64,000 nucleotides of DNA from an uncultured Bacteroidota bacterium (GTDB lineage Bacteria; Bacteroidota; Bacteroidia; Flavobacteriales; Flavobacteriaceae), in the NCBI GenBank assembly GCA_902583445.1, contig CACHVZ010000002.1, positions 1-64,000 of the forward strand. Reading direction: 5' to 3'. The notes under the pieces were generated by a model that did not search any database, was not told the DNA's origin, and saw only the letters and a list, made by a program, of their open reading frames with translations. The first letter of the stretch is position 1. Every line of letters begins with the position of its first letter. Positions 1-64,000 of this stretch are shown here, piece by piece. The translations under genes were made by a program, and so were the position numbers.

Positions 1-442
1 TAGATTCTTCTAATTTTTTCTTTCTGTATTCTTCTTCTCTTTCTCTTGCTTCTTTTTTATTTGATTCAAGCGCTGCATTAGCATCTTCAATTTTCTTTTG
101 AATTTTTGTGCTCTTTTCTTTCATCCACTTATCAAATCTTTTCTTTGCTTCAGCTTCTGTAAAAGCACCTTTCTTAACACCTTCATCGAGATGTTTTTTA
201 AGAAGAACGCCAGAGTAAGATAATATTGCCTTAGCAGTATTTGTAGGTTGTGCACCTTTTCCTAACCAAGAAATTGCAGAATCAAAATTCAAGTCAATTG
301 TTGCTGGGGATGTATTAGGGTCATACGTACCTATTTTTTCCAGGTATTTACCATCTCTTTTAGATCTAGCATCTGCTGCTACAATCCAATAAAAAGGTTT
401 ACCCTTTTTTCCGTGTCTTTGTAATCTAATTTTTACTGCCAT
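1..442 (-). CDS. rpsP: 30S ribosomal protein S16 (partial, runs off window start)
   Basis: Minus-strand translation from ATG at 442: [75 protein letters not shown]..., an S16 signature with a Bacteroidetes-like extended Lys/Glu-rich C-terminus. Confidence 0.95.
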
Positions 443-488
443 AATTTTAATGTTTTGGGTTCACGACCCAGGTTACTAATTTTGAGTG

Positions 489-496
489 CAAATTTA
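489..496 (-). promoter_or_regulatory. Candidate Bacteroidetes -7 box (TAAATTTG) for rpsP
   Basis: TAnnTTTG match on the minus strand, 46 nt upstream of the rpsP ATG; no clear -33 TTTG seen. Confidence 0.35.
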
Positions 497-603
497 ACAA
501 AATATATCATACCTAATAATCTTTAATAAAACTCCATAAGTATTTATCTATTAATAATAAGGTAAATAATTGGTATATTTTTTTATTTAGATATGTATTT
601 GAT

Positions 604-611
604 TAATTTTG
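604..611 (+). promoter_or_regulatory. Candidate Bacteroidetes -7 box (TAATTTTG) for clpP
   Basis: TAnnTTTG match, 17 nt upstream of the clpP ATG. Confidence 0.35.
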
Positions 612-628
612 AGTTAAAAATTTATTAG

Positions 629-1285
629 ATGGATTATTCAAAAGAATTTAAGAAATATGCTACAAAACATCACGGTGTAAGCTCTACTTATTATGATAAG
701 ATTATAAGCAGTATGACTCCTTATATTATTGAAGAAAGACAATTAAATGTAGCACAGATGGATGTTTTTTCAAGATTAATGATGGATAGAATTATGTTTT
801 TAGGAACTGCTATTTCAGATAGCGTTGCCAATGTCATTCAAGCTCAATTACTTTTCTTGCAGAGTACAGATTCATCGAGAGATATCCAAATGTATATCAA
901 CTCTCCTGGTGGTGGAGTATATGCAGGCCTTGGAATATATGATACAATGCAATACATAAAGCCAGATGTTGCTACAATTTGTACCGGATGTGCTGCATCT
1001 ATGGCTGCAGTTCTTCTTTGTGCAGGAAAAAAGGGAAAAAGATCTGCACTAAAACACTCAAGAGTTATGATACATCAACCTTTAGGTGGAGTTTCTGGTC
1101 AAGCAGCTGACATTGAAATTACAGCTAGGGAAATTCTTAAGCTTAAAGACGAACTATATAAGATTATTTCAAAACACACTGGCCAAACTTTCAAAAAGGT
1201 AAATGCAGACAGTGATAGAGACTACTGGATGAAAGCAGATGAAGCTCATAAATATGGTATGGTTGATGAAGTATTAAACAAATAA
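629..1285 (+). CDS. clpP: ATP-dependent Clp protease proteolytic subunit
   Basis: [32 protein letters not shown] (Ser), MIHQPLGG (His); followed directly by clpX. Confidence 0.96.
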
Positions 1286-1286
1286 T

Positions 1287-2516
1287 ATGAGTGAAGAAGA
1301 AATCTTGTGTTCTTTTTGTGGTAGATCAAAATCTCAGACAAAATTATTAATAGCTGGTTTAGATGCCCATATATGCGATATATGTATATCTCAAGCAGAT
1401 ATGATTCTCAAAGATGATGAATCTAGTAAAGATCCATCTGATTTTGGTGTTGAGCTAAAACCTCCTAAGGAAATTAAAAAATTCCTAGATCTTCACGTTA
1501 TTGGTCAAGAAGATGCAAAAAAAACTTTATCAGTAGCAGTTTATAATCATTATAAGAGAATTAATCAGAAACATTTAGAAGAAGAAATTGAAATACAAAA
1601 AAGTAATTTAATTCTAATTGGACCTACAGGTACAGGTAAAACTCTATTAGCTCAAACTATATCAAAATTTTTAAATGTACCTATTGCAATTGTTGATGCT
1701 ACTGTTCTAACTGAAGCAGGTTATGTTGGTGAAGATGTTGAAAGTATTTTAAGTAAACTTCTCCAGGCTGCTGATTTTGATGTAGACAAAGCTCAAAATG
1801 GAATTGTTTTTATAGACGAAATCGATAAGATTGCAAGAAAAAGTGATAATCCTTCTATCACTAGAGATGTTTCTGGTGAAGGAGTTCAACAGGCTTTACT
1901 TAAATTACTTGAAGGAACTATTGTAAATGTTCCACCTAAAGGGGGAAGAAAGCATCCAGATCAAAAATTCATAGAGATTGACACATCTAACATTCTTTTT
2001 ATTGCAGGTGGTGCCTTTGATGGAATTGAAAATATAATTAGAACTAGATTAAATCTTCAATCTATTGGATTTAAACCTGCAAATGAAAAAGTAATTAATG
2101 AAAATGAAGAGAATGTTTTAAGATATATAAATCCACATGATGTAAGATCTTATGGACTAATTCCTGAAATCATTGGAAGGTTGCCTGTTATGTGTCACTT
2201 AGACCCCTTAACCAAAGATGCTTTAAGGGATATAATGACAATTCCAAAAAATGCCTTGATAAAGCAATATACCAGGCTTTTTGAAATGGATGATATTAAC
2301 TTTTCAATTACTCCAGGTGCAATCGAATACATCGTGGACAAGGCATATGAGTTTAAGTTAGGTGCTAGAGGATTAAGAACGCTATGTGAAGCAATTTTAA
2401 ATGATGCTATGTTTAATTTACCAAATTCTGGAGAGAATGAATTAAAAATCACAAAGCTGTATGCAGATGAAAAGCTTCAAAAAATTGATCTATCCTACTT
2501 AAAAGCAGTTTCCTGA
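1287..2516 (+). CDS. clpX: ATP-dependent Clp protease ATP-binding subunit ClpX
   Basis: N-terminal zinc-binding CSFCGRS...CDIC, Walker [18 protein letters not shown], Walker [12 protein letters not shown]. Confidence 0.97.
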
Positions 2517-4015
2517 TTCATTGAAATTAATTCTTCAATAAACTCTCTTGAATTTGATAACCTTGGAATTTTATTCTGACCTCCAAGTTTATTCTTAGAT
2601 GAAAGCCAATCATAAAAAAGATTCTTTCTTGCAACAACTAATATAGGTAGTTCAAGTGTTGAACTTCTATATCTCTTGGCTTCATAATCAGAATTCAGAC
2701 TTTGAAGATTTAGATCAAGTATTTCCATAAATTTATTAAGATCATTGGGCTGTTTATCAAACTCAATTAACCATTCATGTGAGCCTTTAGTTTTACTGCC
2801 CATAAAAACTGGGCCTACTGTATAGTCAGATATTGAAGATTTTGTTAACTCAGAAGTTAAGGATAACGCCTTTTCTGCATTCTCAATAACCAGCTCTTCA
2901 CCAAAAACATTTATAAAATGTTTTGTCCTTCCTGTTATTTTAATCCTGTATGGATTCAAGCAAGTGAACTTTACTGTATCACCTATTTTATACCTCCAAA
3001 GTCCAGAATTTGTTGTTATTACCATCGCATAATTTAAATTTAGCTTAACATCAGCTAATGAAACAATTTCTTGCTCTGACCCATTAGCTGGATAAAATTC
3101 GTAGAAAATACCGTAGTCTAACATAAGTAGTAATTCACTTGATTCATTCTGATCTTGAATAGCAAAAAATCCTTCAGAGGCATTATAAATTTCGAAATAT
3201 TTGAAATCTTTTGATGGAAATAATTTTTTGTAGAGGTTTTTATATGGCTCGAAACTTACTCCCCCATGGAAATAAACTTCACAATCATTCCAAATATCAA
3301 TAACGTTGTTTCTTCCAGTTTTTTCAATTACTTTTTGAAGTAACGACAACATCCAAGAAGGAACACCTGCAAAGCTTGTCACTTTTTGACTTAAAGATTC
3401 ATTTATTATTGCTTCAACTTTTTGTTCCCACTCTGGAATTAATGAAACTTTTGAACTAGGTGTACTGCTTAGTTCAGCCCAAAAAGGTAAATTATCAATT
3501 ATAATAGCAGATAAATCACCATAATAGCTACTATTATTTTCATAGATATCCTTTGACCCTCCTAGTCTTAAACATTTTCCTGCTAGTAATTGTGAATTTA
3601 TATTATTATTAAAGTATAATGATAACATATCTTTTCCAGCTTTGTAATGACAATCCTCCAAAGACTCAAAACTTATTGGGATAAATTTACTTTTATCATT
3701 AGTAGTTCCACTTGATTTTGCAAACCATTTTACAGAAGTTCTCCAAAATATGTTTTGCTCACCTTTTCTATTCCTTTCAATATCAGCGTATATATCTTCA
3801 TATGATACAATTGGAACTCTTTCTTTAAAATCATCATAAGATGCTATTGTTTTAAAATCATTCTTTTTTCCAATTTCAGTATCTATAGAGTAAACAACAA
3901 GTTTTCTTAGAACCTCTTGTTGTACTTCTATCGGATAGTCTTTAAATAATTCTATTTGACTTATCCTTCTTTTTAAAAAAAAGGATGCAACAGAATTAAA
4001 AATTGGAATTGGCAT
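2495..4015 (-). CDS. GH3 auxin-responsive promoter family protein (GH3-like adenylating enzyme)
   Basis: [19 protein letters not shown] (nucleotide-binding GT-rich loop), [59 protein letters not shown] are characteristic of GH3-family proteins. Confidence 0.88.
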
Positions 4016-4056
4016 GGATTACATATATTTAGCATAAAAATAGTAAACAAAAAATT

Positions 4057-4848
4057 ATGTTTTCAGGAGTAATAAAAAAAATGATTTCAATACATGATGA
4101 TCCTATTAGATATATCCTAGATTTCGAAAATGATCTTTTATTTCTTAATCAGTTTATAGGTAAAAATATCAATTTAAAAAAGACAGGTTATTGTTGTCTG
4201 TCATGCTCTGAAAATATTGAAATTTTTGCAAATGGTTTTTGTAAAAAATGCTTTTTTGAGTCTCCAATGTCTGGTGATTGGGTAATGAAACCTGAGTTAA
4301 GTAAAGCTCACCTGGAAATTGAAGATAGAGACCTTAAATATGAAAAAAAAATTCAAATTCAAGATCATATTGTTTATCTCTCAAAAACAAGTGAAACAAA
4401 AGTTGGTGTTACGCGATCCAATAATAAAACTACAAGGTGGATTGATCAAGGAGCTATTGAAGCTATCGAATTAATTAAAGTTCCTAATCGATATTTGGCA
4501 GGGATAGCTGAGGTAAAATTAAAACAGAAATTTTCTGATAAAACAAATTGGCGTAAAATGCTTACAAGTCAAATTAATGATTCAAATTTAAAAAATGAAA
4601 AAGATGAGGCGCTTGAATTCCTAGGTGATGATTTTAAAGATTACTTTATGATAGATGCTGAGGTAATTAAATTTAACTATCAAATAGATAGTCCAGTTGA
4701 CTCAGTAAAATCAGTAAGCCTTAAAAAGTCTGATGAAATAAATGGAAAATTAATTGGAATTAAGGGACAATATTTAATTTTTGAGGATTCAAGTGTATTT
4801 AATGTTAGATCTAACGAAGGGTTTTTAATTGATCTAACTATTGATTAA
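4057..4848 (+). CDS. DUF2797-type protein
   Basis: CysX2Cys pairs (CCLSCSENIEIFANGFCKKCF), VGVTRSNNKTTRWIDQGA, family recognised from pattern. Confidence 0.65.
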   Translation: MFSGVIKKMISIHDDPIRYILDFENDLLFLNQFIGKNINLKKTGYCCLSCSENIEIFANGFCKKCFFESPMSGDWVMKPELSKAHLEIEDRDLKYEKKIQIQDHIVYLSKTSETKVGVTRSNNKTTRWIDQGAIEAIELIKVPNRYLAGIAEVKLKQKFSDKTNWRKMLTSQINDSNLKNEKDEALEFLGDDFKDYFMIDAEVIKFNYQIDSPVDSVKSVSLKKSDEINGKLIGIKGQYLIFEDSSVFNVRSNEGFLIDLTID

Positions 4849-5530
4849 ATAGCTTTTTTACTTCTTCTTCGTTTAAATTTCTATACTCCCCAACATTAAT
4901 ATCTAAATGAATATTCATAATTCTAATCCTTTTTAATTTAGTTACCCTGTAACCTAAAACCTCACACATTCTTCTGATTTGCCTATTCATCCCCTGAATT
5001 AAAACAATTTTAAATCTATTATCATTAATCCTCTTTACATAACACCTCTTTGTCATTTTACCCATGATCCTTACACCTTTTCTCATCTTTTCAATAAAAT
5101 CTTGTGTTATATTTTTATTTACCCATACCATATATTCTTTCTCCTTTTTATTTTCTGCTCTTAAAACATTATTTACTATGTCACCATTATTTGTTAGCAG
5201 AATAAGACCTTCACTTTGTTTATCTATTCTTCCAATTGTAAAAAGCCGTTCTTTGTGATTAATAAAATCAATAATATTATCCTTCACTTTTGGGTTTCCA
5301 GTACATTCAATTCCAATAGGCTTATTGAATGCTATATAGACTCTTTTTTTATTAGTATTTTGAATTATTTCACCATCAACTTTAATCTCATCATCCATAT
5401 TTACCTTAGATCCTAACTCAGCAACTTTTCCGTTGATATAAACTCTACCAAGAGAAATATACTCATCGGCTTTTCTTCTTGAGCAGAATCCAACTTCACT
5501 TAGGTACTTATTTATCCTTTTTGATTCCAA
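4838..5530 (-). CDS. rluF: 23S rRNA pseudouridine synthase (RluF/RsuA family)
   Basis: N-terminal S4 domain (INKYLSEVGFCSRRKADEYI), GRIDKQSEGLILLTNNGD catalytic motif, QGMNRQIRRMCEVLGYRV. Confidence 0.88.
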   Translation of the reverse strand: MESKRINKYLSEVGFCSRRKADEYISLGRVYINGKVAELGSKVNMDDEIKVDGEIIQNTNKKRVYIAFNKPIGIECTGNPKVKDNIIDFINHKERLFTIGRIDKQSEGLILLTNNGDIVNNVLRAENKKEKEYMVWVNKNITQDFIEKMRKGVRIMGKMTKRCYVKRINDNRFKIVLIQGMNRQIRRMCEVLGYRVTKLKRIRIMNIHLDINVGEYRNLNEEEVKKLFNQ

Positions 5531-5531
5531 C

Positions 5532-6236
5532 CTAATTAAGTTTAATTTCTTCGCCGACTTTTAGATTGAATTTCTTTCTAAAAATCCATACAAAAAGATA
5601 TAGAAGAGGTGTATCTAATATTGCAACAATTACTTTAAATAAAAATCCCGAAATAATTAGAACTAAAAATTTATCCTCTGGAAGAATTCCAAAAATAATA
5701 AGTAGCGATACAATTGTAAATGTATCTACAAATTGTGACGTAAAAGTTGAAAAGTTGTTTCTTAACCAAAGGTGTTTACCTTTGGTAAGTTTTTTCCAAA
5801 AATGGTATATTCTTATATCAATAAATTGAGCGAATAAGTATGTTAACATAGATGCTAATACTGCTAGTGGAGCATTAAGGAAAACGCTGTTAAAAGTTTC
5901 ATCATCAATTGGCGATGCATCTATAGCAGGTACTTGGCTAGACACGAAAATTAGAATAATTGAAAAAATTGATGCAAATATTCCAGTTATTACAACCTGA
6001 TCTGCTTTCTTTCTTCCATAAATCTCAGATATTAAATCTGTGATTAGAAATGTAAGAGGATATGGTAAAATACCCACTGATAACTCAAAAAGTTTTACAC
6101 CTAATAAATTTATATCGAATGGATACCAATAAAATATTTTAGTAAATATTAAATTTGATGCAACTAGTGAAGTAATAAATAATCCCGCAAGAATTAAATA
6201 TATTTTATTTGCTAGAGTAATTTTTTTGGAATTCAT
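5532..6236 (-). CDS. Queuosine precursor transporter (YhhQ/VUT family)
   Basis: Polytopic; YPLTFLITDLISEIYGRKKADQVV and FTSQFVDTFTIVSLLI motifs typical of the family. Confidence 0.85.
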   Translation of the reverse strand: MNSKKITLANKIYLILAGLFITSLVASNLIFTKIFYWYPFDINLLGVKLFELSVGILPYPLTFLITDLISEIYGRKKADQVVITGIFASIFSIILIFVSSQVPAIDASPIDDETFNSVFLNAPLAVLASMLTYLFAQFIDIRIYHFWKKLTKGKHLWLRNNFSTFTSQFVDTFTIVSLLIIFGILPEDKFLVLIISGFLFKVIVAILDTPLLYLFVWIFRKKFNLKVGEEIKLN

Positions 6237-6245
6237 ATAAGAATT

Positions 6246-6728
6246 ATGAGTAAAGTTTATTTATCAATAGGTTCAAACAAAGGTAATCGTTCTGCACTAA
6301 TAAATAAAGCAATAGATGAAATTGAAAAAAAGATTGGAATAATAATTTCTAGATCAAGTATATATCAATCAAAATCTTGGGGTTTTGATTCCAATGATTT
6401 TTATAATCTATGTTTACTTATTGAAACAGATATTGAGCCAAAATCTTTATTAAAAGACATAAAAAAGGTTGAAAAACTAATGGGAAGAGAAGATATTGAT
6501 GGTACTTATTCTGATAGGTTTATAGATATTGATATTCTCTTTTATGATAACATTGTATTAGATTTAAAGGACTTAAAAATCCCTCATCCAAAAATTGAAA
6601 TCAGAAAATTTGTTTTAGTCCCAATGTTAGAAATAGCAGATGATTGTGTACATCCAATTTTGAATAAAACAATTAAGCAACTAGATAACGACTGTGATGA
6701 TCAGGGTATTCCTTTAAAAATAATTTAG
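6246..6728 (+). CDS. folK: 2-amino-4-hydroxy-6-hydroxymethyldihydropteridine diphosphokinase
   Basis: VYLSIGSNKGNR, YQSKSWGF, DRFIDIDILFYDN, IPHPKIEIRKFVLVPMLEI. Confidence 0.95.
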   Translation: MSKVYLSIGSNKGNRSALINKAIDEIEKKIGIIISRSSIYQSKSWGFDSNDFYNLCLLIETDIEPKSLLKDIKKVEKLMGREDIDGTYSDRFIDIDILFYDNIVLDLKDLKIPHPKIEIRKFVLVPMLEIADDCVHPILNKTIKQLDNDCDDQGIPLKII

Positions 6729-7255
6729 ATTTCGGTTTTTTGATAAAAGTCCCATAAAATGATTCCTGCTGCTACTGAAACATTTAATGAATGTTTAGTC
6801 CCGACTTGAGGTATCTCAAGAACTTGATCAGATTCTAGAATTATTTCATCTGAAACACCGTCTACTTCATTACCAAAGACAAAAGCATATTTTATTCCTC
6901 GTTCAGGAATAAATTTTTCAATTTTTAATGATTTATCTGCTTGCTCAACTGTGACAACTTTAATGTTTTTATTCTTTAGATTTTGAATTGTATCTATTAT
7001 ATCCTCTGTGTATTCCCAATCAACAGAATCAGATGAACCAAGTGCTGTTTTTTCCATCTTGGGGTTTTCAGGGGTAGCAGTATATCCTGAGATAATAATT
7101 TTTTCAATTAAGAAAGAATCAGAAGTCCTAAAAATTGAACCAACATTATGAATACTTCTGATATTATCTAAAATCACAATTGCTGATGTTTTCTTGGATT
7201 TTTTAAACTCCTCAATAGTCTTTCTATTTAACTCAGTATTTCTTAGTTTTCGCAT
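6725..7255 (-). CDS. TrmH/SpoU family RNA 2'-O-methyltransferase
   Basis: LDNIRSIHNVGSIFRTSD, FVFGNEVDGVSDEI, IPQVGTKHSLNVSVAAGIILWDF (SPOUT knot motifs). Confidence 0.92.
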   Translation of the reverse strand: MRKLRNTELNRKTIEEFKKSKKTSAIVILDNIRSIHNVGSIFRTSDSFLIEKIIISGYTATPENPKMEKTALGSSDSVDWEYTEDIIDTIQNLKNKNIKVVTVEQADKSLKIEKFIPERGIKYAFVFGNEVDGVSDEIILESDQVLEIPQVGTKHSLNVSVAAGIILWDFYQKTEI

Positions 7256-7299
7256 TATAGTAAAAATAAAAATATTTACATTAGCATAAATACAAAACA

Positions 7300-9888
7300 G
7301 TGACTAAAACGAGTAAAATCACACCTTTGATGAAACAGTATAATGATATTAAATCTAAATATCCTGATACTATACTTCTGTTTAGAGTTGGTGATTTTTA
7401 TGAAACTTTTGGTGAAGATGCAATATTAGCATCAAAGATTTTAGGTATAGTCTTGACTAAAAGAGGAGCCGGTTCAAGTAGTGAGGTTGAGCTAGCTGGA
7501 TTTCCCCATCACTCAATTGAAAACTATCTTCCTAAACTAGTTAAGGCAGGAAATAGAGTTGCAGTCTGCGATCAACTGGAAGACCCAAAGCTTACAAAAA
7601 AAATTGTCAAAAGAGGAGTTACGGAAATAGTTACTCCAGGAATAGCAATTAATGATGGAGTCCTTGATCAGAAGAAAAATAATTATTTAGCTTCTGTCCA
7701 CATAGAAAAAAATGAATTTGGAATTTCATTTCTAGATGTATCTACTGGTGACTTCTATGTATCACAAGGTGATCTAAAATTAATTGATCAGCTAATTTCA
7801 AACTTTTCTCCTAATGAAATATTGGTTTCAAAACCATCAAAAAATAAATTCTTTGAGTTACTTGGAAACTCATACAATGTATATCCATTAGATGATTGGG
7901 TTTATGATAACTCTTATTCAGAAAATAAGTTGATTGATCATTTTAATATAAAGAGTTTGAAAGGTTTTGGTGTCGAGAATATAAAGCTTGGTGTTGTAGC
8001 TGCAGGCTCAATAATTCATTATTTAGATGATACAGAGCATAATAATCTTACTCATATCTCAAGTCTTCAAAGGATATTTCCAGAGTCTTATGTATGGATG
8101 GACAGATTTACAATGAAAAATCTTGAATTGTTTAATTCAAACTCTATAAATGGTTTTAACCTTTCTGATACAATTGATGAGACAACAACTAGCATGGGTT
8201 CAAGAAAACTTAAAAGTTGGATTGCTTTTCCATTAATTGATAAAAAAGAGATAAAGAAAAGACAAGAAATTGTTCAATCAATAATGAGTGATGATGAAAT
8301 AAGTAGGCTGCTTGATATCAACCTAAATAATATTTCAGATATAGAAAGGTTAATGTCAAAAATTGCTACATATAAAATTTCACCCAGAGAGCTGGTTAAT
8401 TTAAAAAGTTCATTAGAAAACGTAGACTTAATAAAAGACTCTCTTTTAGTTTATAGTGGTGTTTTAAAAAATTATGGTAAATCATTACCCAATTCTAAAA
8501 GCATAATAAGAGAAATATCTAAGACCTTAAAGGATGATTCTCCGGTTTCAATAATGAAAGGAGATTTTATTAAAGATGGATTCTCAAAAGAACTTGATGG
8601 TCTAAGGGAGATAAGATGTTCAGGTAAGGAATATCTAAATCAAATCCTTGAAAGGGAGACAAAAAAAACTAATATTCCGTCATTAAAGATCTCATTTAAT
8701 AATGTTTTTGGATATTACATTGAGGTAAGAAATACTCATAAAGATAAAGTTCCTGAAGACTGGATAAGAAAGCAAACTCTTGTTAATGCAGAAAGATATA
8801 TAACACAGGAATTAAAAGAGTATGAGGAGAAAATAATAAATGCAGACGAAAAAATTAAAGATCTTGAGCTTAAGTTATTTTTAAAATTGTTAGATAACCT
8901 TCAAGATAGCCTTGTAACATTAAAATTAGTTTCAGATAAAATTTCTATAATTGATATTTTAAATTCTTTCTCAAAAAGAGCAGTTAGATATAAATATTGT
9001 TGCCCAAAAATAACAAGTACAAAAAAAATTGAAATTATTGCAGGAAGACACCCTGTGATTGAAGCAAATCTTCCTCCAGGAGAAAGATATATTCCTAACG
9101 ATATATTTCTTGATACCGATCAGCAAATTATAATGATTACTGGCCCAAATATGTCTGGTAAATCTGCAATTTTAAGACAAACAGCATTGATTACTATATT
9201 AGCTCAAATAGGTAGTTTTGTCCCTGCACACGAGATGACATTTTCCTTAGTTGATAGAATTTTTACAAGAGTCGGTGCAAGTGATAATATCTCTATGGGT
9301 GAGTCAACCTTTATGGTTGAAATGAATGAAACAGCATCAATTTTGAACAATCTAACAGGAAATAGTTTAATTCTACTTGATGAAATTGGAAGAGGTACAA
9401 GTACCTATGACGGTATTTCTATAGCTTGGGCAATAGCTGAGTTTTTACATGAAGATAAATTAAAACCTCATGTTCTTTTTGCAACTCATTACCATGATTT
9501 AAATGAAATGGAGTCAATATACAAGGGAATAAGAAATTTTAATGTTAGTGTAAAAGAGACAAAAGATGATGTTATCTTTTTAAGAAAACTAGTTAAAGGG
9601 GGGAGTAATCATAGTTTTGGAATACATGTTGCTAAGATGGCTGGAATGCCAAGACTTGTGCTAAGCTCAGCTGAAAACAAGTTAAAACTTATGGAATCTA
9701 GCAGGCCTAAGAATTTAAAAGATGATCAAATCGATGATAACCTTCAGCTAAGTTTTTTTGATATAGAAGATCCCAAAATGCAAGAGATAAGAAAAATTAT
9801 TGAAGACTTAGATATTGATAATTTAAGTCCTGTTGAGGCTCTTTTGAAATTAAACCAAATAAAAAAAGAATTAAAAGATGGAGATTGA
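7300..9888 (+). CDS. mutS: DNA mismatch repair protein MutS (GTG start)
   Basis: TPLMKQYNDIKSKYPDTILLFRVGDFYETF mismatch-binding motif, Walker A TGPNMSGKSA, LLDEIGRGTSTYDG. Confidence 0.97.
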   Translation: MTKTSKITPLMKQYNDIKSKYPDTILLFRVGDFYETFGEDAILASKILGIVLTKRGAGSSSEVELAGFPHHSIENYLPKLVKAGNRVAVCDQLEDPKLTKKIVKRGVTEIVTPGIAINDGVLDQKKNNYLASVHIEKNEFGISFLDVSTGDFYVSQGDLKLIDQLISNFSPNEILVSKPSKNKFFELLGNSYNVYPLDDWVYDNSYSENKLIDHFNIKSLKGFGVENIKLGVVAAGSIIHYLDDTEHNNLTHISSLQRIFPESYVWMDRFTMKNLELFNSNSINGFNLSDTIDETTTSMGSRKLKSWIAFPLIDKKEIKKRQEIVQSIMSDDEISRLLDINLNNISDIERLMSKIATYKISPRELVNLKSSLENVDLIKDSLLVYSGVLKNYGKSLPNSKSIIREISKTLKDDSPVSIMKGDFIKDGFSKELDGLREIRCSGKEYLNQILERETKKTNIPSLKISFNNVFGYYIEVRNTHKDKVPEDWIRKQTLVNAERYITQELKEYEEKIINADEKIKDLELKLFLKLLDNLQDSLVTLKLVSDKISIIDILNSFSKRAVRYKYCCPKITSTKKIEIIAGRHPVIEANLPPGERYIPNDIFLDTDQQIIMITGPNMSGKSAILRQTALITILAQIGSFVPAHEMTFSLVDRIFTRVGASDNISMGESTFMVEMNETASILNNLTGNSLILLDEIGRGTSTYDGISIAWAIAEFLHEDKLKPHVLFATHYHDLNEMESIYKGIRNFNVSVKETKDDVIFLRKLVKGGSNHSFGIHVAKMAGMPRLVLSSAENKLKLMESSRPKNLKDDQIDDNLQLSFFDIEDPKMQEIRKIIEDLDIDNLSPVEALLKLNQIKKELKDGD

Positions 9889-10105
9889 TTTACACGGAAA
9901 AACACATCCAGAGGGACTTGAATTAATTGAAGAGTACATGCTTTTAAATTCAGCTAAAGGTAGTGTGAGTCTAACAGTGATAACAGGGAATTCACCAGTA
10001 ATGCAAAATAAAATAATTAATCAAATATGTAATAAGTATGGGTTCTCTTATTATATTCCACCGCATAATCCAGGAGAAATGATAATCCAATATGAAAAAC
10101 TATAA
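9878..10105 (+). CDS. Small Smr-like domain protein
   Basis: IDLHGKTHPEG near N-terminus plus SVSLTVITGNSPVMQNKI resembling the Smr DLHG...H/TGxG pattern; overlaps the mutS 3' end by 11 nt. Confidence 0.6.
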   Translation: MEIDLHGKTHPEGLELIEEYMLLNSAKGSVSLTVITGNSPVMQNKIINQICNKYGFSYYIPPHNPGEMIIQYEKL

Positions 10106-11210
10106 ATTTTTAATTTTTATATTCTTTATAATTTTTAACTCATGTTCTAAAGAAGACGAGATAAATCAGCTTAATCAAACAATACTTGATCTACAATCTA
10201 ATATTTCTCAGCTAAACTCTCAAATTAATGATTATTCAGCTCAAATAAATCAACTTACATATCAAAATAATCTTTTATCAAGTCAAATTGAAAATTTAAA
10301 TAATCAGCTAAATGGTTTTCAAGGTCAAATTGAATATTATTTAAATCAAATAAAATTGCTATCACAGGAAAATTTAATTCTTGAATCTGAAAATAATAAT
10401 CTAACAGTTCAGCTTTCTGAGCTTCAAGCTCAGCTTGACCTAATTCAGTTCCAAGGTGCAGAGGATGGAGTATATATTTTTAATCAAATTGAGATATCTG
10501 ATCCCCCATTTTCTGGAACAATGTGGGAATTACCTGACTTAATAACTTCTTCAGATTATACAATTTATTCATCATCCACTTACCAAGGAATTTTGGATAG
10601 GCTGTTTTATGATAAATCTATTCCTAGTTTTATTGATTATCCTGCTCATGTGTATAAAATCAATTTTGGTGACGGGTTATCTGTAGATTTTGAAATTTAT
10701 ACTGAATTTTCTCAAGAGGAAGCACTTGCAATTAAACAAAAGTATGCACCATTGATAGGTCAACTTGGTAAAGAATTAAGAAAAAATATTAAATCAATTG
10801 AGTTTTTAAAAGGTGATTATACTGCTTCTGCTCAAAGAAATAATGATCTGTCTTATTCAAACATTACAATTCCGATTGATTGGTTAAACAATAATGTAGA
10901 GACAAGACCAGATGGAGACAGAACTGAAGAATTATTTATTCATGAAGCGACACATTTATCAATTGATCCCTATGTTTACGGTCAGCGAGGTTGGAATGAT
11001 GCTGTTTATCTAGATGGAAATTATCTATCAACTTATGCTAAAGATAATCCAGAATCAGAAGATATTGCGGAGACCTTTCAAGCATATATTGCAGTTAAAT
11101 ATTTCCCTGAAAGAATAAAAAGTTCGTTAAGAGATACAATTCTTTCAATATGTTTAAATAGGTTTAAATATTTCGACTCGTTAAATTTAGATTTATCTAT
11201 ATATGAATAA
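10092..11210 (+). CDS. Putative lipoprotein with Gln/Asn/Leu-rich coiled coil and HExxH metallopeptidase-like domain
   Basis: Lipobox IFNSC after hydrophobic leader; long heptad-like coiled coil (LNQTILDLQSNISQLNSQI...); TEELFIHEATHLSID (HExxH) with downstream acidic candidate ESEDIAETFQAY. Confidence 0.6.
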   Translation: MKNYKFLIFIFFIIFNSCSKEDEINQLNQTILDLQSNISQLNSQINDYSAQINQLTYQNNLLSSQIENLNNQLNGFQGQIEYYLNQIKLLSQENLILESENNNLTVQLSELQAQLDLIQFQGAEDGVYIFNQIEISDPPFSGTMWELPDLITSSDYTIYSSSTYQGILDRLFYDKSIPSFIDYPAHVYKINFGDGLSVDFEIYTEFSQEEALAIKQKYAPLIGQLGKELRKNIKSIEFLKGDYTASAQRNNDLSYSNITIPIDWLNNNVETRPDGDRTEELFIHEATHLSIDPYVYGQRGWNDAVYLDGNYLSTYAKDNPESEDIAETFQAYIAVKYFPERIKSSLRDTILSICLNRFKYFDSLNLDLSIYE

Positions 11211-11228
11211 ACTTTTATATTTTTAGGT

Positions 11229-11960
11229 ATGACTAAAACAACCAATACATTTAAATCATTTCTTAGAAATAATATAGTCCAAGCAATTGTAATTATTCTA
11301 AGTGTACTATTATCATTTTATCTTGAACAAAGAAGACAAGTTAATATTACTAAACAGGAAAAGAACTATTTGCTAACTGATCTATCTAAAACATTGGAAG
11401 ATGATATCAACCAAATAGAAATCATCCTAGAAGGCTTGGATAGATCAGACAAGAACTTAATTAGACTTTTAGATGATATTAATTCTAATCACACACTACT
11501 TACTGATCGTGAGGTAGCAGAAGTGCTTCTTGAAATTCAAATTGGAACTTCTTTTTTTCCTCAAGATGGTATTTTTAATCAGTTAATTGCGAATGGTACA
11601 TTTAACCTTATAGAAAATGAAGAGTTAAAGTCACTTCTTTTAAATATGTATACTCATAAAAAGGAAAGAAACTATGCAACTTCAACAGAGATAGATAACT
11701 TTAATTTGCTTTGGAGAAGACAAATCATGGGAAATTTTAGAATACAATTTAATTATAACTCTTACGATGGTGAAATCTATGGTCAGCAAGAACTAACTAG
11801 ATTTAGATTCAACAGACAGTATTATCTTTCAAATGAATTATATGGAGCATTATCTCAGTCCAGAATATATGTGGGGATGTATACTAGATTCCTAAATGAT
11901 CAAAAGAATGAGTATCAAACTGCGCTTGCACTTTCAAAGACAGAAATTGGTAAAGATTAA
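11229..11960 (+). CDS. Hypothetical membrane-anchored protein (DUF6090-like)
   Basis: N-terminal single TM (NIVQAIVIILSVLLSFYLEQRRQ) followed by a soluble helical domain. Confidence 0.5.
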   Translation: MTKTTNTFKSFLRNNIVQAIVIILSVLLSFYLEQRRQVNITKQEKNYLLTDLSKTLEDDINQIEIILEGLDRSDKNLIRLLDDINSNHTLLTDREVAEVLLEIQIGTSFFPQDGIFNQLIANGTFNLIENEELKSLLLNMYTHKKERNYATSTEIDNFNLLWRRQIMGNFRIQFNYNSYDGEIYGQQELTRFRFNRQYYLSNELYGALSQSRIYVGMYTRFLNDQKNEYQTALALSKTEIGKD

Positions 11961-11994
11961 TTTATTTATACTTCTCATATAATTTAAATTATTA

Positions 11995-12002
11995 TAAATT
12001 TG
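11995..12002 (+). promoter_or_regulatory. Candidate -7 box (TAAATTTG) for the tRNA-Gly/tRNA-Leu unit
   Basis: TAnnTTTG match ending 8 nt before the tRNA-Gly 5' end. Confidence 0.5.
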
Positions 12003-12010
12003 CATTCTCT

Positions 12011-12083
12011 GCGAAAGTAGCTCAGTTGGTAGAGCATCACCTTGCCAAGGTGAGGGTCGCGGGTTCGAATCCCGTCTTTCGCT
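12011..12083 (+). tRNA. tRNA-Gly (GCC)
   Basis: Acceptor GCGAAAG/CTTTCGC, D-arm GCTCAGTTGGTAGAGC, anticodon arm CACCTTGCCAAGGTG, T-arm GCGGGTTCGAATCCCGT. Confidence 0.96.
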
Positions 12084-12087
12084 CAAC

Positions 12088-12173
12088 GCTCGAGTGGTGG
12101 AATTGGTAGACACGTTGGACTTAAAATCCAATGAGCAGTAATGTTCGTGCGGGTTCAAGTCCCGCCTCGAGTA
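12088..12173 (+). tRNA. tRNA-Leu (TAA)
   Basis: Acceptor GCTCGAG/CTCGAGT (terminal G-U), anticodon loop CTTAAAA within TTGGACTTAAAATCCAA, long variable arm TGAGCAGTAATGTTCGT, T-arm GCGGGTTCAAGTCCCGC. Confidence 0.95.
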
Positions 12174-12180
12174 CTTAAGG

Positions 12181-12221
12181 AAATCGTAATAGACTATTTA
12201 ATAGTTTGTTACGGTTTTTTT
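12181..12221 (+). terminator. Rho-independent terminator after the tRNA pair
   Basis: CGTAATAGACTAT-TTTAA-ATAGTTTGTTACG hairpin (two G-U wobbles) followed by a run of T (GTTTTTTTATT). Confidence 0.8.
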
Positions 12222-12230
12222 ATTACCTAT

Positions 12231-12253
12231 TTGGCAACACATTGGCAACAAAA
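12231..12253 (+). repeat. TTGGCAACA doublet (left boundary copy)
   Basis: TTGGCAACACATTGGCAACAAAA: two TTGGCAACA units with 11-bp period; near-identical copy in the same orientation at 19033. Confidence 0.75.
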
Positions 12254-12268
12254 CCAAAAAAAATCTAC

Positions 12269-12955
12269 TTACTTAGTATAAATCGGACCCCCCGGGGTCA
12301 GTTTAAAATCCATTTTCTTTTTGAGGGAAGTGTCTAGTAAATGGTGTATAATCTTTTTGTTAGGGGATATGCCTGGAGTTGTATTAGTATTTGTCATTAT
12401 TAAGGGATATAATAAAGAAAATACACCGTAATTTCCATGATGTGAAATTGAGCATGATTTGGTCAATAAAATATTCTTGTAATAATACAAAGGAACCTTG
12501 TTTTTAGTTTTTTTTTGTTTAATTTCTTCAGCGGGAAATGCCGTTAAATCTTGTAATTTAGTTTTTATCATCCTATCTATAAATTTTGGCATTACAAGTT
12601 TAGAGTAAGCTTTGATAGTTATCTCTTTACTCGCCAATGTAAAAATATAGTCCTGTGTAATAATTGATGATGTATAGAATGTTTGATTTTTAAAATTTAC
12701 TAATCCCTCTTTTTCTGAAATTAATATGCAATTAAATTTTTTAGGAGCAAAAAAACGTACTTTATCTTGTTGAGTATAAACCTTATAGGCAGATTCTTTC
12801 ATACTCCAAAATTTCCAGACTAAAATAAAAGGATTTGGTGATTCAAAAATGAGTTTTTGCTCATGTTCAGTAAATTGCTTTTCTAAAAAACCACTTCGCT
12901 GCCAATTACTTTCTATTTTAGCAAGTGATAGATCTATGATATCGTTGCCAATCAA
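12269..12955 (-). CDS. 4'-phosphopantetheinyl transferase
   Basis: IGNDIIDLSLAK and FWSMKESAYKVY (GxDxxD...KESxYK motifs); overlaps the upstream ACP gene. Confidence 0.88.
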   Translation of the reverse strand: MIGNDIIDLSLAKIESNWQRSGFLEKQFTEHEQKLIFESPNPFILVWKFWSMKESAYKVYTQQDKVRFFAPKKFNCILISEKEGLVNFKNQTFYTSSIITQDYIFTLASKEITIKAYSKLVMPKFIDRMIKTKLQDLTAFPAEEIKQKKTKNKVPLYYYKNILLTKSCSISHHGNYGVFSLLYPLIMTNTNTTPGISPNKKIIHHLLDTSLKKKMDFKLTPGGPIYTK

Positions 12956-13206
12956 GATTTTGTTAATTTTGTTTCAATAATTTCTATTGCAGTTTTAACT
13001 GAAAGCATTTTCTCCATAGATTCGTTATCAATCTCAATATCAAATTCATCCTCTACATCAAGAATGATATCAACTAAATTAGCTGAGTTAATTTTTAAAT
13101 CATTGATAAAATCTGTTTCCTCTGAAAGATTCCTGAAAGCTTCTTGATCTTGAACATAGGGTTTTACGATTTTTTGCAGTGAAGTGATCAGATCTTTTCT
13201 ATTCAT
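12952..13206 (-). CDS. Acyl carrier protein
   Basis: ETDFINDLKINSANLVDIILDVEDEFDIEIDNESMEKMLSVKTAIEII; Ser at the phosphopantetheine position (NSANLVD). Confidence 0.88.
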   Translation of the reverse strand: MNRKDLITSLQKIVKPYVQDQEAFRNLSEETDFINDLKINSANLVDIILDVEDEFDIEIDNESMEKMLSVKTAIEIIETKLTKS

Positions 13207-13277
13207 TGATATAGTTTTTAGTAATTTTTATATTTTATTTTATCATTTTACAAGTAAACGCCAATAAAGTTATATTA

Positions 13278-14546
13278 TTAATATTTCTTAAAAATAATAC
13301 ATCCATTTACATCTCCAAAGCCAAAACTTGCTTTAGCAATGATGTTCAATTTTTTTGCTGTCGTTTTTGTTGGGATTTTTTCTTTTGAGATTAACTTTAA
13401 AATTTCTGGATGTATCTCCTCACAATTTATATTTGGAAAAACAAATTGATGTTTTAATTGTAGTACTGTTGCTACATTTTCAATAGATGCTGATGCTGCA
13501 AGACAATGTCCTACCATTGACTTTAATGAGTTTATCATTGGAAATTCTTTTCCTTTTCTTCCTAATGCTTTGGTCCAGCTTTCTATTTCTATGGGATCTT
13601 TAATCGTTGCTGTTAAATGTCCGTTGATTGCATCAATTTCTGTTCCTTTTATATTTGCATCTTTAATAGCATCCACAATACATCTCTGAACAGCTTCTGA
13701 ATTTGGAGCAGTCATTGTTCCTCCATTTCTTTGTCCACCAGAATTAATATTTCCTCCTAAAACTTCTGCATAAATAGTTGCTTTTCTTTTCAATGCGCTT
13801 TCTAAAGATTCTAAAACCAATGCTCCAGCACCACTTCCTGGTACGAACCCAGATGCTTCTGCACTCATTGGCTTTGACCCTTTTTCAGGTGTTTCGTTAT
13901 GCTTGTAAGTCATCACTCTCATCGCATCAAATCCGCCCCAAATGTATGCACCATCATCGCTACAACTACCCACTAACATTCTAGATGCTTTTCCAGATTG
14001 AATGCGCTCAAAGCCCATTAATAAAGCTTCTGTGCCTGTTGTACATGCAGATGAATTTGTTGTAACTTGATTTCCAAGTCCCAAGATTCCGCCTAAATAA
14101 GCGCTTATTCCACTTGCCATAGTTTGTACTACTACTGTACTGCCAAGACGTTTTACTTTATGATCATCTAACTTATAAATTGCTTCTCTAAATTTTTCTA
14201 TTCCAGAAGTCCCAGTTCCAAAAACAATTCCTGAATTATAATCAGTAGGTGAATTTTTGTCAATTTTAAATCCCGCATCTTTCCAGGCATCCATTCCTGC
14301 AATACAACCATATAAAATTCCAGCACTATCAAATCCACGCAATTGTAATGGCGTCAAGTATTGACTTTTCAATTCTTTAGAGACAGACGGAATCCCACCA
14401 ATACAACAAGAAAATTTTAAGTCCTTTAGTTTTTGATGAAATGTGATTCCAGACTTTCCTTTTTGGATGGCTTCTAAAAAATTGTCCAGCCCAATTGCAT
14501 TTGGAGCTACAATACCCATTCCAGTAATAACCACTCTAAGTTTCAT
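13278..14546 (-). CDS. Beta-ketoacyl-ACP synthase (KAS I/II-like)
   Basis: VVITGMGIVAPNAIG, NSSACTTGTEAL (Cys), NGHLTATIKDPIE (His), SLKSMVGHCLAAS (Lys/His), KASFGFGDVNGCIIF. Confidence 0.93.
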   Translation of the reverse strand: MKLRVVITGMGIVAPNAIGLDNFLEAIQKGKSGITFHQKLKDLKFSCCIGGIPSVSKELKSQYLTPLQLRGFDSAGILYGCIAGMDAWKDAGFKIDKNSPTDYNSGIVFGTGTSGIEKFREAIYKLDDHKVKRLGSTVVVQTMASGISAYLGGILGLGNQVTTNSSACTTGTEALLMGFERIQSGKASRMLVGSCSDDGAYIWGGFDAMRVMTYKHNETPEKGSKPMSAEASGFVPGSGAGALVLESLESALKRKATIYAEVLGGNINSGGQRNGGTMTAPNSEAVQRCIVDAIKDANIKGTEIDAINGHLTATIKDPIEIESWTKALGRKGKEFPMINSLKSMVGHCLAASASIENVATVLQLKHQFVFPNINCEEIHPEILKLISKEKIPTKTTAKKLNIIAKASFGFGDVNGCIIFKKY

Positions 14547-14988
14547 TATTCATTACTTTTAGCATCCCAGAAATCGTTCCTTTACACACCAACTCGTTCT
14601 TCTCATTAAATAACTGAACTTTACATTTTAGCTTGTTGAATCTAAAATATATTTTTTCTGAAACTACCTTGACACGTTCTTTAGGTTTAACAGGTAAAAA
14701 AAAATCTACTTCGCTATTTGAAAGTGCTATTTGTGGTCTTTCTATTTCAGAAAGAAACTTTTTTAATAAGTAAATCCCTAAACAGACCACTCCTATTTGT
14801 GCCATAACTTCAGTTAAAATAACACCAGGGGTTAAAGGATTATCTTTAAAATGACCTAAATAAAAATATTCATCATTTTTAAAAGTATAGTATCCCTCGG
14901 ATCGATCTTCGGATATGTAAGTTAATTCCTCTACAAACAAAAAAGGTGCTCGGTAAGGTAAAAGCTGTATTATAGTTTCTTTTTTCAA
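14536..14988 (-). CDS. 3-hydroxyacyl-ACP dehydratase (FabZ-like hotdog)
   Basis: IIQLLPYRAPFLFVEEL, YLGHFKDNPLTPGVILTEVMAQIG (catalytic His and Glu retained). Confidence 0.88.
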   Translation of the reverse strand: MKKETIIQLLPYRAPFLFVEELTYISEDRSEGYYTFKNDEYFYLGHFKDNPLTPGVILTEVMAQIGVVCLGIYLLKKFLSEIERPQIALSNSEVDFFLPVKPKERVKVVSEKIYFRFNKLKCKVQLFNEKNELVCKGTISGMLKVMNNET

Positions 14989-15059
14989 TTAATAAAAAAT
15001 CTATGTTAGTTTTACTTTTATTATCAACAGCTTAAAAATTTAAAATTGAAATAATTCTA

Positions 15060-15854
15060 TTAACTAATATGCTCTCCTCCATCCACAACTATAATAGTTC
15101 CATTAATCCAAGCAGCTTCGTCTTTTGATAATAAATATACAACATTAGCTACATCTTCAGGTAATGTTAATCTATCGAAAGGATTTCGTTCTAAAGAGTG
15201 TTTTTTTAATTTATTATTACCTGGAATCATTTGAAATGATGCTGTATCTGAAACTCCTGCTTGAATACAATTAGCTCTAATCCCAAAACGAGCAAATTCT
15301 AATGCAATATTTCTAGTAATAGCTTCTAATGTTACTTTTGCAGCAGATACCGCTGCATAATTTTTTAACGCTTTGCTGTTACCTTCACTTGTGAAACTAA
15401 CCACTCGCCCATCATCTGCAAAAAGTTTTGCTTCAAAAATAGCTTTCACCCAATCATATAAACTAATTCCCATTGCTTGTATAGTTAATTGAAAATCATC
15501 TGTTTGTAATATTGGTGAAGTATCTGAAACCATAGGCTTTAAATTTCCTTTGGCAACACTATGTACTAATATTTTTATTTTACCACCATCCAATTCTTCT
15601 TTTAAATTTTCAATCAAGTCTTCTCTCTTTTCCGTTTTAAAGGCATCCGTGTTGTAACTAATAAATTTTACTGACTCCTTTTTTATTTCTTTAAAATCTC
15701 TCTTTATTTGATCTAGTTGAGATCTAGAGTTTCTGTGAACAATACAAATATTCATTCCATGTTTTGCTAATTTTTTTGCAGTAGCTAAACCCAATCCACT
15801 TGACCCACCTATAATTAAAGCCCATTTTTTTTTGTTTTCAAATTCTTTTACCAT
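15060..15854 (-). CDS. SDR-family oxidoreductase, FabI/FabL-like enoyl-ACP reductase
   Basis: ALIIGGSSGLGLATAKKL, LVHSVAKGNL, Y-(x)6-K motif in NYAAVSAAKVTLEAITRNIALEFARFGIRANCIQAG. Confidence 0.82.
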   Translation of the reverse strand: MVKEFENKKKWALIIGGSSGLGLATAKKLAKHGMNICIVHRNSRSQLDQIKRDFKEIKKESVKFISYNTDAFKTEKREDLIENLKEELDGGKIKILVHSVAKGNLKPMVSDTSPILQTDDFQLTIQAMGISLYDWVKAIFEAKLFADDGRVVSFTSEGNSKALKNYAAVSAAKVTLEAITRNIALEFARFGIRANCIQAGVSDTASFQMIPGNNKLKKHSLERNPFDRLTLPEDVANVVYLLSKDEAAWINGTIIVVDGGEHIS

Positions 15855-16900
15855 TGTAATAATATTCTTTGTGCGGAAAATCCTGGTCCAAAACTAAGCA
15901 TCAGACCTTTCTCTCCTTTTTTTCTATCACCATCCATAAACCGTTCTAAAACATATAAAACGGTAGCACTTGACATGTTCCCATATAATCTTAAGACTTC
16001 TTTTGTATCATCTATATTTTTGCCTAATGTCTTAAATAGATCCTCGACAGTATTCACTATTTTTTTTCCACCAGGATGAAAAATTAAATGATTTATATCT
16101 TCGATTTTTAAATTATTTCTTTCTAAAAAAGGATAAATAATATTAGGAAAATGATTAGAAATTGTTTCAGGAACCCTTTTGTCTAAAATCATTTGCAGTC
16201 CTGTATTCACCAACTTAAAACCCATAATATCAATGGAATCGTAAAAATGATACATAGCTTCATCTCTAATTATAGGTCCTTCGTCTTCTTCAAAAGAAGA
16301 TAAAATAACACTAGCTGCACCGTCTCCAAAAATTGCAGCACTTACAATATTGGCCATAGAATAGTCTTCCATTTGAAATGTGGCGGTAGCTGCTTCAACA
16401 GAGACAATAGCAGCTCGTTTATTAGGATTAGATTTTAAAAAGTTTTTTGCATAAATAATTCCTGAAATTCCTGCTACACATCCCATTTCTGTTACCGGTA
16501 GCCTCACAATATCCTGTCTCATTTGCAAACTATTAATTAAATACGCATCTACCGAAGGAATCATAATTCCTGTACAACTCACTGTCACAATATAATCAAT
16601 ATCTGTCGTCTGTAATCTCGCTTTTTTTAGGGATTTTAATAATGATTGTTCTGCAAGTTTTGTTACTTCTTTAATATAAATATTGTTTTTTTCCTCAAAG
16701 GATGTATTTAAAAAAACTTCTTCAGCGTCCATAATAGAATAGCGTTTATCTACCCCAGCTCCTTCAAAAAGTTTTAAAACTTTTCTTTGAAACCTGCTCT
16801 CTTGCCCTTGCATCCATTGTTTTACAAATGGAATAATTTCCTTTGTTTCTTTAACGTACTTTGGCAGTTTTTTTGCTACAGATATTATTTTTACACTCAT
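15848..16900 (-). CDS. Type III polyketide synthase (chalcone/stilbene synthase superfamily)
   Basis: VTVSCTGIMIPSVD, VTEMGCVAGISGI (catalytic Cys), LIFHPGGKKIVN (His), RLYGNMSSATVLYVL (Asn), SFGPGFSAQRILLQW C-terminus. Confidence 0.93.
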   Translation of the reverse strand: MSVKIISVAKKLPKYVKETKEIIPFVKQWMQGQESRFQRKVLKLFEGAGVDKRYSIMDAEEVFLNTSFEEKNNIYIKEVTKLAEQSLLKSLKKARLQTTDIDYIVTVSCTGIMIPSVDAYLINSLQMRQDIVRLPVTEMGCVAGISGIIYAKNFLKSNPNKRAAIVSVEAATATFQMEDYSMANIVSAAIFGDGAASVILSSFEEDEGPIIRDEAMYHFYDSIDIMGFKLVNTGLQMILDKRVPETISNHFPNIIYPFLERNNLKIEDINHLIFHPGGKKIVNTVEDLFKTLGKNIDDTKEVLRLYGNMSSATVLYVLERFMDGDRKKGEKGLMLSFGPGFSAQRILLQW

Positions 16901-16927
16901 GATATTTCTAATGTAAATAATAGTTTT

Positions 16928-17650
16928 TTAATCAATAAAATCTTTTTTTAGAATCCATAAATATCGAAATGCCCATTTCCATTGGATTGAAAAATGAACT
17001 TTTATCTCTTTTGCAATATTTTCTAAATCTTTTCTTTTGAAGGCTCTTAAAATAGATGTTAATCCATCTTGTCTGACCATTTTATTTTTTATAAAAAATC
17101 CTATTAATTTAAAAAAATAGTAGGCTAATTTATGTCTATGTAAATCATTAACAACTACACCAATCGTCGCATTCTCTGTAGTTGTTTTAAGAAGTGATAT
17201 TATTTCCTCATTTTTAAAATGATGTAAAAAAAGGGTACATAAGACGACATCATATGATTGTTTTTTAAAATCTTCCGACAATACATTGACCATTTTAAAA
17301 CTAAGTTCTGAATACTTCTTTGATAATTCCTTTGCATACTCTACTGCTGCAAAATTTGCATCAATTCCAATGAGATTAAAAGAATACTTATTCTCTCTAC
17401 CAAACTTAGCAACATCACGTAAGATGTCACCATTTCCACATCCTAAATCTACAATCGTAATTATCTTGTTTTTTGACTGATTTTTAATGAGTTTTTTAAG
17501 CCCTTTAATTGTTACTGAATTACCACCCAAGAACCTATTAATGATTTCTAGCTTGTCAAGGGTGTCTCTTAAAAGAGCTCCTTGCATTGTAAAATCATCC
17601 ATAATTTCCATTTTAGAGGATCGATGTGAAGTATCAACTAAAAAACTCAT
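16928..17650 (-). CDS. Class I SAM-dependent methyltransferase
   Basis: ITIVDLGCGNGDILRDVA (motif I), NLIGIDANFAAVEYAKE, YDVVLCTLFLHHF; N-terminal EIMDDFTMQGALLRDTLDKLEIINRFLGG resembles T3PKS-cluster methyltransferases. Confidence 0.88.
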   Translation of the reverse strand: MSFLVDTSHRSSKMEIMDDFTMQGALLRDTLDKLEIINRFLGGNSVTIKGLKKLIKNQSKNKIITIVDLGCGNGDILRDVAKFGRENKYSFNLIGIDANFAAVEYAKELSKKYSELSFKMVNVLSEDFKKQSYDVVLCTLFLHHFKNEEIISLLKTTTENATIGVVVNDLHRHKLAYYFFKLIGFFIKNKMVRQDGLTSILRAFKRKDLENIAKEIKVHFSIQWKWAFRYLWILKKDFID

Positions 17651-18738
17651 ATTGATTTGATGTATTTTCCATGAGTAAATCGAATAATTTTAGGTAATAA
17701 AAAAGGAATTATTTTTAAAATTGAATAAGCAATTTGAGAAACAGCTTGATTTCTAAACATCCTAGCAATAAAATGTCCAGTCTTTAATCGTGTTTTAAAC
17801 TCATTATTCCAATCTTCAAAATATTGTTTTTCCAAACCTTCTCTTGTTTTTATTTCTCCATTTAAAAACTGTATTATTCGAATACTTGCTAATCTTGCAC
17901 TATTAATAGCCATTCCCATTCCATTTCCACATAACGGATGAATCATCCCTGCAGTATCTCCACACATTATGATATGATTCTCCACGGGTTTTTTAGTTTC
18001 AAAGGAAATTTGACTTATTGTAAGTGGTTTTTTAAATACAGAATCAGACTCCTCAAATATTTTTTTTAAGTGCTTGTTTTTGTAGACTACTTGCTGCTGA
18101 AAATCTGAAATATTTTTATGTTTTTTAAATAAATTATATTCAGTAATGTAACATAAATTTATCGAATTGTTTTCTACTTTTGACACCCCGCAATAACCCC
18201 CTTTAAAATTATGTAGTGCTATAAGGTTTTCTGGAAAATCTCCTTTTACATGAATTTTAACTGCTAGGTATGGTGATTTTTTTTTAATGAAGTTTCTATT
18301 CATCTTAAAATCTAATAATGACCTTTTACCAAAAGCGCCAATAGTAATTTTACTTTGAAAAGATTTTGAATCTTTTGTTTGAATTGTAAAAACCCCTTTA
18401 TTAAAAATTACAGAGTTTACTGAGTCTTTTAAAACTTTAACTCCGTTAGATTCTGCTTTATTTAATAATAATTTATCAAAAAAATAGCGGCTCATTCCAA
18501 AACCTCCTAAAGGTAAGTTACCCTTAATTAGATTACCTTTTGCAGTACTAACTTGCACTTTACTGATCTTCTTTGCTCCCTCTTTTATTGGATCAATCCC
18601 TAAATAGTTTAAATAGGGAATTACTTCATTAGATATATACTCTCCGCATACTTTATGATTTGGATAGGAGTTTTTTTCAATAAGTAAAACACGATGGTTG
18701 AATTTTGACAAATGGATGGCATTTGTTAACCCTGCCAA
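17647..18738 (-). CDS. NAD(P)/FAD-dependent oxidoreductase (geranylgeranyl-reductase-like); true N-terminus extends upstream of 18738
   Basis: Open frame upstream of the TTG at 18738 gives KIIKTFDVIIIGGGLAGLTNAIHL (GxGxxG); also KVCGEYISNEV, IMCGDTAGMIHPLCGNGMGMAINSARLA. Confidence 0.88.
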   Translation of the reverse strand: MAGLTNAIHLSKFNHRVLLIEKNSYPNHKVCGEYISNEVIPYLNYLGIDPIKEGAKKISKVQVSTAKGNLIKGNLPLGGFGMSRYFFDKLLLNKAESNGVKVLKDSVNSVIFNKGVFTIQTKDSKSFQSKITIGAFGKRSLLDFKMNRNFIKKKSPYLAVKIHVKGDFPENLIALHNFKGGYCGVSKVENNSINLCYITEYNLFKKHKNISDFQQQVVYKNKHLKKIFEESDSVFKKPLTISQISFETKKPVENHIIMCGDTAGMIHPLCGNGMGMAINSARLASIRIIQFLNGEIKTREGLEKQYFEDWNNEFKTRLKTGHFIARMFRNQAVSQIAYSILKIIPFLLPKIIRFTHGKYIKSI

Positions 18739-18778
18739 TCCACCACCAATTATTATTACATCAAAAGTTTTTATGATC

Positions 18779-19015
18779 TTAAAATTTATTTAATTTATCA
18801 GGAATAAACTTACTTATTGAATCAAGATTATTGTTTAGTGATTTAAGAAGAGGGTCCTTCGGTTTAGCTCTCATTTTTGACTTGCTCCAATTCGAAGGAT
18901 TAACAGTTAATCCTGTTCTAGCTGAGATTACTTTAGAATTAGGAGGTCTTAAGTATACATAAATACTAACCTGCTTATTTTCTTTTGACTTAAGTCTGTA
19001 ACCAATTGATGACAT
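18779..19015 (-). pseudogene. N-terminal (Arm DNA-binding) fragment of a Bacteroidetes tyrosine recombinase/integrase
   Basis: YRLKSKENKQVSIYVYLRPPNSKVISARTGLTVNPSNWSKSKMRAKPKDPLLKSLNNNLDSI matches the arm-binding domain pattern (yISTGikVnPk.Wd...); no catalytic R..HxxR..Y domain follows. Confidence 0.78.
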
Positions 19016-19032
19016 AGAATAAAATTATATAA

Positions 19033-19054
19033 TTGGCAACATATTGGCAACAAA
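19033..19054 (+). repeat. TTGGCAACA doublet (right boundary copy)
   Basis: TTGGCAACATATTGGCAACAAA; one mismatch to the copy at 12231, located just upstream of the integrase fragment start. Confidence 0.75.
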
Positions 19055-19184
19055 TAAAGCAATTTTATAACATATTATGAATGTTTATTTAATATTAAGT
19101 AAATACTAACAATTTTTAAATTTTTCAAAGTGAACTTTATAAAACATAAAAAAACATTCCACTGATTTCTTTAGAACCGAGTTA

Positions 19185-19742
19185 TTATTTTGTTCTTTTA
19201 CCTTTTTGTTTAATGTTCTTCTTAGCCATTTTAATATGTTCAATATGATGCTTAGTGTGCCATGCATACATTCCAACATGCTCATGAAGAATTATATTTT
19301 TATCTCTGAATGAGTGATAGTAAGTTTTATTGAAATCTTCCTCAGATAATGTCTTTAATAGGCTAACCCATTTAGCATGAATTCCTTCAATCACATTTAA
19401 ACTATCTTTTATGTCTAATACATTTGAATCAGGAGTAGTCAGAAACTCAGCTACTTCATACATTTTAACGCTAGGATTTTCCTCTAATAATGTATGTTTT
19501 GTTCTTAAGAAGGCATATGTGTGTGTATCACAAAAATGGTGAATAATTTGAGCAATATTCATTCCTCCATCTCTATAAGATTTTTTAAAATCAGTCTTGT
19601 CAAGACCTTTAACGCACTCTCTAAGATCACCAGAAAATGACTCTAGTGTTTTTATATCTTCAACTGTTCTTGAGAAATTAAAATCAAGTATCGCTTTATA
19701 TTTTCCAATAGGAAACTTTAAATTATCTAGTTCATTTTCCAT
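19185..19742 (-). CDS. DinB-like (YfiT/BstA-type) putative metal-dependent hydrolase
   Basis: NIAQIIHHFCDTHTYAFLRTK and YAWHTKHHIEHI His motifs typical of YfiT/DinB-like four-helix proteins. Confidence 0.82.
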   Translation of the reverse strand: MENELDNLKFPIGKYKAILDFNFSRTVEDIKTLESFSGDLRECVKGLDKTDFKKSYRDGGMNIAQIIHHFCDTHTYAFLRTKHTLLEENPSVKMYEVAEFLTTPDSNVLDIKDSLNVIEGIHAKWVSLLKTLSEEDFNKTYYHSFRDKNIILHEHVGMYAWHTKHHIEHIKMAKKNIKQKGKRTK

Positions 19743-19749
19743 AGTAGGT

Positions 19750-20748
19750 TTAGTTTAAGTTTGAGAAGTCATTTATAATTGTATCAATTATTTTTTTGGA
19801 TTCATCTTTATATTTTATTTCTAACACTTTTGGTGACTTAATCCAATTAGAAATAATGTCTATATTTTTTATTGAAAACCTATCAATTACTGTTACTCCT
19901 TCTTCCTTTAAAGCCGCGGCATTAAACTGCTGCTCTATTTGACCTTCTACAGGAACAACAATCATAGGCTTTCCTAGAAATATTGCCTCTGAGGTTGTAG
20001 CAAAACCACCAGCACACACAATTCCATAACAAGAAGCAAATTTCCTTAAAAATAAATCTTCAGAAAGAGGTTCAATATTTACTCCAGATATTATTTCTTT
20101 TTTGTCAGCATCAAGAGAAAAAATAGTCCACGTTTTCTTAATAGGTAATTGATTAATAATCTCTATTAAATTTGAAGGAGAGTAGGTGGGTAAATAGACA
20201 ATTATTTCATCGCTAGTTGTTACTTTCAGATTCCTAATTTTGTTTCTAATTATTGGGAAAAAAATTCTATCGGTGTATTTTTTATAATGATATCCATATC
20301 CAAGTTTAGTAGGAATTATATAATTTATTGCCCATAATACAAGCCTATTGTAAGTCTTGGGTCTAGGAGTATTCTTAAGGCACATGGAGTATTGATTTGT
20401 TAATTCAAAACACTTAACATTATTAAATTTTGCAGACCATGCAGAAACTGGTTCAAAATCATTTATTATTAAATCATATTTCTTTACGGGGCATGATAAA
20501 ATCTCTTTTAATAATCTAAAATAATTATTTAGAAATGCAGTTTTCAGCCAATTAACTGATCCATTATCCGTATAGAAAAAAGTAACACCTGTAAAATGTT
20601 TGATGGGTTTTTCTTCTAGTAAAAAATTATTTTTAGGGCCACTTGTAATTATATCAAGGTCAGCTACTTCTTTTATTTTTGGAATTATGTTTTGAGCTCT
20701 TGCTAAATGACCATTACCTGTAGTCTGTATTGCATATAGAATTTTCAT
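19750..20748 (-). CDS. MurG-like glycosyltransferase family protein
   Basis: ILYAIQTTGNGHLARAQNIIPKI, CAGGFATTSEAIFLGKPMIVVPVEGQIEQQFNAAAL. Confidence 0.82.
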   Translation of the reverse strand: MKILYAIQTTGNGHLARAQNIIPKIKEVADLDIITSGPKNNFLLEEKPIKHFTGVTFFYTDNGSVNWLKTAFLNNYFRLLKEILSCPVKKYDLIINDFEPVSAWSAKFNNVKCFELTNQYSMCLKNTPRPKTYNRLVLWAINYIIPTKLGYGYHYKKYTDRIFFPIIRNKIRNLKVTTSDEIIVYLPTYSPSNLIEIINQLPIKKTWTIFSLDADKKEIISGVNIEPLSEDLFLRKFASCYGIVCAGGFATTSEAIFLGKPMIVVPVEGQIEQQFNAAALKEEGVTVIDRFSIKNIDIISNWIKSPKVLEIKYKDESKKIIDTIINDFSNLN

Positions 20749-21584
20749 TTATCCTTAAGGATTTTAAACTCTTCTATCATGACTTTATAAAGTTCCTTAG
20801 TTGTCATTTCAATTCTAGATTCCTCATCATTATTAAAATCAGCTTCAGTTCGAGTGTGATAATATATGGACCATTTATTGTCTAAATATTCTAAAGATGA
20901 TAAACTCTCTAACCAGTCTCCTGAATTCATGTAAATAATTTCATCACCATCTATATCAAAGGATTCAATTTTTGGAGTATGAATATGTCCCAAGACCACA
21001 TATTTATATCCATTTTTATGAGCTGTTTCAGCAGCTGCTCTCTCAAAATTGCTAAAATACTGGACAGCAGTTTTTACATTAGCTTTAATTGCTTTTGAGA
21101 AATTTAATCTTCTTCCTCCAAGAGGTTTCATTATTTTTTTATTAAGCCAACTATTGAACATTATCATATAATCATAAACAAATCCTGCAAATTTAGTTAT
21201 CCATTGTGTCTGAATAGAAAAATCAAAAACATCACCATGAAAAATCCAGACTTTTCCTTCATCAGTATCTAACACTACTTGATTAACAATTTGAAAGTTT
21301 TGAATTTTAAAATTTAAAAACTTTCTCAATAGTTCGTCATGATTACCAACTACATAATGGATTTCTTTACCCTGAGATATTAGATCTAGAAAGTATTTTA
21401 CAACTTTCATATGAGAGTTTGGCCAATACTTTTTATTGAATAATAAAATATCTATAAAGTCTCCATTGATTACAATTTTCTTTGCATCAATTGTTTTTAA
21501 ATATGACAAAACTTCATCAGCTTCAGAGCCATAAGTCCCAAGATGTAAATCAGAGATAACTAGTATGTCTATATTACGTTTCAC
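20745..21584 (-). CDS. UDP-2,3-diacylglucosamine diphosphatase / LpxH-like metallophosphoesterase (GTG start)
   Basis: ISDLHLG, INGDFIDIL, VGNHDELL, IFHGDVFD, LGHIHTPKI metallophosphoesterase motifs. Confidence 0.88.
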   Translation of the reverse strand: MKRNIDILVISDLHLGTYGSEADEVLSYLKTIDAKKIVINGDFIDILLFNKKYWPNSHMKVVKYFLDLISQGKEIHYVVGNHDELLRKFLNFKIQNFQIVNQVVLDTDEGKVWIFHGDVFDFSIQTQWITKFAGFVYDYMIMFNSWLNKKIMKPLGGRRLNFSKAIKANVKTAVQYFSNFERAAAETAHKNGYKYVVLGHIHTPKIESFDIDGDEIIYMNSGDWLESLSSLEYLDNKWSIYYHTRTEADFNNDEESRIEMTTKELYKVMIEEFKILKDK

Positions 21585-21591
21585 TAGTTTG

Positions 21592-21599
21592 CAAATTTA
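21592..21599 (-). promoter_or_regulatory. Candidate -7 box (TAAATTTG) for the LpxH-like/glycosyltransferase operon
   Basis: TAnnTTTG match 7 nt upstream of the GTG start. Confidence 0.4.
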
Positions 21600-21629
21600 C
21601 TTAAAGATTATAATTTGAGATAATTAATA

Positions 21630-21833
21630 CTAAAGCTTATTGACATAATCTCTGAATGAAACACCATGTATGCGTATGAAATTTCTTTCAAATTCAAGTC
21701 TTGATTTAAAACCACATAACTCCCAAACCTTATTAATAGTTTGTGAGTCCTTAGAGGATAAGGATTTAGCCAAGGTGACTGCGTAGTTTACTTTGGATCT
21801 GTTGATCTTTTGGTTAATCTTTTCGATAATTGG
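21630..21833 (-). pseudogene. AraC-type helix-turn-helix C-terminal remnant (no start codon)
   Basis: Minus-strand open frame PIIEKINQKINRSKVNYAVTLAKSLSSKDSQTINKVWELCGFKSRLEFERNFIRIHGVSFRDYVNKL* matches the GF.S...F.R.F....G.s...Y AraC HTH pattern; bounded by stop upstream with no ATG/GTG. Confidence 0.6.
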
Positions 21834-21906
21834 TTAATTTGTCAAATACAATTTATAAAAAAAAATTATCTAATTAATAAAAAAACAAAAAATGCTTAAC
21901 ATTTTT

Positions 21907-22200
21907 TTACATAAAAGACTGAAGCTTCATTGCAAGTCCCTGATCACCCTTAATTTTCAGTTTTCCACTCATAACTGCCATCATTGGATTCACCTTACCA
22001 TTTTGAAGATCTTCCATTAAAGAGCCTGCCATAGTAATAGTACAATCAGCCTCCATATCTTCTAGTAAAATTTTATTTTCAGATCCAGTTCCATCAATAC
22101 AGATAGAGTTACCATCAATCTCAAACTTAATAATACCTCCTATTGGAGCTGCATTTTTTGCTTTTGATTGAAAATTTGAAAGTATGTTTTCTTTGTCCAT
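21907..22200 (-). CDS. SCP2 sterol-binding domain protein
   Basis: IKFEIDGNSICIDG..., DCTITMAGSLMEDLQNGKVNPMMAVMSGKLKIKGDQGLAMKLQSFM. Confidence 0.88.
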   Translation of the reverse strand: MDKENILSNFQSKAKNAAPIGGIIKFEIDGNSICIDGTGSENKILLEDMEADCTITMAGSLMEDLQNGKVNPMMAVMSGKLKIKGDQGLAMKLQSFM

Positions 22201-22269
22201 AGTTATATATTAATTTTGTAAAGTTAGTAATTAAAATAATTTATTTAGATTAGCAATTATTATAAAAAA

Positions 22270-24654
22270 ATGAATTTTAAAGTTAAAACAACCGCTGTTC
22301 TTGGATCTGGTGTAATGGGTTCAGGAATTGCTTGTCATCTTGCAAATGTTGGAATAGATGTATTAATGCTCGATATTCAGCCTAAAGACAAATCAATAAA
22401 AAATAGGAATATAATTGCAGATGATGCATTAAATAACGCAATTAAGTCCAAGCCTAATCCTCTTTACAAAAAAGAATATGCATCAAGAATAACCACAGGT
22501 AATTTTGATGATGATTTTGAAAAAATAAAAGATGCAGATTGGATTATTGAAGTTGTTGTTGAAAATTTAGAAATTAAAAAAACAATTTTTGAAAAGGTTG
22601 AAAAATACAAGTCTGATGGTGCCTTTGTAACTTCTAATACTTCTAGTATTCCAATATCTCTTTTATGTGAGGGAAGATCAGATAGCTTTAAATCATTGTT
22701 TTGTGGAACTCATTTTTTTAATCCTCCTAGGTATTTAAGACTATTCGAAGTAATTCCTCAAACTAAAACCGATCCTAAATTAGTTTCATTTTTAATGGAA
22801 TTTGGAGATGTTATACTTGGAAAGCAAACAGTACTCTGTAAAGATACTCCTGGATTCATTGGAAACAGAATTGGTGTAATGTGTGGTATCAAATCATCTC
22901 AATTAACAGAAAAATACAATTTTAAAATTGAAGAAGTAGATTTGATGACAGGTAGTGTAATAGGTCTTCCTAATTCTGGAACATTTAGATTACAAGATTT
23001 GGTTGGACTAGATACAAGCGACAATGTAACTAACTTTTTAGTAAACAATGTAAATGATGATACATTTTACATCAAACTAAAAGATCAGCCTGAAAATAAA
23101 TCTTTCAAATTTTTAATTGAAAATAAGTTTTTCGGAAATAAATCTGGTAAAGGGTACTATGAAAAAACTAAGGAAAAAGATGAAAATGGTAGGTCAGTCA
23201 TTAATGCTCTGGATCTTGAAACAAATGAATATAGAAAATCAATTAAACCTAATTTACCCGAAATTAAAGAAGCAAAATCTATAGAGCTGTTTGATAGAAG
23301 ATTAAAGTTTTTAGTCGAGGGTGATTCAAACGTTAATAAGTTTTACAGAGAATATTTTTCATGTATACTGTCATATTCTGCTATGAGTATTCCAGAAATT
23401 GCAGATGACTATTATCAAATAGATGATGCAATAAGAACTGGATACGCATGGAGCTATGGTCCATTTGAAATATGGGATAATCTTGGAATTAAAACTGGAA
23501 TTGAAATGATAAAAAGTTGTGGTGAAGAAATTCCAAATTGGATCACAGATATGTCTGACTCTGAAGTAGAATCATTCTACAAATTTGAAGATGGGAAAAA
23601 GAAATTTTATGATGTTAATTCTAAAAAATATATAAATGTTCCAAGCTCTGAAGATCATTACATACTCGATGCATTTAGAGAAAACAAACAGATTCTAAGG
23701 AATCCAGAGTGTACCGTGCATGATATAGGAGATGGTGTTATGTGTATTGAATTCCAGACAAAAGGAAACTCTATAGGAGAGGGAATAGCTAAAGGAATCA
23801 ATGAGGCAATTGATATTGCTGAGAGAGATGGTTGGAATGGAATAGTAATAGGTAATAACGACAAACAGTTCTCTGTTGGAGCTAACCTTATGAATATGGG
23901 GATGATGGCTATGCAGAAGAACTTTGATGAAATAGAAAAGTTTCTAGTTGGATTCCAAAAGATACTGATGAGGATGAGGACATGTAATATACCTGTTGTT
24001 TCTGCAACTCATGGATTTGTTATGGGTGGAGGACTTGAGGTCTCAATACATTGTGATGCTGGTATTCATGCATCTGAGTCATACATTGGTCTTGTTGAGG
24101 CTGGAGTTGGTCTTATACCTGGTGGAGGTGGAACAAAAGAAATGGCAATGAGAGCATCTGACTCCTTTAACTCAGGAGATGTAAAAATGCCATCATTAAT
24201 TGATCATTTTAAATCAATCGCAATGGGTTCAGTATCCATGTCAGCTCATGAGGCTTATGATCTTCAATATCTTCTCCCAGAGAGAGATTTTATTTGTATG
24301 AATCGAATGAGAAATATTAGTATGGCAAAAGAAAAAGTATTAAGTCTTAAAACAGGTTATATTCCTCCTTCATCAAGACAAGACATTGAAGTTTTAGGAA
24401 GATCAGGATTATCAACATTACACTCTGCTATAAATGAATTCAGACTTGGTAATTACATGTCTGATTATGATGTAGAAGTGTCAAGAAAAATAGCATATGT
24501 TATGTGTGGTGGTGATTTAACTTATTCTCAAAATGTAAGTGAAGAATACCTTCTTGATCTTGAAAGAGAAAACTTCATGAGTTTACTAGGAAATCAAAAA
24601 ACATTAGATAGAATTCAGCACATGCTGATGACAAAAAAACCATTAAGAAATTAA
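22270..24654 (+). CDS. 3-hydroxyacyl-CoA dehydrogenase / enoyl-CoA hydratase (FadB/FadN-like)
   Basis: AVLGSGVMGSGIACHLANVG, SNTSSIPIS, GTHFFNPPRYLRLFEVIP, CKDTPGFIGNRIG plus C-terminal crotonase VMGGGLEVSIHCD, PGGGGTKEMAMR. Confidence 0.92.
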   Translation: MNFKVKTTAVLGSGVMGSGIACHLANVGIDVLMLDIQPKDKSIKNRNIIADDALNNAIKSKPNPLYKKEYASRITTGNFDDDFEKIKDADWIIEVVVENLEIKKTIFEKVEKYKSDGAFVTSNTSSIPISLLCEGRSDSFKSLFCGTHFFNPPRYLRLFEVIPQTKTDPKLVSFLMEFGDVILGKQTVLCKDTPGFIGNRIGVMCGIKSSQLTEKYNFKIEEVDLMTGSVIGLPNSGTFRLQDLVGLDTSDNVTNFLVNNVNDDTFYIKLKDQPENKSFKFLIENKFFGNKSGKGYYEKTKEKDENGRSVINALDLETNEYRKSIKPNLPEIKEAKSIELFDRRLKFLVEGDSNVNKFYREYFSCILSYSAMSIPEIADDYYQIDDAIRTGYAWSYGPFEIWDNLGIKTGIEMIKSCGEEIPNWITDMSDSEVESFYKFEDGKKKFYDVNSKKYINVPSSEDHYILDAFRENKQILRNPECTVHDIGDGVMCIEFQTKGNSIGEGIAKGINEAIDIAERDGWNGIVIGNNDKQFSVGANLMNMGMMAMQKNFDEIEKFLVGFQKILMRMRTCNIPVVSATHGFVMGGGLEVSIHCDAGIHASESYIGLVEAGVGLIPGGGGTKEMAMRASDSFNSGDVKMPSLIDHFKSIAMGSVSMSAHEAYDLQYLLPERDFICMNRMRNISMAKEKVLSLKTGYIPPSSRQDIEVLGRSGLSTLHSAINEFRLGNYMSDYDVEVSRKIAYVMCGGDLTYSQNVSEEYLLDLERENFMSLLGNQKTLDRIQHMLMTKKPLRN

Positions 24655-24656
24655 TT

Positions 24657-25826
24657 ATGGAAGCATACATTGTAGCTGGTTATAGATCAGCAATTGGAAA
24701 AGCAAAAAGAGGTGGCTTTAAAAATTATAGAACCGATGATCTTGCTGTAGATGTTATAAAACATCTTACATCTCAAGTTCCAGAACTTGATACTACAAAA
24801 GTTGACGATGTTATAGTAGGATGTGCTAATCCTGAAGGTGAACAAGGTCTTCAAGTGGCAAGATTAATATCTGCCAGAGCTCTCGGAAAAGAAGTGCCTG
24901 GTGTAACAATTAATAGGTATTGTGCTTCAGGTCTAGAAGCTATTTCTATGGCCGTTAGTAAAGTAAGAGCTGGATTTGGACATATTTTTGTTGCTGGAGG
25001 GATTGAAAGTATGAGTCTAATTCCAATGACTGGGTATAAATTATCTCCTAGCTACAAAGCAAATATGGAGAATATGAATTATCATATTGGAATGGGACAT
25101 ACAGCTGAAGCTGTTGCTGAAAAATATAAAATATCAAGAGAAGCTTCAGATCAATTTTCATATGAGTCTCACCAAAAGGCAGCAAATGCAATTGAAAAGG
25201 GATTGTTTAAAGATGAGATTGTTCCAGTTACTGTTGAAGAAGTATTTGTCCAAGATGGAAATAAAGTATCTAAATCTCATACGGTTGATATGGATGAGGG
25301 AGTTAGAAGGGAAACAACAGTTGAAGCTTTAGCTAAATTAAGACCTGCTTTCAAACTTGGAGGTATAGTTACTGCTGGTAGCTCATCTCAAATGTCTGAC
25401 GGTGCAGCTTTTGTTTTAGTTATGTCTGAGGAGATGGTTAAACAGTTAGGAGTCAAACCAATTGCAAGGATGGTAACTTGTACTTCAGGAGGAGTAGATC
25501 CTTTATATATGGGAATAGGACCTGTTGAAGCAATTCCCAAAGCTTTAAGTCAGGCAGGATTAAAATTATCTGATATAGAACAAACAGAATTAAATGAAGC
25601 TTTTGCTTGCCAAGCTCTAGCTGTAATCCAGGAGAGTGGTTTAAATCCGGATACTGTAAATGTTAATGGTGGAGCAATTGCTCTTGGTCATCCTTTAGGG
25701 TGTACTGGTGCAAAACTTTCAATACAATTGCTTAATGAAATGAAAAGAAGAAATCAAAAGTATGGAATGGTTACTGCTTGTGTTGGAGGAGGTCAAGGAA
25801 TTGCAGGTATTTACGAGAGACTCTAA
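24657..25826 (+). CDS. fadA: Acetyl-CoA C-acyltransferase (thiolase)
   Basis: [11 protein letters not shown] (Cys), [37 protein letters not shown]. Confidence 0.94.
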
Positions 25827-26257
25827 GTTTTTTTAATAACGTAAGTTACTATTCCCCATACTATAAATTCATTTTCATCTGTAACCTTTATTGGCTCATA
25901 CTTATCATTTTCTGGTACTAAGTATATATGATCCTTCTCAATCTTTACTCTTTTTACCGTGAATTCTCCATTAAGATAACAGACAGCAATTTTATTATTC
26001 TTTAATTCTTCGCTTCTATCAATTACAAGAATATCTCCATCATCAAGCCCTGCATTTTTCATTGATTCACCTGAAACTCTAGCATAAAAAGTTGACTCTT
26101 TATTTTTTACTACAACTTTTTCAATACTAATTCTTGACTCCTCGAAATCACTAGCAGGTGAAGGAAATCCAGCTGAAATTCCATCTTCAATAAATATATT
26201 TTTAATGGACTCTTTATCAGTTGATTTAAATATTCTAATATTATTCTCTTTATTCAT
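25823..26257 (-). CDS. umuD: UmuD-like S24 family translesion protein
   Basis: ISAGFPSPA cleavage-site region, ARVSGESMKNAGLDDGDILVIDR (Ser), KIAVCYLNGEFTVKR (Lys). Confidence 0.92.
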   Translation of the reverse strand: MNKENNIRIFKSTDKESIKNIFIEDGISAGFPSPASDFEESRISIEKVVVKNKESTFYARVSGESMKNAGLDDGDILVIDRSEELKNNKIAVCYLNGEFTVKRVKIEKDHIYLVPENDKYEPIKVTDENEFIVWGIVTYVIKKT

Positions 26258-26258
26258 T

Positions 26259-27518
26259 CTACTTTACAATTAATATTTCGTCAATTTCAGTAGTATAGTT
26301 TCTAGATAGCTTTTGTCTTTTCATTTTCCAAATTCTTTTTTGATCTTGACTGGCAAGCCTTACCTTATACAGTCCATATTTGGTGTCAATTGTATCAATA
26401 CTTTCCATGAGCTTTTTCTGTTTTTCAATATCTCTATCAAATAAACTAAACTGATGATTTGATTCTGGAGATAACCCCATCAATATTATACCTGCTTTTT
26501 TATATGATTTGTTTTTAGAGTAAATCTTTTTTAGAAGTTTTACTGCAAATTTACTAATCTCAATACTTGAATTAGTAGAAAATGGTAGTGATCCTGTTAG
26601 GCTATAATGATATCTTTCATTATTATTTTTAAATGGATTGCTCCTAATAAAAACACAAATCATATTACATTCACTCTTTTGATTTCTTAGTTTTTTAGAA
26701 GCAACAACTGAATATGTTGTGATTCTTTCAATTAAATCTTCAAGTGATGAAATATCAGACTCAAAGCTTCGAGTTGTTGCAATAGATTTTTTCTCAATTT
26801 TTGTTTCTTCAATATCAAGTGTAGGAGAACCTTCAAGCTCTTTTTTTAGTTTTAGTCCAATTATACTCATATTTTTTTTAACCCATTGATCAGGAAGATT
26901 TATAAAGTCAATTCCAGACTTGACATTTATGTTTGATAACTTCTTTTCATTTTGTAATCCAATACCCCAAATATCACCAGTAGATATTTTTCCCAAAGCT
27001 TCTAGACGTTTTTTATTATTATTAATTGAATAAAACCCCTTGGGAATATCAGGGCTTTTTTTAGCAATTCTATTTGCAATTTTAGCAAGCGATTTAGTCG
27101 GAGCTAATCCGATTGAGACAGGAATACCAGTCCACTTCCATACAGTACTTATAATCTCTTTACATTTATTGTCAGCTTCATCCTCAGTAAAACCATTGAA
27201 TCTTAAAAATGCTTCATCAATACTATAAATTTCTAAATCTGGAACAAAACGGGATATTATAGACATAACCCTATTGCTCATATCCCCATATAGTGTAAAA
27301 TTTGATGAGAATATCTCAACTTTATTTTTTTGAAAGACTTCTTTGAATTTAAATGCAGGTGCTCCCATAGGAATTCCAAGAGCTTTAGCCTCATTACTTC
27401 TTGCTATTACACAACCATCATTATTTGAAAGAATGACGATCGGTTTTTCATTTAAGTGTGGTTGAAAAACTCTTTCACATGAAGCGTAAAAATTATTACA
27501 ATCTATTAAGGCAAACAT
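26259..27518 (-). CDS. umuC: Y-family DNA polymerase V subunit UmuC
   Basis: [48 protein letters not shown]; adjacent umuD. Confidence 0.95.
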
Positions 27519-27586
27519 GATACAAAAATCTAAAAATTATTAAGAAACATAAAAAACAAGTTGTAATTTTATTAACTATATAAAAC

Positions 27587-30361
27587 TTGATGGATAAATT
27601 TTCATTTCTTAACTCAGCTCACACAACTTTATTCGCAGAAATGTATGATCAGTACTTGCAATCACCAGATACTCTGGAGCCAAGTTGGAAAGCATTTTTT
27701 CAAGGTTTTGACTTTGGAATGGAGAGTGCAAATATCACAGTTGAGGAGAGAAAATTTGAAGTTCCAGAAAATATTAAAAAGGAATTTCAGGTAATTAATT
27801 TAATAGATGCCTACAGAAAAAGAGGACATCTATTTACAGTTACAAATCCGGTTAGGGAGAGAAGAAAATACTTACCAACTCTAGATATTGAAAACTTTGG
27901 TCTAGAAGCTGCAGATCTTGAGTTAGTTTTTAGTGCAGGTGAGGTTGTCGGAATAGGACCTGATAAATTAAAAAATATAATTGATCATTTAAAGAGAATC
28001 TACTGTCACTCAATAGGTATTGAGTATATGTATATCAGAGATCCTAATAAGGTTAAATGGATTCAAAATAATATCAATGTTAATGGTAACCATCCTAATT
28101 TTTCTAAAGATGAAAAATTGAAAATCTTAGATAGCCTAAACAAAGCCTATACTTTTGAAAATTTTCTTCAAAAAAAATATGTTGGACAAAAAAGATTTTC
28201 GCTTGAAGGCGGGGAGTCTTTAATTCCAGCGATAGACTTTCTAATTAATATAGCTGCAGATAAAGGAGTTAAGGATGTTGTTATGGGAATGTCACATAGA
28301 GGAAGGCTAAATACATTGGTGAACATTTTTGGCAAATCTAGTAAGGATATCTTTGGAGAATTTGATGGTAAAGACTACGAAGAGGACATCTTTGATGGAG
28401 ATGTTAAATATCATTTAGGTTGGACATCAGAAAGGTTGACCAAGTCAGGAAATACAATTACAATGAATTTAGCCCCAAACCCATCTCACCTTGAGTCAGT
28501 TGATCCGGTTGTTCAAGGAATAGCAAGAGCTAAATTGGAAAATGACCTAAATAATAAAAGAAATAAAATTTTACCCATTTTAGTTCATGGTGATGCAGCA
28601 ATTGCTGGACAGGGAGTAGTTTATGAAGTAATTCAAATGTCAAGACTTAAAGGTTATAGTACAGGTGGGACTATTCATTTAATTGTAAATAATCAAGTTG
28701 GATTCACTACGAACTATTTAGATGCAAGATCAAGCACTTATTGTTCAGATGTAGGTAAAGTAACCCTTTCACCAGTTCTACATGTAAACTCTGATGATGT
28801 TGAGGCTGTTATACATGCAGTTACTTTTGCTTTTGAATATAGAAATCAGTTTAATAGAGATGTTTTTATTGACTTACTTGGATACAGAAAATATGGGCAC
28901 AATGAAGGAGATGAACCAAGATTTACTCAACCAAAGCTTTATAAGTTTATTTCTTCACACCCAAATCCAAGAGATATATATGCAGGTAAATTAATTGAAC
29001 AGGGAATAATTAATAAGGGCTATATCTCTAAAATTGAATCAGATTATTTTGAATCTTTGGAAGAGGAGCTTGATGACTCAAAGAAAAAGGAAAAAACAAA
29101 AATTACTCCTTTTATGCAAGAAGTCTGGGAAGGGTTTAAGCGTGTTGATGAAAATAAAATGCTAAAAGAATATGACACTAATTCTAATGAAGAAGCTATT
29201 TTAAACGTAGGTACATCTATCACAAAGCTTCCTAATAAACAATTTTTAAGAAAAGTAATTAAGCTATTTGATGCAAGAGAAAAAATGCTTTTTGAATCAA
29301 AAAAAGTTGACTGGGCATTAGCTGAACAACTAGCTTATGGTACATTAATGCTTGAAGGATTCAATGTTAGAATATCTGGTCAAGATGTAGAAAGGGGCAC
29401 ATTCTCTCACCGTCATGCAGTTTTAAAGTCCGAAGATTCTGAAGAGGAATACTTGCCTCTTAACAGTATTGATTCTAATAAAAAAGGGGTATTAAAAATT
29501 TACAACTCTCTTCTTTCAGAATATGGTGTCCTGGGTTTTGATTATGGGTATGCATTAGCAAGCCCCAACAGTTTGACAATTTGGGAAGCTCAATTTGGTG
29601 ATTTTTCTAATGGAGCTCAAATAATAATTGACCAGTACATATCATCTGCTGAGGATAAATGGAAACTACAAAACGGTATTGTATTATACCTACCTCATGG
29701 ATATGAAGGACAAGGAGCAGAGCACTCTTCTGCTAGAATGGAAAGATATCTTCAATTGTGTGCAAAGGATAATATGTATGCTGCAAATTGTACAACCCCA
29801 GCAAATCTTTTTCACCTTCTAAGAAGACAAATGATTACTAACTTTAGGAAACCATTAATACTATTTACACCTAAAAGTCTCTTAAGACATCCTAAGGTTA
29901 TCTCAGATATTGAAGAATTAACTTCATCTAAGTTTATGCCTGTAATTTCTGATTCTGAAATAGATCCAGATAAGGCTGAGTCATTAGTCTTTTGTTCTGG
30001 AAAATTCTATTTTGATTTAACTGATTACAGAGAAAAGAATAAAATTAAAAATGTTGCAATTGTAAGGATAGAACAGCTCTTTCCACTGCCTGTTAAATTG
30101 ATTATTTCTGAAATTAAAAAATTCTCAAATGCAAAGGATATAGTTTGGGCCCAAGAAGAACCAAGAAATATGGGAGCTTGGAACCATATCCAAACATATC
30201 ATTTAATTGCTAAGAATATGAGGCCAGCTACAAGAAGATTTTATGGATCAACTGCCTCTGGAAGTTATGTTAGATTTGAGAGAAGGCATAATCAAGTTAT
30301 TGAGTATGTTTTTGATAAGTCTAAAAATAATTTTAAGAAATATCATATCTCCAACATTTAG
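27587..30361 (+). CDS. sucA: 2-oxoglutarate dehydrogenase E1 component
   Basis: RFSLEGGESLIPAIDFLI, VMGMSHRGRLNTLVNIFGK, HGDAAIAGQGVVYE, GQDVERGTFSHRHAVL, QEEPRNMGAW. Confidence 0.97.
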   Translation: MMDKFSFLNSAHTTLFAEMYDQYLQSPDTLEPSWKAFFQGFDFGMESANITVEERKFEVPENIKKEFQVINLIDAYRKRGHLFTVTNPVRERRKYLPTLDIENFGLEAADLELVFSAGEVVGIGPDKLKNIIDHLKRIYCHSIGIEYMYIRDPNKVKWIQNNINVNGNHPNFSKDEKLKILDSLNKAYTFENFLQKKYVGQKRFSLEGGESLIPAIDFLINIAADKGVKDVVMGMSHRGRLNTLVNIFGKSSKDIFGEFDGKDYEEDIFDGDVKYHLGWTSERLTKSGNTITMNLAPNPSHLESVDPVVQGIARAKLENDLNNKRNKILPILVHGDAAIAGQGVVYEVIQMSRLKGYSTGGTIHLIVNNQVGFTTNYLDARSSTYCSDVGKVTLSPVLHVNSDDVEAVIHAVTFAFEYRNQFNRDVFIDLLGYRKYGHNEGDEPRFTQPKLYKFISSHPNPRDIYAGKLIEQGIINKGYISKIESDYFESLEEELDDSKKKEKTKITPFMQEVWEGFKRVDENKMLKEYDTNSNEEAILNVGTSITKLPNKQFLRKVIKLFDAREKMLFESKKVDWALAEQLAYGTLMLEGFNVRISGQDVERGTFSHRHAVLKSEDSEEEYLPLNSIDSNKKGVLKIYNSLLSEYGVLGFDYGYALASPNSLTIWEAQFGDFSNGAQIIIDQYISSAEDKWKLQNGIVLYLPHGYEGQGAEHSSARMERYLQLCAKDNMYAANCTTPANLFHLLRRQMITNFRKPLILFTPKSLLRHPKVISDIEELTSSKFMPVISDSEIDPDKAESLVFCSGKFYFDLTDYREKNKIKNVAIVRIEQLFPLPVKLIISEIKKFSNAKDIVWAQEEPRNMGAWNHIQTYHLIAKNMRPATRRFYGSTASGSYVRFERRHNQVIEYVFDKSKNNFKKYHISNI

Positions 30362-30428
30362 TTTGCATAAAATTTAAATAGTAATTTTTTATCATTAATT
30401 TTGATTGATTAACTAGCTATGTTTTGAG

Positions 30429-31619
30429 ATGGTCCTAGAAATGAAAATTCCTTCCCCAGGAGAGTCAATTACTGAAGTAGAGATTTCCCAATGGCTTGTA
30501 AAAGATGGAGATGTTGTGAGAAAAGACCAGACTATTGCTGAGTTGGACTCTGATAAAGCTACACTTGATCTTCCAGCGGAAGCATCTGGAAAAATTACCC
30601 TAAAAGCACATGAGGGAGACTCAATGTCTGTAGGTGATGTGGTTTGTTTAATTGATACATCAGAGTCTATAACAGAAATAGAAACTGATGAAACTGAATC
30701 AAATATAGAGTCTATTAAAGAAGAGAAGACTCAAATAACTCAAAGTGAAAATATAAGTGTTACTCCACTTGCGAGAAATATTGCCTCTGAGAAGGGTATA
30801 GATCTTAATGAGATTAAAACTGAGGGTCAAAAAATTACAAAAGATGATGTTCTAAAGGCAGTGCCTGCAATGGGTGCATCCAGTGATGATTCAAGAAGTG
30901 AAACAAAAGAAAAACTTTCTATGCTTAGGAGAAAGGTTTCGGAGAGATTGGTTTCAGTAAAAAATGAAACTGCAATGTTAACCACATTTAATGAAGCAGA
31001 CCTTTCTAATATATTTGAAATCAGAAAAAAATATAAAGAAGCTTTTTTACAGAGACATGGAGTTAGTCTTGGATTTATGAGCTTTTTCACTCTTTCTGTT
31101 ACAAGAGCACTGGAGCTTTACCCTGATGTTAATTCAATGATAGATGGTGACGAGAAAATATCGTATAATTATAGTGATATAAGTATTGCAGTCTCAGGAC
31201 CAAAGGGACTAATGACACCTGTACTTAGGAATGCACAAAAATTATCATTTTCGTCTGTAGAACAGGAAATAAAAAGATTGGCTGACAGCGTTAGAAATAA
31301 AACTATAACAGTTGATGATCTAACAGGCGGAACATTTACTATTTCAAATGGTGGTGTTTTTGGCTCAATGCTTTCAACACCTATTATAAACCCTCCTCAA
31401 TCAGGAATCCTTGGTATGCATAATATTATTCAAAGACCAGTTGCTGTAGATGGAAAAGTTGAAATCAGACCAATGATGTATCTAGCTTTATCCTATGATC
31501 ATAGAATTATTGATGGTAATCAATCTGTTGGTTTTTTAATTGCTGTTAAGGAAGGTGTTGAAGATCCTGAAAATATTTTAATGGGTGGTAAAATAGAGAA
31601 ATCACTTGGACTCACTTAA
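30429..31619 (+). CDS. sucB: Dihydrolipoyllysine-residue succinyltransferase (2-OGDH E2)
   Basis: Lipoyl domain [15 protein letters not shown]3-binding [15 protein letters not shown], catalytic [15 protein letters not shown]; directly after sucA. Confidence 0.95.
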
Positions 31620-32382
31620 TTTGATTGATACTCATACTCACTTATACTTAGAACAATTCAGTGAAGATATTACCGATGTGGTAAATAGAGCCCTTGACGT
31701 AGGTGTTACTAGATGTTATCTTCCCTCAATTAGTTCAAAACATAATCATAGTATGCTTGAATTAGAAAAAAAGTTTCCAGGTTTTTTTTACTCAATGATT
31801 GGATTACACCCTTGTTATGTTAATGAAAATTATGATTCTGAGTTAAAATTTGTAAAAGATAATATTCTAAAAAATGACTATAAAGCAATAGGTGAAATAG
31901 GTATTGATCTTTTCCATGAAAAAAAATATTTTGAGCAGCAAGTTCATGTTTTTGAAGAACAAATTAAACTGGCTTTAGAAAATAATCTTCCTATTGTAAT
32001 TCACTCAAGAGATTCCTTTAATGAAATATATAAAGTTTTGAAAAAATTTAAATCTGAAAACCTGAGAGGAATTTTTCATTGTTTTACCGGAGATAAAGAA
32101 CAAGCAAATAAAATTATTGATCTTAACTTTCATCTTGGTATTGGAGGTGTAGTAACTTTTAAAAATGGAAAAATTTCTGATTTTTTAAATTCTATTCCTA
32201 TTGAAAGAATTGTTTTAGAGACAGATTCACCATATTTGGCACCTTCTCCGTTTAGAGGGAAAAGAAATGAAAGTTCATATATAAAAATAATTGCAGAGAA
32301 AATTGCAGATTTGTATAAAATTGATTTAGATGAGGTTTCAAATATTACACAAAAAAACTCTTTAGACATCTTTGGCAATTAA
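31606..32382 (+). CDS. TatD-family hydrolase/DNase (TTG start, overlaps sucB)
   Basis: [58 protein letters not shown]. Confidence 0.93.
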
Positions 32383-32405
32383 TAATTTAAATAAATTTAT
32401 AAAAT

Positions 32406-32492
32406 AGAGAGGTGGCCGAGCGGTTTAAGGCGCACGCTTGGAAAGCGTGTATTCTAGAAATGGAATCGTGGGTTCGAATCCCATCCTCTCTG
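32406..32492 (+). tRNA. tRNA-Ser (GGA)
   Basis: Acceptor AGAGAGG/CCTCTCT, anticodon loop TTGGAAA, long variable arm, T-arm GTGGGTTCGAATCCCAT. Confidence 0.95.
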
Positions 32493-32514
32493 CTAAATTC
32501 ATTTATTTTTACTT

Positions 32515-33912
32515 TTAACTAACTATTTGAAGTGGGTTAGTATTTACCCATCTACCTCTAGTGAAATCAGGAAATTTTTGAGGCATCCCTCCTTGAGCAA
32601 CTGAGGCCTCACTTAAAGGTGAAACAGCACTCCAAAAACATCCCTCATATACATTTTGATCTAAGGGCAATCCATTTCTTAAGCACTCAACCATTCTGTA
32701 TCTCATCATAAAATCCATTCCTCCATGACCTCTCATTTTTTTTGCAATAGCACCTAACCTTTTATACAATGGATGTTCATGCTCTTGAAAAAATTCCTCT
32801 AATTGTTCCTCCTCTGCCCAACTATTTGAATCCTTAGTAACTCCTTTAACTCCATCATTTAAAGCAATCCTAGTTGGATAACCTGCAAGTGTGCCTTTTG
32901 TTCCCTGAATAAGGTTTAATCTTGAATATGGTCTAGGACTAGTTTCATCCCACTGAACCATAATTGTCCTTCCTAAACTAGTTTTGATAATTGATGTATT
33001 TAAGTCTCCACCTTTAAAATCTATTTCATTCCATAGGTTTTCCTTTGAGAAATTTTCTTTTGCATATTTATTCCTTCCAATTGCTGGAGTAGAGTAAGAT
33101 ATAATTGTATTGAATTGGTCATCAGTTCTAGACAGATTCATATATTGAGCTACAGGACCAAGTCCATGAGTAGGATATAAGTTTCCATTTCTTTTTGCAA
33201 GGTGATATGGGCGCCATACACCCTCTCCAGTTTTTTCATTTTTCATTTGATAGCGAAGATCATGAATATAAGCTGCTTCTCCATGAAGTAAATCACCAAT
33301 GATTCCTTTTCTACACAGATTAAGATAAAGTAGTTCTTCTCTTCCATAATTTACATTCTCCATCATCATACAATGCTTTTGGGTTTGCTCTGAAGTATTA
33401 ACAATTTCCCACATTTCTTTTACTGTAACTGCAATAGGTACTTCTACAAAAGTGTGTGCACCACTTTTCATTGATTCAATAGCCATTTTAGCATGATTAT
33501 TCCAATTAGTCGCAATAATTACTACATCAGGCTTTACCACCTTTAACATTTTTTTCCATTTATTTTCATCTCCAAAATATCTAGCGATATTCTGGTGTCT
33601 CCCCTCAGCAATTTTAATACAAGACGAAACTGAACGATCAACTAGTTCTTCATGTAGATCTGATATTGCAACAATCTCGGTTCCATCTATTGAAGCAAGT
33701 TGTAGAGTGTGCCCATGACCTCTACCTCCAACTCCTATAATTGCAATACGAACTTTTTCAAGTTTAGGAGCTGCAAAATCACCCATGTAAGAAGAATTTG
33801 AAGGAATACTATAATTATTATCTTCATTTTCAATAAACCCGGTTGGAATCGAAATTGCAGCTGAGGATAGAGCTGTTGTTGATAAAAACTTTCTTCTATT
33901 AAATTTTTTCAT
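32515..33912 (-). CDS. Gfo/Idh/MocA oxidoreductase, GH109-like (putative alpha-N-acetylgalactosaminidase)
   Basis: Tat-like signal MKKFNRRKFLSTTALSSAAIS; IAIIGVGGRGHGH Rossmann; RNGNLYPTHGLGPVAQYMNLSR GH109-like block. Confidence 0.8.
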   Translation of the reverse strand: MKKFNRRKFLSTTALSSAAISIPTGFIENEDNNYSIPSNSSYMGDFAAPKLEKVRIAIIGVGGRGHGHTLQLASIDGTEIVAISDLHEELVDRSVSSCIKIAEGRHQNIARYFGDENKWKKMLKVVKPDVVIIATNWNNHAKMAIESMKSGAHTFVEVPIAVTVKEMWEIVNTSEQTQKHCMMMENVNYGREELLYLNLCRKGIIGDLLHGEAAYIHDLRYQMKNEKTGEGVWRPYHLAKRNGNLYPTHGLGPVAQYMNLSRTDDQFNTIISYSTPAIGRNKYAKENFSKENLWNEIDFKGGDLNTSIIKTSLGRTIMVQWDETSPRPYSRLNLIQGTKGTLAGYPTRIALNDGVKGVTKDSNSWAEEEQLEEFFQEHEHPLYKRLGAIAKKMRGHGGMDFMMRYRMVECLRNGLPLDQNVYEGCFWSAVSPLSEASVAQGGMPQKFPDFTRGRWVNTNPLQIVS

Positions 33913-34025
33913 ACCTAAATTTATGTAAAGATTTTGAGATACTTTTTAATTTTTGTGATTTTTGAGTATGATCAAATTCTTATATTTACTTTGAACAAAA
34001 ATTAAATTAATCAACAAAAATCATA

Positions 34026-36485
34026 ATGCATTATATAAGATCCAAAACCACCTTAATAGTAACTTTTTTATTAGCTTCAAAACTTTTTTTAGGCTGTGAT
34101 AATATAAATTCTAATAACATATGGACTAGTATTGAACCTTTACCTCTCGACCCAGATATTGAAAAACAAATTGATGAAATACTTCCTAAGCTAACCTTAG
34201 AGCAAAAAGTAGGTCAAGTAATTCAGGGTGACAGTGATCATGTTACGCCAGAAGATGTCAAAAAGTATAGGCTTGGTTCTGTTCTTAGTGGAGGAAATTC
34301 TGCTCCTGGGCCTTTGCCATATGCTGAAACAGAATCTTGGCTTGAAATGGCTGATAAATATTTTAGTGCATCAATTGAAGATGATGATGTTGAAATAGCT
34401 ATACCAATTATTTGGGGAATAGATGCTGTCCATGGACATGCAAATTTAAAGGGGGCTATTATTTTTCCTCATAATATTGGTTTAGGTGCAACTAATAATC
34501 CTGATCTTATAGAAAAAATAGCAAATATAACTGCTCATGAACTAACTGTTTCGGGACATGATTGGACATTTGCTCCAACACTTGCAGTTCCAAAAGATAT
34601 AAGGTGGGGTAGAAGCTATGAAGGTTTTTCCGAAGATCCTGAAATTGTTAGATCATATGGAGATAGAATAGTAATTGGTCTACAAGGTCTTTTTGACTCT
34701 AATAAATTTTTGGGAGACGGTAAAGTAATTTCTAGTGCTAAACATTTTCTTGCAGATGGAGCAACTGTTAATGGTGTTGACCAAGGAGATGCAATAATTA
34801 GTGAAAAAGAATTAAGTAAAGTTCATGCTGCCGGATATTACAGTTCAATTCCGGCCGGTGTTCAAACTGTAATGGTTTCTTTCTCTAGTTGGAAGGGCAG
34901 AAAATTACACGGAGATAAAGAGCTTTTAACTGATGTTTTAAAAGGAAAGATGGGTTTCAATGGTTTTATAGTTGGAGATTGGAATGGACATGGCCAAGTG
35001 CCAGGTTGTATAAACACTGATTGTCCACAGTCTCTAAATGCTGGTTTAGATATGTATATGGCTCCAGATAGTTGGAAAGGATTATATGAAAGTACTTTAC
35101 AGCATGTGAAAGACGGTACTATATCCATGGAGAGATTGAATGATGCTGTTAGGCGAATTTTAAGAGTTAAACTTGCATCTGGAATTTTTGAAAAAGGCCT
35201 ACCAAGTTCAAGAGTTAATGCAGGTAATGAAACTCAATTAGCTCTTCCTGAAAATAGAGAAATTGCTAGACAAGCTGTAAGAGAGTCTATGGTTCTTCTT
35301 AAAAATAATAATCAAACCTTACCAATAGATCCCTCAAAAACTATTTTAGTAATTGGAGATGGTGCTAAAAGAATTTCAAAAGCAACCGGAGGTTGGACTC
35401 TATCATGGCAAGGTAATAATCACACAAATGAAGAATTTCCTAATGCTACATCAATTTTTGAAGGAATAGAAGAGGTTATTAGTAAATCAGGTGGAAACTT
35501 ATTCTTCAGTGAAGATGGGTACTTTAATCAAGATGTTGATATCGTTATAGCTGTATATGGAGAAGACCCCTATGCAGAGTTTCAAGGCGATAGAGAAAAT
35601 CTTGATTTTGTTTCCAATGTATTCGATACTAATATTTTAGAAAATTATAAAAATCGAGAAATTCCGGTTGTTTCAGTTTTTCTCTCTGGACGGCCAATGT
35701 GGACCAACCCTGAAATAAATAGTTCAGATGCTTTTGTGGCTGCATGGCTTCCAGGAAGTGAAGGCGGCGGAATTTCAGATTTACTATTTAGAGTAGACCC
35801 ATCATATGATTTTACAGGTAGATTATCTTTTAGCTGGCCTGCTAAAGCTAAAGTTTCTAATAATAGTGAAAAACTGTTTGATTTGGGGTATGGATTAAGT
35901 TATGAAAGTAAATCTCAAATTAATTTGGTAGCAGTAGACTCTGGACTTGAAAATTCAGATCTTGCATCAACTGGACAATTTTACAATAAAGGTGCTGTAG
36001 TTGATCCATGGAAATTATTTTTGATTTCAGGAGTACTTGAAAAGCAAATTGCAAGTTTTCCTACATCTGTTGGAGGCCTAATTATAAGTAAGACTGATCA
36101 CTTAGCTCAAGAAGATGCATTAAGAATTCATTGGACATCAGGAGATGAGACAAGATATTCACCTGCTGAAGATGGTGATTATTTTCGAATTTCTACAGAT
36201 CAACCAGATAATATGACACGCCAATCCAATGGAGCGATGAAGCTTGCTTTCAATGCAAAATCGTTTTCAGCTTCTAATGAAAAAATTCAAATTGGACAAT
36301 GTGATGTTAACCTAGATTGTAATCAAACACTTGAAATTGAAATTAATAATGAATGGAGAGAATACATGATTAGTCTTAAAGATTTTGAAAATCTTGGTAT
36401 TGACATGTCTAGTATAACATCTTCAATTTTGATTAAAGCTAAACCTGGGGTTGAAATAGGAATAAGCAATATTCGACTTGAATAA
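34026..36485 (+). CDS. Glycoside hydrolase family 3 beta-glucosidase/exo-beta-glucanase lipoprotein (ExoP-like)
   Basis: Lipobox LFLGC; PIIWGIDAVHGHANLKGAIIFPHNIGLGA, SAKHFLADG, GFIVGDWNGHGQVPGC (Asp nucleophile); C-terminal ligand-binding-like domain. Confidence 0.88.
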   Translation: MHYIRSKTTLIVTFLLASKLFLGCDNINSNNIWTSIEPLPLDPDIEKQIDEILPKLTLEQKVGQVIQGDSDHVTPEDVKKYRLGSVLSGGNSAPGPLPYAETESWLEMADKYFSASIEDDDVEIAIPIIWGIDAVHGHANLKGAIIFPHNIGLGATNNPDLIEKIANITAHELTVSGHDWTFAPTLAVPKDIRWGRSYEGFSEDPEIVRSYGDRIVIGLQGLFDSNKFLGDGKVISSAKHFLADGATVNGVDQGDAIISEKELSKVHAAGYYSSIPAGVQTVMVSFSSWKGRKLHGDKELLTDVLKGKMGFNGFIVGDWNGHGQVPGCINTDCPQSLNAGLDMYMAPDSWKGLYESTLQHVKDGTISMERLNDAVRRILRVKLASGIFEKGLPSSRVNAGNETQLALPENREIARQAVRESMVLLKNNNQTLPIDPSKTILVIGDGAKRISKATGGWTLSWQGNNHTNEEFPNATSIFEGIEEVISKSGGNLFFSEDGYFNQDVDIVIAVYGEDPYAEFQGDRENLDFVSNVFDTNILENYKNREIPVVSVFLSGRPMWTNPEINSSDAFVAAWLPGSEGGGISDLLFRVDPSYDFTGRLSFSWPAKAKVSNNSEKLFDLGYGLSYESKSQINLVAVDSGLENSDLASTGQFYNKGAVVDPWKLFLISGVLEKQIASFPTSVGGLIISKTDHLAQEDALRIHWTSGDETRYSPAEDGDYFRISTDQPDNMTRQSNGAMKLAFNAKSFSASNEKIQIGQCDVNLDCNQTLEIEINNEWREYMISLKDFENLGIDMSSITSSILIKAKPGVEIGISNIRLE

Positions 36486-36540
36486 TTAGAATTTAAATTT
36501 TCCAAAATAAAATTTATTAACTTGACAAAAAACCTCACAG

Positions 36541-37548
36541 ATGTATAACTCAAGAATTTCAGGACTTGGTATGTATGTTCCAGAAAATATTGTTACAAAT
36601 GATGATCTTTCTAAAATTATGGATACCTCCAATGAATGGATAATTGAGAGAACAGGAATTGAAGAAAGAAGACATATAAAAAAAGGTGATGGTAATACAA
36701 CTGCTATCATGGGGATTAAAGCTGCAAAAATAGCAATTGAAAGAGCTGGAATTGATAAAGATGAAATTGACCTAATTATTTTTGCAACATTGAGTCCAGA
36801 CTATTATTTCCCAGGAGGTGGTGTACTTGTTCAAGAAGAACTAAAAATTAAAACATGTCCAGCGATTGATATAAGAAATCAATGTTCTGGTTTTATATAT
36901 TCTATTGCCACGGCTGATCAGTTTATAAAATCAGGTATGTATAAAAATATTCTAGTAATTGGATCAGAAAACCATTCTGGTGGGCTTGATTTTTCCACAA
37001 GAGGTAGAGCGGTAACTGTAATATTTGGCGACGGCGCTGGAGCAGCAGTTATATCGAGAGAGGAGGATTTAACAAAAGGTATACTATCTTCACATCTTCA
37101 TTCTGAAGGAAAATTTGCGAAAGATTTAGCACTAATTGGACCAAATACTAATAGGTGGGTAAATAAAATTATTAAAGATAATGACCCTGATGATATTTCC
37201 TATTATCCATATATGAATGGCCAGTTAGTTTTTAAAAACGCTATAGTAAGATTTTCAGAGGTGATAATGGAGGGTCTTAATAAAAATAATCTTCAACCTG
37301 ATCAAATAGATATGTTAATTCCACATCAGGCAAATCTCAGGATATCTCAGTTTGTTCAAAAAAAGTTTGGTCTATCCGATGATCAAGTTCATAATAATAT
37401 TCAGAAATATGGAAATACCACTGCTGGATCAATCCCTATTGCATTAACAGAGGCATGGCAGGAAGGAAAAATAAACTCAGGAGATATTGTTGTTCTTGCA
37501 GCATTTGGAAGTGGTTTTACATGGGGAAGTACAATTATTAAATGGTAA
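36541..37548 (+). CDS. fabH: 3-oxoacyl-ACP synthase III
   Basis: RISGLGMYVPENIVTNDDLS, IDIRNQCSGFIYS (Cys), MLIPHQANLRI (His), YGNTTAGSIPIAL (Asn), FGSGFTWGS. Confidence 0.93.
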   Translation: MYNSRISGLGMYVPENIVTNDDLSKIMDTSNEWIIERTGIEERRHIKKGDGNTTAIMGIKAAKIAIERAGIDKDEIDLIIFATLSPDYYFPGGGVLVQEELKIKTCPAIDIRNQCSGFIYSIATADQFIKSGMYKNILVIGSENHSGGLDFSTRGRAVTVIFGDGAGAAVISREEDLTKGILSSHLHSEGKFAKDLALIGPNTNRWVNKIIKDNDPDDISYYPYMNGQLVFKNAIVRFSEVIMEGLNKNNLQPDQIDMLIPHQANLRISQFVQKKFGLSDDQVHNNIQKYGNTTAGSIPIALTEAWQEGKINSGDIVVLAAFGSGFTWGSTIIKW

Positions 37549-37558
37549 TAAAATTTAA

Positions 37559-37708
37559 ATTAAAGAACATGAAAATAAATACAAAACTGTTATACTTGAG
37601 TTCATTGTTGATCCAAATTCTGGATTCCCATTAATTATTTCAACAGGACCTTATGTTATTCTAGAGACATATCCGTTTCAAAAATACAAGCCAAAAAAAC
37701 CTAATTAA
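37559..37708 (+). other. Orphan 49-codon open frame without canonical start
   Basis: IKEHENKYKTVILEFIVDPNSGFPLIISTGPYVILETYPFQKYKPKKPN*; preceded by in-frame TAA, no ATG/GTG/TTG at the start; fabH-exbB intergenic gap. Confidence 0.3.
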
Positions 37709-37784
37709 TCACTCTTAAAAAAAATTTGAATCATATAATAATTTTTATATCTTTCGGTTCTCAATTATTGAAAATATTAGAAAA

Positions 37785-38567
37785 ATGAAAAAAATATTAT
37801 TTGCATTAATCCTATCTGTTTTTGTTGGTTCTGCCATTACGAGTAATGTGTATGCAACTACAACAGTAAATAGTTTAATAACTATTCAGGATTCACAAGA
37901 TGAGCCTATGATGGAAGCTACTTCGGATGAAGCTTCGGCAGGTTTTACTCAAGAATTAAAAAAGCGTTTTATTGAAGGTGGCCCAAGTTTTATGGGGATT
38001 GTACTCATATGTCTTATACTTGGTTTAGCTATCTCAATTGAAAGAATTATATATCTTAATTTATCAACTACTAATTCAGAAAAGTTAACTGGTGATGTTG
38101 AAGATGCTCTTAAATCAGGTGGTGTTGAGGCTGCCAAGGAAGTATGTAGAAATACAAAAGGACCTGTAGCATCAATCTTTTATCAAGGTTTAGATAGAGC
38201 AAAAGATGGAGTTGATTCTGCAGAGAAAGCTGTTATTTCTTATGGTGGTGTACAAATGGGACAGCTTGAAAAAAATGTCTCATGGATTTCATTATTTATT
38301 GCACTTGCCCCTATGCTTGGATTTATGGGAACTGTAATTGGAATGATTACTGCATTTGATAGAATTGAAGCTGCCGGTGATATGCAACCATCACTTGTTG
38401 CTGGGGGTATTAAAGTTGCACTTTTAACGACTGTATTTGGTCTTATTGTTGCCATTATACTTCAAGTATTCTACAACTATATAGTTGCAAAAATTGATTC
38501 AATTGTAAATGATATGGAAGATGCATCAATTACTTTAATTGATATTCTTTCAGCTCAAAAAAAATAG
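37785..38567 (+). CDS. exbB: MotA/TolQ/ExbB proton channel family protein
   Basis: LFIALAPMLGFMGTVIGMITAFDRIE, ALLTTVFGLIVAIILQVFYNYI; followed by two ExbD genes. Confidence 0.92.
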   Translation: MKKILFALILSVFVGSAITSNVYATTTVNSLITIQDSQDEPMMEATSDEASAGFTQELKKRFIEGGPSFMGIVLICLILGLAISIERIIYLNLSTTNSEKLTGDVEDALKSGGVEAAKEVCRNTKGPVASIFYQGLDRAKDGVDSAEKAVISYGGVQMGQLEKNVSWISLFIALAPMLGFMGTVIGMITAFDRIEAAGDMQPSLVAGGIKVALLTTVFGLIVAIILQVFYNYIVAKIDSIVNDMEDASITLIDILSAQKK

Positions 38568-38573
38568 TCTTAT

Positions 38574-39023
38574 ATGAATCTTCAAAAAATTACAAAAATA
38601 GGGTGCATAACTCTTGGTGTGCTAGGTATTATATTTCTTTTCTTAGTTTTTGGAACAGGAGATGATACAATAAAAATGTCTGCTGCATCAGGAAACTTTG
38701 GAGTTATTACTCCAATTATACTTTTAAGTCAATTAATACTTTTTATTGCTGTAATTGTAACTCTAACATTTTCCTTAAGAGGCTTGGCAAAAGATAAGGC
38801 TAAAATGAAAAGTGCGTTAACTTCTTTTGGATTATTTCTAGTTGTAATAGTTATTGCATTTGTTCTTTCAAGTGGTGTTGAAACTCCAATGAGAGATGGT
38901 AAAGTTTTGTCAGCTATTGGTTCAAGACTTGTAGGTACTGGTATTAGAGTATTCTACATTTTAGTTATTGTTGCAGTTGGACTAATGATTTTTTCAGGAG
39001 GAAAAAAATTTATTAAAAAGTAA
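38574..39023 (+). CDS. Conserved multi-pass membrane protein of the exbB-exbD-exbD operon
   Basis: Four predicted TM segments; located between exbB and the exbD genes. Confidence 0.65.
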   Translation: MNLQKITKIGCITLGVLGIIFLFLVFGTGDDTIKMSAASGNFGVITPIILLSQLILFIAVIVTLTFSLRGLAKDKAKMKSALTSFGLFLVVIVIAFVLSSGVETPMRDGKVLSAIGSRLVGTGIRVFYILVIVAVGLMIFSGGKKFIKK

Positions 39024-39026
39024 ACT

Positions 39027-39650
39027 ATGGCTAGAAGAAAGTCACCAGAAGTTAATGCAGGGTCGATGGCTGATATTGCCTTTCTACTTTTGATTTTCTT
39101 TCTTGTTACTACAACAATTGAGACTGATAGTGGTATTAACAGAAAGTTGCCTCCTATGGAGGAACAAATTGATCCACCAATAATCAGACAAAAAAATATT
39201 TTCACAGTTGTAGTAAATAAAAATAATCAGTTGTTAGTTGAAGAAGAATTAACTGATATTAAAGATCTAAGAAATCTCGCAGTAGATTTTCTTGATAACG
39301 GAGGAGGATCTGGAGAAGAAGCTTGTGATTATTGTCAAGGCAATAGGGACCCAAGGTCATCAGATAACCCTGATAAAGCTATTATATCTCTAAAAAATGA
39401 TAGAGAGACTGAATATAAAGTTTATATAGCAGTTCAAAACGAGTTAGTTGCAGCATACAATGTTCTCAGAAATAGAGAGTTTGCTAGATTATATCCTAAT
39501 GAGGCTTTAACTTACATTGAGGCTGATCTTAGGTACAGTGATCCGAGAACTTCTCCTGATGATAAGTCTAGTCTCAAAGAAAAATTAGATGTTATAAAAG
39601 CATTGTACCCGCAAAAGTTATCTGAGGCTGAACCAAGTAAAGTAAATTAA
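39027..39650 (+). CDS. exbD: ExbD/TolR family biopolymer transporter
   Basis: SMADIAFLLLIFFLVTTTIETDSGINRKLP; long periplasmic domain with CDYC. Confidence 0.9.
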   Translation: MARRKSPEVNAGSMADIAFLLLIFFLVTTTIETDSGINRKLPPMEEQIDPPIIRQKNIFTVVVNKNNQLLVEEELTDIKDLRNLAVDFLDNGGGSGEEACDYCQGNRDPRSSDNPDKAIISLKNDRETEYKVYIAVQNELVAAYNVLRNREFARLYPNEALTYIEADLRYSDPRTSPDDKSSLKEKLDVIKALYPQKLSEAEPSKVN

Positions 39651-39651
39651 T

Positions 39652-40134
39652 ATGGCAAAATTTAAAAAAAATAAAAGTGGAGATCTACCTGCAATATCTA
39701 CTGCATCTCTTCCAGATATAGTTTTTATGTTATTATTCTTTTTTATGGTTGCAACTGTTATGAGGGATAGTACTCTTATGGTACAAAATACTTTGCCTGC
39801 TGCCGATCAAGTTCAGAAGCTAGATAAAAAGGATAGAGTAATTTATATCTATGCTGGTAAACCTTCTAGTAGATATATTGATACTTATGGTAGCTCAGCT
39901 AAAATTCAACTTAATGACAAGTTTGGTACCGTTGAGGAGGTTGGCGCCTTTGTTCTTGCTGAAAGAGCTGCAAAACGTCAAGAGCTTCAAAATGTTCTAA
40001 CAACTGCACTAAAGGTTGATAGTGACACTAAAATGGGAATCATAAGTGATATCAAACAAGAGTTACGTAAGGTTAACGCACTAAAACTAAACTACACTAC
40101 TAGAGTTGGAGATTATACTCAAAATTTCAACTAG
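39652..40134 (+). CDS. exbD: ExbD/TolR family biopolymer transporter (second copy)
   Basis: STASLPDIVFMLLFFFMVATVMRDSTLMVQNTLPAA. Confidence 0.9.
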   Translation: MAKFKKNKSGDLPAISTASLPDIVFMLLFFFMVATVMRDSTLMVQNTLPAADQVQKLDKKDRVIYIYAGKPSSRYIDTYGSSAKIQLNDKFGTVEEVGAFVLAERAAKRQELQNVLTTALKVDSDTKMGIISDIKQELRKVNALKLNYTTRVGDYTQNFN

Positions 40135-40801
40135 TAAAAAGTTAGTAATTTTACTTTTTTTTTTAAGTACAATCTCTAGCTTAATTGCTCAAGATACTAA
40201 TGGAGAAGATTTCTATAGAGAAGATCAATTTTATTTTGGCTCAAGCTATTTTATCCAGACTGAACAAGTAACTGATTTCAAACAAAATGGATTCTCTGGT
40301 AATTTTCAAATTGGTTTTATAAGAGATATTCCCTTAAATAAAACTTCTACCAATGCTTTGGGAATTGGTTTAGGGTTTGAGAGAAACTTATTCACATCTA
40401 ATATTCAGGCTTTAGAAGTTGATGGTGAAATAGATTATGATATTATAGTAAGTAGATTTCTTGAATCTAAGAATAAAATATCATATTCATCAATAGCAAT
40501 TCCTATTGAATTTAGATGGCGTAAATCTTCTGTGGATGTTTATAGATTTTGGAGAATATATTCTGGACTCAAGATTAAAAAGAATTTCTCGTTATTTTCA
40601 AATCCATCCTATGGAAAAGAATTAAAAATCAAAGATATTCAAGAATGGACTTCATCAATATATTTTAATGTAGGATATAATACATGGAATATCTCCTTAG
40701 AATATGATTTAAATCCTTTAATTAAAAATCAAGAAACATTAGATGGAAATACTCTAAATGTAGGTTTCTTTAGACTTGGACTTATTTTTTATTTGTTATA
40801 A
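40106..40801 (+). CDS. Outer-membrane beta-barrel (PorT-like) protein
   Basis: Signal peptide KLVILLFFLSTISSLIAQ, alternating amphipathic strands; downstream of exbD pair. Confidence 0.6.
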   Translation: MEIILKISTSKKLVILLFFLSTISSLIAQDTNGEDFYREDQFYFGSSYFIQTEQVTDFKQNGFSGNFQIGFIRDIPLNKTSTNALGIGLGFERNLFTSNIQALEVDGEIDYDIIVSRFLESKNKISYSSIAIPIEFRWRKSSVDVYRFWRIYSGLKIKKNFSLFSNPSYGKELKIKDIQEWTSSIYFNVGYNTWNISLEYDLNPLIKNQETLDGNTLNVGFFRLGLIFYLL

Positions 40802-42223
40802 TTCTTTTCTTAATCTGGCAACTGGAATGTCTAGCTGTTCTCTATATTTTGCAACTGTTCTTCTTGCAACTTTAAACCCCTTAGTAGATAATTTACTGGA
40901 TAAATCTAAATCAGATAATGGCTTTATTTTATCTTCAGATTCTACAATCTCTTGTAAGATTCTTTTAATCTCAATTGTTGATATATCATCTCCATCACTA
41001 TTTTTCATTCCCTCAGAGAAGTAGCTTTTTAAAAGCCGAATTCCATACGGTGAATCCATATATTTACTATTTGCAACTCTTGAAACAGTAGAAATATCTA
41101 AATTAATTTTTTCAGCAATGTCCTTTAAAATCATAGGTTTAAGATTACTTTCTTCTCCCGTTAAAAAATAATCTTTCTGAAAGTTAACAATTGCATTTAC
41201 TGTTTGAAAAAGAGTTTGATGTCTTTGCTCTATTGCTTCAATAAACCATTTTGCTGAATCAAGTTTTTGCTTTAAAAATTGAATTGCTTGATTTTGTGAT
41301 TTTGTTTTATTTGGATCTTTTTTATATCCTTCTAATATATTTTTATAGGAATTAGAAAGTCTTAATTCTGGAGAATTTCTTTTATTTAATTCTACAATTA
41401 AATCTCCATCCTCAATTGTTAATATAAAGTCTGGAGTAATTGCATTATTAGCAAAATCACTAGTTATTGAACCTCCTGGTTTAGGATTCAGCTTTGATAT
41501 TTCCTTAATAGCTTCTTTTAATTTTTGTTCGTTTAAGTTTAGTTTCTCTGATAATTTAGAGAACTTTTTCTTAGAGAATGAATCAAAATCATTTTCAATG
41601 ATTTTAATAGAATTATCAATTGACTCTTTTGAGTTTTTTCTTCTTAATTGAATTAATAGACATTCTTTTAGAGATCTTGCACCAACTCCTGGAGGATCCA
41701 ACTCTTGAATTTTCTTTAATACTGATAATATTTCTTGTTTTGAAGTTACTATGTTCTGTGTAAATGCTAAATCATCAATTATATCTTCTATCTCTCTTCT
41801 TAAATAACCACTTTCATCAATACTTCCGATTAAAAAATCACAAATAGGCTTATATTTTTCATCAAGAATTAAATTTTTTGATTGATTATCTAGATATTGA
41901 TGAAAGCTATATGAAGCTTTTGTTTGAAAGCTAGTATTTTCCTCATCACCTGTATAATAACTTTGACTATGGTCAAAATCGTCAGACATATCTGTTAAAA
42001 AATCATCTACATTGACATCCTCATCATTATTAACTTCAAATTCATCTTTTTCAATATCTGTATCTGTTTTTTCGCTACCCATCTCTAAGGCAGGATTCTC
42101 CTCAATTTCATTTTTAATTTTTTGTTCTAATTCTGCTGTAGTAAGCTGAAATAGTTTCATTAACTGAATCTGTTGTGGTGATAGCTTTTGAGAAAGCTTT
42201 AATTGTAATTTCTGATTAAGCAT
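40796..42223 (-). CDS. rpoN: RNA polymerase sigma-54 factor
   Basis: LSQKLSPQQIQLMKLFQLTTAELEQKI, LDPPGVGARSLKECL, RPN-box-like region ARRTVAKYREQLDIPVARLRK. Confidence 0.96.
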   Translation of the reverse strand: MLNQKLQLKLSQKLSPQQIQLMKLFQLTTAELEQKIKNEIEENPALEMGSEKTDTDIEKDEFEVNNDEDVNVDDFLTDMSDDFDHSQSYYTGDEENTSFQTKASYSFHQYLDNQSKNLILDEKYKPICDFLIGSIDESGYLRREIEDIIDDLAFTQNIVTSKQEILSVLKKIQELDPPGVGARSLKECLLIQLRRKNSKESIDNSIKIIENDFDSFSKKKFSKLSEKLNLNEQKLKEAIKEISKLNPKPGGSITSDFANNAITPDFILTIEDGDLIVELNKRNSPELRLSNSYKNILEGYKKDPNKTKSQNQAIQFLKQKLDSAKWFIEAIEQRHQTLFQTVNAIVNFQKDYFLTGEESNLKPMILKDIAEKINLDISTVSRVANSKYMDSPYGIRLLKSYFSEGMKNSDGDDISTIEIKRILQEIVESEDKIKPLSDLDLSSKLSTKGFKVARRTVAKYREQLDIPVARLRKEL

Positions 42224-42240
42224 ATTTAATAATACTTAAA

Positions 42241-42248
42241 CAAAATTA
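42241..42248 (-). promoter_or_regulatory. Candidate -7 box (TAATTTTG) for rpoN
   Basis: TAnnTTTG match 17 nt upstream of the rpoN start. Confidence 0.35.
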
Positions 42249-42267
42249 AGAAAAGAATTAATTTCAA

Positions 42268-43692
42268 TTAAAAAGATGCATTTTTTGGTGTCCTTGGATA
42301 AGGAATTACATCTCTAATGTTTGACATACCGGTACAAAACATTACCATTCTTTCAAAACCTAGTCCAAAACCACTATGAGGAACAGTCCCATATTTTCTA
42401 AGATCTATGTACCACCACAATTCCTTATCGTCAATACCCATGTCAGACATTCTCTTTTTGAGTATATCTAGTCTTTCCTCTCTTTGAGAACCTCCTATTA
42501 TCTCACCAATACCTGGGAATAATACGTCCATCGCTCTAACTGTTTTATCATCTTCATTTAACCTCATATAAAATGCTTTAATTTTTGAAGGATAATCATA
42601 AATAATTACAGGAGATTTAAAATGCTTTTCAACCAGAAATCTCTCATGCTCACTTTGAAGATCGGAACCCCAATTATCTAGTAGGTATTTAAACTTTTTC
42701 TTTTTGTTATAATTGGAGCTTTTTAGTATTTCAAATGCCTCTGTATATGAAACACGAGTAAATTCATTATTTACAGTAAACTTAATCTTCTCAATTAGAC
42801 TCAAATTGCTCCTCTCATTTTGTGGCTTTTGACTTTCCTCTTTTAAAAGTCTTTCTTCAAGGAAACTTAAATCTTCCTCACATTCTGTTAATATATATTT
42901 TAAAATATGCTTTACAAATGATTCAGCTAAATCCATATTGTCATTTAGGTCATAAAAGGCCATTTCTGGCTCAATCATCCAAAATTCTGAAGCATGTCTT
43001 GAGGTATTGGAATTTTCTGCTCTAAAAGTTGGGCCAAATGTATAAACATTTCCTAAGCCAAGAGCATAGGTTTCTGCTTCAAGCTGGCCTGATACAGTAA
43101 GGCTAGTTTTTTTACCAAAAAAATCATCTGAATAGTCAACATCTTTTTTTGCTAGATCTTCTTTGCCTAATGTAGTCACTTTAAACATCTCTCCAGCTCC
43201 CTCAGCATCACTTGATGTAATAATTGGAGTATGAATATAATTGAAGCCATTTTTATTAAAATAATCATGAATACTAAAAGCCAATTTTGATCTTATTCTC
43301 ATCACAGAACTAAATGTTGAAGTTCTTATTCTAAGATGAGATTGCTCCCTTAAAAACTCAAAACTATGTTTCTTAGGTTGAATAGGATATTCTTCAGGAT
43401 CTGAATCACCCAATAGCTTAATATTTGAAACATTAATCTCAAAACTTTGACCTTTACCAATGCTATTAACTAATATGCCAGTAATTATTAATGAACATCC
43501 AACACTAATTCTTTTGATAATATCTTCACCTATGATACCATCATTAATAACACATTGAATATTTTTGATTGTAGATCCATCATTTAATTCTATAAATTTA
43601 TTAGCTCTAAATGCTCTAACCCAACCACCTAAATTGATCTCGCTTTCAATTAATGGAGAATCATAAATTTCTTTGACTTTTGATAGATTCAT
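42268..43692 (-). CDS. asnS: Asparaginyl-tRNA synthetase
   Basis: GWVRAFRANKFIELNDGS OB fold, FGPTFRAENSNTSRHASEFWMIEPEMAF, GFGLGFERMVMFCTGMSNIRDVIPYPRTP. Confidence 0.96.
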   Translation of the reverse strand: MNLSKVKEIYDSPLIESEINLGGWVRAFRANKFIELNDGSTIKNIQCVINDGIIGEDIIKRISVGCSLIITGILVNSIGKGQSFEINVSNIKLLGDSDPEEYPIQPKKHSFEFLREQSHLRIRTSTFSSVMRIRSKLAFSIHDYFNKNGFNYIHTPIITSSDAEGAGEMFKVTTLGKEDLAKKDVDYSDDFFGKKTSLTVSGQLEAETYALGLGNVYTFGPTFRAENSNTSRHASEFWMIEPEMAFYDLNDNMDLAESFVKHILKYILTECEEDLSFLEERLLKEESQKPQNERSNLSLIEKIKFTVNNEFTRVSYTEAFEILKSSNYNKKKKFKYLLDNWGSDLQSEHERFLVEKHFKSPVIIYDYPSKIKAFYMRLNEDDKTVRAMDVLFPGIGEIIGGSQREERLDILKKRMSDMGIDDKELWWYIDLRKYGTVPHSGFGLGFERMVMFCTGMSNIRDVIPYPRTPKNASF

Positions 43693-43693
43693 A

Positions 43694-44245
43694 CTAGACA
43701 GTTAGAATATCTTTTTCTTTTGATGTGAACATTTCCTCTACCTTGTTTATATATTTATCAGTAAGATCTTGAGAATCTACTTCTAGATTAGATTTCAAGT
43801 CATCAGAAATTTCTAGAGCTTTGATTTTATTATTTGCATCTTTTCTTGCATTTCGAATGCTCACTTTTGCAGATTCAGATTCAGATTTTGCAAATTTTGT
43901 TAGTTCAATTCTTCTTTCTTCTGTTAAAGGAGGAATATTAATTAGAATTGACTCGCCGTTATTAACAGGGTTAAATCCAAGATTAGAATCAATTATACTT
44001 TTTTCGATTTCATCAATTATTGACTTTTCCCATGGCTGAATACTTATCGTTTGAGCATTTGGTGTACTAACAGAAGCAACCTGATTTAAAGGAGTTAAAT
44101 TACCATAATACTCAACTGAAATACCTTTTAACATTATAGGATTTGCCTTGCCGGCTCTGATTTTTGTTAGTTCAGTTTCTAAATGACCAATAGCAGCCAT
44201 CATATTTAATTCTGCATTTTCTATTATTTCTTGGTTGTTTTCCAT
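43694..44245 (-). CDS. frr: Ribosome recycling factor
   Basis: LTKIRAGKANPIML, PWEKSIIDEIEKSI, IPPLTEERRIELTKFA, VSIRNARKDAN. Confidence 0.97.
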   Translation of the reverse strand: MENNQEIIENAELNMMAAIGHLETELTKIRAGKANPIMLKGISVEYYGNLTPLNQVASVSTPNAQTISIQPWEKSIIDEIEKSIIDSNLGFNPVNNGESILINIPPLTEERRIELTKFAKSESESAKVSIRNARKDANNKIKALEISDDLKSNLEVDSQDLTDKYINKVEEMFTSKEKDILTV

Positions 44246-44255
44246 AATACCAGAC

Positions 44256-44966
44256 TTAACTAGAAACTTTTGTGCCTATTTTTTCTCCCATAATAACTTT
44301 GGTCAAATTACCTTTTCTGTTCATATCAAAAACTATTATTGGAAGCTTATTCTCTTTACTTAATGTAAAAGCAGTAGTATCCATAATTTTTAACCCTTTA
44401 CTTATAGTATCTTCAAAAGAAATATCATCAAATTTAATTGCTTCTTTATTCTTTTCAGGATCTTCATTATAAATACCATCAACTCTAGTCCCTTTTAATA
44501 TAACATCCGCATTAATTTCAATCGCTCTAAGAACTGCTGCAGAGTCAGTTGTAAAATATGGATTACCAGTTCCTGATGCAAAAATTACAACTCTACCTTT
44601 CTCCAGATGTCTAGTTGCTTTGCGTTTTATAAAAGGTTCTGCTATAGATTCCATTTTTATTGCAGATTGAAGTCTTGTAGGAATATCTATATTCTCTAAA
44701 GCATTTTGAAGAGCTAATCCATTAATAACTGTTGCAAGCATTCCCATGTAATCTGCTTGAACTCTGTCTATTCCATCTTTTGAACCACTTAACCCTCTAA
44801 AAATATTACCACCACCAACTACAATAGCAATCTCAACTCCTTGCTTATGAATTTCTTTGATTTCTTCTGCATAAACAACAAGCCTATCATTATCTATGCC
44901 ATAAGAATTTTTTCCTAATAGTGCTTCACCACTTAACTTTAGTAAAATTCGATTGTATTTCATCAT
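44256..44966 (-). CDS. pyrH: UMP kinase
   Basis: [57 protein letters not shown]. Confidence 0.97.
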
Positions 44967-44978
44967 TTAGGAATTAAG

Positions 44979-44986
44979 CAAATATA
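44979..44986 (-). promoter_or_regulatory. Candidate -7 box (TATATTTG) for pyrH-frr
   Basis: TAnnTTTG match 12 nt upstream of the pyrH ATG. Confidence 0.4.
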
Positions 44987-45003
44987 ATTATAATGTTTCA
45001 AAT

Positions 45004-45693
45004 TTATTTAAATCTTAAAGCGTCACTAATAGAAAAATCTCCAATACTAATTCTCTTTAACTCATGAAGATGTGATCCTGAATTAAGTTTTTGTCCATAA
45101 TCGTTAGCAATAGATCTAATATAAGTACCCTTAGAACATTCAATAATGAATTCAATATATGGTGTAGAGAAACTTAATATTTTAAAATTATAAATTTCAA
45201 TATCTCTTGGTTTAATTTCAATTTCAATTTTTTCCCTGGCATACTTGTACATTCTTTTACCATCTTTTTTTAGAGCAGAATAAATTGGAGGGAATTGTTT
45301 CTGTTTACCTATAAAAGTTTTTGAAATTTTTAAAACTTTATTTTCGTCAATATGTTTATAATCGTAGGTTCCATCTATCTTTGTCTCTCTGTCATAAGAA
45401 GGAGTTGTCTCACCCAATTTAATTATACCAGTATATTTTTTTGAAAGGTCCTGATATTTAGAAATATTTTTTGTTTCTTTCCCAATACATACAATTAACA
45501 GACCAGTCGCAAGGGGGTCAAGTGTACCAGCATGTCCAACCTTTATTTTTTTGACTTTTAGTCTTGTTTGTATACTCTTCCGAATATATTTAATAACATC
45601 GAATGAGGTCCATTCAATTGGTTTATCAATTAAAATTATCTTACCATTTCTAATATCATCCAGTGTTACAGACTCTATAAAGTCATTTAACAT
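45004..45693 (-). CDS. truB: tRNA pseudouridine(55) synthase
   Basis: [53 protein letters not shown]. Confidence 0.95.
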
Positions 45694-45699
45694 TGTAAA

Positions 45700-45930
45700 T
45701 TAATTTTTAGATTTTTTAAGAATTGTAAAAATGCAAAGAGTAAAGCCTGCAATTACAATAAGTGGTGCAAGTCTAATCCTTCTAAAATTATATATTTCAT
45801 CACTAAATACTTCAGGATCTTCTGAAGCTCCTCCTGACATTAGAAGAAAACCAATACCAATAACTAAAATTGACACAATTAGTAGCCTAAATCTATTCTT
45901 ATTAAATAAAAAATCTTTCCTTTTCATCAA
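45700..45930 (-). CDS. DUF3098 membrane protein
   Basis: Two TM segments; [35 protein letters not shown]; between ftsX and truB. Confidence 0.8.
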
Positions 45931-45932
45931 TG

Positions 45933-46799
45933 CTATCTTGATATTTTTAATTTTAGATATTTCTGAGTAATAAAGTAAGAGCTAATATATGATGTAAATA
46001 TTCCAAATAAAATTATGAATGAAACTAAAATTATGATGTCCTTAATATTTGAAAAAAAATCAATTTCAGCTAATTCAAAACTAGTCTGAGACAATAAAAT
46101 AAATAGTAATATCAATGATATGATGGATGAGTAAAACCCTATCCTAATATAGCTTGCAATAAAAGGTCTTCTAATAAAACTTTTAGTAGCTCCAACAAGT
46201 TGCATTGTTTTTATTATATCTCTCTTGGAATATATTGAAATCTTAATAGAATTATTAATTAAAATAAAACTTGTAATAAAAAATAAAACACTTGTAATAA
46301 TAATCAATACTCCAATTTTATTAAAATTGTTCACTAGAGATTCAACTAATGGTTTATCATATTCAATTTCTTCAATAAATTGAAAATTGTCAAGACTCTC
46401 TATAAACTCTTCAATATTATATATATCGATTTTATCTCCAAAAAGCCTTACTGAAATTAGATCTAGTAGAGGATTATAACCTAAAAAACCAACAAATTCT
46501 TCACCAATTTCATTTGTAAATAATTCCGCTGCATCTTCTTTTGATATAAACTCAATGGATTTTACATTTTCATTTAAATTTAAAAACTTATTAATTTGCT
46601 TGATATCACTATCTCTAGATGAATTTTTTAGATAAATACTAACTGTAATATTTTCTTTAAAATAGTTTTCTATCGAAGATGATTTCAAATAAGTAAGTAT
46701 AGCTACTGATAGAAAAAATAATACTATAGTATTAATTACAAATAGTGATATTAGGTTATTTGTTGACTTTTTTCTTTGATAAGAGTTTTTAAAATCCAT
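45933..46799 (-). CDS. ftsX: Cell division protein FtsX (permease)
   Basis: N-terminal TM, ENITVSIYLKNSSRDSDIKQINKFL, SKEDAAELFTNEIGEEFVGFLGYNPL, C-terminal FtsX TM bundle. Confidence 0.9.
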   Translation of the reverse strand: MDFKNSYQRKKSTNNLISLFVINTIVLFFLSVAILTYLKSSSIENYFKENITVSIYLKNSSRDSDIKQINKFLNLNENVKSIEFISKEDAAELFTNEIGEEFVGFLGYNPLLDLISVRLFGDKIDIYNIEEFIESLDNFQFIEEIEYDKPLVESLVNNFNKIGVLIIITSVLFFITSFILINNSIKISIYSKRDIIKTMQLVGATKSFIRRPFIASYIRIGFYSSIISLILLFILLSQTSFELAEIDFFSNIKDIIILVSFIILFGIFTSYISSYFITQKYLKLKISR

Positions 46800-46887
46800 T
46801 TAAATTTTTATAAAAGTACTAAACAATTAATAAATTAATTTTTATGTTATTTAAATAAGTTCTTCCTTTGTAAAAAATTTATTTTCA

Positions 46888-49698
46888 GTGAAATACAATT
46901 TTCTAGAAATAGAAAAAAAATGGCAGAAATACTGGAGAGAGAACAAAACTTTTCAAGTAAGTATTTCTGAAAAACCAAAGTACTATGTCTTAGATATGTT
47001 CCCATATCCATCTGGTGCTGGTCTTCATGTAGGGCATCCTCTTGGATATATTGCCAGTGATATTTTTTCAAGATATAAGAGACATAAAGGTTTTAATGTA
47101 CTTCATCCTCAAGGCTATGACTCATTTGGTTTGCCAGCAGAGCAATATGCAATAAAAACAGGCCAGAATCCAAAAAAAACAACCCAAGAAAATATTGATA
47201 TGTATAGAAGGCAGCTGGACAGAATTGGTTTTTCATTTGATTGGTCAAGAGAAATAAGAACTTCTGAGCCAAATTACTATAAATGGACACAGTGGATCTT
47301 CACATTAATGTTTAATGCCTTCTACTGTAAAATTGATAATAAGGCAAAGAACATTAGTGAATTGATTAATTCCTTTGAAAAAGATGGTGATAATGAATAT
47401 AAAAATGAGTTAGAGAATCTAGACTATTCATTTTCAAATGAAGAATGGAAAAATTTTAACGATAAAATTAAATCAGATATTTTGATGAATTTTAGACTAG
47501 CCTATATTACTGATGGAGAGGTTAATTGGTGTGAGGAATTGGGAACTGTACTGGCAAATGATGAGATTATTAATGGAGTAAGTGAAAGGGGTGGATATCA
47601 TGTAACAAAAAGAAAAGTTAAACATTGGTGTCTAAGATTAAGTAAGTACTCAGATAGACTTTTAGAGGATTTAAGTAAAATTGACTGGCCAGAACCTTTA
47701 AAAGAAATGCAAAGAAATTGGATTGGTAAATCAAAAGGTGTTTCATTAAAATTCGAAGTTGAAAACTCTGAAAAAAAAATTGAAGTTTTTACAACTAGGC
47801 CTGACACTATTTTTGGAGTTTCATTTTTAACAATCGCACCTGAGTATGGAGACTTGTATGATATTTCTTTATCAAATAATAGAAAAGAAATTAAAGATTA
47901 TTTAGATGAAGTTTCAGTAAAGTCTGAAAGAGACAGACTATCAGATGTTAAATCTGTATCTGGAGTATTTTCTGGATCTTATGCAATCCATCCATTTTCT
48001 GGTAAAAAAATTCCAATATGGATTTCGGATTATGTGCTGGCGAGTTATGGAACTGGTGCAGTAATGGGAGTTCCAGCTGGTGATCAGAGAGATTATGACT
48101 TTGCAAAAAAGTTTAAACTAGATATTCCAAACATTTTTGATCAGATTGATATTTCAAAATCAGCTTTTTCTGAAAAGACAGGATTTAAATTAATCAACTC
48201 AGAATTTCTTAACGGTCATGATTATGAAACTTCACTAGAGATTATAATTAATAAAATTGAAGATAAAAAAATTGGAGAATCAAAAATTCAATATAAACTT
48301 AGAGATGCTATTTTTAGTAGGCAAAGATATTGGGGTGAGCCAATTCCTATTTACTATAAAAATGATATACCAAAAAATATAGAAGAAATATATCTTCCAT
48401 TAAACCTTCCTGAAGTAGACAATTTTTTACCAACCAAAAATGGTGATTCCCCTTTAGGTAATTCTGATGAATGGGCCTGGGATGAAAAAAATAAAAAGGT
48501 AACTCTTAATAGTAAAATTGATAATGTAAATGTTTTCCCACTAGAACTTAATACCATGCCTGGTTGGGCTGGAAGCTCATGGTATTTCTACAGGTATATG
48601 GACCCGAAAAATAATAATGAATTCATTTCTAATGCTTCTCAATATTATTGGTCTGATGTTGATGTTTATTTTGGAGGAAGTGAACATGCTACTGGACATT
48701 TACTTTACTCAAGATTTTATCAAAAATTTTTATTTGATTTAGGTTTTCTCCAAAAAGATGAATATGCTAAAAAGCTTGTTAACCAAGGAATGATTCTTGG
48801 TAACTCTGCATTTATTTATCGTAAGTCAGGTACTTCAGAATACTTCTCAAAAAATTTAATTAATAATATAAAAGTTGATAGAATAAGGATTGACATTAAA
48901 TATGTAAATACAGAAAATGAAGTTGAAATAGATGTTTTAAAAAAAGAAGATAAAGATTTTAATAATGCTTCTTTTCATTTTGATAATGGGAAATTTGAGT
49001 GTATTAGAGAGCAAGAAAAAATGTCTAAATCAAAATTTAATGTCGTGAATCCTGATGAAATATGTGATCAATATGGAGCTGATACATTAAGGATGTATGA
49101 AATGTTTTTAGGACCAATTGAGCAGTCCAAACCCTGGGATACAAGAGGTATATCAGGTGTTTATTCTTTTTTGAAAAGGTTTTGGAATCTTTTCTTTGAA
49201 GATGATAAATTAACTTTAACTGAAGATATACCTTCAGAAGAATCTTTAAAATCACTACATAAGACAATAAAAAAAATTACTGAAGACATTGAGAAGCTTA
49301 ATCTAAACACATGTATAAGTTCATTTATGATTTGTGTAAATGAACTTAGTGCATTAAAATGTAATAACAGATTAATACTTGAACAATTACTTGTTTTAAT
49401 TTCTCCTTTTGCACCTCATTTTGCTGAGGAACTTTGGAGTCAAATTGGGAATACAAAATCAATAATTGATGAAAAATATCCTGAATTTGACAAAAAATAC
49501 TTAATTGAGTCTGAAAAGAATTATCCAGTTTCTTTTAACGGTAAAACAAAATTTACCATAAACTTATCCCTGGAATTAGATTCTAACGAAATTGAGAAAA
49601 TTGTCTTATCTAATGAGAAAACAATATCAATCCTAAATAATGTAAGACCAAAGAAAGTTATTATAGTCCCTGGTAAAATCATTAATATAGTTGTATGA
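46888..49698 (+). CDS. leuS: Leucyl-tRNA synthetase (GTG start)
   Basis: YVLDMFPYPSGAGLHVGHPLGYIASDI (HIGH), editing domain VFTTRPDTIFGVSFL, EKMSKSKFNVVNPDEI (KMSKS). Confidence 0.97.
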   Translation: MKYNFLEIEKKWQKYWRENKTFQVSISEKPKYYVLDMFPYPSGAGLHVGHPLGYIASDIFSRYKRHKGFNVLHPQGYDSFGLPAEQYAIKTGQNPKKTTQENIDMYRRQLDRIGFSFDWSREIRTSEPNYYKWTQWIFTLMFNAFYCKIDNKAKNISELINSFEKDGDNEYKNELENLDYSFSNEEWKNFNDKIKSDILMNFRLAYITDGEVNWCEELGTVLANDEIINGVSERGGYHVTKRKVKHWCLRLSKYSDRLLEDLSKIDWPEPLKEMQRNWIGKSKGVSLKFEVENSEKKIEVFTTRPDTIFGVSFLTIAPEYGDLYDISLSNNRKEIKDYLDEVSVKSERDRLSDVKSVSGVFSGSYAIHPFSGKKIPIWISDYVLASYGTGAVMGVPAGDQRDYDFAKKFKLDIPNIFDQIDISKSAFSEKTGFKLINSEFLNGHDYETSLEIIINKIEDKKIGESKIQYKLRDAIFSRQRYWGEPIPIYYKNDIPKNIEEIYLPLNLPEVDNFLPTKNGDSPLGNSDEWAWDEKNKKVTLNSKIDNVNVFPLELNTMPGWAGSSWYFYRYMDPKNNNEFISNASQYYWSDVDVYFGGSEHATGHLLYSRFYQKFLFDLGFLQKDEYAKKLVNQGMILGNSAFIYRKSGTSEYFSKNLINNIKVDRIRIDIKYVNTENEVEIDVLKKEDKDFNNASFHFDNGKFECIREQEKMSKSKFNVVNPDEICDQYGADTLRMYEMFLGPIEQSKPWDTRGISGVYSFLKRFWNLFFEDDKLTLTEDIPSEESLKSLHKTIKKITEDIEKLNLNTCISSFMICVNELSALKCNNRLILEQLLVLISPFAPHFAEELWSQIGNTKSIIDEKYPEFDKKYLIESEKNYPVSFNGKTKFTINLSLELDSNEIEKIVLSNEKTISILNNVRPKKVIIVPGKIINIVV

Positions 49699-49952
49699 GA
49701 GATCCATTTCATGAATCAATTGGAATTATAGCTGCAATTCTCACAACCTCAGCATTTATACCGCAAGTTTATAAAATATATAAAGAGAAGAAAGCTCAAG
49801 GTGTTTCTCTTTTGATGTACTTAATAATGTTTGTAGGTGTTTTGCTATGGTTAGTATATGGAGTTTTAATAGGTAGCATTGCAATTATAGTAGCAAACAG
49901 TGTTACTGCTGTTCTTCAACTCTTTGTTATTATTTTTAAGTTAAAAAATTGA
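49695..49952 (+). CDS. SemiSWEET-type sugar transporter
   Basis: IGIIAAILTTSAFIPQVYKIYKEKKAQGVSLLMYLIMFVGVLLWLVYGVLIGSIAIIVANSVTAVLQ three-TM PQ-loop pattern. Confidence 0.88.
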   Translation: MRDPFHESIGIIAAILTTSAFIPQVYKIYKEKKAQGVSLLMYLIMFVGVLLWLVYGVLIGSIAIIVANSVTAVLQLFVIIFKLKN

Positions 49953-50002
49953 TAATATTTTTTTCAATTGAACTGTTTATTTAAATTTATAAAAAATTAA
50001 TT

Positions 50003-50713
50003 ATGGACCTACTATATTATTCTGACCTAAGTTATTTATACATTTTAATACCGATAATGTTGCTTAGCTTCTTTATTCAAAATAAGCTAAAGTCAAAATT
50101 TAAAAAATTCTCTCAACAAGCTTTATCAGCAAACTTATCTGGAAAAGAAATTGCTGAGAAAATGTTAAGTGATCATGGTATATATGATGTTAAAGTTATT
50201 TCTGTTAGAGGTCAGTTGACTGATCATTATAATCCCCAAAAAAAGACTGTTAATCTCAGCCAAGGTGTTTATAATGAAAGAAATGCTGCTGCTGCAGCTG
50301 TTGCTGCTCATGAGTGTGGTCATGCCGTTCAACATGCAAAAGGCTATGAATGGTTGCAGATGAGATCAGTATTAGTGCCAATGGTTGGAGTAACCTCAAA
50401 TCTTGGAATCTGGATTTTAATTTTAGGAGCTTTTTTAACACAGACATCTCCAGCTTTAGGCAGTGGTCTTGTTAGTTTGGGAATTTTGGGCTTTGCTTTT
50501 GGAACATTATTCAGTTTAGTAACACTTCCTGTTGAATTTGATGCTAGTAAGAGAGCAATATATTGGCTTGAAAGAAAAAGAATAGTAAATCAAAGAGAAC
50601 TTTTACAATCTAAAGAAGCCCTTAACTGGGCAGCAGGCACTTATGTAGTAGCTGCACTGGCTTCAATTGCTAACCTAGTATATCTATGGATGAGATTCGG
50701 TAGAAGAAATTAA
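50003..50713 (+). CDS. Zinc metallopeptidase (YugP-like, DUF2268/neutral metallopeptidase 2)
   Basis: AAVAAHECGHAVQHAKGYEWLQMRS (HExxH), multiple TMs, EFDASKRAIYWLE. Confidence 0.9.
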   Translation: MDLLYYSDLSYLYILIPIMLLSFFIQNKLKSKFKKFSQQALSANLSGKEIAEKMLSDHGIYDVKVISVRGQLTDHYNPQKKTVNLSQGVYNERNAAAAAVAAHECGHAVQHAKGYEWLQMRSVLVPMVGVTSNLGIWILILGAFLTQTSPALGSGLVSLGILGFAFGTLFSLVTLPVEFDASKRAIYWLERKRIVNQRELLQSKEALNWAAGTYVVAALASIANLVYLWMRFGRRN

Positions 50714-51444
50714 CCTTTTAAATATTTTTCAATTGCCATTAACATTGAAGGTGACATTTCAGTGGGTGCCTTGATATCAATTCTAAGATTTTTTCCAATT
50801 GCAGCCTCTTCAGTTGTATTTCCGTAAACAGCAATAAGAGTTTTATTTTGTTTAAAATCAGGAAAATTTTCAAACAGGGATTCTATACCTAATGGACTAA
50901 AAAAAACAAGTACATCATAGTAAACGTCACTTAAATCAGATAAATCTGAAATTACAGTTTTAAAAAGTTGTGCTCTCTGCCATGAAATATCAAATGAATC
51001 AAGTGTATTTACTATATCTGGATTAAGGCTACCAGAACTTGGAACTAAAAAGTTTTCTTTATGAAATTTAACAAATGTTGCTTCAAGATCTCTAAAACTA
51101 TTATTACCTACATATATTTTACGTTTTCTGTAAACCACATATTTTTGAAGATAATAAGCTACTGCCTCAGATTGGCAAAAATATTTAGTCTGATCTGGAA
51201 CTTTAAATCTCATTTCTTCAGTAATTCTAAAAAAGTGATCTACAGCATTTCTGCTTGTAAGAACAATGTTATGAAATCTAGAAAAATCAATTTTTTGAGC
51301 TCTTACTTCCTTTGCAATTAAACCTTCAACATGAATAAATGGCCTATAATCAACTTTGATCTTATACTTTCTATTTAGCCTAGAGTAAGGAGAATTTCCA
51401 TTAGTAGGTTCAGGTTGAGAAATAAGAATACTTTTAATACTCAT
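50710..51444 (-). CDS. hemD: Uroporphyrinogen-III synthase
   Basis: ILISQPEPTNGNSPYSRL, FHNIVLTSRNAVDHFFR, VLVFFSPLGIESLFENFP, IAVYGNTTEEAAIGKNLRIDIKAPTEMSPSMLMAIEKYL. Confidence 0.88.
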   Translation of the reverse strand: MSIKSILISQPEPTNGNSPYSRLNRKYKIKVDYRPFIHVEGLIAKEVRAQKIDFSRFHNIVLTSRNAVDHFFRITEEMRFKVPDQTKYFCQSEAVAYYLQKYVVYRKRKIYVGNNSFRDLEATFVKFHKENFLVPSSGSLNPDIVNTLDSFDISWQRAQLFKTVISDLSDLSDVYYDVLVFFSPLGIESLFENFPDFKQNKTLIAVYGNTTEEAAIGKNLRIDIKAPTEMSPSMLMAIEKYLKG

Positions 51445-51450
51445 ATTTAC

Positions 51451-52140
51451 TTATTTTAAGGGAATAACAGAATATAACCATATCCAAGGGGCAAGTTTGA
51501 AGGCACAAAGATACAAAATAAAATACATTACTTCTTTTAAATCAATTTTTACGAAATAGCTTAAATAGTTCTTTGTTTGAAAAATAAAATGAAAAAATAA
51601 TAATAATAAAAATGATTTAAATAGATAATTGATTTCGTAGGAGGGATTTAAATTATATATTACAAAATTAAGAAACATCAATAATCCAATAATAACATTT
51701 ATAATAAAGTTTTTATAAAATATAAGCTTGAGCTTAAAGCTTATAAATAATTCTAAAACAAATCTGATTACTAAAAATCTTATGAAAAGAGTAATCATTA
51801 TGAGTAAATTAAAATTAAAATAACTCATAAATAAATCATAACTAATTTTATTTGACTTGAGGCCCCCACCTTCATGCCAAGCTCCATAATACGAAATAAT
51901 CACACCATTAATAAGTAAAAAAAAGAATATGTGGAAATAGTGAAAATAATTAATTAATGATGTCCCTGAGCTTGAAACACTAAGGTCATCAGAATTGTAT
52001 GGTAAGAAAATATTACGAAAGTGATAACCAAAACTTCTAAATAAATAAACTAATTTTACTCTTTGAAATATTTGAAATAAATAAAATACCAATAATAAAA
52101 TTAGAATAAATAAACTGCTTAAAGCTTGATTTTGAATCAT
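51451..52140 (-). CDS. DUF4271 membrane protein
   Basis: Multi-TM protein adjacent to hemD, typical Bacteroidetes arrangement. Confidence 0.7.
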   Translation of the reverse strand: MIQNQALSSLFILILLLVFYLFQIFQRVKLVYLFRSFGYHFRNIFLPYNSDDLSVSSSGTSLINYFHYFHIFFFLLINGVIISYYGAWHEGGGLKSNKISYDLFMSYFNFNLLIMITLFIRFLVIRFVLELFISFKLKLIFYKNFIINVIIGLLMFLNFVIYNLNPSYEINYLFKSFLLLLFFHFIFQTKNYLSYFVKIDLKEVMYFILYLCAFKLAPWIWLYSVIPLK

Positions 52141-52176
52141 ATTTAAAACAAAATTATAGAATAACTACTATAAATA

Positions 52177-52899
52177 ATGAAATACAATAGTTTAATTATT
52201 ATACCTACATACAATGAAGCAGAAAATATTGAGTTAATAATTAATAAAATTATTAGCATTGATAATTCTAATGACGTGCTTGTTGTTGATGATAATTCTC
52301 CTGATGGAACCTCTGAAATAGTAAACAATTTAAACAACATTCATGATAGCAGAGTATTTCTTATAAAAAGAGATAAAAAATCTGGACTAGGTTCTGCTTA
52401 TAGGACTGGATTTAAATGGGCACTTGACAATAAATATTCTTATATCTTTCAAATGGACGCTGATATGTCACATGACCCAAATGAGATTAAGAACCTTAAA
52501 ATTCAATTAACTCAAAATAAATATGATTTTGTTATCGGATCAAGATATATTGAGGGTGTTAGTGTTGTCAACTGGCCTCTGTCTAGAATATTTCTTTCAT
52601 ATTTTGCAAACTTATATGTAAGGTCAATTACTTGTATGCCTGTAAAAGATGCAACTTCCGGTTTTGTTGGTTACACTAAAAAAGCACTAAATTCAATTGA
52701 ATTAAGTGAAATAAAATTCAATGGATATGCATTTCAAATTGAAATGAAATTTAAACTTTGGAAAAAAAATTTTAAATTAAAAGAGCATCAAATAATTTTT
52801 GTCAACAGAAAATTAGGTAAATCAAAAATGAATCAGAGTATAATTTTTGAGGCAATTTTTGGAGTTATTAAATTAAAAATTAATTCTTTTTTTAAGTAA
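52177..52899 (+). CDS. Polyprenol monophosphomannose synthase-like GT2
   Basis: LIIIPTYNEAENIELIINKI, LVVDDNSPDGTSEIV, FQMDADMSHDPNEI, GSRYIEG. Confidence 0.9.
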   Translation: MKYNSLIIIPTYNEAENIELIINKIISIDNSNDVLVVDDNSPDGTSEIVNNLNNIHDSRVFLIKRDKKSGLGSAYRTGFKWALDNKYSYIFQMDADMSHDPNEIKNLKIQLTQNKYDFVIGSRYIEGVSVVNWPLSRIFLSYFANLYVRSITCMPVKDATSGFVGYTKKALNSIELSEIKFNGYAFQIEMKFKLWKKNFKLKEHQIIFVNRKLGKSKMNQSIIFEAIFGVIKLKINSFFK

Positions 52900-52900
52900 A

Positions 52901-54238
52901 ATGGGTAAACTATTAATAAAAAATGCAACCATAATTAATGAAGGAAATAGATTATATGAAGATATACTAATCGAAGGTGATTTAATTGCCTCGATATCTA
53001 AAAAGATACAGATTGATTCAGATACTCAAGTAATTGACGCTCATGGATTAATTCTTATTCCTGGAATGATTGATGATCAAGTGCATTTTAGAGAACCTGG
53101 ACTTACACATAAAGGAAATATTTTATCTGAATCGAAAGCTGCTATTGCAGGAGGTGTTACTTCATATATAGAAATGCCAAATACAAGTCCTAATACTACA
53201 ACAATTCAGGAGTTCAACAAAAAGATAAGTATTGCATCAATAAATTCATACTCTAATTTCTCTTTTATGTTTGGAGGTACAAATGATAATCTAGATGAAA
53301 TTAAAAAAATAGACCCTACTGAAGTTGCTGGTATCAAACTGTTTCTTGGCTCATCAACAGGAAAAATGTTAATAGATAATTTAAATTCTATTGAAAAAAT
53401 TTTTTCATCAACATCTCTGCCAATATCTGCTCATTGTGAAGATGAGCAAACAATTAGAAATAACTCAAAAAAATATAAAGAAATCTATGGTGAAGATGTT
53501 CCTATGGAGTTTCACCCCAAGATTAGAAGCGAAGAGGCATGTTATAAAAGTTCGAAATATGCCGTTGATCTAGCTAAAAAAACTGGAGCTAGGCTAAATG
53601 TCTTTCATATTTCTACAAGAAAAGAACTTGATCTATTTGAAAATAAACTATCTGTTGATCAAAAGAAATTAACTGCTGAAGTTTGTGCTCATCATTTATG
53701 GTTTACTGATAAAGACTATAAAAAAATGGGGTCAAAAATTAAATGGAATCCTGCCATAAAATCTCAAAGTGATAAAGATGCACTTTGGAATGCAATAAAA
53801 GAGGACAAGATAGACATTATAGCTTCAGATCATGCACCTCATACAGAAGTTGAAAAAGAAAACAGTTACTTTAACTGTCCTTCTGGAGGACCTATGGTTC
53901 AACATACAATTTTATCTTTACTTGAGGAATCACCAAAGTATGGAGTAAGCGTTGAAAAAATTGTAGAAAAAATTGCTCACAACCCATCAAAGATTTTTAA
54001 AATTAAAAAAAGAGGTTTTATCAAAGAGGGATATTATGCAGATATAGTGCTAGTAGATCCTAATTCTCCAACTTTAGTCTCAAAAAAATCTCTACTTTAT
54101 AAATGTGGGTGGTCACCGTTTGAAGGTGTAACTTTTAGCTCATCCATTCATTCAACTATTTTAAATGGAAGAGTTGTATATTCCAATGGAGTAGTAAATG
54201 AAACTCCAAATGGTAAAAAACTTGTATTTGACCGATGA
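52901..54238 (+). CDS. pyrC: Dihydroorotase
   Basis: LILIPGMIDDQVHFREPGLTHKGNI, ISAHCEDEQTI, LNVFHISTRKEL, IIASDHAPHT. Confidence 0.92.
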   Translation: MGKLLIKNATIINEGNRLYEDILIEGDLIASISKKIQIDSDTQVIDAHGLILIPGMIDDQVHFREPGLTHKGNILSESKAAIAGGVTSYIEMPNTSPNTTTIQEFNKKISIASINSYSNFSFMFGGTNDNLDEIKKIDPTEVAGIKLFLGSSTGKMLIDNLNSIEKIFSSTSLPISAHCEDEQTIRNNSKKYKEIYGEDVPMEFHPKIRSEEACYKSSKYAVDLAKKTGARLNVFHISTRKELDLFENKLSVDQKKLTAEVCAHHLWFTDKDYKKMGSKIKWNPAIKSQSDKDALWNAIKEDKIDIIASDHAPHTEVEKENSYFNCPSGGPMVQHTILSLLEESPKYGVSVEKIVEKIAHNPSKIFKIKKRGFIKEGYYADIVLVDPNSPTLVSKKSLLYKCGWSPFEGVTFSSSIHSTILNGRVVYSNGVVNETPNGKKLVFDR

Positions 54239-54558
54239 AAAAATATATATTGATACTTATTACACTATTTTTTGGGTGTTCTGATGATATTCCTAATAAT
54301 TTAATTAGTAAGAAAAAAATGGAAAATATTATTTTTGATATTGTAATTTTAAACTCATCAAGTGGTCTTGATTATAAAATTGATAAAAGTTTCGTAGGAG
54401 ATGAATTAATTTACAAAAAATATAATATTGATAGTATTCAGTTTTATGAAAGTGAGTTATACTACTCAAGATATCCTAAAATACAATATGAAATATACTC
54501 TAACGTTAAGCTAAGAATTATAAAGTCTATTGATAGTTTAAAAAATAGTAGCCAATGA
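54235..54558 (+). CDS. DUF4296 lipoprotein
   Basis: Lipobox LFFGC; ENIIFDIVILNSSSG...YKKYNIDSIQFYESELYYSRYP; between pyrC and tyrS. Confidence 0.7.
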   Translation: MKKYILILITLFFGCSDDIPNNLISKKKMENIIFDIVILNSSSGLDYKIDKSFVGDELIYKKYNIDSIQFYESELYYSRYPKIQYEIYSNVKLRIIKSIDSLKNSSQ

Positions 54559-55850
54559 AAAAAGATTTTATAAAAGAATTAAAATGGAGAGGAATGCTAC
54601 ATGACATGATTCCTGGAACTGAAGAACATTTAGAGAAAAATAAAACAATTGGTTATATTGGATTTGATCCAACTTCTGACTCACTCCATATTGGAAGTTT
54701 AGTTCCAATTTTTATACTAAAACATTTCCAAAATCACGGACATACCCCTATTGTTTTACTTGGTGGGGCTACTGGCATGATTGGTGATCCCTCCGGTAAA
54801 TCTGACGAAAGAAATTTACTTGATAAAGAGGTGCTAGATTTTAATGAAAAAAAACTAACTAAACAATTTGAAAAATTTTTAGATTTTAAATCAAATAAAT
54901 CAAACAAGGCCATTTTGGTTAATAATTATAACTGGATGAAAAAGTTCTCTATTATTGATTTTTCTAGGGATATTGGAAAACATATAACAGTTAATTACAT
55001 GATGGCCAAAGAGTCAGTAAAAAAAAGAATTTCAAAAGATACGACTCAAGGAATGTCCTTTACTGAATTTACCTATCAACTTATTCAAGGCTATGACTTT
55101 CTTCATTTATATAAAGAAATGAAATGTATGCTACAGATGGGAGGAAGTGATCAATGGGGAAATATAACTACAGGAACCGAATTGATTAAAAGAAAAGAAA
55201 ATAAAAAGGTTTTTGCTATGACATGTCCTCTAATTAAAAAATCAGATGGATCAAAATTTGGTAAGTCAGAGGGGGGAAACATATGGTTAGATAAAGAAAA
55301 AACATCTGTTTATAAGTTTTATCAGTATTGGTTAAATATATCCGATGAAGATGCAGTCAATTATATTAAAGTTTTTACTTTTCTTAGTGAGCATGAAATT
55401 GGAGATTTAATTAATGAACACCAAAAAGATAAGTCAAAAAGACTTCTTCAGAATAAGATTGCAGACTCTATTACATCAATGGTTCATAGTGAAGATGATT
55501 TGCTGAATGCAGTAAAAGCATCAAAGGTGCTTTTTGGAAAATCAAGTAAAGAAGATTTAGAATCTTTAGATGAGAATACTTTTAATGAAATTTTTGATGG
55601 TGTACCTAGCTCATCAATTGACTCTAAAGAACTTGCTAAAGGAATAAATATTGACATTTTATTGGCAAAGTATACTAATTTTTTAAAATCAATGGGTGAG
55701 GCCAGAAGATCTATAAAAGAAAATTCTATTTCTGTAAATAAAATCAAAGTATCTGAAAATACTTTAGTCTCAAATAAAGATTTAATTAACAATAAATATC
55801 TGCTACTTCAAAGGGGACGAAAAAACTGTTATTTAGTTATTGTTAAGTAA
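54555..55850 (+). CDS. tyrS: Tyrosyl-tRNA synthetase
   Basis: GFDPTSDSLHIGSLVPIFIL (HIGH), MLQMGGSDQWGNITTG, KSDGSKFGKSEGGNIW (KMSKS-like), C-terminal S4 domain. Confidence 0.96.
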   Translation: MKKDFIKELKWRGMLHDMIPGTEEHLEKNKTIGYIGFDPTSDSLHIGSLVPIFILKHFQNHGHTPIVLLGGATGMIGDPSGKSDERNLLDKEVLDFNEKKLTKQFEKFLDFKSNKSNKAILVNNYNWMKKFSIIDFSRDIGKHITVNYMMAKESVKKRISKDTTQGMSFTEFTYQLIQGYDFLHLYKEMKCMLQMGGSDQWGNITTGTELIKRKENKKVFAMTCPLIKKSDGSKFGKSEGGNIWLDKEKTSVYKFYQYWLNISDEDAVNYIKVFTFLSEHEIGDLINEHQKDKSKRLLQNKIADSITSMVHSEDDLLNAVKASKVLFGKSSKEDLESLDENTFNEIFDGVPSSSIDSKELAKGINIDILLAKYTNFLKSMGEARRSIKENSISVNKIKVSENTLVSNKDLINNKYLLLQRGRKNCYLVIVK

Positions 55851-55921
55851 TCATTTCATGAAAATTAATTTTTTTTTTCAAATTAAGTTTAAATCGATTA
55901 ATTCACTAAATTGAATTACTT

Positions 55922-56611
55922 ATGAAAAAAGGTGATATAAAAATACTATGTGTTGACGATGAGCCAGATATTTTAGAAATTCTTAAATATAACTTAACAA
56001 ACGAAGGATATAATGTTTTAACTGCAGTTGATGGAAAATCTGCGATTGAAATAGCGTATAATTTAAATCCAAATCTAATAATTATGGATGTAATGATGCC
56101 TATCATGGATGGAATTGCAGCCTGTGAAAAACTTAGGTCCGATGATAAATTTAATGATACAATAATTATGTTTCTTACCGCAAGAGGAGAAGATTATTCT
56201 CATGTTGCCGCTTATGATGCTGGAGCTGATGATTATGTGACCAAACCTGTGAAACCTAAAGTACTAGTTTCTAAAGTCAAAGGTCTTCTAAGAAGATTAA
56301 AAAAAGTTATTGCCAATGATATTAACGAAATAGTATTTGATAATATTAAAATAGATAGGGAAAAGTATAAAGTTTATATGTCAGATAAAGTATTAAATCT
56401 TCCAAGAAAGGAATTTGAATTGCTTTATCTTCTTGCTGCTAAACCTGATAAAGTTTTTAAGAGGGAAAAAATAATGGAGACAGTCTGGGGAAGTGAAGTT
56501 GTTGTTGGAGATAGAACAATTGATGTACACATAAGAAAATTAAGAGAAAAAGTAGGGGACAAGTATTTTAAAACTGTTAAGGGTGTAGGATATAAGTTTG
56601 TAATTGAATAA
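55922..56611 (+). CDS. OmpR/PhoB-family response regulator
   Basis: ILCVDDEPDILEIL, LIIMDVMMPIMDG (Asp), YVTKPVKPKVL, winged-helix VWGSEVVVGDRTIDVHIRKLREKVG. Confidence 0.95.
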   Translation: MKKGDIKILCVDDEPDILEILKYNLTNEGYNVLTAVDGKSAIEIAYNLNPNLIIMDVMMPIMDGIAACEKLRSDDKFNDTIIMFLTARGEDYSHVAAYDAGADDYVTKPVKPKVLVSKVKGLLRRLKKVIANDINEIVFDNIKIDREKYKVYMSDKVLNLPRKEFELLYLLAAKPDKVFKREKIMETVWGSEVVVGDRTIDVHIRKLREKVGDKYFKTVKGVGYKFVIE

Positions 56612-57669
56612 TGCTTTCTTTTTTTAAGCTATCATATAACCCACAAGCTTTTAGAGCCTCTTTAATCTTAACTTTATGTGCATTTCTCTTAGATTTTTTA
56701 TTCTTTCACTTAATTATATCATCAAATTTTGAAGGATTTAACCAGTTACTCCTTTCTATTGCGTATTATTTAATTCTTTTTTTTATAATACGTTATACAC
56801 TTGAAATATACATAAGACTTTACATAGAAACGGGAGTTAAGAAAGTTTTAGATGAGTTAAATGAAGAAATTCTAAAAGATGGTTATAATGAAAAAAATCT
56901 TGAAAAATTAACTCTTGATTTGATTCAGAAAGCTAGAGAGAGGACCTCTGAAATAAATGTTTTAAAGGATCAAGATAGTTATAGAAGAGAGTTTCTTGGA
57001 AATATTTCACATGAATTAAAAACCCCTCTATTTACGATTCAAGGTTATATACTGACTCTAGTTGAGGGAGCTATCAGAGACAAGAAAGTTAGAGATAAAT
57101 ATCTAAAAAGAGCTGCAAAAGGGGTTGAAAGATTAATTGCAATTGTTAAAGATCTAGACCTCATTACACAATTTGAATCAGGTATTAAAACTGTTGATAA
57201 ATCAGACTTTAATGTTTTTGATTTAATTGATAATGTGTTTGAATTAATGGAATTTGAATCTGAAAAAAATACTATTTCTCTAAACTATGATAAAGATTAC
57301 TCAGAGCTAATTTTTGTTAATGCTGATCAAGAAAGAATATTGCAAGTTTTAACTAATCTTGTTGTTAATTCATTGAAATATGGTATAAAAAATGGTTTTA
57401 CTAAAGTTTCTGTTGAAGATTTTAATAAAGATAAGATATTAGTAAAAGTCTCTGACAATGGCGAAGGTATTGACGAACATCATCTTCCTAGACTTTTTGA
57501 GAGATTTTATCGAATTGATAAAAATCGTTCTAGAAAAAAAGGTGGATCTGGTTTAGGTCTTTCAATTGTTAAGCATATAATTGAAGCTCATCAAGAACAA
57601 ATATTTGTTAAGAGTAAGGTTGGTGTTGGCACTGAATTTTCCTTTACACTTCAAAAATCTAACTCTTAA
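56611..57669 (+). CDS. PhoR-like sensor histidine kinase
   Basis: FLGNISHELKTPLFTIQGYI (H-box), VLTNLVVNSLKYG (N), VSDNGEGIDEHHLPRLFERFYR, GGSGLGLSIVKHIIEAH. Confidence 0.95.
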   Translation: MLSFFKLSYNPQAFRASLILTLCAFLLDFLFFHLIISSNFEGFNQLLLSIAYYLILFFIIRYTLEIYIRLYIETGVKKVLDELNEEILKDGYNEKNLEKLTLDLIQKARERTSEINVLKDQDSYRREFLGNISHELKTPLFTIQGYILTLVEGAIRDKKVRDKYLKRAAKGVERLIAIVKDLDLITQFESGIKTVDKSDFNVFDLIDNVFELMEFESEKNTISLNYDKDYSELIFVNADQERILQVLTNLVVNSLKYGIKNGFTKVSVEDFNKDKILVKVSDNGEGIDEHHLPRLFERFYRIDKNRSRKKGGSGLGLSIVKHIIEAHQEQIFVKSKVGVGTEFSFTLQKSNS

Positions 57670-57686
57670 ATTCTTTGTTTAAGTAA

Positions 57687-58004
57687 ATGAAAAAAGATGA
57701 TTTTTTTCAAAGAGTTTATCATGTTGTGAGAAGAATACCATACGGTAGAGTTACAACTTATGGCTTAATTGCAATCCACCTAGGATCTTCTTCAAGTGCA
57801 CGAACAGTTGGTTGGGCATTAAATGCTAGTCATAGTGATTCTTCAATACCTGCCCATAGAGTTGTAAATAGAAATGGACTTTTAACAGGTAAACATCATT
57901 TTAGAGGTTTTGAATTAATGCGACAATTATTGGAGAGTGAAGGAATAATGGTAGAAGATGATAAAGTATTAGATTTTGAACAAAAGATTTGGACCCCTAA
58001 ATAA
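57687..58004 (+). CDS. MGMT/alkyltransferase-like (ATL) DNA-binding protein
   Basis: RIPYGRVTTYGLIAIHLG, RTVGWALN, IPAHRVVNRNG (Ala at the alkyl-acceptor Cys position). Confidence 0.9.
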   Translation: MKKDDFFQRVYHVVRRIPYGRVTTYGLIAIHLGSSSSARTVGWALNASHSDSSIPAHRVVNRNGLLTGKHHFRGFELMRQLLESEGIMVEDDKVLDFEQKIWTPK

Positions 58005-58062
58005 TTAGTATTTTCTTAGGTTTTTTAAGTTATTACTTACTAGTATATTTGTAATAAGTTTT

Positions 58063-59190
58063 ATGGAGCTATCAAAAAAAAATATTTCAAAGACTCTTGA
58101 AAAAATTAGTATATCAGGTTCAGATGATAACATAGTTTCATCTGGAGCTATAAAAAATATTCAAGTTTTTGGTGATCAAGTTGATATTGATCTATCATTA
58201 AGTAATCCAACTCTTCAGGCAAGAAAAAAGCTTGAGGTAGATATAATGAAAATTATTCATAATGAGATTTATGAAAAAGCTAAGATAAATATCAACACAA
58301 AAATTGAAAAGGCATCTAATAAAATCTCATCACAATCAAAAAAAATTTCTGGTGTTGATTCAATTATTGCAGTTTCATCGGCTAAAGGTGGAGTAGGTAA
58401 GTCTACTTTAACAATAAATCTTGCTGCTTCTTTAGCAAAAAAAGGATGTAAAGTAGGAATTTTAGATGCAGACATTTATGGTCCATCTGTACCAACAATG
58501 ATGGATGTTGAAGGCTATGTCCCTAAGTCAATCAAAGTTAATGATCAGTCAAAAATTGAACCAATTGAAAGTTACGGTGTTAAAATTATGTCAATAGGCT
58601 TTTTTACAAAGCTTGATCAGGCTGTCGTCTGGAGAGGTCCCATGGCTTCCAAAGCCCTAAACCAAATGATTTTTGATACTAATTGGGGTGAACTTGATTT
58701 TCTGTTTCTAGATCTCCCTCCAGGTACTGGTGATATCCATCTAAGTCTGGTTCAATCACTTCCTATTACAGGATCAATTATTGTTAGTACACCTCAGAAT
58801 GTAGCTCTTGCAGATGCTAGAAGAGGTATTAAAATGTTCCAACAGGAAAGTATCTCAGTTCCAATTCTTGGATTGGTTGAGAACATGGCATATTTTAAAA
58901 CAGATGACTCTGAAGACAAACATTATATTTTTGGAGAGGATGGAGTTAAATATCTTTCAAAGGACTTAAATATCAATTTTCTAGGAGAGATACCCCTAAT
59001 TAAAAGTCTAAGAGAAGCATCTGACTTTGGAAGACCAGGTTCACTCCAAGAATCGACTGAAGTTTCAGAAATATTTGATAATATTTCAAAAAATGTAGTT
59101 GAGCAGTTATTAAAAAGAAATAAAGAATTACCTCCTACTAAAATTGTAGAAATCACTAACTTAGTTGGATGTTCAGCAGTTAAAAAATAA
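58063..59190 (+). CDS. mrp: Mrp/NBP35-family ATP-binding Fe-S carrier
   Basis: AVSSAKGGVGKSTLTINLAASLAKKG (deviant Walker A), DADIYGPSVPTMM, LFLDLPPGTGDIHLSLVQSLPITGSIIVSTPQNVALADARR. Confidence 0.94.
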   Translation: MELSKKNISKTLEKISISGSDDNIVSSGAIKNIQVFGDQVDIDLSLSNPTLQARKKLEVDIMKIIHNEIYEKAKININTKIEKASNKISSQSKKISGVDSIIAVSSAKGGVGKSTLTINLAASLAKKGCKVGILDADIYGPSVPTMMDVEGYVPKSIKVNDQSKIEPIESYGVKIMSIGFFTKLDQAVVWRGPMASKALNQMIFDTNWGELDFLFLDLPPGTGDIHLSLVQSLPITGSIIVSTPQNVALADARRGIKMFQQESISVPILGLVENMAYFKTDDSEDKHYIFGEDGVKYLSKDLNINFLGEIPLIKSLREASDFGRPGSLQESTEVSEIFDNISKNVVEQLLKRNKELPPTKIVEITNLVGCSAVKK

Positions 59191-59432
59191 TGACTAAACT
59201 TGAAAATAAAATCTTAGAAGCATTAAATGAAATTAGGCCATATTTAGTTCAGGATGGTGGTGATATTTCACTCTCTTCAATTAGTGGCAAAAAAGTCAAG
59301 GTCAAACTTCATGGTGCTTGTGCTGATTGTAAAGTGAATCAAATGACTCTAAAAAATGGTGTTGAGACAACAATTAAAAAGTACGCACCCGAGATTGAAG
59401 TTGTTGAATCTGTACTTCCTCTTTCTGAATGA
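59190..59432 (+). CDS. NifU C-terminal-like (Nfu) Fe-S scaffold
   Basis: LNEIRPYLVQDGGDISLSSISG...KLHGACADCKVNQMTLKNGVETTIKKYAPEI (CxxC). Confidence 0.92.
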   Translation: MTKLENKILEALNEIRPYLVQDGGDISLSSISGKKVKVKLHGACADCKVNQMTLKNGVETTIKKYAPEIEVVESVLPLSE

Positions 59433-60481
59433 TAAAAACTGATATATTAATAATTGGTGCTGGCCCTACAGGATTATTTGCAGTATTTGAAGCTGGTCTA
59501 TTAAAGATGAAATGCCATATTCTTGATTCTCTTACACAGCCCGGAGGGCAACTTATTGAATTATATCCAAAAAAACCTATCTATGATATTCCAGGATATC
59601 CAGAGATAATCGCCAGTGACTTGATTGAAAATCTTCTAGAACAGATTAAGCCTTTTTCTCCCTCATATACTCTAGGTGAGACTGCTAAAGGAATTGAAAA
59701 GCTTAATGATGGATCATTCATTGTTTCAACGGAAAAGAAGACTAAAATAAATGCTAGTATTATAGCAATAGCTGGAGGCCTTGGAACTTTTACTCCTAGA
59801 AAACCAAATATTTCTAATATATCTGATTATGAAGAAAATGGTGTTCTCTACATGGTTAAGAATCCTGATGATTTTCGTGATAAAAATGTTTTGATTGCAG
59901 GTGGTGGTGACTCTGCTCTTGATTGGACTATACACTTGTCTAAAGTTGCTAAAAAAGTAACTTTAGTTCATAGAAGAAATGAATTTAGGGGAGCTGATGA
60001 ATCTGTAACAAAGGTTCAAGAATTAAAAAATTCTGGAAAAATTGATGTGATAACTCCTGGCCAAGTTACTCAACTTCATGGCGACAAATCTTTAAGCTCT
60101 GTTTCTATTGATATGGATGGAAAGACTGAAACTTATAATGTAGACTATTTTATTCCTTTATTTGGACTTATCCCAAGGCTTGGGCCAATTAAAGATTGGG
60201 GACTTAATATCGAGAACAATGCAATAAAAGTTAATAATAGTTTGGATTATCAGACTAACATTGATGGTATTTATGCTATTGGAGACGTTAATACATACCC
60301 AGGAAAACTCAAATTAATACTTTCTGGTTTTCATGAAGCAGCAGTAATGTGTCATAGTGCTTATTCTAAGTTAAATAATGGTAAAAAGAACATCCTCAAA
60401 TATACAACTGTAAGTGGTGTGGAAGGATTTGATGGATCAAAAAAAGAAGCCAAAAAGTCTCAAATTAAAAAGATTGACTAG
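59429..60481 (+). CDS. Thioredoxin-reductase-like ferredoxin-NADP+ reductase
   Basis: DILIIGAGPTGLFAVFEAGL, QPGGQLIELYPKKPIYDIPGYP, VLIAGGGDSALDW, GIYAIGDVNTYPGK; no TrxR CxxC. Confidence 0.9.
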   Translation: MIKTDILIIGAGPTGLFAVFEAGLLKMKCHILDSLTQPGGQLIELYPKKPIYDIPGYPEIIASDLIENLLEQIKPFSPSYTLGETAKGIEKLNDGSFIVSTEKKTKINASIIAIAGGLGTFTPRKPNISNISDYEENGVLYMVKNPDDFRDKNVLIAGGGDSALDWTIHLSKVAKKVTLVHRRNEFRGADESVTKVQELKNSGKIDVITPGQVTQLHGDKSLSSVSIDMDGKTETYNVDYFIPLFGLIPRLGPIKDWGLNIENNAIKVNNSLDYQTNIDGIYAIGDVNTYPGKLKLILSGFHEAAVMCHSAYSKLNNGKKNILKYTTVSGVEGFDGSKKEAKKSQIKKID

Positions 60482-61938
60482 ATCTTATTAATGAAGTTAT
60501 TAAAAGGGTCCTTAAATTCAACTCCGTTATTTGTCCTCATTATTGTCAACTTATTAAAACCTTCAAGTCCCCATAATAAGAATTCAATAAAGAAAAGTTT
60601 ATCCTTTTTATCAATGTCTGGAATAAATTTGTTTAAGATTGAATCTGCATCTTTAACTTTATTGAGAATTGATTCGTAATCTTTGTTACTTAAATCATCT
60701 CTAAGAATTACTTGATTGACTGTAAACCATTCTAGAATAGAATCATAAACTGATATTTCATCTGGTTTTGTAAGTTTCTCAATTTTTGGAAAATATTTTA
60801 TAAATAATGTCTTTACGGCATCTGATATTAAATTATAGGAAACCTGCTCAGCTCCTTCTTCCTCTCCTTCATAAACAAGCTCAACTTTACCATTTATTGA
60901 TGAGATGACTGAGTTAAAATCAGACATTCTGATTGACGTTATTTCTTCTTTATTGATTAACATTCTTCTTTCTGCTGAGCTAACTAGGTTTTGTAGACTA
61001 GTAATACTCATTCTAGCACTTACTCCACTTTTTTTGTCTACCAACTCACTTTCTCTTGCTTCGAAAGATACTTGTTCAATAATATCTCTTGCAATCTCTG
61101 GTATATGTATCTTTGAAATAGTTTTAGAATTCAATTTTGACTCTTGACTTGTAATTGTTTTTGCAATATCTACAGATTCAGGGTAATGAGTTAAAATCTG
61201 AGAACCAATTCTATCTTTTAATGGTGTAACAATACTTCCTCTGTTTGTATAATCCTCTGGGTTAGAGGTGAAAATAAATTGTATATCAAGGGGAAGCCTA
61301 ACCTTGAATCCTCTTATTTGTATTTCTTTTTCTTCAAGGATTGAGAATAAAGAAACTTGAATTCTCGGTTGAAGATCCGGCAGCTCATTTAAAACAAAAA
61401 TACATCTGTGAGCTCTAGGTATTAAACCAAAATGAATTACCTCTTCATCAGAATAGGATAACTTGAGATTAGTAGCTTTGATTGGATCTATATCACCTAT
61501 TAAATCAGAAACAGTTACATCAGGCGTTGCAAGTTTTTCGTAAAATCTTTCACTCTTATGAATCCAGTCAATCTCTGAATTATCTCCATCTGATTTTATT
61601 TTTTCTAAAGAACTTTTGAAGATTGGATTCAAAGGATCATCATTTGTGTCAGAATCTTTAACAATAGGAATCCACTCGTCTAATAGTTCTATACAAGTTC
61701 TTGCAAGTTTTGTTTTTGCTTGACCTCTTAGACCAAGAAGATTGATACTATGATTAGATAAAAATGCCCTTTCTACACTTGGAATAACTGTTTCCTCATA
61801 CCCAATTAATTCGGAAAAAACATTTTTTCCATTTAGCAAATTTGACCTAAGATTATCAGTTATTTCTTGGTTCAAAGTTTTTGAATGGTAACCACTCTTT
61901 TTTAATTCTCCTATTGTTTTGTGTTTAGGTTTTTTCAT
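60478..61938 (-). CDS. Magnesium-chelatase ChlI/MoxR-like AAA+ ATPase
   Basis: NLLGLRGQAKTKLARTCIELL, FVLNELPDLQPRIQVSLFSILEEKEIQIRG, FIFTSNPEDYTNRGSIVTPLKDRIGSQI. Confidence 0.87.
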   Translation of the reverse strand: MKKPKHKTIGELKKSGYHSKTLNQEITDNLRSNLLNGKNVFSELIGYEETVIPSVERAFLSNHSINLLGLRGQAKTKLARTCIELLDEWIPIVKDSDTNDDPLNPIFKSSLEKIKSDGDNSEIDWIHKSERFYEKLATPDVTVSDLIGDIDPIKATNLKLSYSDEEVIHFGLIPRAHRCIFVLNELPDLQPRIQVSLFSILEEKEIQIRGFKVRLPLDIQFIFTSNPEDYTNRGSIVTPLKDRIGSQILTHYPESVDIAKTITSQESKLNSKTISKIHIPEIARDIIEQVSFEARESELVDKKSGVSARMSITSLQNLVSSAERRMLINKEEITSIRMSDFNSVISSINGKVELVYEGEEEGAEQVSYNLISDAVKTLFIKYFPKIEKLTKPDEISVYDSILEWFTVNQVILRDDLSNKDYESILNKVKDADSILNKFIPDIDKKDKLFFIEFLLWGLEGFNKLTIMRTNNGVEFKDPFNNFINKI

Positions 61939-63041
61939 TATCTCAATTTTTGTCTTCTATTTTTGTCATAATCTTCAAATATCATTTCACTCAATCCATC
62001 AAGACCTGTGTAAAATGCTTTACCGTTATTTACTTCAGAGAATTTTTTTACAAATGTCTGAAGATATGGATCACTAGCGATCATAAAAGTAGTTATTGGA
62101 ATATTATTCTTTTTTGCTTGTCTAGCCCTATTATAGCATTGATCCAAGATGAAGTTATCAAGTCCAGCACTATTTTTGTAAAAGCCATCTTTCGTAAACA
62201 TACAACTAGGTTTTCCGTCAGTTATCATAAATATCTGTTTGTTATTATTTTTTCTCTTTCTAAGAATATCAAAAGCTAGATCAAGACCAGCAACTGTGTT
62301 AGTGTGATAAGGACCCACCTTTAAATATGGGAGGTCTTTGATACTGATTGGTCTTGCCTCATCTCCAAATGATAAAATATCAATAGTATCTTTTGGAAAT
62401 TTTGTTTTAATATATTCAACCAATGCCATAGCAACCTTTTTTGCTGGTGTGATCCTATCTTCACCATAAAGGATCATGCTGTGACTTATATCAATCATAA
62501 GTACTGTACTCATCTGTGAATTATGATTTGAATTCCAAACAACTAAATCATCCTTCTTTAGACTTAAATCATTTTCACCTGAAGATATTATAGCATTTTT
62601 TAGACTTTCAGTTAACAAAATTCTATCAAGCGGGTCACCAAATTCGAAATCTTTAATGTTTAGATTTTCATCACTTCCAGAAGATGAATATTTTGTCTTA
62701 TGATTACCTTTTTTTGTTTTTTTAAGGTTTCCAAATAAGTGTTTGAGTACATGCTTCCTAAGAAGTCTCTCTGTTTTAGAGCTAATCTTTATACTATCTC
62801 CATTTGCTGAAATCTCTTTTCTTATATATCCTTTTTTTAAAAGATCATTAACGAAATCATCAATTGTATAATTTTCATCGGTCAGTTTATATTCTTTATC
62901 AAGTTCTCTAAGCCATTCAATAGCTTCGTCAAAATCACCAGATGTATGAATTATTAGCTCTTTAAAAATATTAAATAGCTTTTCAAATGGTGATAGGGTA
63001 GGTTCTTGAAAAGAACTGAATTTAAAAGCTGACTTTTTCAA
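61938..63041 (-). CDS. VWA-domain protein (ChlD/CoxE-like partner)
   Basis: TVLMIDISHSMILYGEDRITPAKKVAMALVEYI (MIDAS DxSxS), FMITDGKPSCM; directly upstream of the AAA+ gene. Confidence 0.87.
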   Translation of the reverse strand: MKKSAFKFSSFQEPTLSPFEKLFNIFKELIIHTSGDFDEAIEWLRELDKEYKLTDENYTIDDFVNDLLKKGYIRKEISANGDSIKISSKTERLLRKHVLKHLFGNLKKTKKGNHKTKYSSSGSDENLNIKDFEFGDPLDRILLTESLKNAIISSGENDLSLKKDDLVVWNSNHNSQMSTVLMIDISHSMILYGEDRITPAKKVAMALVEYIKTKFPKDTIDILSFGDEARPISIKDLPYLKVGPYHTNTVAGLDLAFDILRKRKNNNKQIFMITDGKPSCMFTKDGFYKNSAGLDNFILDQCYNRARQAKKNNIPITTFMIASDPYLQTFVKKFSEVNNGKAFYTGLDGLSEMIFEDYDKNRRQKLR

Positions 63042-63134
63042 ATTAATTTACTTTTAGGAAACCCAAATTAAACAAATAATATTCATCCTGGAGTTTATCT
63101 TTACTATATTTAAAGGATTTTTAACAATATTTAA

Positions 63135-64000
63135 ATGGTTGAGCAGGATTTTATTTGTTCTGATAGTTTTGAGTCTACTGGAATAGTTGAGTGGAATTCT
63201 CCAAGTAATATTGCTCTTGTTAAGTATTGGGGTAAAAAACAAAATCAAATACCTCAAAATCCATCTATTAGTTTTACTTTATCTAAGTGCTATACAAATA
63301 CTGTAGTTGAATTTAAACCAAAAAAAAATACTCAAAATGAAATATATTTCACATTTGATGGAAAGGAAAATCAAGATTTTGAAAAAAAAGTAAATGCTTT
63401 TATAAAAAGTATTGATAAGTATTTTGGATTTCTAAAAAATCATGATTTATACATAAACTCAAAAAATAATTTTCCACATAGTAGTGGAATTGCATCTTCT
63501 GCATCTTCTATGTCAGCTTTGGCATCATGTTTAGTAGATATTGAATCTCAGATTACAAGTAATGATAATAATTTTAATCTTAGAAAGAAATCATTTATAT
63601 CTAGACTTGGATCCGGAAGTGCATCTAGGAGTATTGAAGGTCCAGTAACACTATGGGGGAAAACAGATGCTTATAAAGAAAGTTCAGATTTATATGCTGT
63701 GAATATTTCAAATGAGGTTGATAAAATATTTCATGATTATAATAATACAATATTGATAATTGATCCTGGTCAGAAAGTGATTTCAAGTTCTTTAGGACAT
63801 GAGTTAATGAATAAGAACCCTTTTTCTAAAAAAAGATTTGAAATTGCAAAAAATAATATTGAAAGACTAAAAGATATTTTACAATCAGGTGAGTTAGATG
63901 ACTTCATTAGTATTACTGAATCAGAAGCATTGATGATTCACTCTTTAATGTTGTCATCAGACCCATACTATATACTTATGAAGCCAAATACTTTAGAGGC
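63135..64000 (+). CDS. mvaD: Diphosphomevalonate decarboxylase (partial, runs off window end)
   Basis: WNSPSNIALVKYWGKKQNQIPQNPSISFTLS, HSSGIASSASSMSALASCLVD, RLGSGSASRSIEGPVTLWGK. Confidence 0.92.
   Translation, partial: MVEQDFICSDSFESTGIVEWNSPSNIALVKYWGKKQNQIPQNPSISFTLSKCYTNTVVEFKPKKNTQNEIYFTFDGKENQDFEKKVNAFIKSIDKYFGFLKNHDLYINSKNNFPHSSGIASSASSMSALASCLVDIESQITSNDNNFNLRKKSFISRLGSGSASRSIEGPVTLWGKTDAYKESSDLYAVNISNEVDKIFHDYNNTILIIDPGQKVISSSLGHELMNKNPFSKKRFEIAKNNIERLKDILQSGELDDFISITESEALMIHSLMLSSDPYYILMKPNTLE

Follow-up and report, generated by a model that had tools for sequence, protein, structure and literature searches.

An eight-gene type III polyketide synthase operon of marine flavobacteria with discrete fatty-acid synthesis genes, inserted as an island at a tRNA-Leu gene

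Our study identified, in the 64,000-nucleotide stretch of flavobacterial DNA analysed here (the window), an operon of eight genes that probably encodes a self-contained pathway to a phenolic or quinone lipid, in which the operon's own acyl-ACP supply would feed a type III polyketide synthase (T3PKS), followed by methylation and flavin-dependent tailoring. Dozens of marine flavobacteria keep these eight genes as one set; in the small genome of the ocean bacterium studied here, the set stands as an insertion next to a tRNA gene.

Gene content and active sites

ORF calls place the eight genes at 12269-18780 of the minus strand, with overlaps or gaps of at most 72 bp, transcribed in the order FAD enzyme, SAM methyltransferase, T3PKS, FabL-type reductase, FabZ-like dehydratase, FabF-like ketosynthase, acyl carrier protein (ACP) and phosphopantetheinyl transferase (PPTase). 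The preliminary description had given eight minus-strand genes in this order, which ORF calls, domains and catalytic residues confirm; its account of the genes stands for all eight and needs correction at the operon ends, where the FAD start codon is absent and the PPTase is 44 codons overlong.

17650-18780, minus: FAD-dependent oxidoreductase of the GG-reductase/QhpG-like monooxygenase superfamily (GG-red-SF 88.6 bits; canonical start codon lost)
16928-17650, minus: SAM-dependent methyltransferase (PRK06202 145.8 bits)
15848-16900, minus: type III polyketide synthase (Chal_sti_synt N and C; C141/H275/N308)
15060-15854, minus: SDR enoyl-ACP reductase, FabL type (FabL 155.6 bits; Y166-x6-K173)
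14536-14988, minus: FabZ-like 3-hydroxyacyl-ACP dehydratase (FabA domain, FabZ models; H46/E60)
13278-14546, minus: FabF-like ketosynthase (FabF 264 bits; C168/H310/K342/H347)
12952-13206, minus: dedicated acyl carrier protein (ACP models; PPant Ser41)
12269-12955, minus: 4'-phosphopantetheinyl transferase (ACPS 44.5 bits; C-terminal read-through)

Pfam and NCBIfam agree with these names: ACPS-type PPTase, PP-binding ACP, ketoacyl synthase and FabA/FabZ-like dehydratase, and, for the other four, enoyl-reductase SDR, chalcone/stilbene synthase, class I methyltransferase and a flavoprotein of the geranylgeranyl-reductase/monooxygenase type. FabL is the best NCBIfam model for the SDR, whose best PDB match is Bacillus FabL (3oic). 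The active sites are intact across orthologues: the T3PKS triad Cys141/His275/Asn308 is invariant (93/93), and the SDR residues S156, Y166 and K173 (71/71), dehydratase H46/E60 (89/89), ketosynthase C168/H310/K342/H347 (85/85) and ACP Ser41 (85/85) are all kept. The ACP serine lies in an N-S-A motif (N-S-S in one orthologue), whereas the primary ACP of the same genome has a DSL motif; the primary FabF, 32% identical to the operon ketosynthase, is on another contig and adjoins the DSL-type ACP. The supply module is distinct from the primary fatty-acid synthase. There is no ketoreductase gene among the operon's eight, and a promoter scan found no excess over shuffles with a sigma-70 model, which says little for Bacteroidota promoters.

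The best NCBIfam model for the T3PKS is DpgA, but its 167 bits lie far from the cut-off of 425 and this identity was rejected; a crotonase/hydratase gene is expected with the dpg kind, and none is present among the eight. The solved structures closest to the T3PKS by sequence and fold are the alkylpyrone synthase Pks11 and then, almost as close, the resorcinol former CylI, both of which act on acyl chains that are long or carrier-bound. Three residues ahead of the catalytic His, 93/93 orthologues have Leu, in contrast to the Trp of chalcone synthase, Pks11, CylI and the Sphingobium enzyme; the mode of ring closure therefore cannot be read from the T3PKS sequence. We also dropped Azotobacter ArsB Trp281 as a means of calling resorcinol or pyrone, since ArsB and ArsC are absent among the PDB matches listed and the pyrone maker Pks11 likewise carries Trp three residues ahead of the catalytic His.

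The flavoenzyme scores 65.3 bits with QhpG, behind GG-red-SF, and its AlphaFold model (pLDDT 87.5) finds flavin halogenases and monooxygenases as best Foldseek matches, within a fold common to reductases, hydroxylases and halogenases. A halogenase was considered on the strength of these nearest solved structures, but was rejected because the WxWxIP motif is missing from all 88 orthologues.

Conservation and comparison with known systems

Gene order was counted in 63 GTDB loci with enough flank. All eight genes occur in the same order on one strand in 47/63, and 14/63 show this order minus the reductase; dehydratase, ketosynthase, ACP and PPTase lie in order with the T3PKS in 61/63. About a fifth of carriers do without the enoyl reductase and offer natural tests of its role. 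The operon is also retained in three carriers outside the family, of which two lack the reductase. The genes are under purifying selection (dN/dS 0.02-0.23 against four relatives; computed for two of the four in the case of the PPTase), and this, together with the order kept in 61 loci, excludes a chance arrangement. In addition, the distances of the genes correlate across loci when the kinship of species is ignored (T3PKS-ketosynthase r=0.86, ketosynthase-FAD r=0.90).

The operon T3PKS forms its own clade, present in 26 of 297 sampled genomes of the phylum, mostly of one family, and Bps-type T3PKSs, the common type elsewhere in sampled Bacteroidota, fall in a separate clade. Among 16 remoter Bacteroidota T3PKSs checked (at most 38% identity), none has any of the seven partner genes nearby, and 15 stand beside a BpsB-like ICMT. 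The earlier proposal, which joins the fatty-acyl module, ACP and PPTase to the T3PKS, is borne out by their co-occurrence across genera and their absence around other Bacteroidota T3PKSs; supply genes standing apart from the T3PKS in relatives, the finding it had named against itself, were looked for, and the 61 loci keep them together.

Two kinds of precedent are already known. T3PKS-methyltransferase-FAD operons (srs, pkq, hid) lead to alkylquinones, with methylation and oxidation converting the resorcinol into an alkylbenzoquinone (PMC9927152), or to alkylresorcinol/hierridin lipids (PMC10896814, PMC8086630); in Azotobacter ars, T3PKSs are fed by a dedicated fatty-acid synthase plus PPTase (PMC4824345). 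As in our operon, a methyltransferase and a flavin oxidoreductase adjoin the T3PKS in srsABC (S. griseus) and pkqABC (mycobacteria, Streptomyces); compared by description, these differ in the order T3PKS-methyltransferase-oxidoreductase, and no ketosynthase, dehydratase, enoyl reductase, ACP or PPTase is described. The cyanobacterial hidABC and a planctomycete cluster likewise form one operon, in which the tailoring genes precede the T3PKS, and yield alkylresorcinol products (PMC10896814, PMC8086630), but, again by description, have three genes, the order methyltransferase-oxidoreductase-T3PKS rather than FAD-methyltransferase-T3PKS, and presumed acyl-CoA priming.

The parallel with srs drawn in the preliminary description, here extended to pkq and hid, survives at the family level only. 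The operon has a Cys-His-Asn T3PKS and, next to it, a SAM methyltransferase that belongs to the trio family: PRK06202 is the top model for it and for the T3PKS-linked Sphingobium trio methyltransferase (133 bits), and the domain search makes it a class I enzyme, not a BpsB-like ICMT. The flavoenzyme may be a ring-oxidising counterpart of the trio flavoenzyme: the top models are the same for both, but its closest plasmid homologues are Bacteroidota proteins away from a T3PKS. However, the T3PKS is not orthologous to the trio enzymes, falling outside the clade of the four included in a tree that lacks SrsA, PkqA and HidC and has long deep branches and an unreliable root.

The ars likeness lies in fatty-acid synthesis genes and a PPTase co-inherited with the T3PKS (61/63 loci); arsABCD of Azotobacter vinelandii also has T3PKSs beside such genes (PMC4824345), but with the single-protein synthase ArsA in place of discrete enzymes, two T3PKSs, and no methyltransferase or flavoenzyme. 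In the CylI system (cylindrocyclophanes), a carrier-line chain from a free-standing ACP is passed to the T3PKS (PMC8086630), as proposed for our operon, with type I PKS modules, an AMP-binding enzyme and a halogenase in place of the ketosynthase, dehydratase and enoyl reductase. Plasmid clusters of Sphingobium (pKN1) and Novosphingobium (pLA3), for which we found no characterisation in the literature, have a discrete ACP and ketosynthase beside the T3PKS and an FAD enzyme, with the methyltransferase adjacent (pKN1) or nearby (pLA3); they lack dehydratase, enoyl reductase and PPTase, their proteins are 24-33% identical, and their T3PKS is of another clade. The bpsAB-type alkylpyrone operons share a T3PKS and a methyltransferase with the window operon, but the methyltransferase is of ICMT type, there is no fatty-acid synthesis module, and the T3PKS is at most 38% identical. 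What differs here is a supply module made of discrete type II enzymes, of which the sphingomonad plasmids hold a simpler version.

The island at tRNA-Leu

At the 3' end of a tRNA-Leu gene, the operon makes up a 7.0-kb insert that a 95.5%-identical relative lacks; homology to G008, a relative with the empty site, stops exactly at 12174 and restarts at 19182.

12088-12174, plus: tRNA-Leu(TAA), its 3' end the insertion point (ARAGORN)
12222-12252, plus: direct repeat, tRNA side, containing TTGGCAACACATTGGCAAC
18779-19015, minus: 78-aa N-terminal fragment, tyrosine-integrase-like (Arm-DNA-bind_5, PF17293, 25.1 bits, cut-off 22.6)
19024-19054, plus: direct repeat, distal side, containing TTGGCAACATATTGGCAAC

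The two repeat copies are 87% identical over 31 nt, with a spacing of 6802. Two marks of a tRNA-targeted integrative element, insertion at a tRNA 3' end and an empty site in a relative, are present; no intact integrase was found at the island, the Arm-domain fragment being the only trace, and its stop overlaps the FAD-gene junction. The FAD gene has no ATG, GTG or TTG upstream of its nucleotide-binding motif, and the TTG that starts most close orthologues reads TTT in the window (18783-18781). At the other end, PPTase homology to 184-aa orthologues stops near 12404, and the gene extends 44 codons beyond their stop as read-through past the junction. The insertion appears to have removed both the start codon of the FAD gene, whose translation may be impaired as a result, and the stop codon of the PPTase.

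These damaged ends would fit decaying cargo, with the pathway halting at a methylated resorcinol or silent in the window genome: TTT stands at the junction, the upstream frame lacks a standard start and the PPTase has lost its stop. However, internal stops are absent and dN/dS is low in every gene computed; ATA or ATC starts or readthrough are possible, and TTT could be a single-base error of a draft genome. We consider such decay unlikely.

The operon as a tRNA-Leu island with both terminal genes damaged is new here. Neither this island status nor the end damage nor the dispensable enoyl reductase figured in the preliminary description.

Proposed pathway and its alternatives

In the pathway that we favour, the PPTase would activate the dedicated ACP, and chain elongation on this ACP would fall to the FabF-like ketosynthase, the FabZ-like dehydratase and the FabL-type enoyl reductase, together with a ketoreductase of the host cell. 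The T3PKS would use this chain as starter, extend it with malonyl units and cyclise it, most likely to a 5-alkylresorcinol. Methylation of the ring by the methyltransferase and its hydroxylation or oxidation by the flavin enzyme would then give a methylated alkyl-hydroquinone or -quinone lipid. The window genome would have received the operon as the 7.0-kb island. This pathway is suggested by the conserved order, the partner-free remoter T3PKSs, the distance correlations, the invariant residues, dN/dS, the likeness to Pks11 and CylI, and the precedents. Points against it are the position of the T3PKS outside the trio clade, the Leu three residues ahead of the catalytic His and the fold ambiguity of the FAD enzyme.

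It is also conceivable that the T3PKS closes a 4-hydroxy-2-pyrone, which the methyltransferase turns into a methyl ether while the flavoenzyme oxidises the side chain, the architecture being unchanged. Pks11 as nearest solved enzyme, the Bps-like T3PKSs with ICMT in other Bacteroidota and Leu in place of Trp speak for a pyrone; on the other hand, CylI is almost equally close, the methyltransferase is of the T3PKS-trio family rather than a BpsB-type ICMT, and a ring-oxidising flavoenzyme suits a phenol better, which leaves the pyrone improbable. Still less probable is priming by ordinary acyl-CoA, the ACP module making a second chain attached later or destined for a separate lipid: acyl-CoA use without need of an ACP is presumed for planctomycete T3PKSs that likewise have both tailoring genes as neighbours (PMC10896814), which counts against our model, and no acyl-CoA ligase is necessary if host pools serve, but no acyltransferase able to attach a second chain is found among the eight conserved genes, and ketosynthase and T3PKS distances correlate strongly.

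For the phenolic or quinone lipid, we found no product isolated or described for this gene set in a literature search mostly of papers outside subscription. A broader, tentative reading, which we rate as doubtful, is that this could be the first recognised T3PKS pathway family supplied by a discrete type II fatty-acid module of its own. On this reading, its product in marine flavobacteria would be an alkyl- or alkenylquinone lipid new to the literature, and the saturation of the side chain would depend on whether the FabL-type gene is there. The lipid would act as a second carrier of electrons or protect the membrane, and even a genome of about 1 Mb would gain it by tRNA-targeted transfer.

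In an antiSMASH survey of Flavobacteriaceae, T3PKS ranked second in frequency among the cluster classes, with 9% of clusters, and we found no product named for it there (PMC7440613). Our results suggest that a large share of these clusters is one conserved eight-gene pathway, now separable from Bps-type pyrone loci. Its culturable carriers include Polaribacter, Winogradskyella, Gelidibacter, Psychroserpens, Tenacibaculum and Aequorivita.

Conservation of the eight-gene operon

ORF listing and family searches confirmed the eight co-directional genes of the preliminary description, in the order it gave, with neighbouring genes separated or overlapping by at most 72 bp:

12269-18780, minus strand: FAD enzyme, methyltransferase (MT), T3PKS, FabL-type SDR, FabZ-like dehydratase (DH), FabF-like ketosynthase (KS), ACP and PPTase, in transcription order

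Active-site residues of operon enzymes in the orthologue alignments
T3PKS: catalytic C141/H275/N308
KS: catalytic C168/H310/K342/H347
DH: catalytic H46/E60
SDR: S156, Y166, K173
ACP: S41

The expected catalytic residues are fully conserved in alignments of up to 93 orthologues, including the Cys-His-Asn triad that had been read in the T3PKS. The SDR, described earlier as FabI/FabL-like, indeed carries the Tyr-x6-Lys motif of these enzymes, and among solved structures it matches Bacillus FabL (3oic) best. The T3PKS structure model (pLDDT 77, built from nine rows only) is closest to Pks11 and CylI, and that of the FAD enzyme (pLDDT 87.5) to flavin halogenases, hydroxylases and geranylgeranyl-reductase-like proteins; the FAD enzyme lacks WxWxIP, which speaks against a halogenase.

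A GTDB scan with a T3PKS alignment gave at least 579 confirmed stretches, from which the best 80 loci were retained. Among the 63 of these best 80 with sufficient flank, all eight genes occur in the same order on one strand in 47, and 14 keep this order without the SDR, including Winogradskyella, where a 13-bp gap occupies its position. DH, KS, ACP and PPTase follow in order in 61 of the 63 loci, so that the claimed co-occurrence of FAS-like genes with the T3PKS holds; the finding is real and the operon architecture is conserved. In five SDR-less Polaribacter loci (L043, L047, L053, L067 and L068), a 186-187-aa ORF between T3PKS and DH looks by eye like a REP-associated (RAYT-like) transposase. 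In addition, L092 and L095 carry a second methyltransferase-like gene between ACP and PPTase, which suggests extra methylation.

A T3PKS below 1e-60 was present in 44 of 297 sampled genomes of the phylum; 26 of them score 7e-188 or better, the next best being 2e-74. These 26 comprise 23 genomes of the window's own family and three from two other families (L155-L157), which retain the operon, two of them without the SDR. In 16 remoter Bacteroidota loci (L139-L154) the other seven genes are all absent, and a BpsB-like isoprenylcysteine methyltransferase gene adjoins the T3PKS in 15; Bacteroidota therefore hold at least two separate T3PKS systems.

Against four relatives, dN/dS is 0.02-0.23 for every gene where computable (the PPTase gave no value in two comparisons). 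Gene-to-gene correlations of pairwise distance, uncorrected for the species tree (0.86 for T3PKS-KS, 0.90 for KS-FAD), are evidence of co-inheritance, not contact.

The acyl module and known T3PKS systems

The operon ACP has the motif N-S-A, whereas the genome's primary ACP has D-S-L; the primary FabF adjoins the latter on a different contig and is 32% identical to the operon KS. Judged from sequence, a module that would feed the T3PKS is genetically well supported. If it elongates chains, a host ketoreductase would be needed, because none is encoded among the operon genes; the genome has several further SDR genes.

Plasmids of Falsirhodobacter, Paracoccus, Psychrobacter and Deinococcus carry a T3PKS, a methyltransferase and an FAD enzyme as a trio. 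Trios described in the literature make alkylbenzoquinones, which serve as electron carriers (PMC9927152), or alkylresorcinols (PMC10896814). In the ars operon, T3PKSs are fed by a fatty-acid synthase dedicated to them, together with a PPTase (PMC4824345). In its gene content, the flavobacterial operon unites the srs-like trio design with the ars-like one, the latter in the form of a discrete module, as had been proposed. Sphingobium pKN1 and Novosphingobium pLA3 have ACP and KS directly upstream of the trio genes (ACP-KS-T3PKS-(MT)-FAD; L197 3489-7808, L234 3416-7059), apparently a separate solution to ACP supply. The window and Sphingobium methyltransferases share their best model, as do the two FAD enzymes; the window T3PKS falls outside the trio T3PKS clade in a tree with long deep branches and an unreliable root.

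An island at tRNA-Leu(TAA)

Of the 25 genus genomes, three have the operon. G008, a relative with an empty site, is 95.5% identical to the window on either side; its match stops with the final base of tRNA-Leu(TAA) at 12174 and restarts at 19182, with 24 bp intervening in G008, so that the 7.0-kb insert starts exactly at the tRNA 3' end. The insert holds TTGGCAACAYATTGGCAAC in two copies, as well as an Arm-domain integrase gene truncated to its first 78 codons. The junctions fall at the operon's two ends, which costs the FAD gene its start codon and the PPTase gene its stop: at 18781-18783, the junction with the integrase fragment, the window has TTT versus TTG in most close relatives, and the PPTase reads through 44 codons into the island flank (12269-12404).

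In G005 the operon occurs without any tested flanking gene of the window's locus alongside, and in G006, where the contig ends within the operon, these genes were not found on the examined flank. The tRNA-Leu(TAA) 3' end is a hot spot: compared with window 12175-19181, related genomes (L183-L191) are empty there or, as in other members of the genus, carry different genes, such as a luciferase-like oxidoreductase with a transporter, and peptidase and methylase-like genes (named by eye). Among L229-L233, the same element end, containing TTGGCAAC, recurs just past tRNA-Leu(CAA) in three genomes (G003, G004 and G024) and past tRNA-Leu(TAA) in a fourth (G022), which suggests a family of tRNA-Leu-targeting elements.
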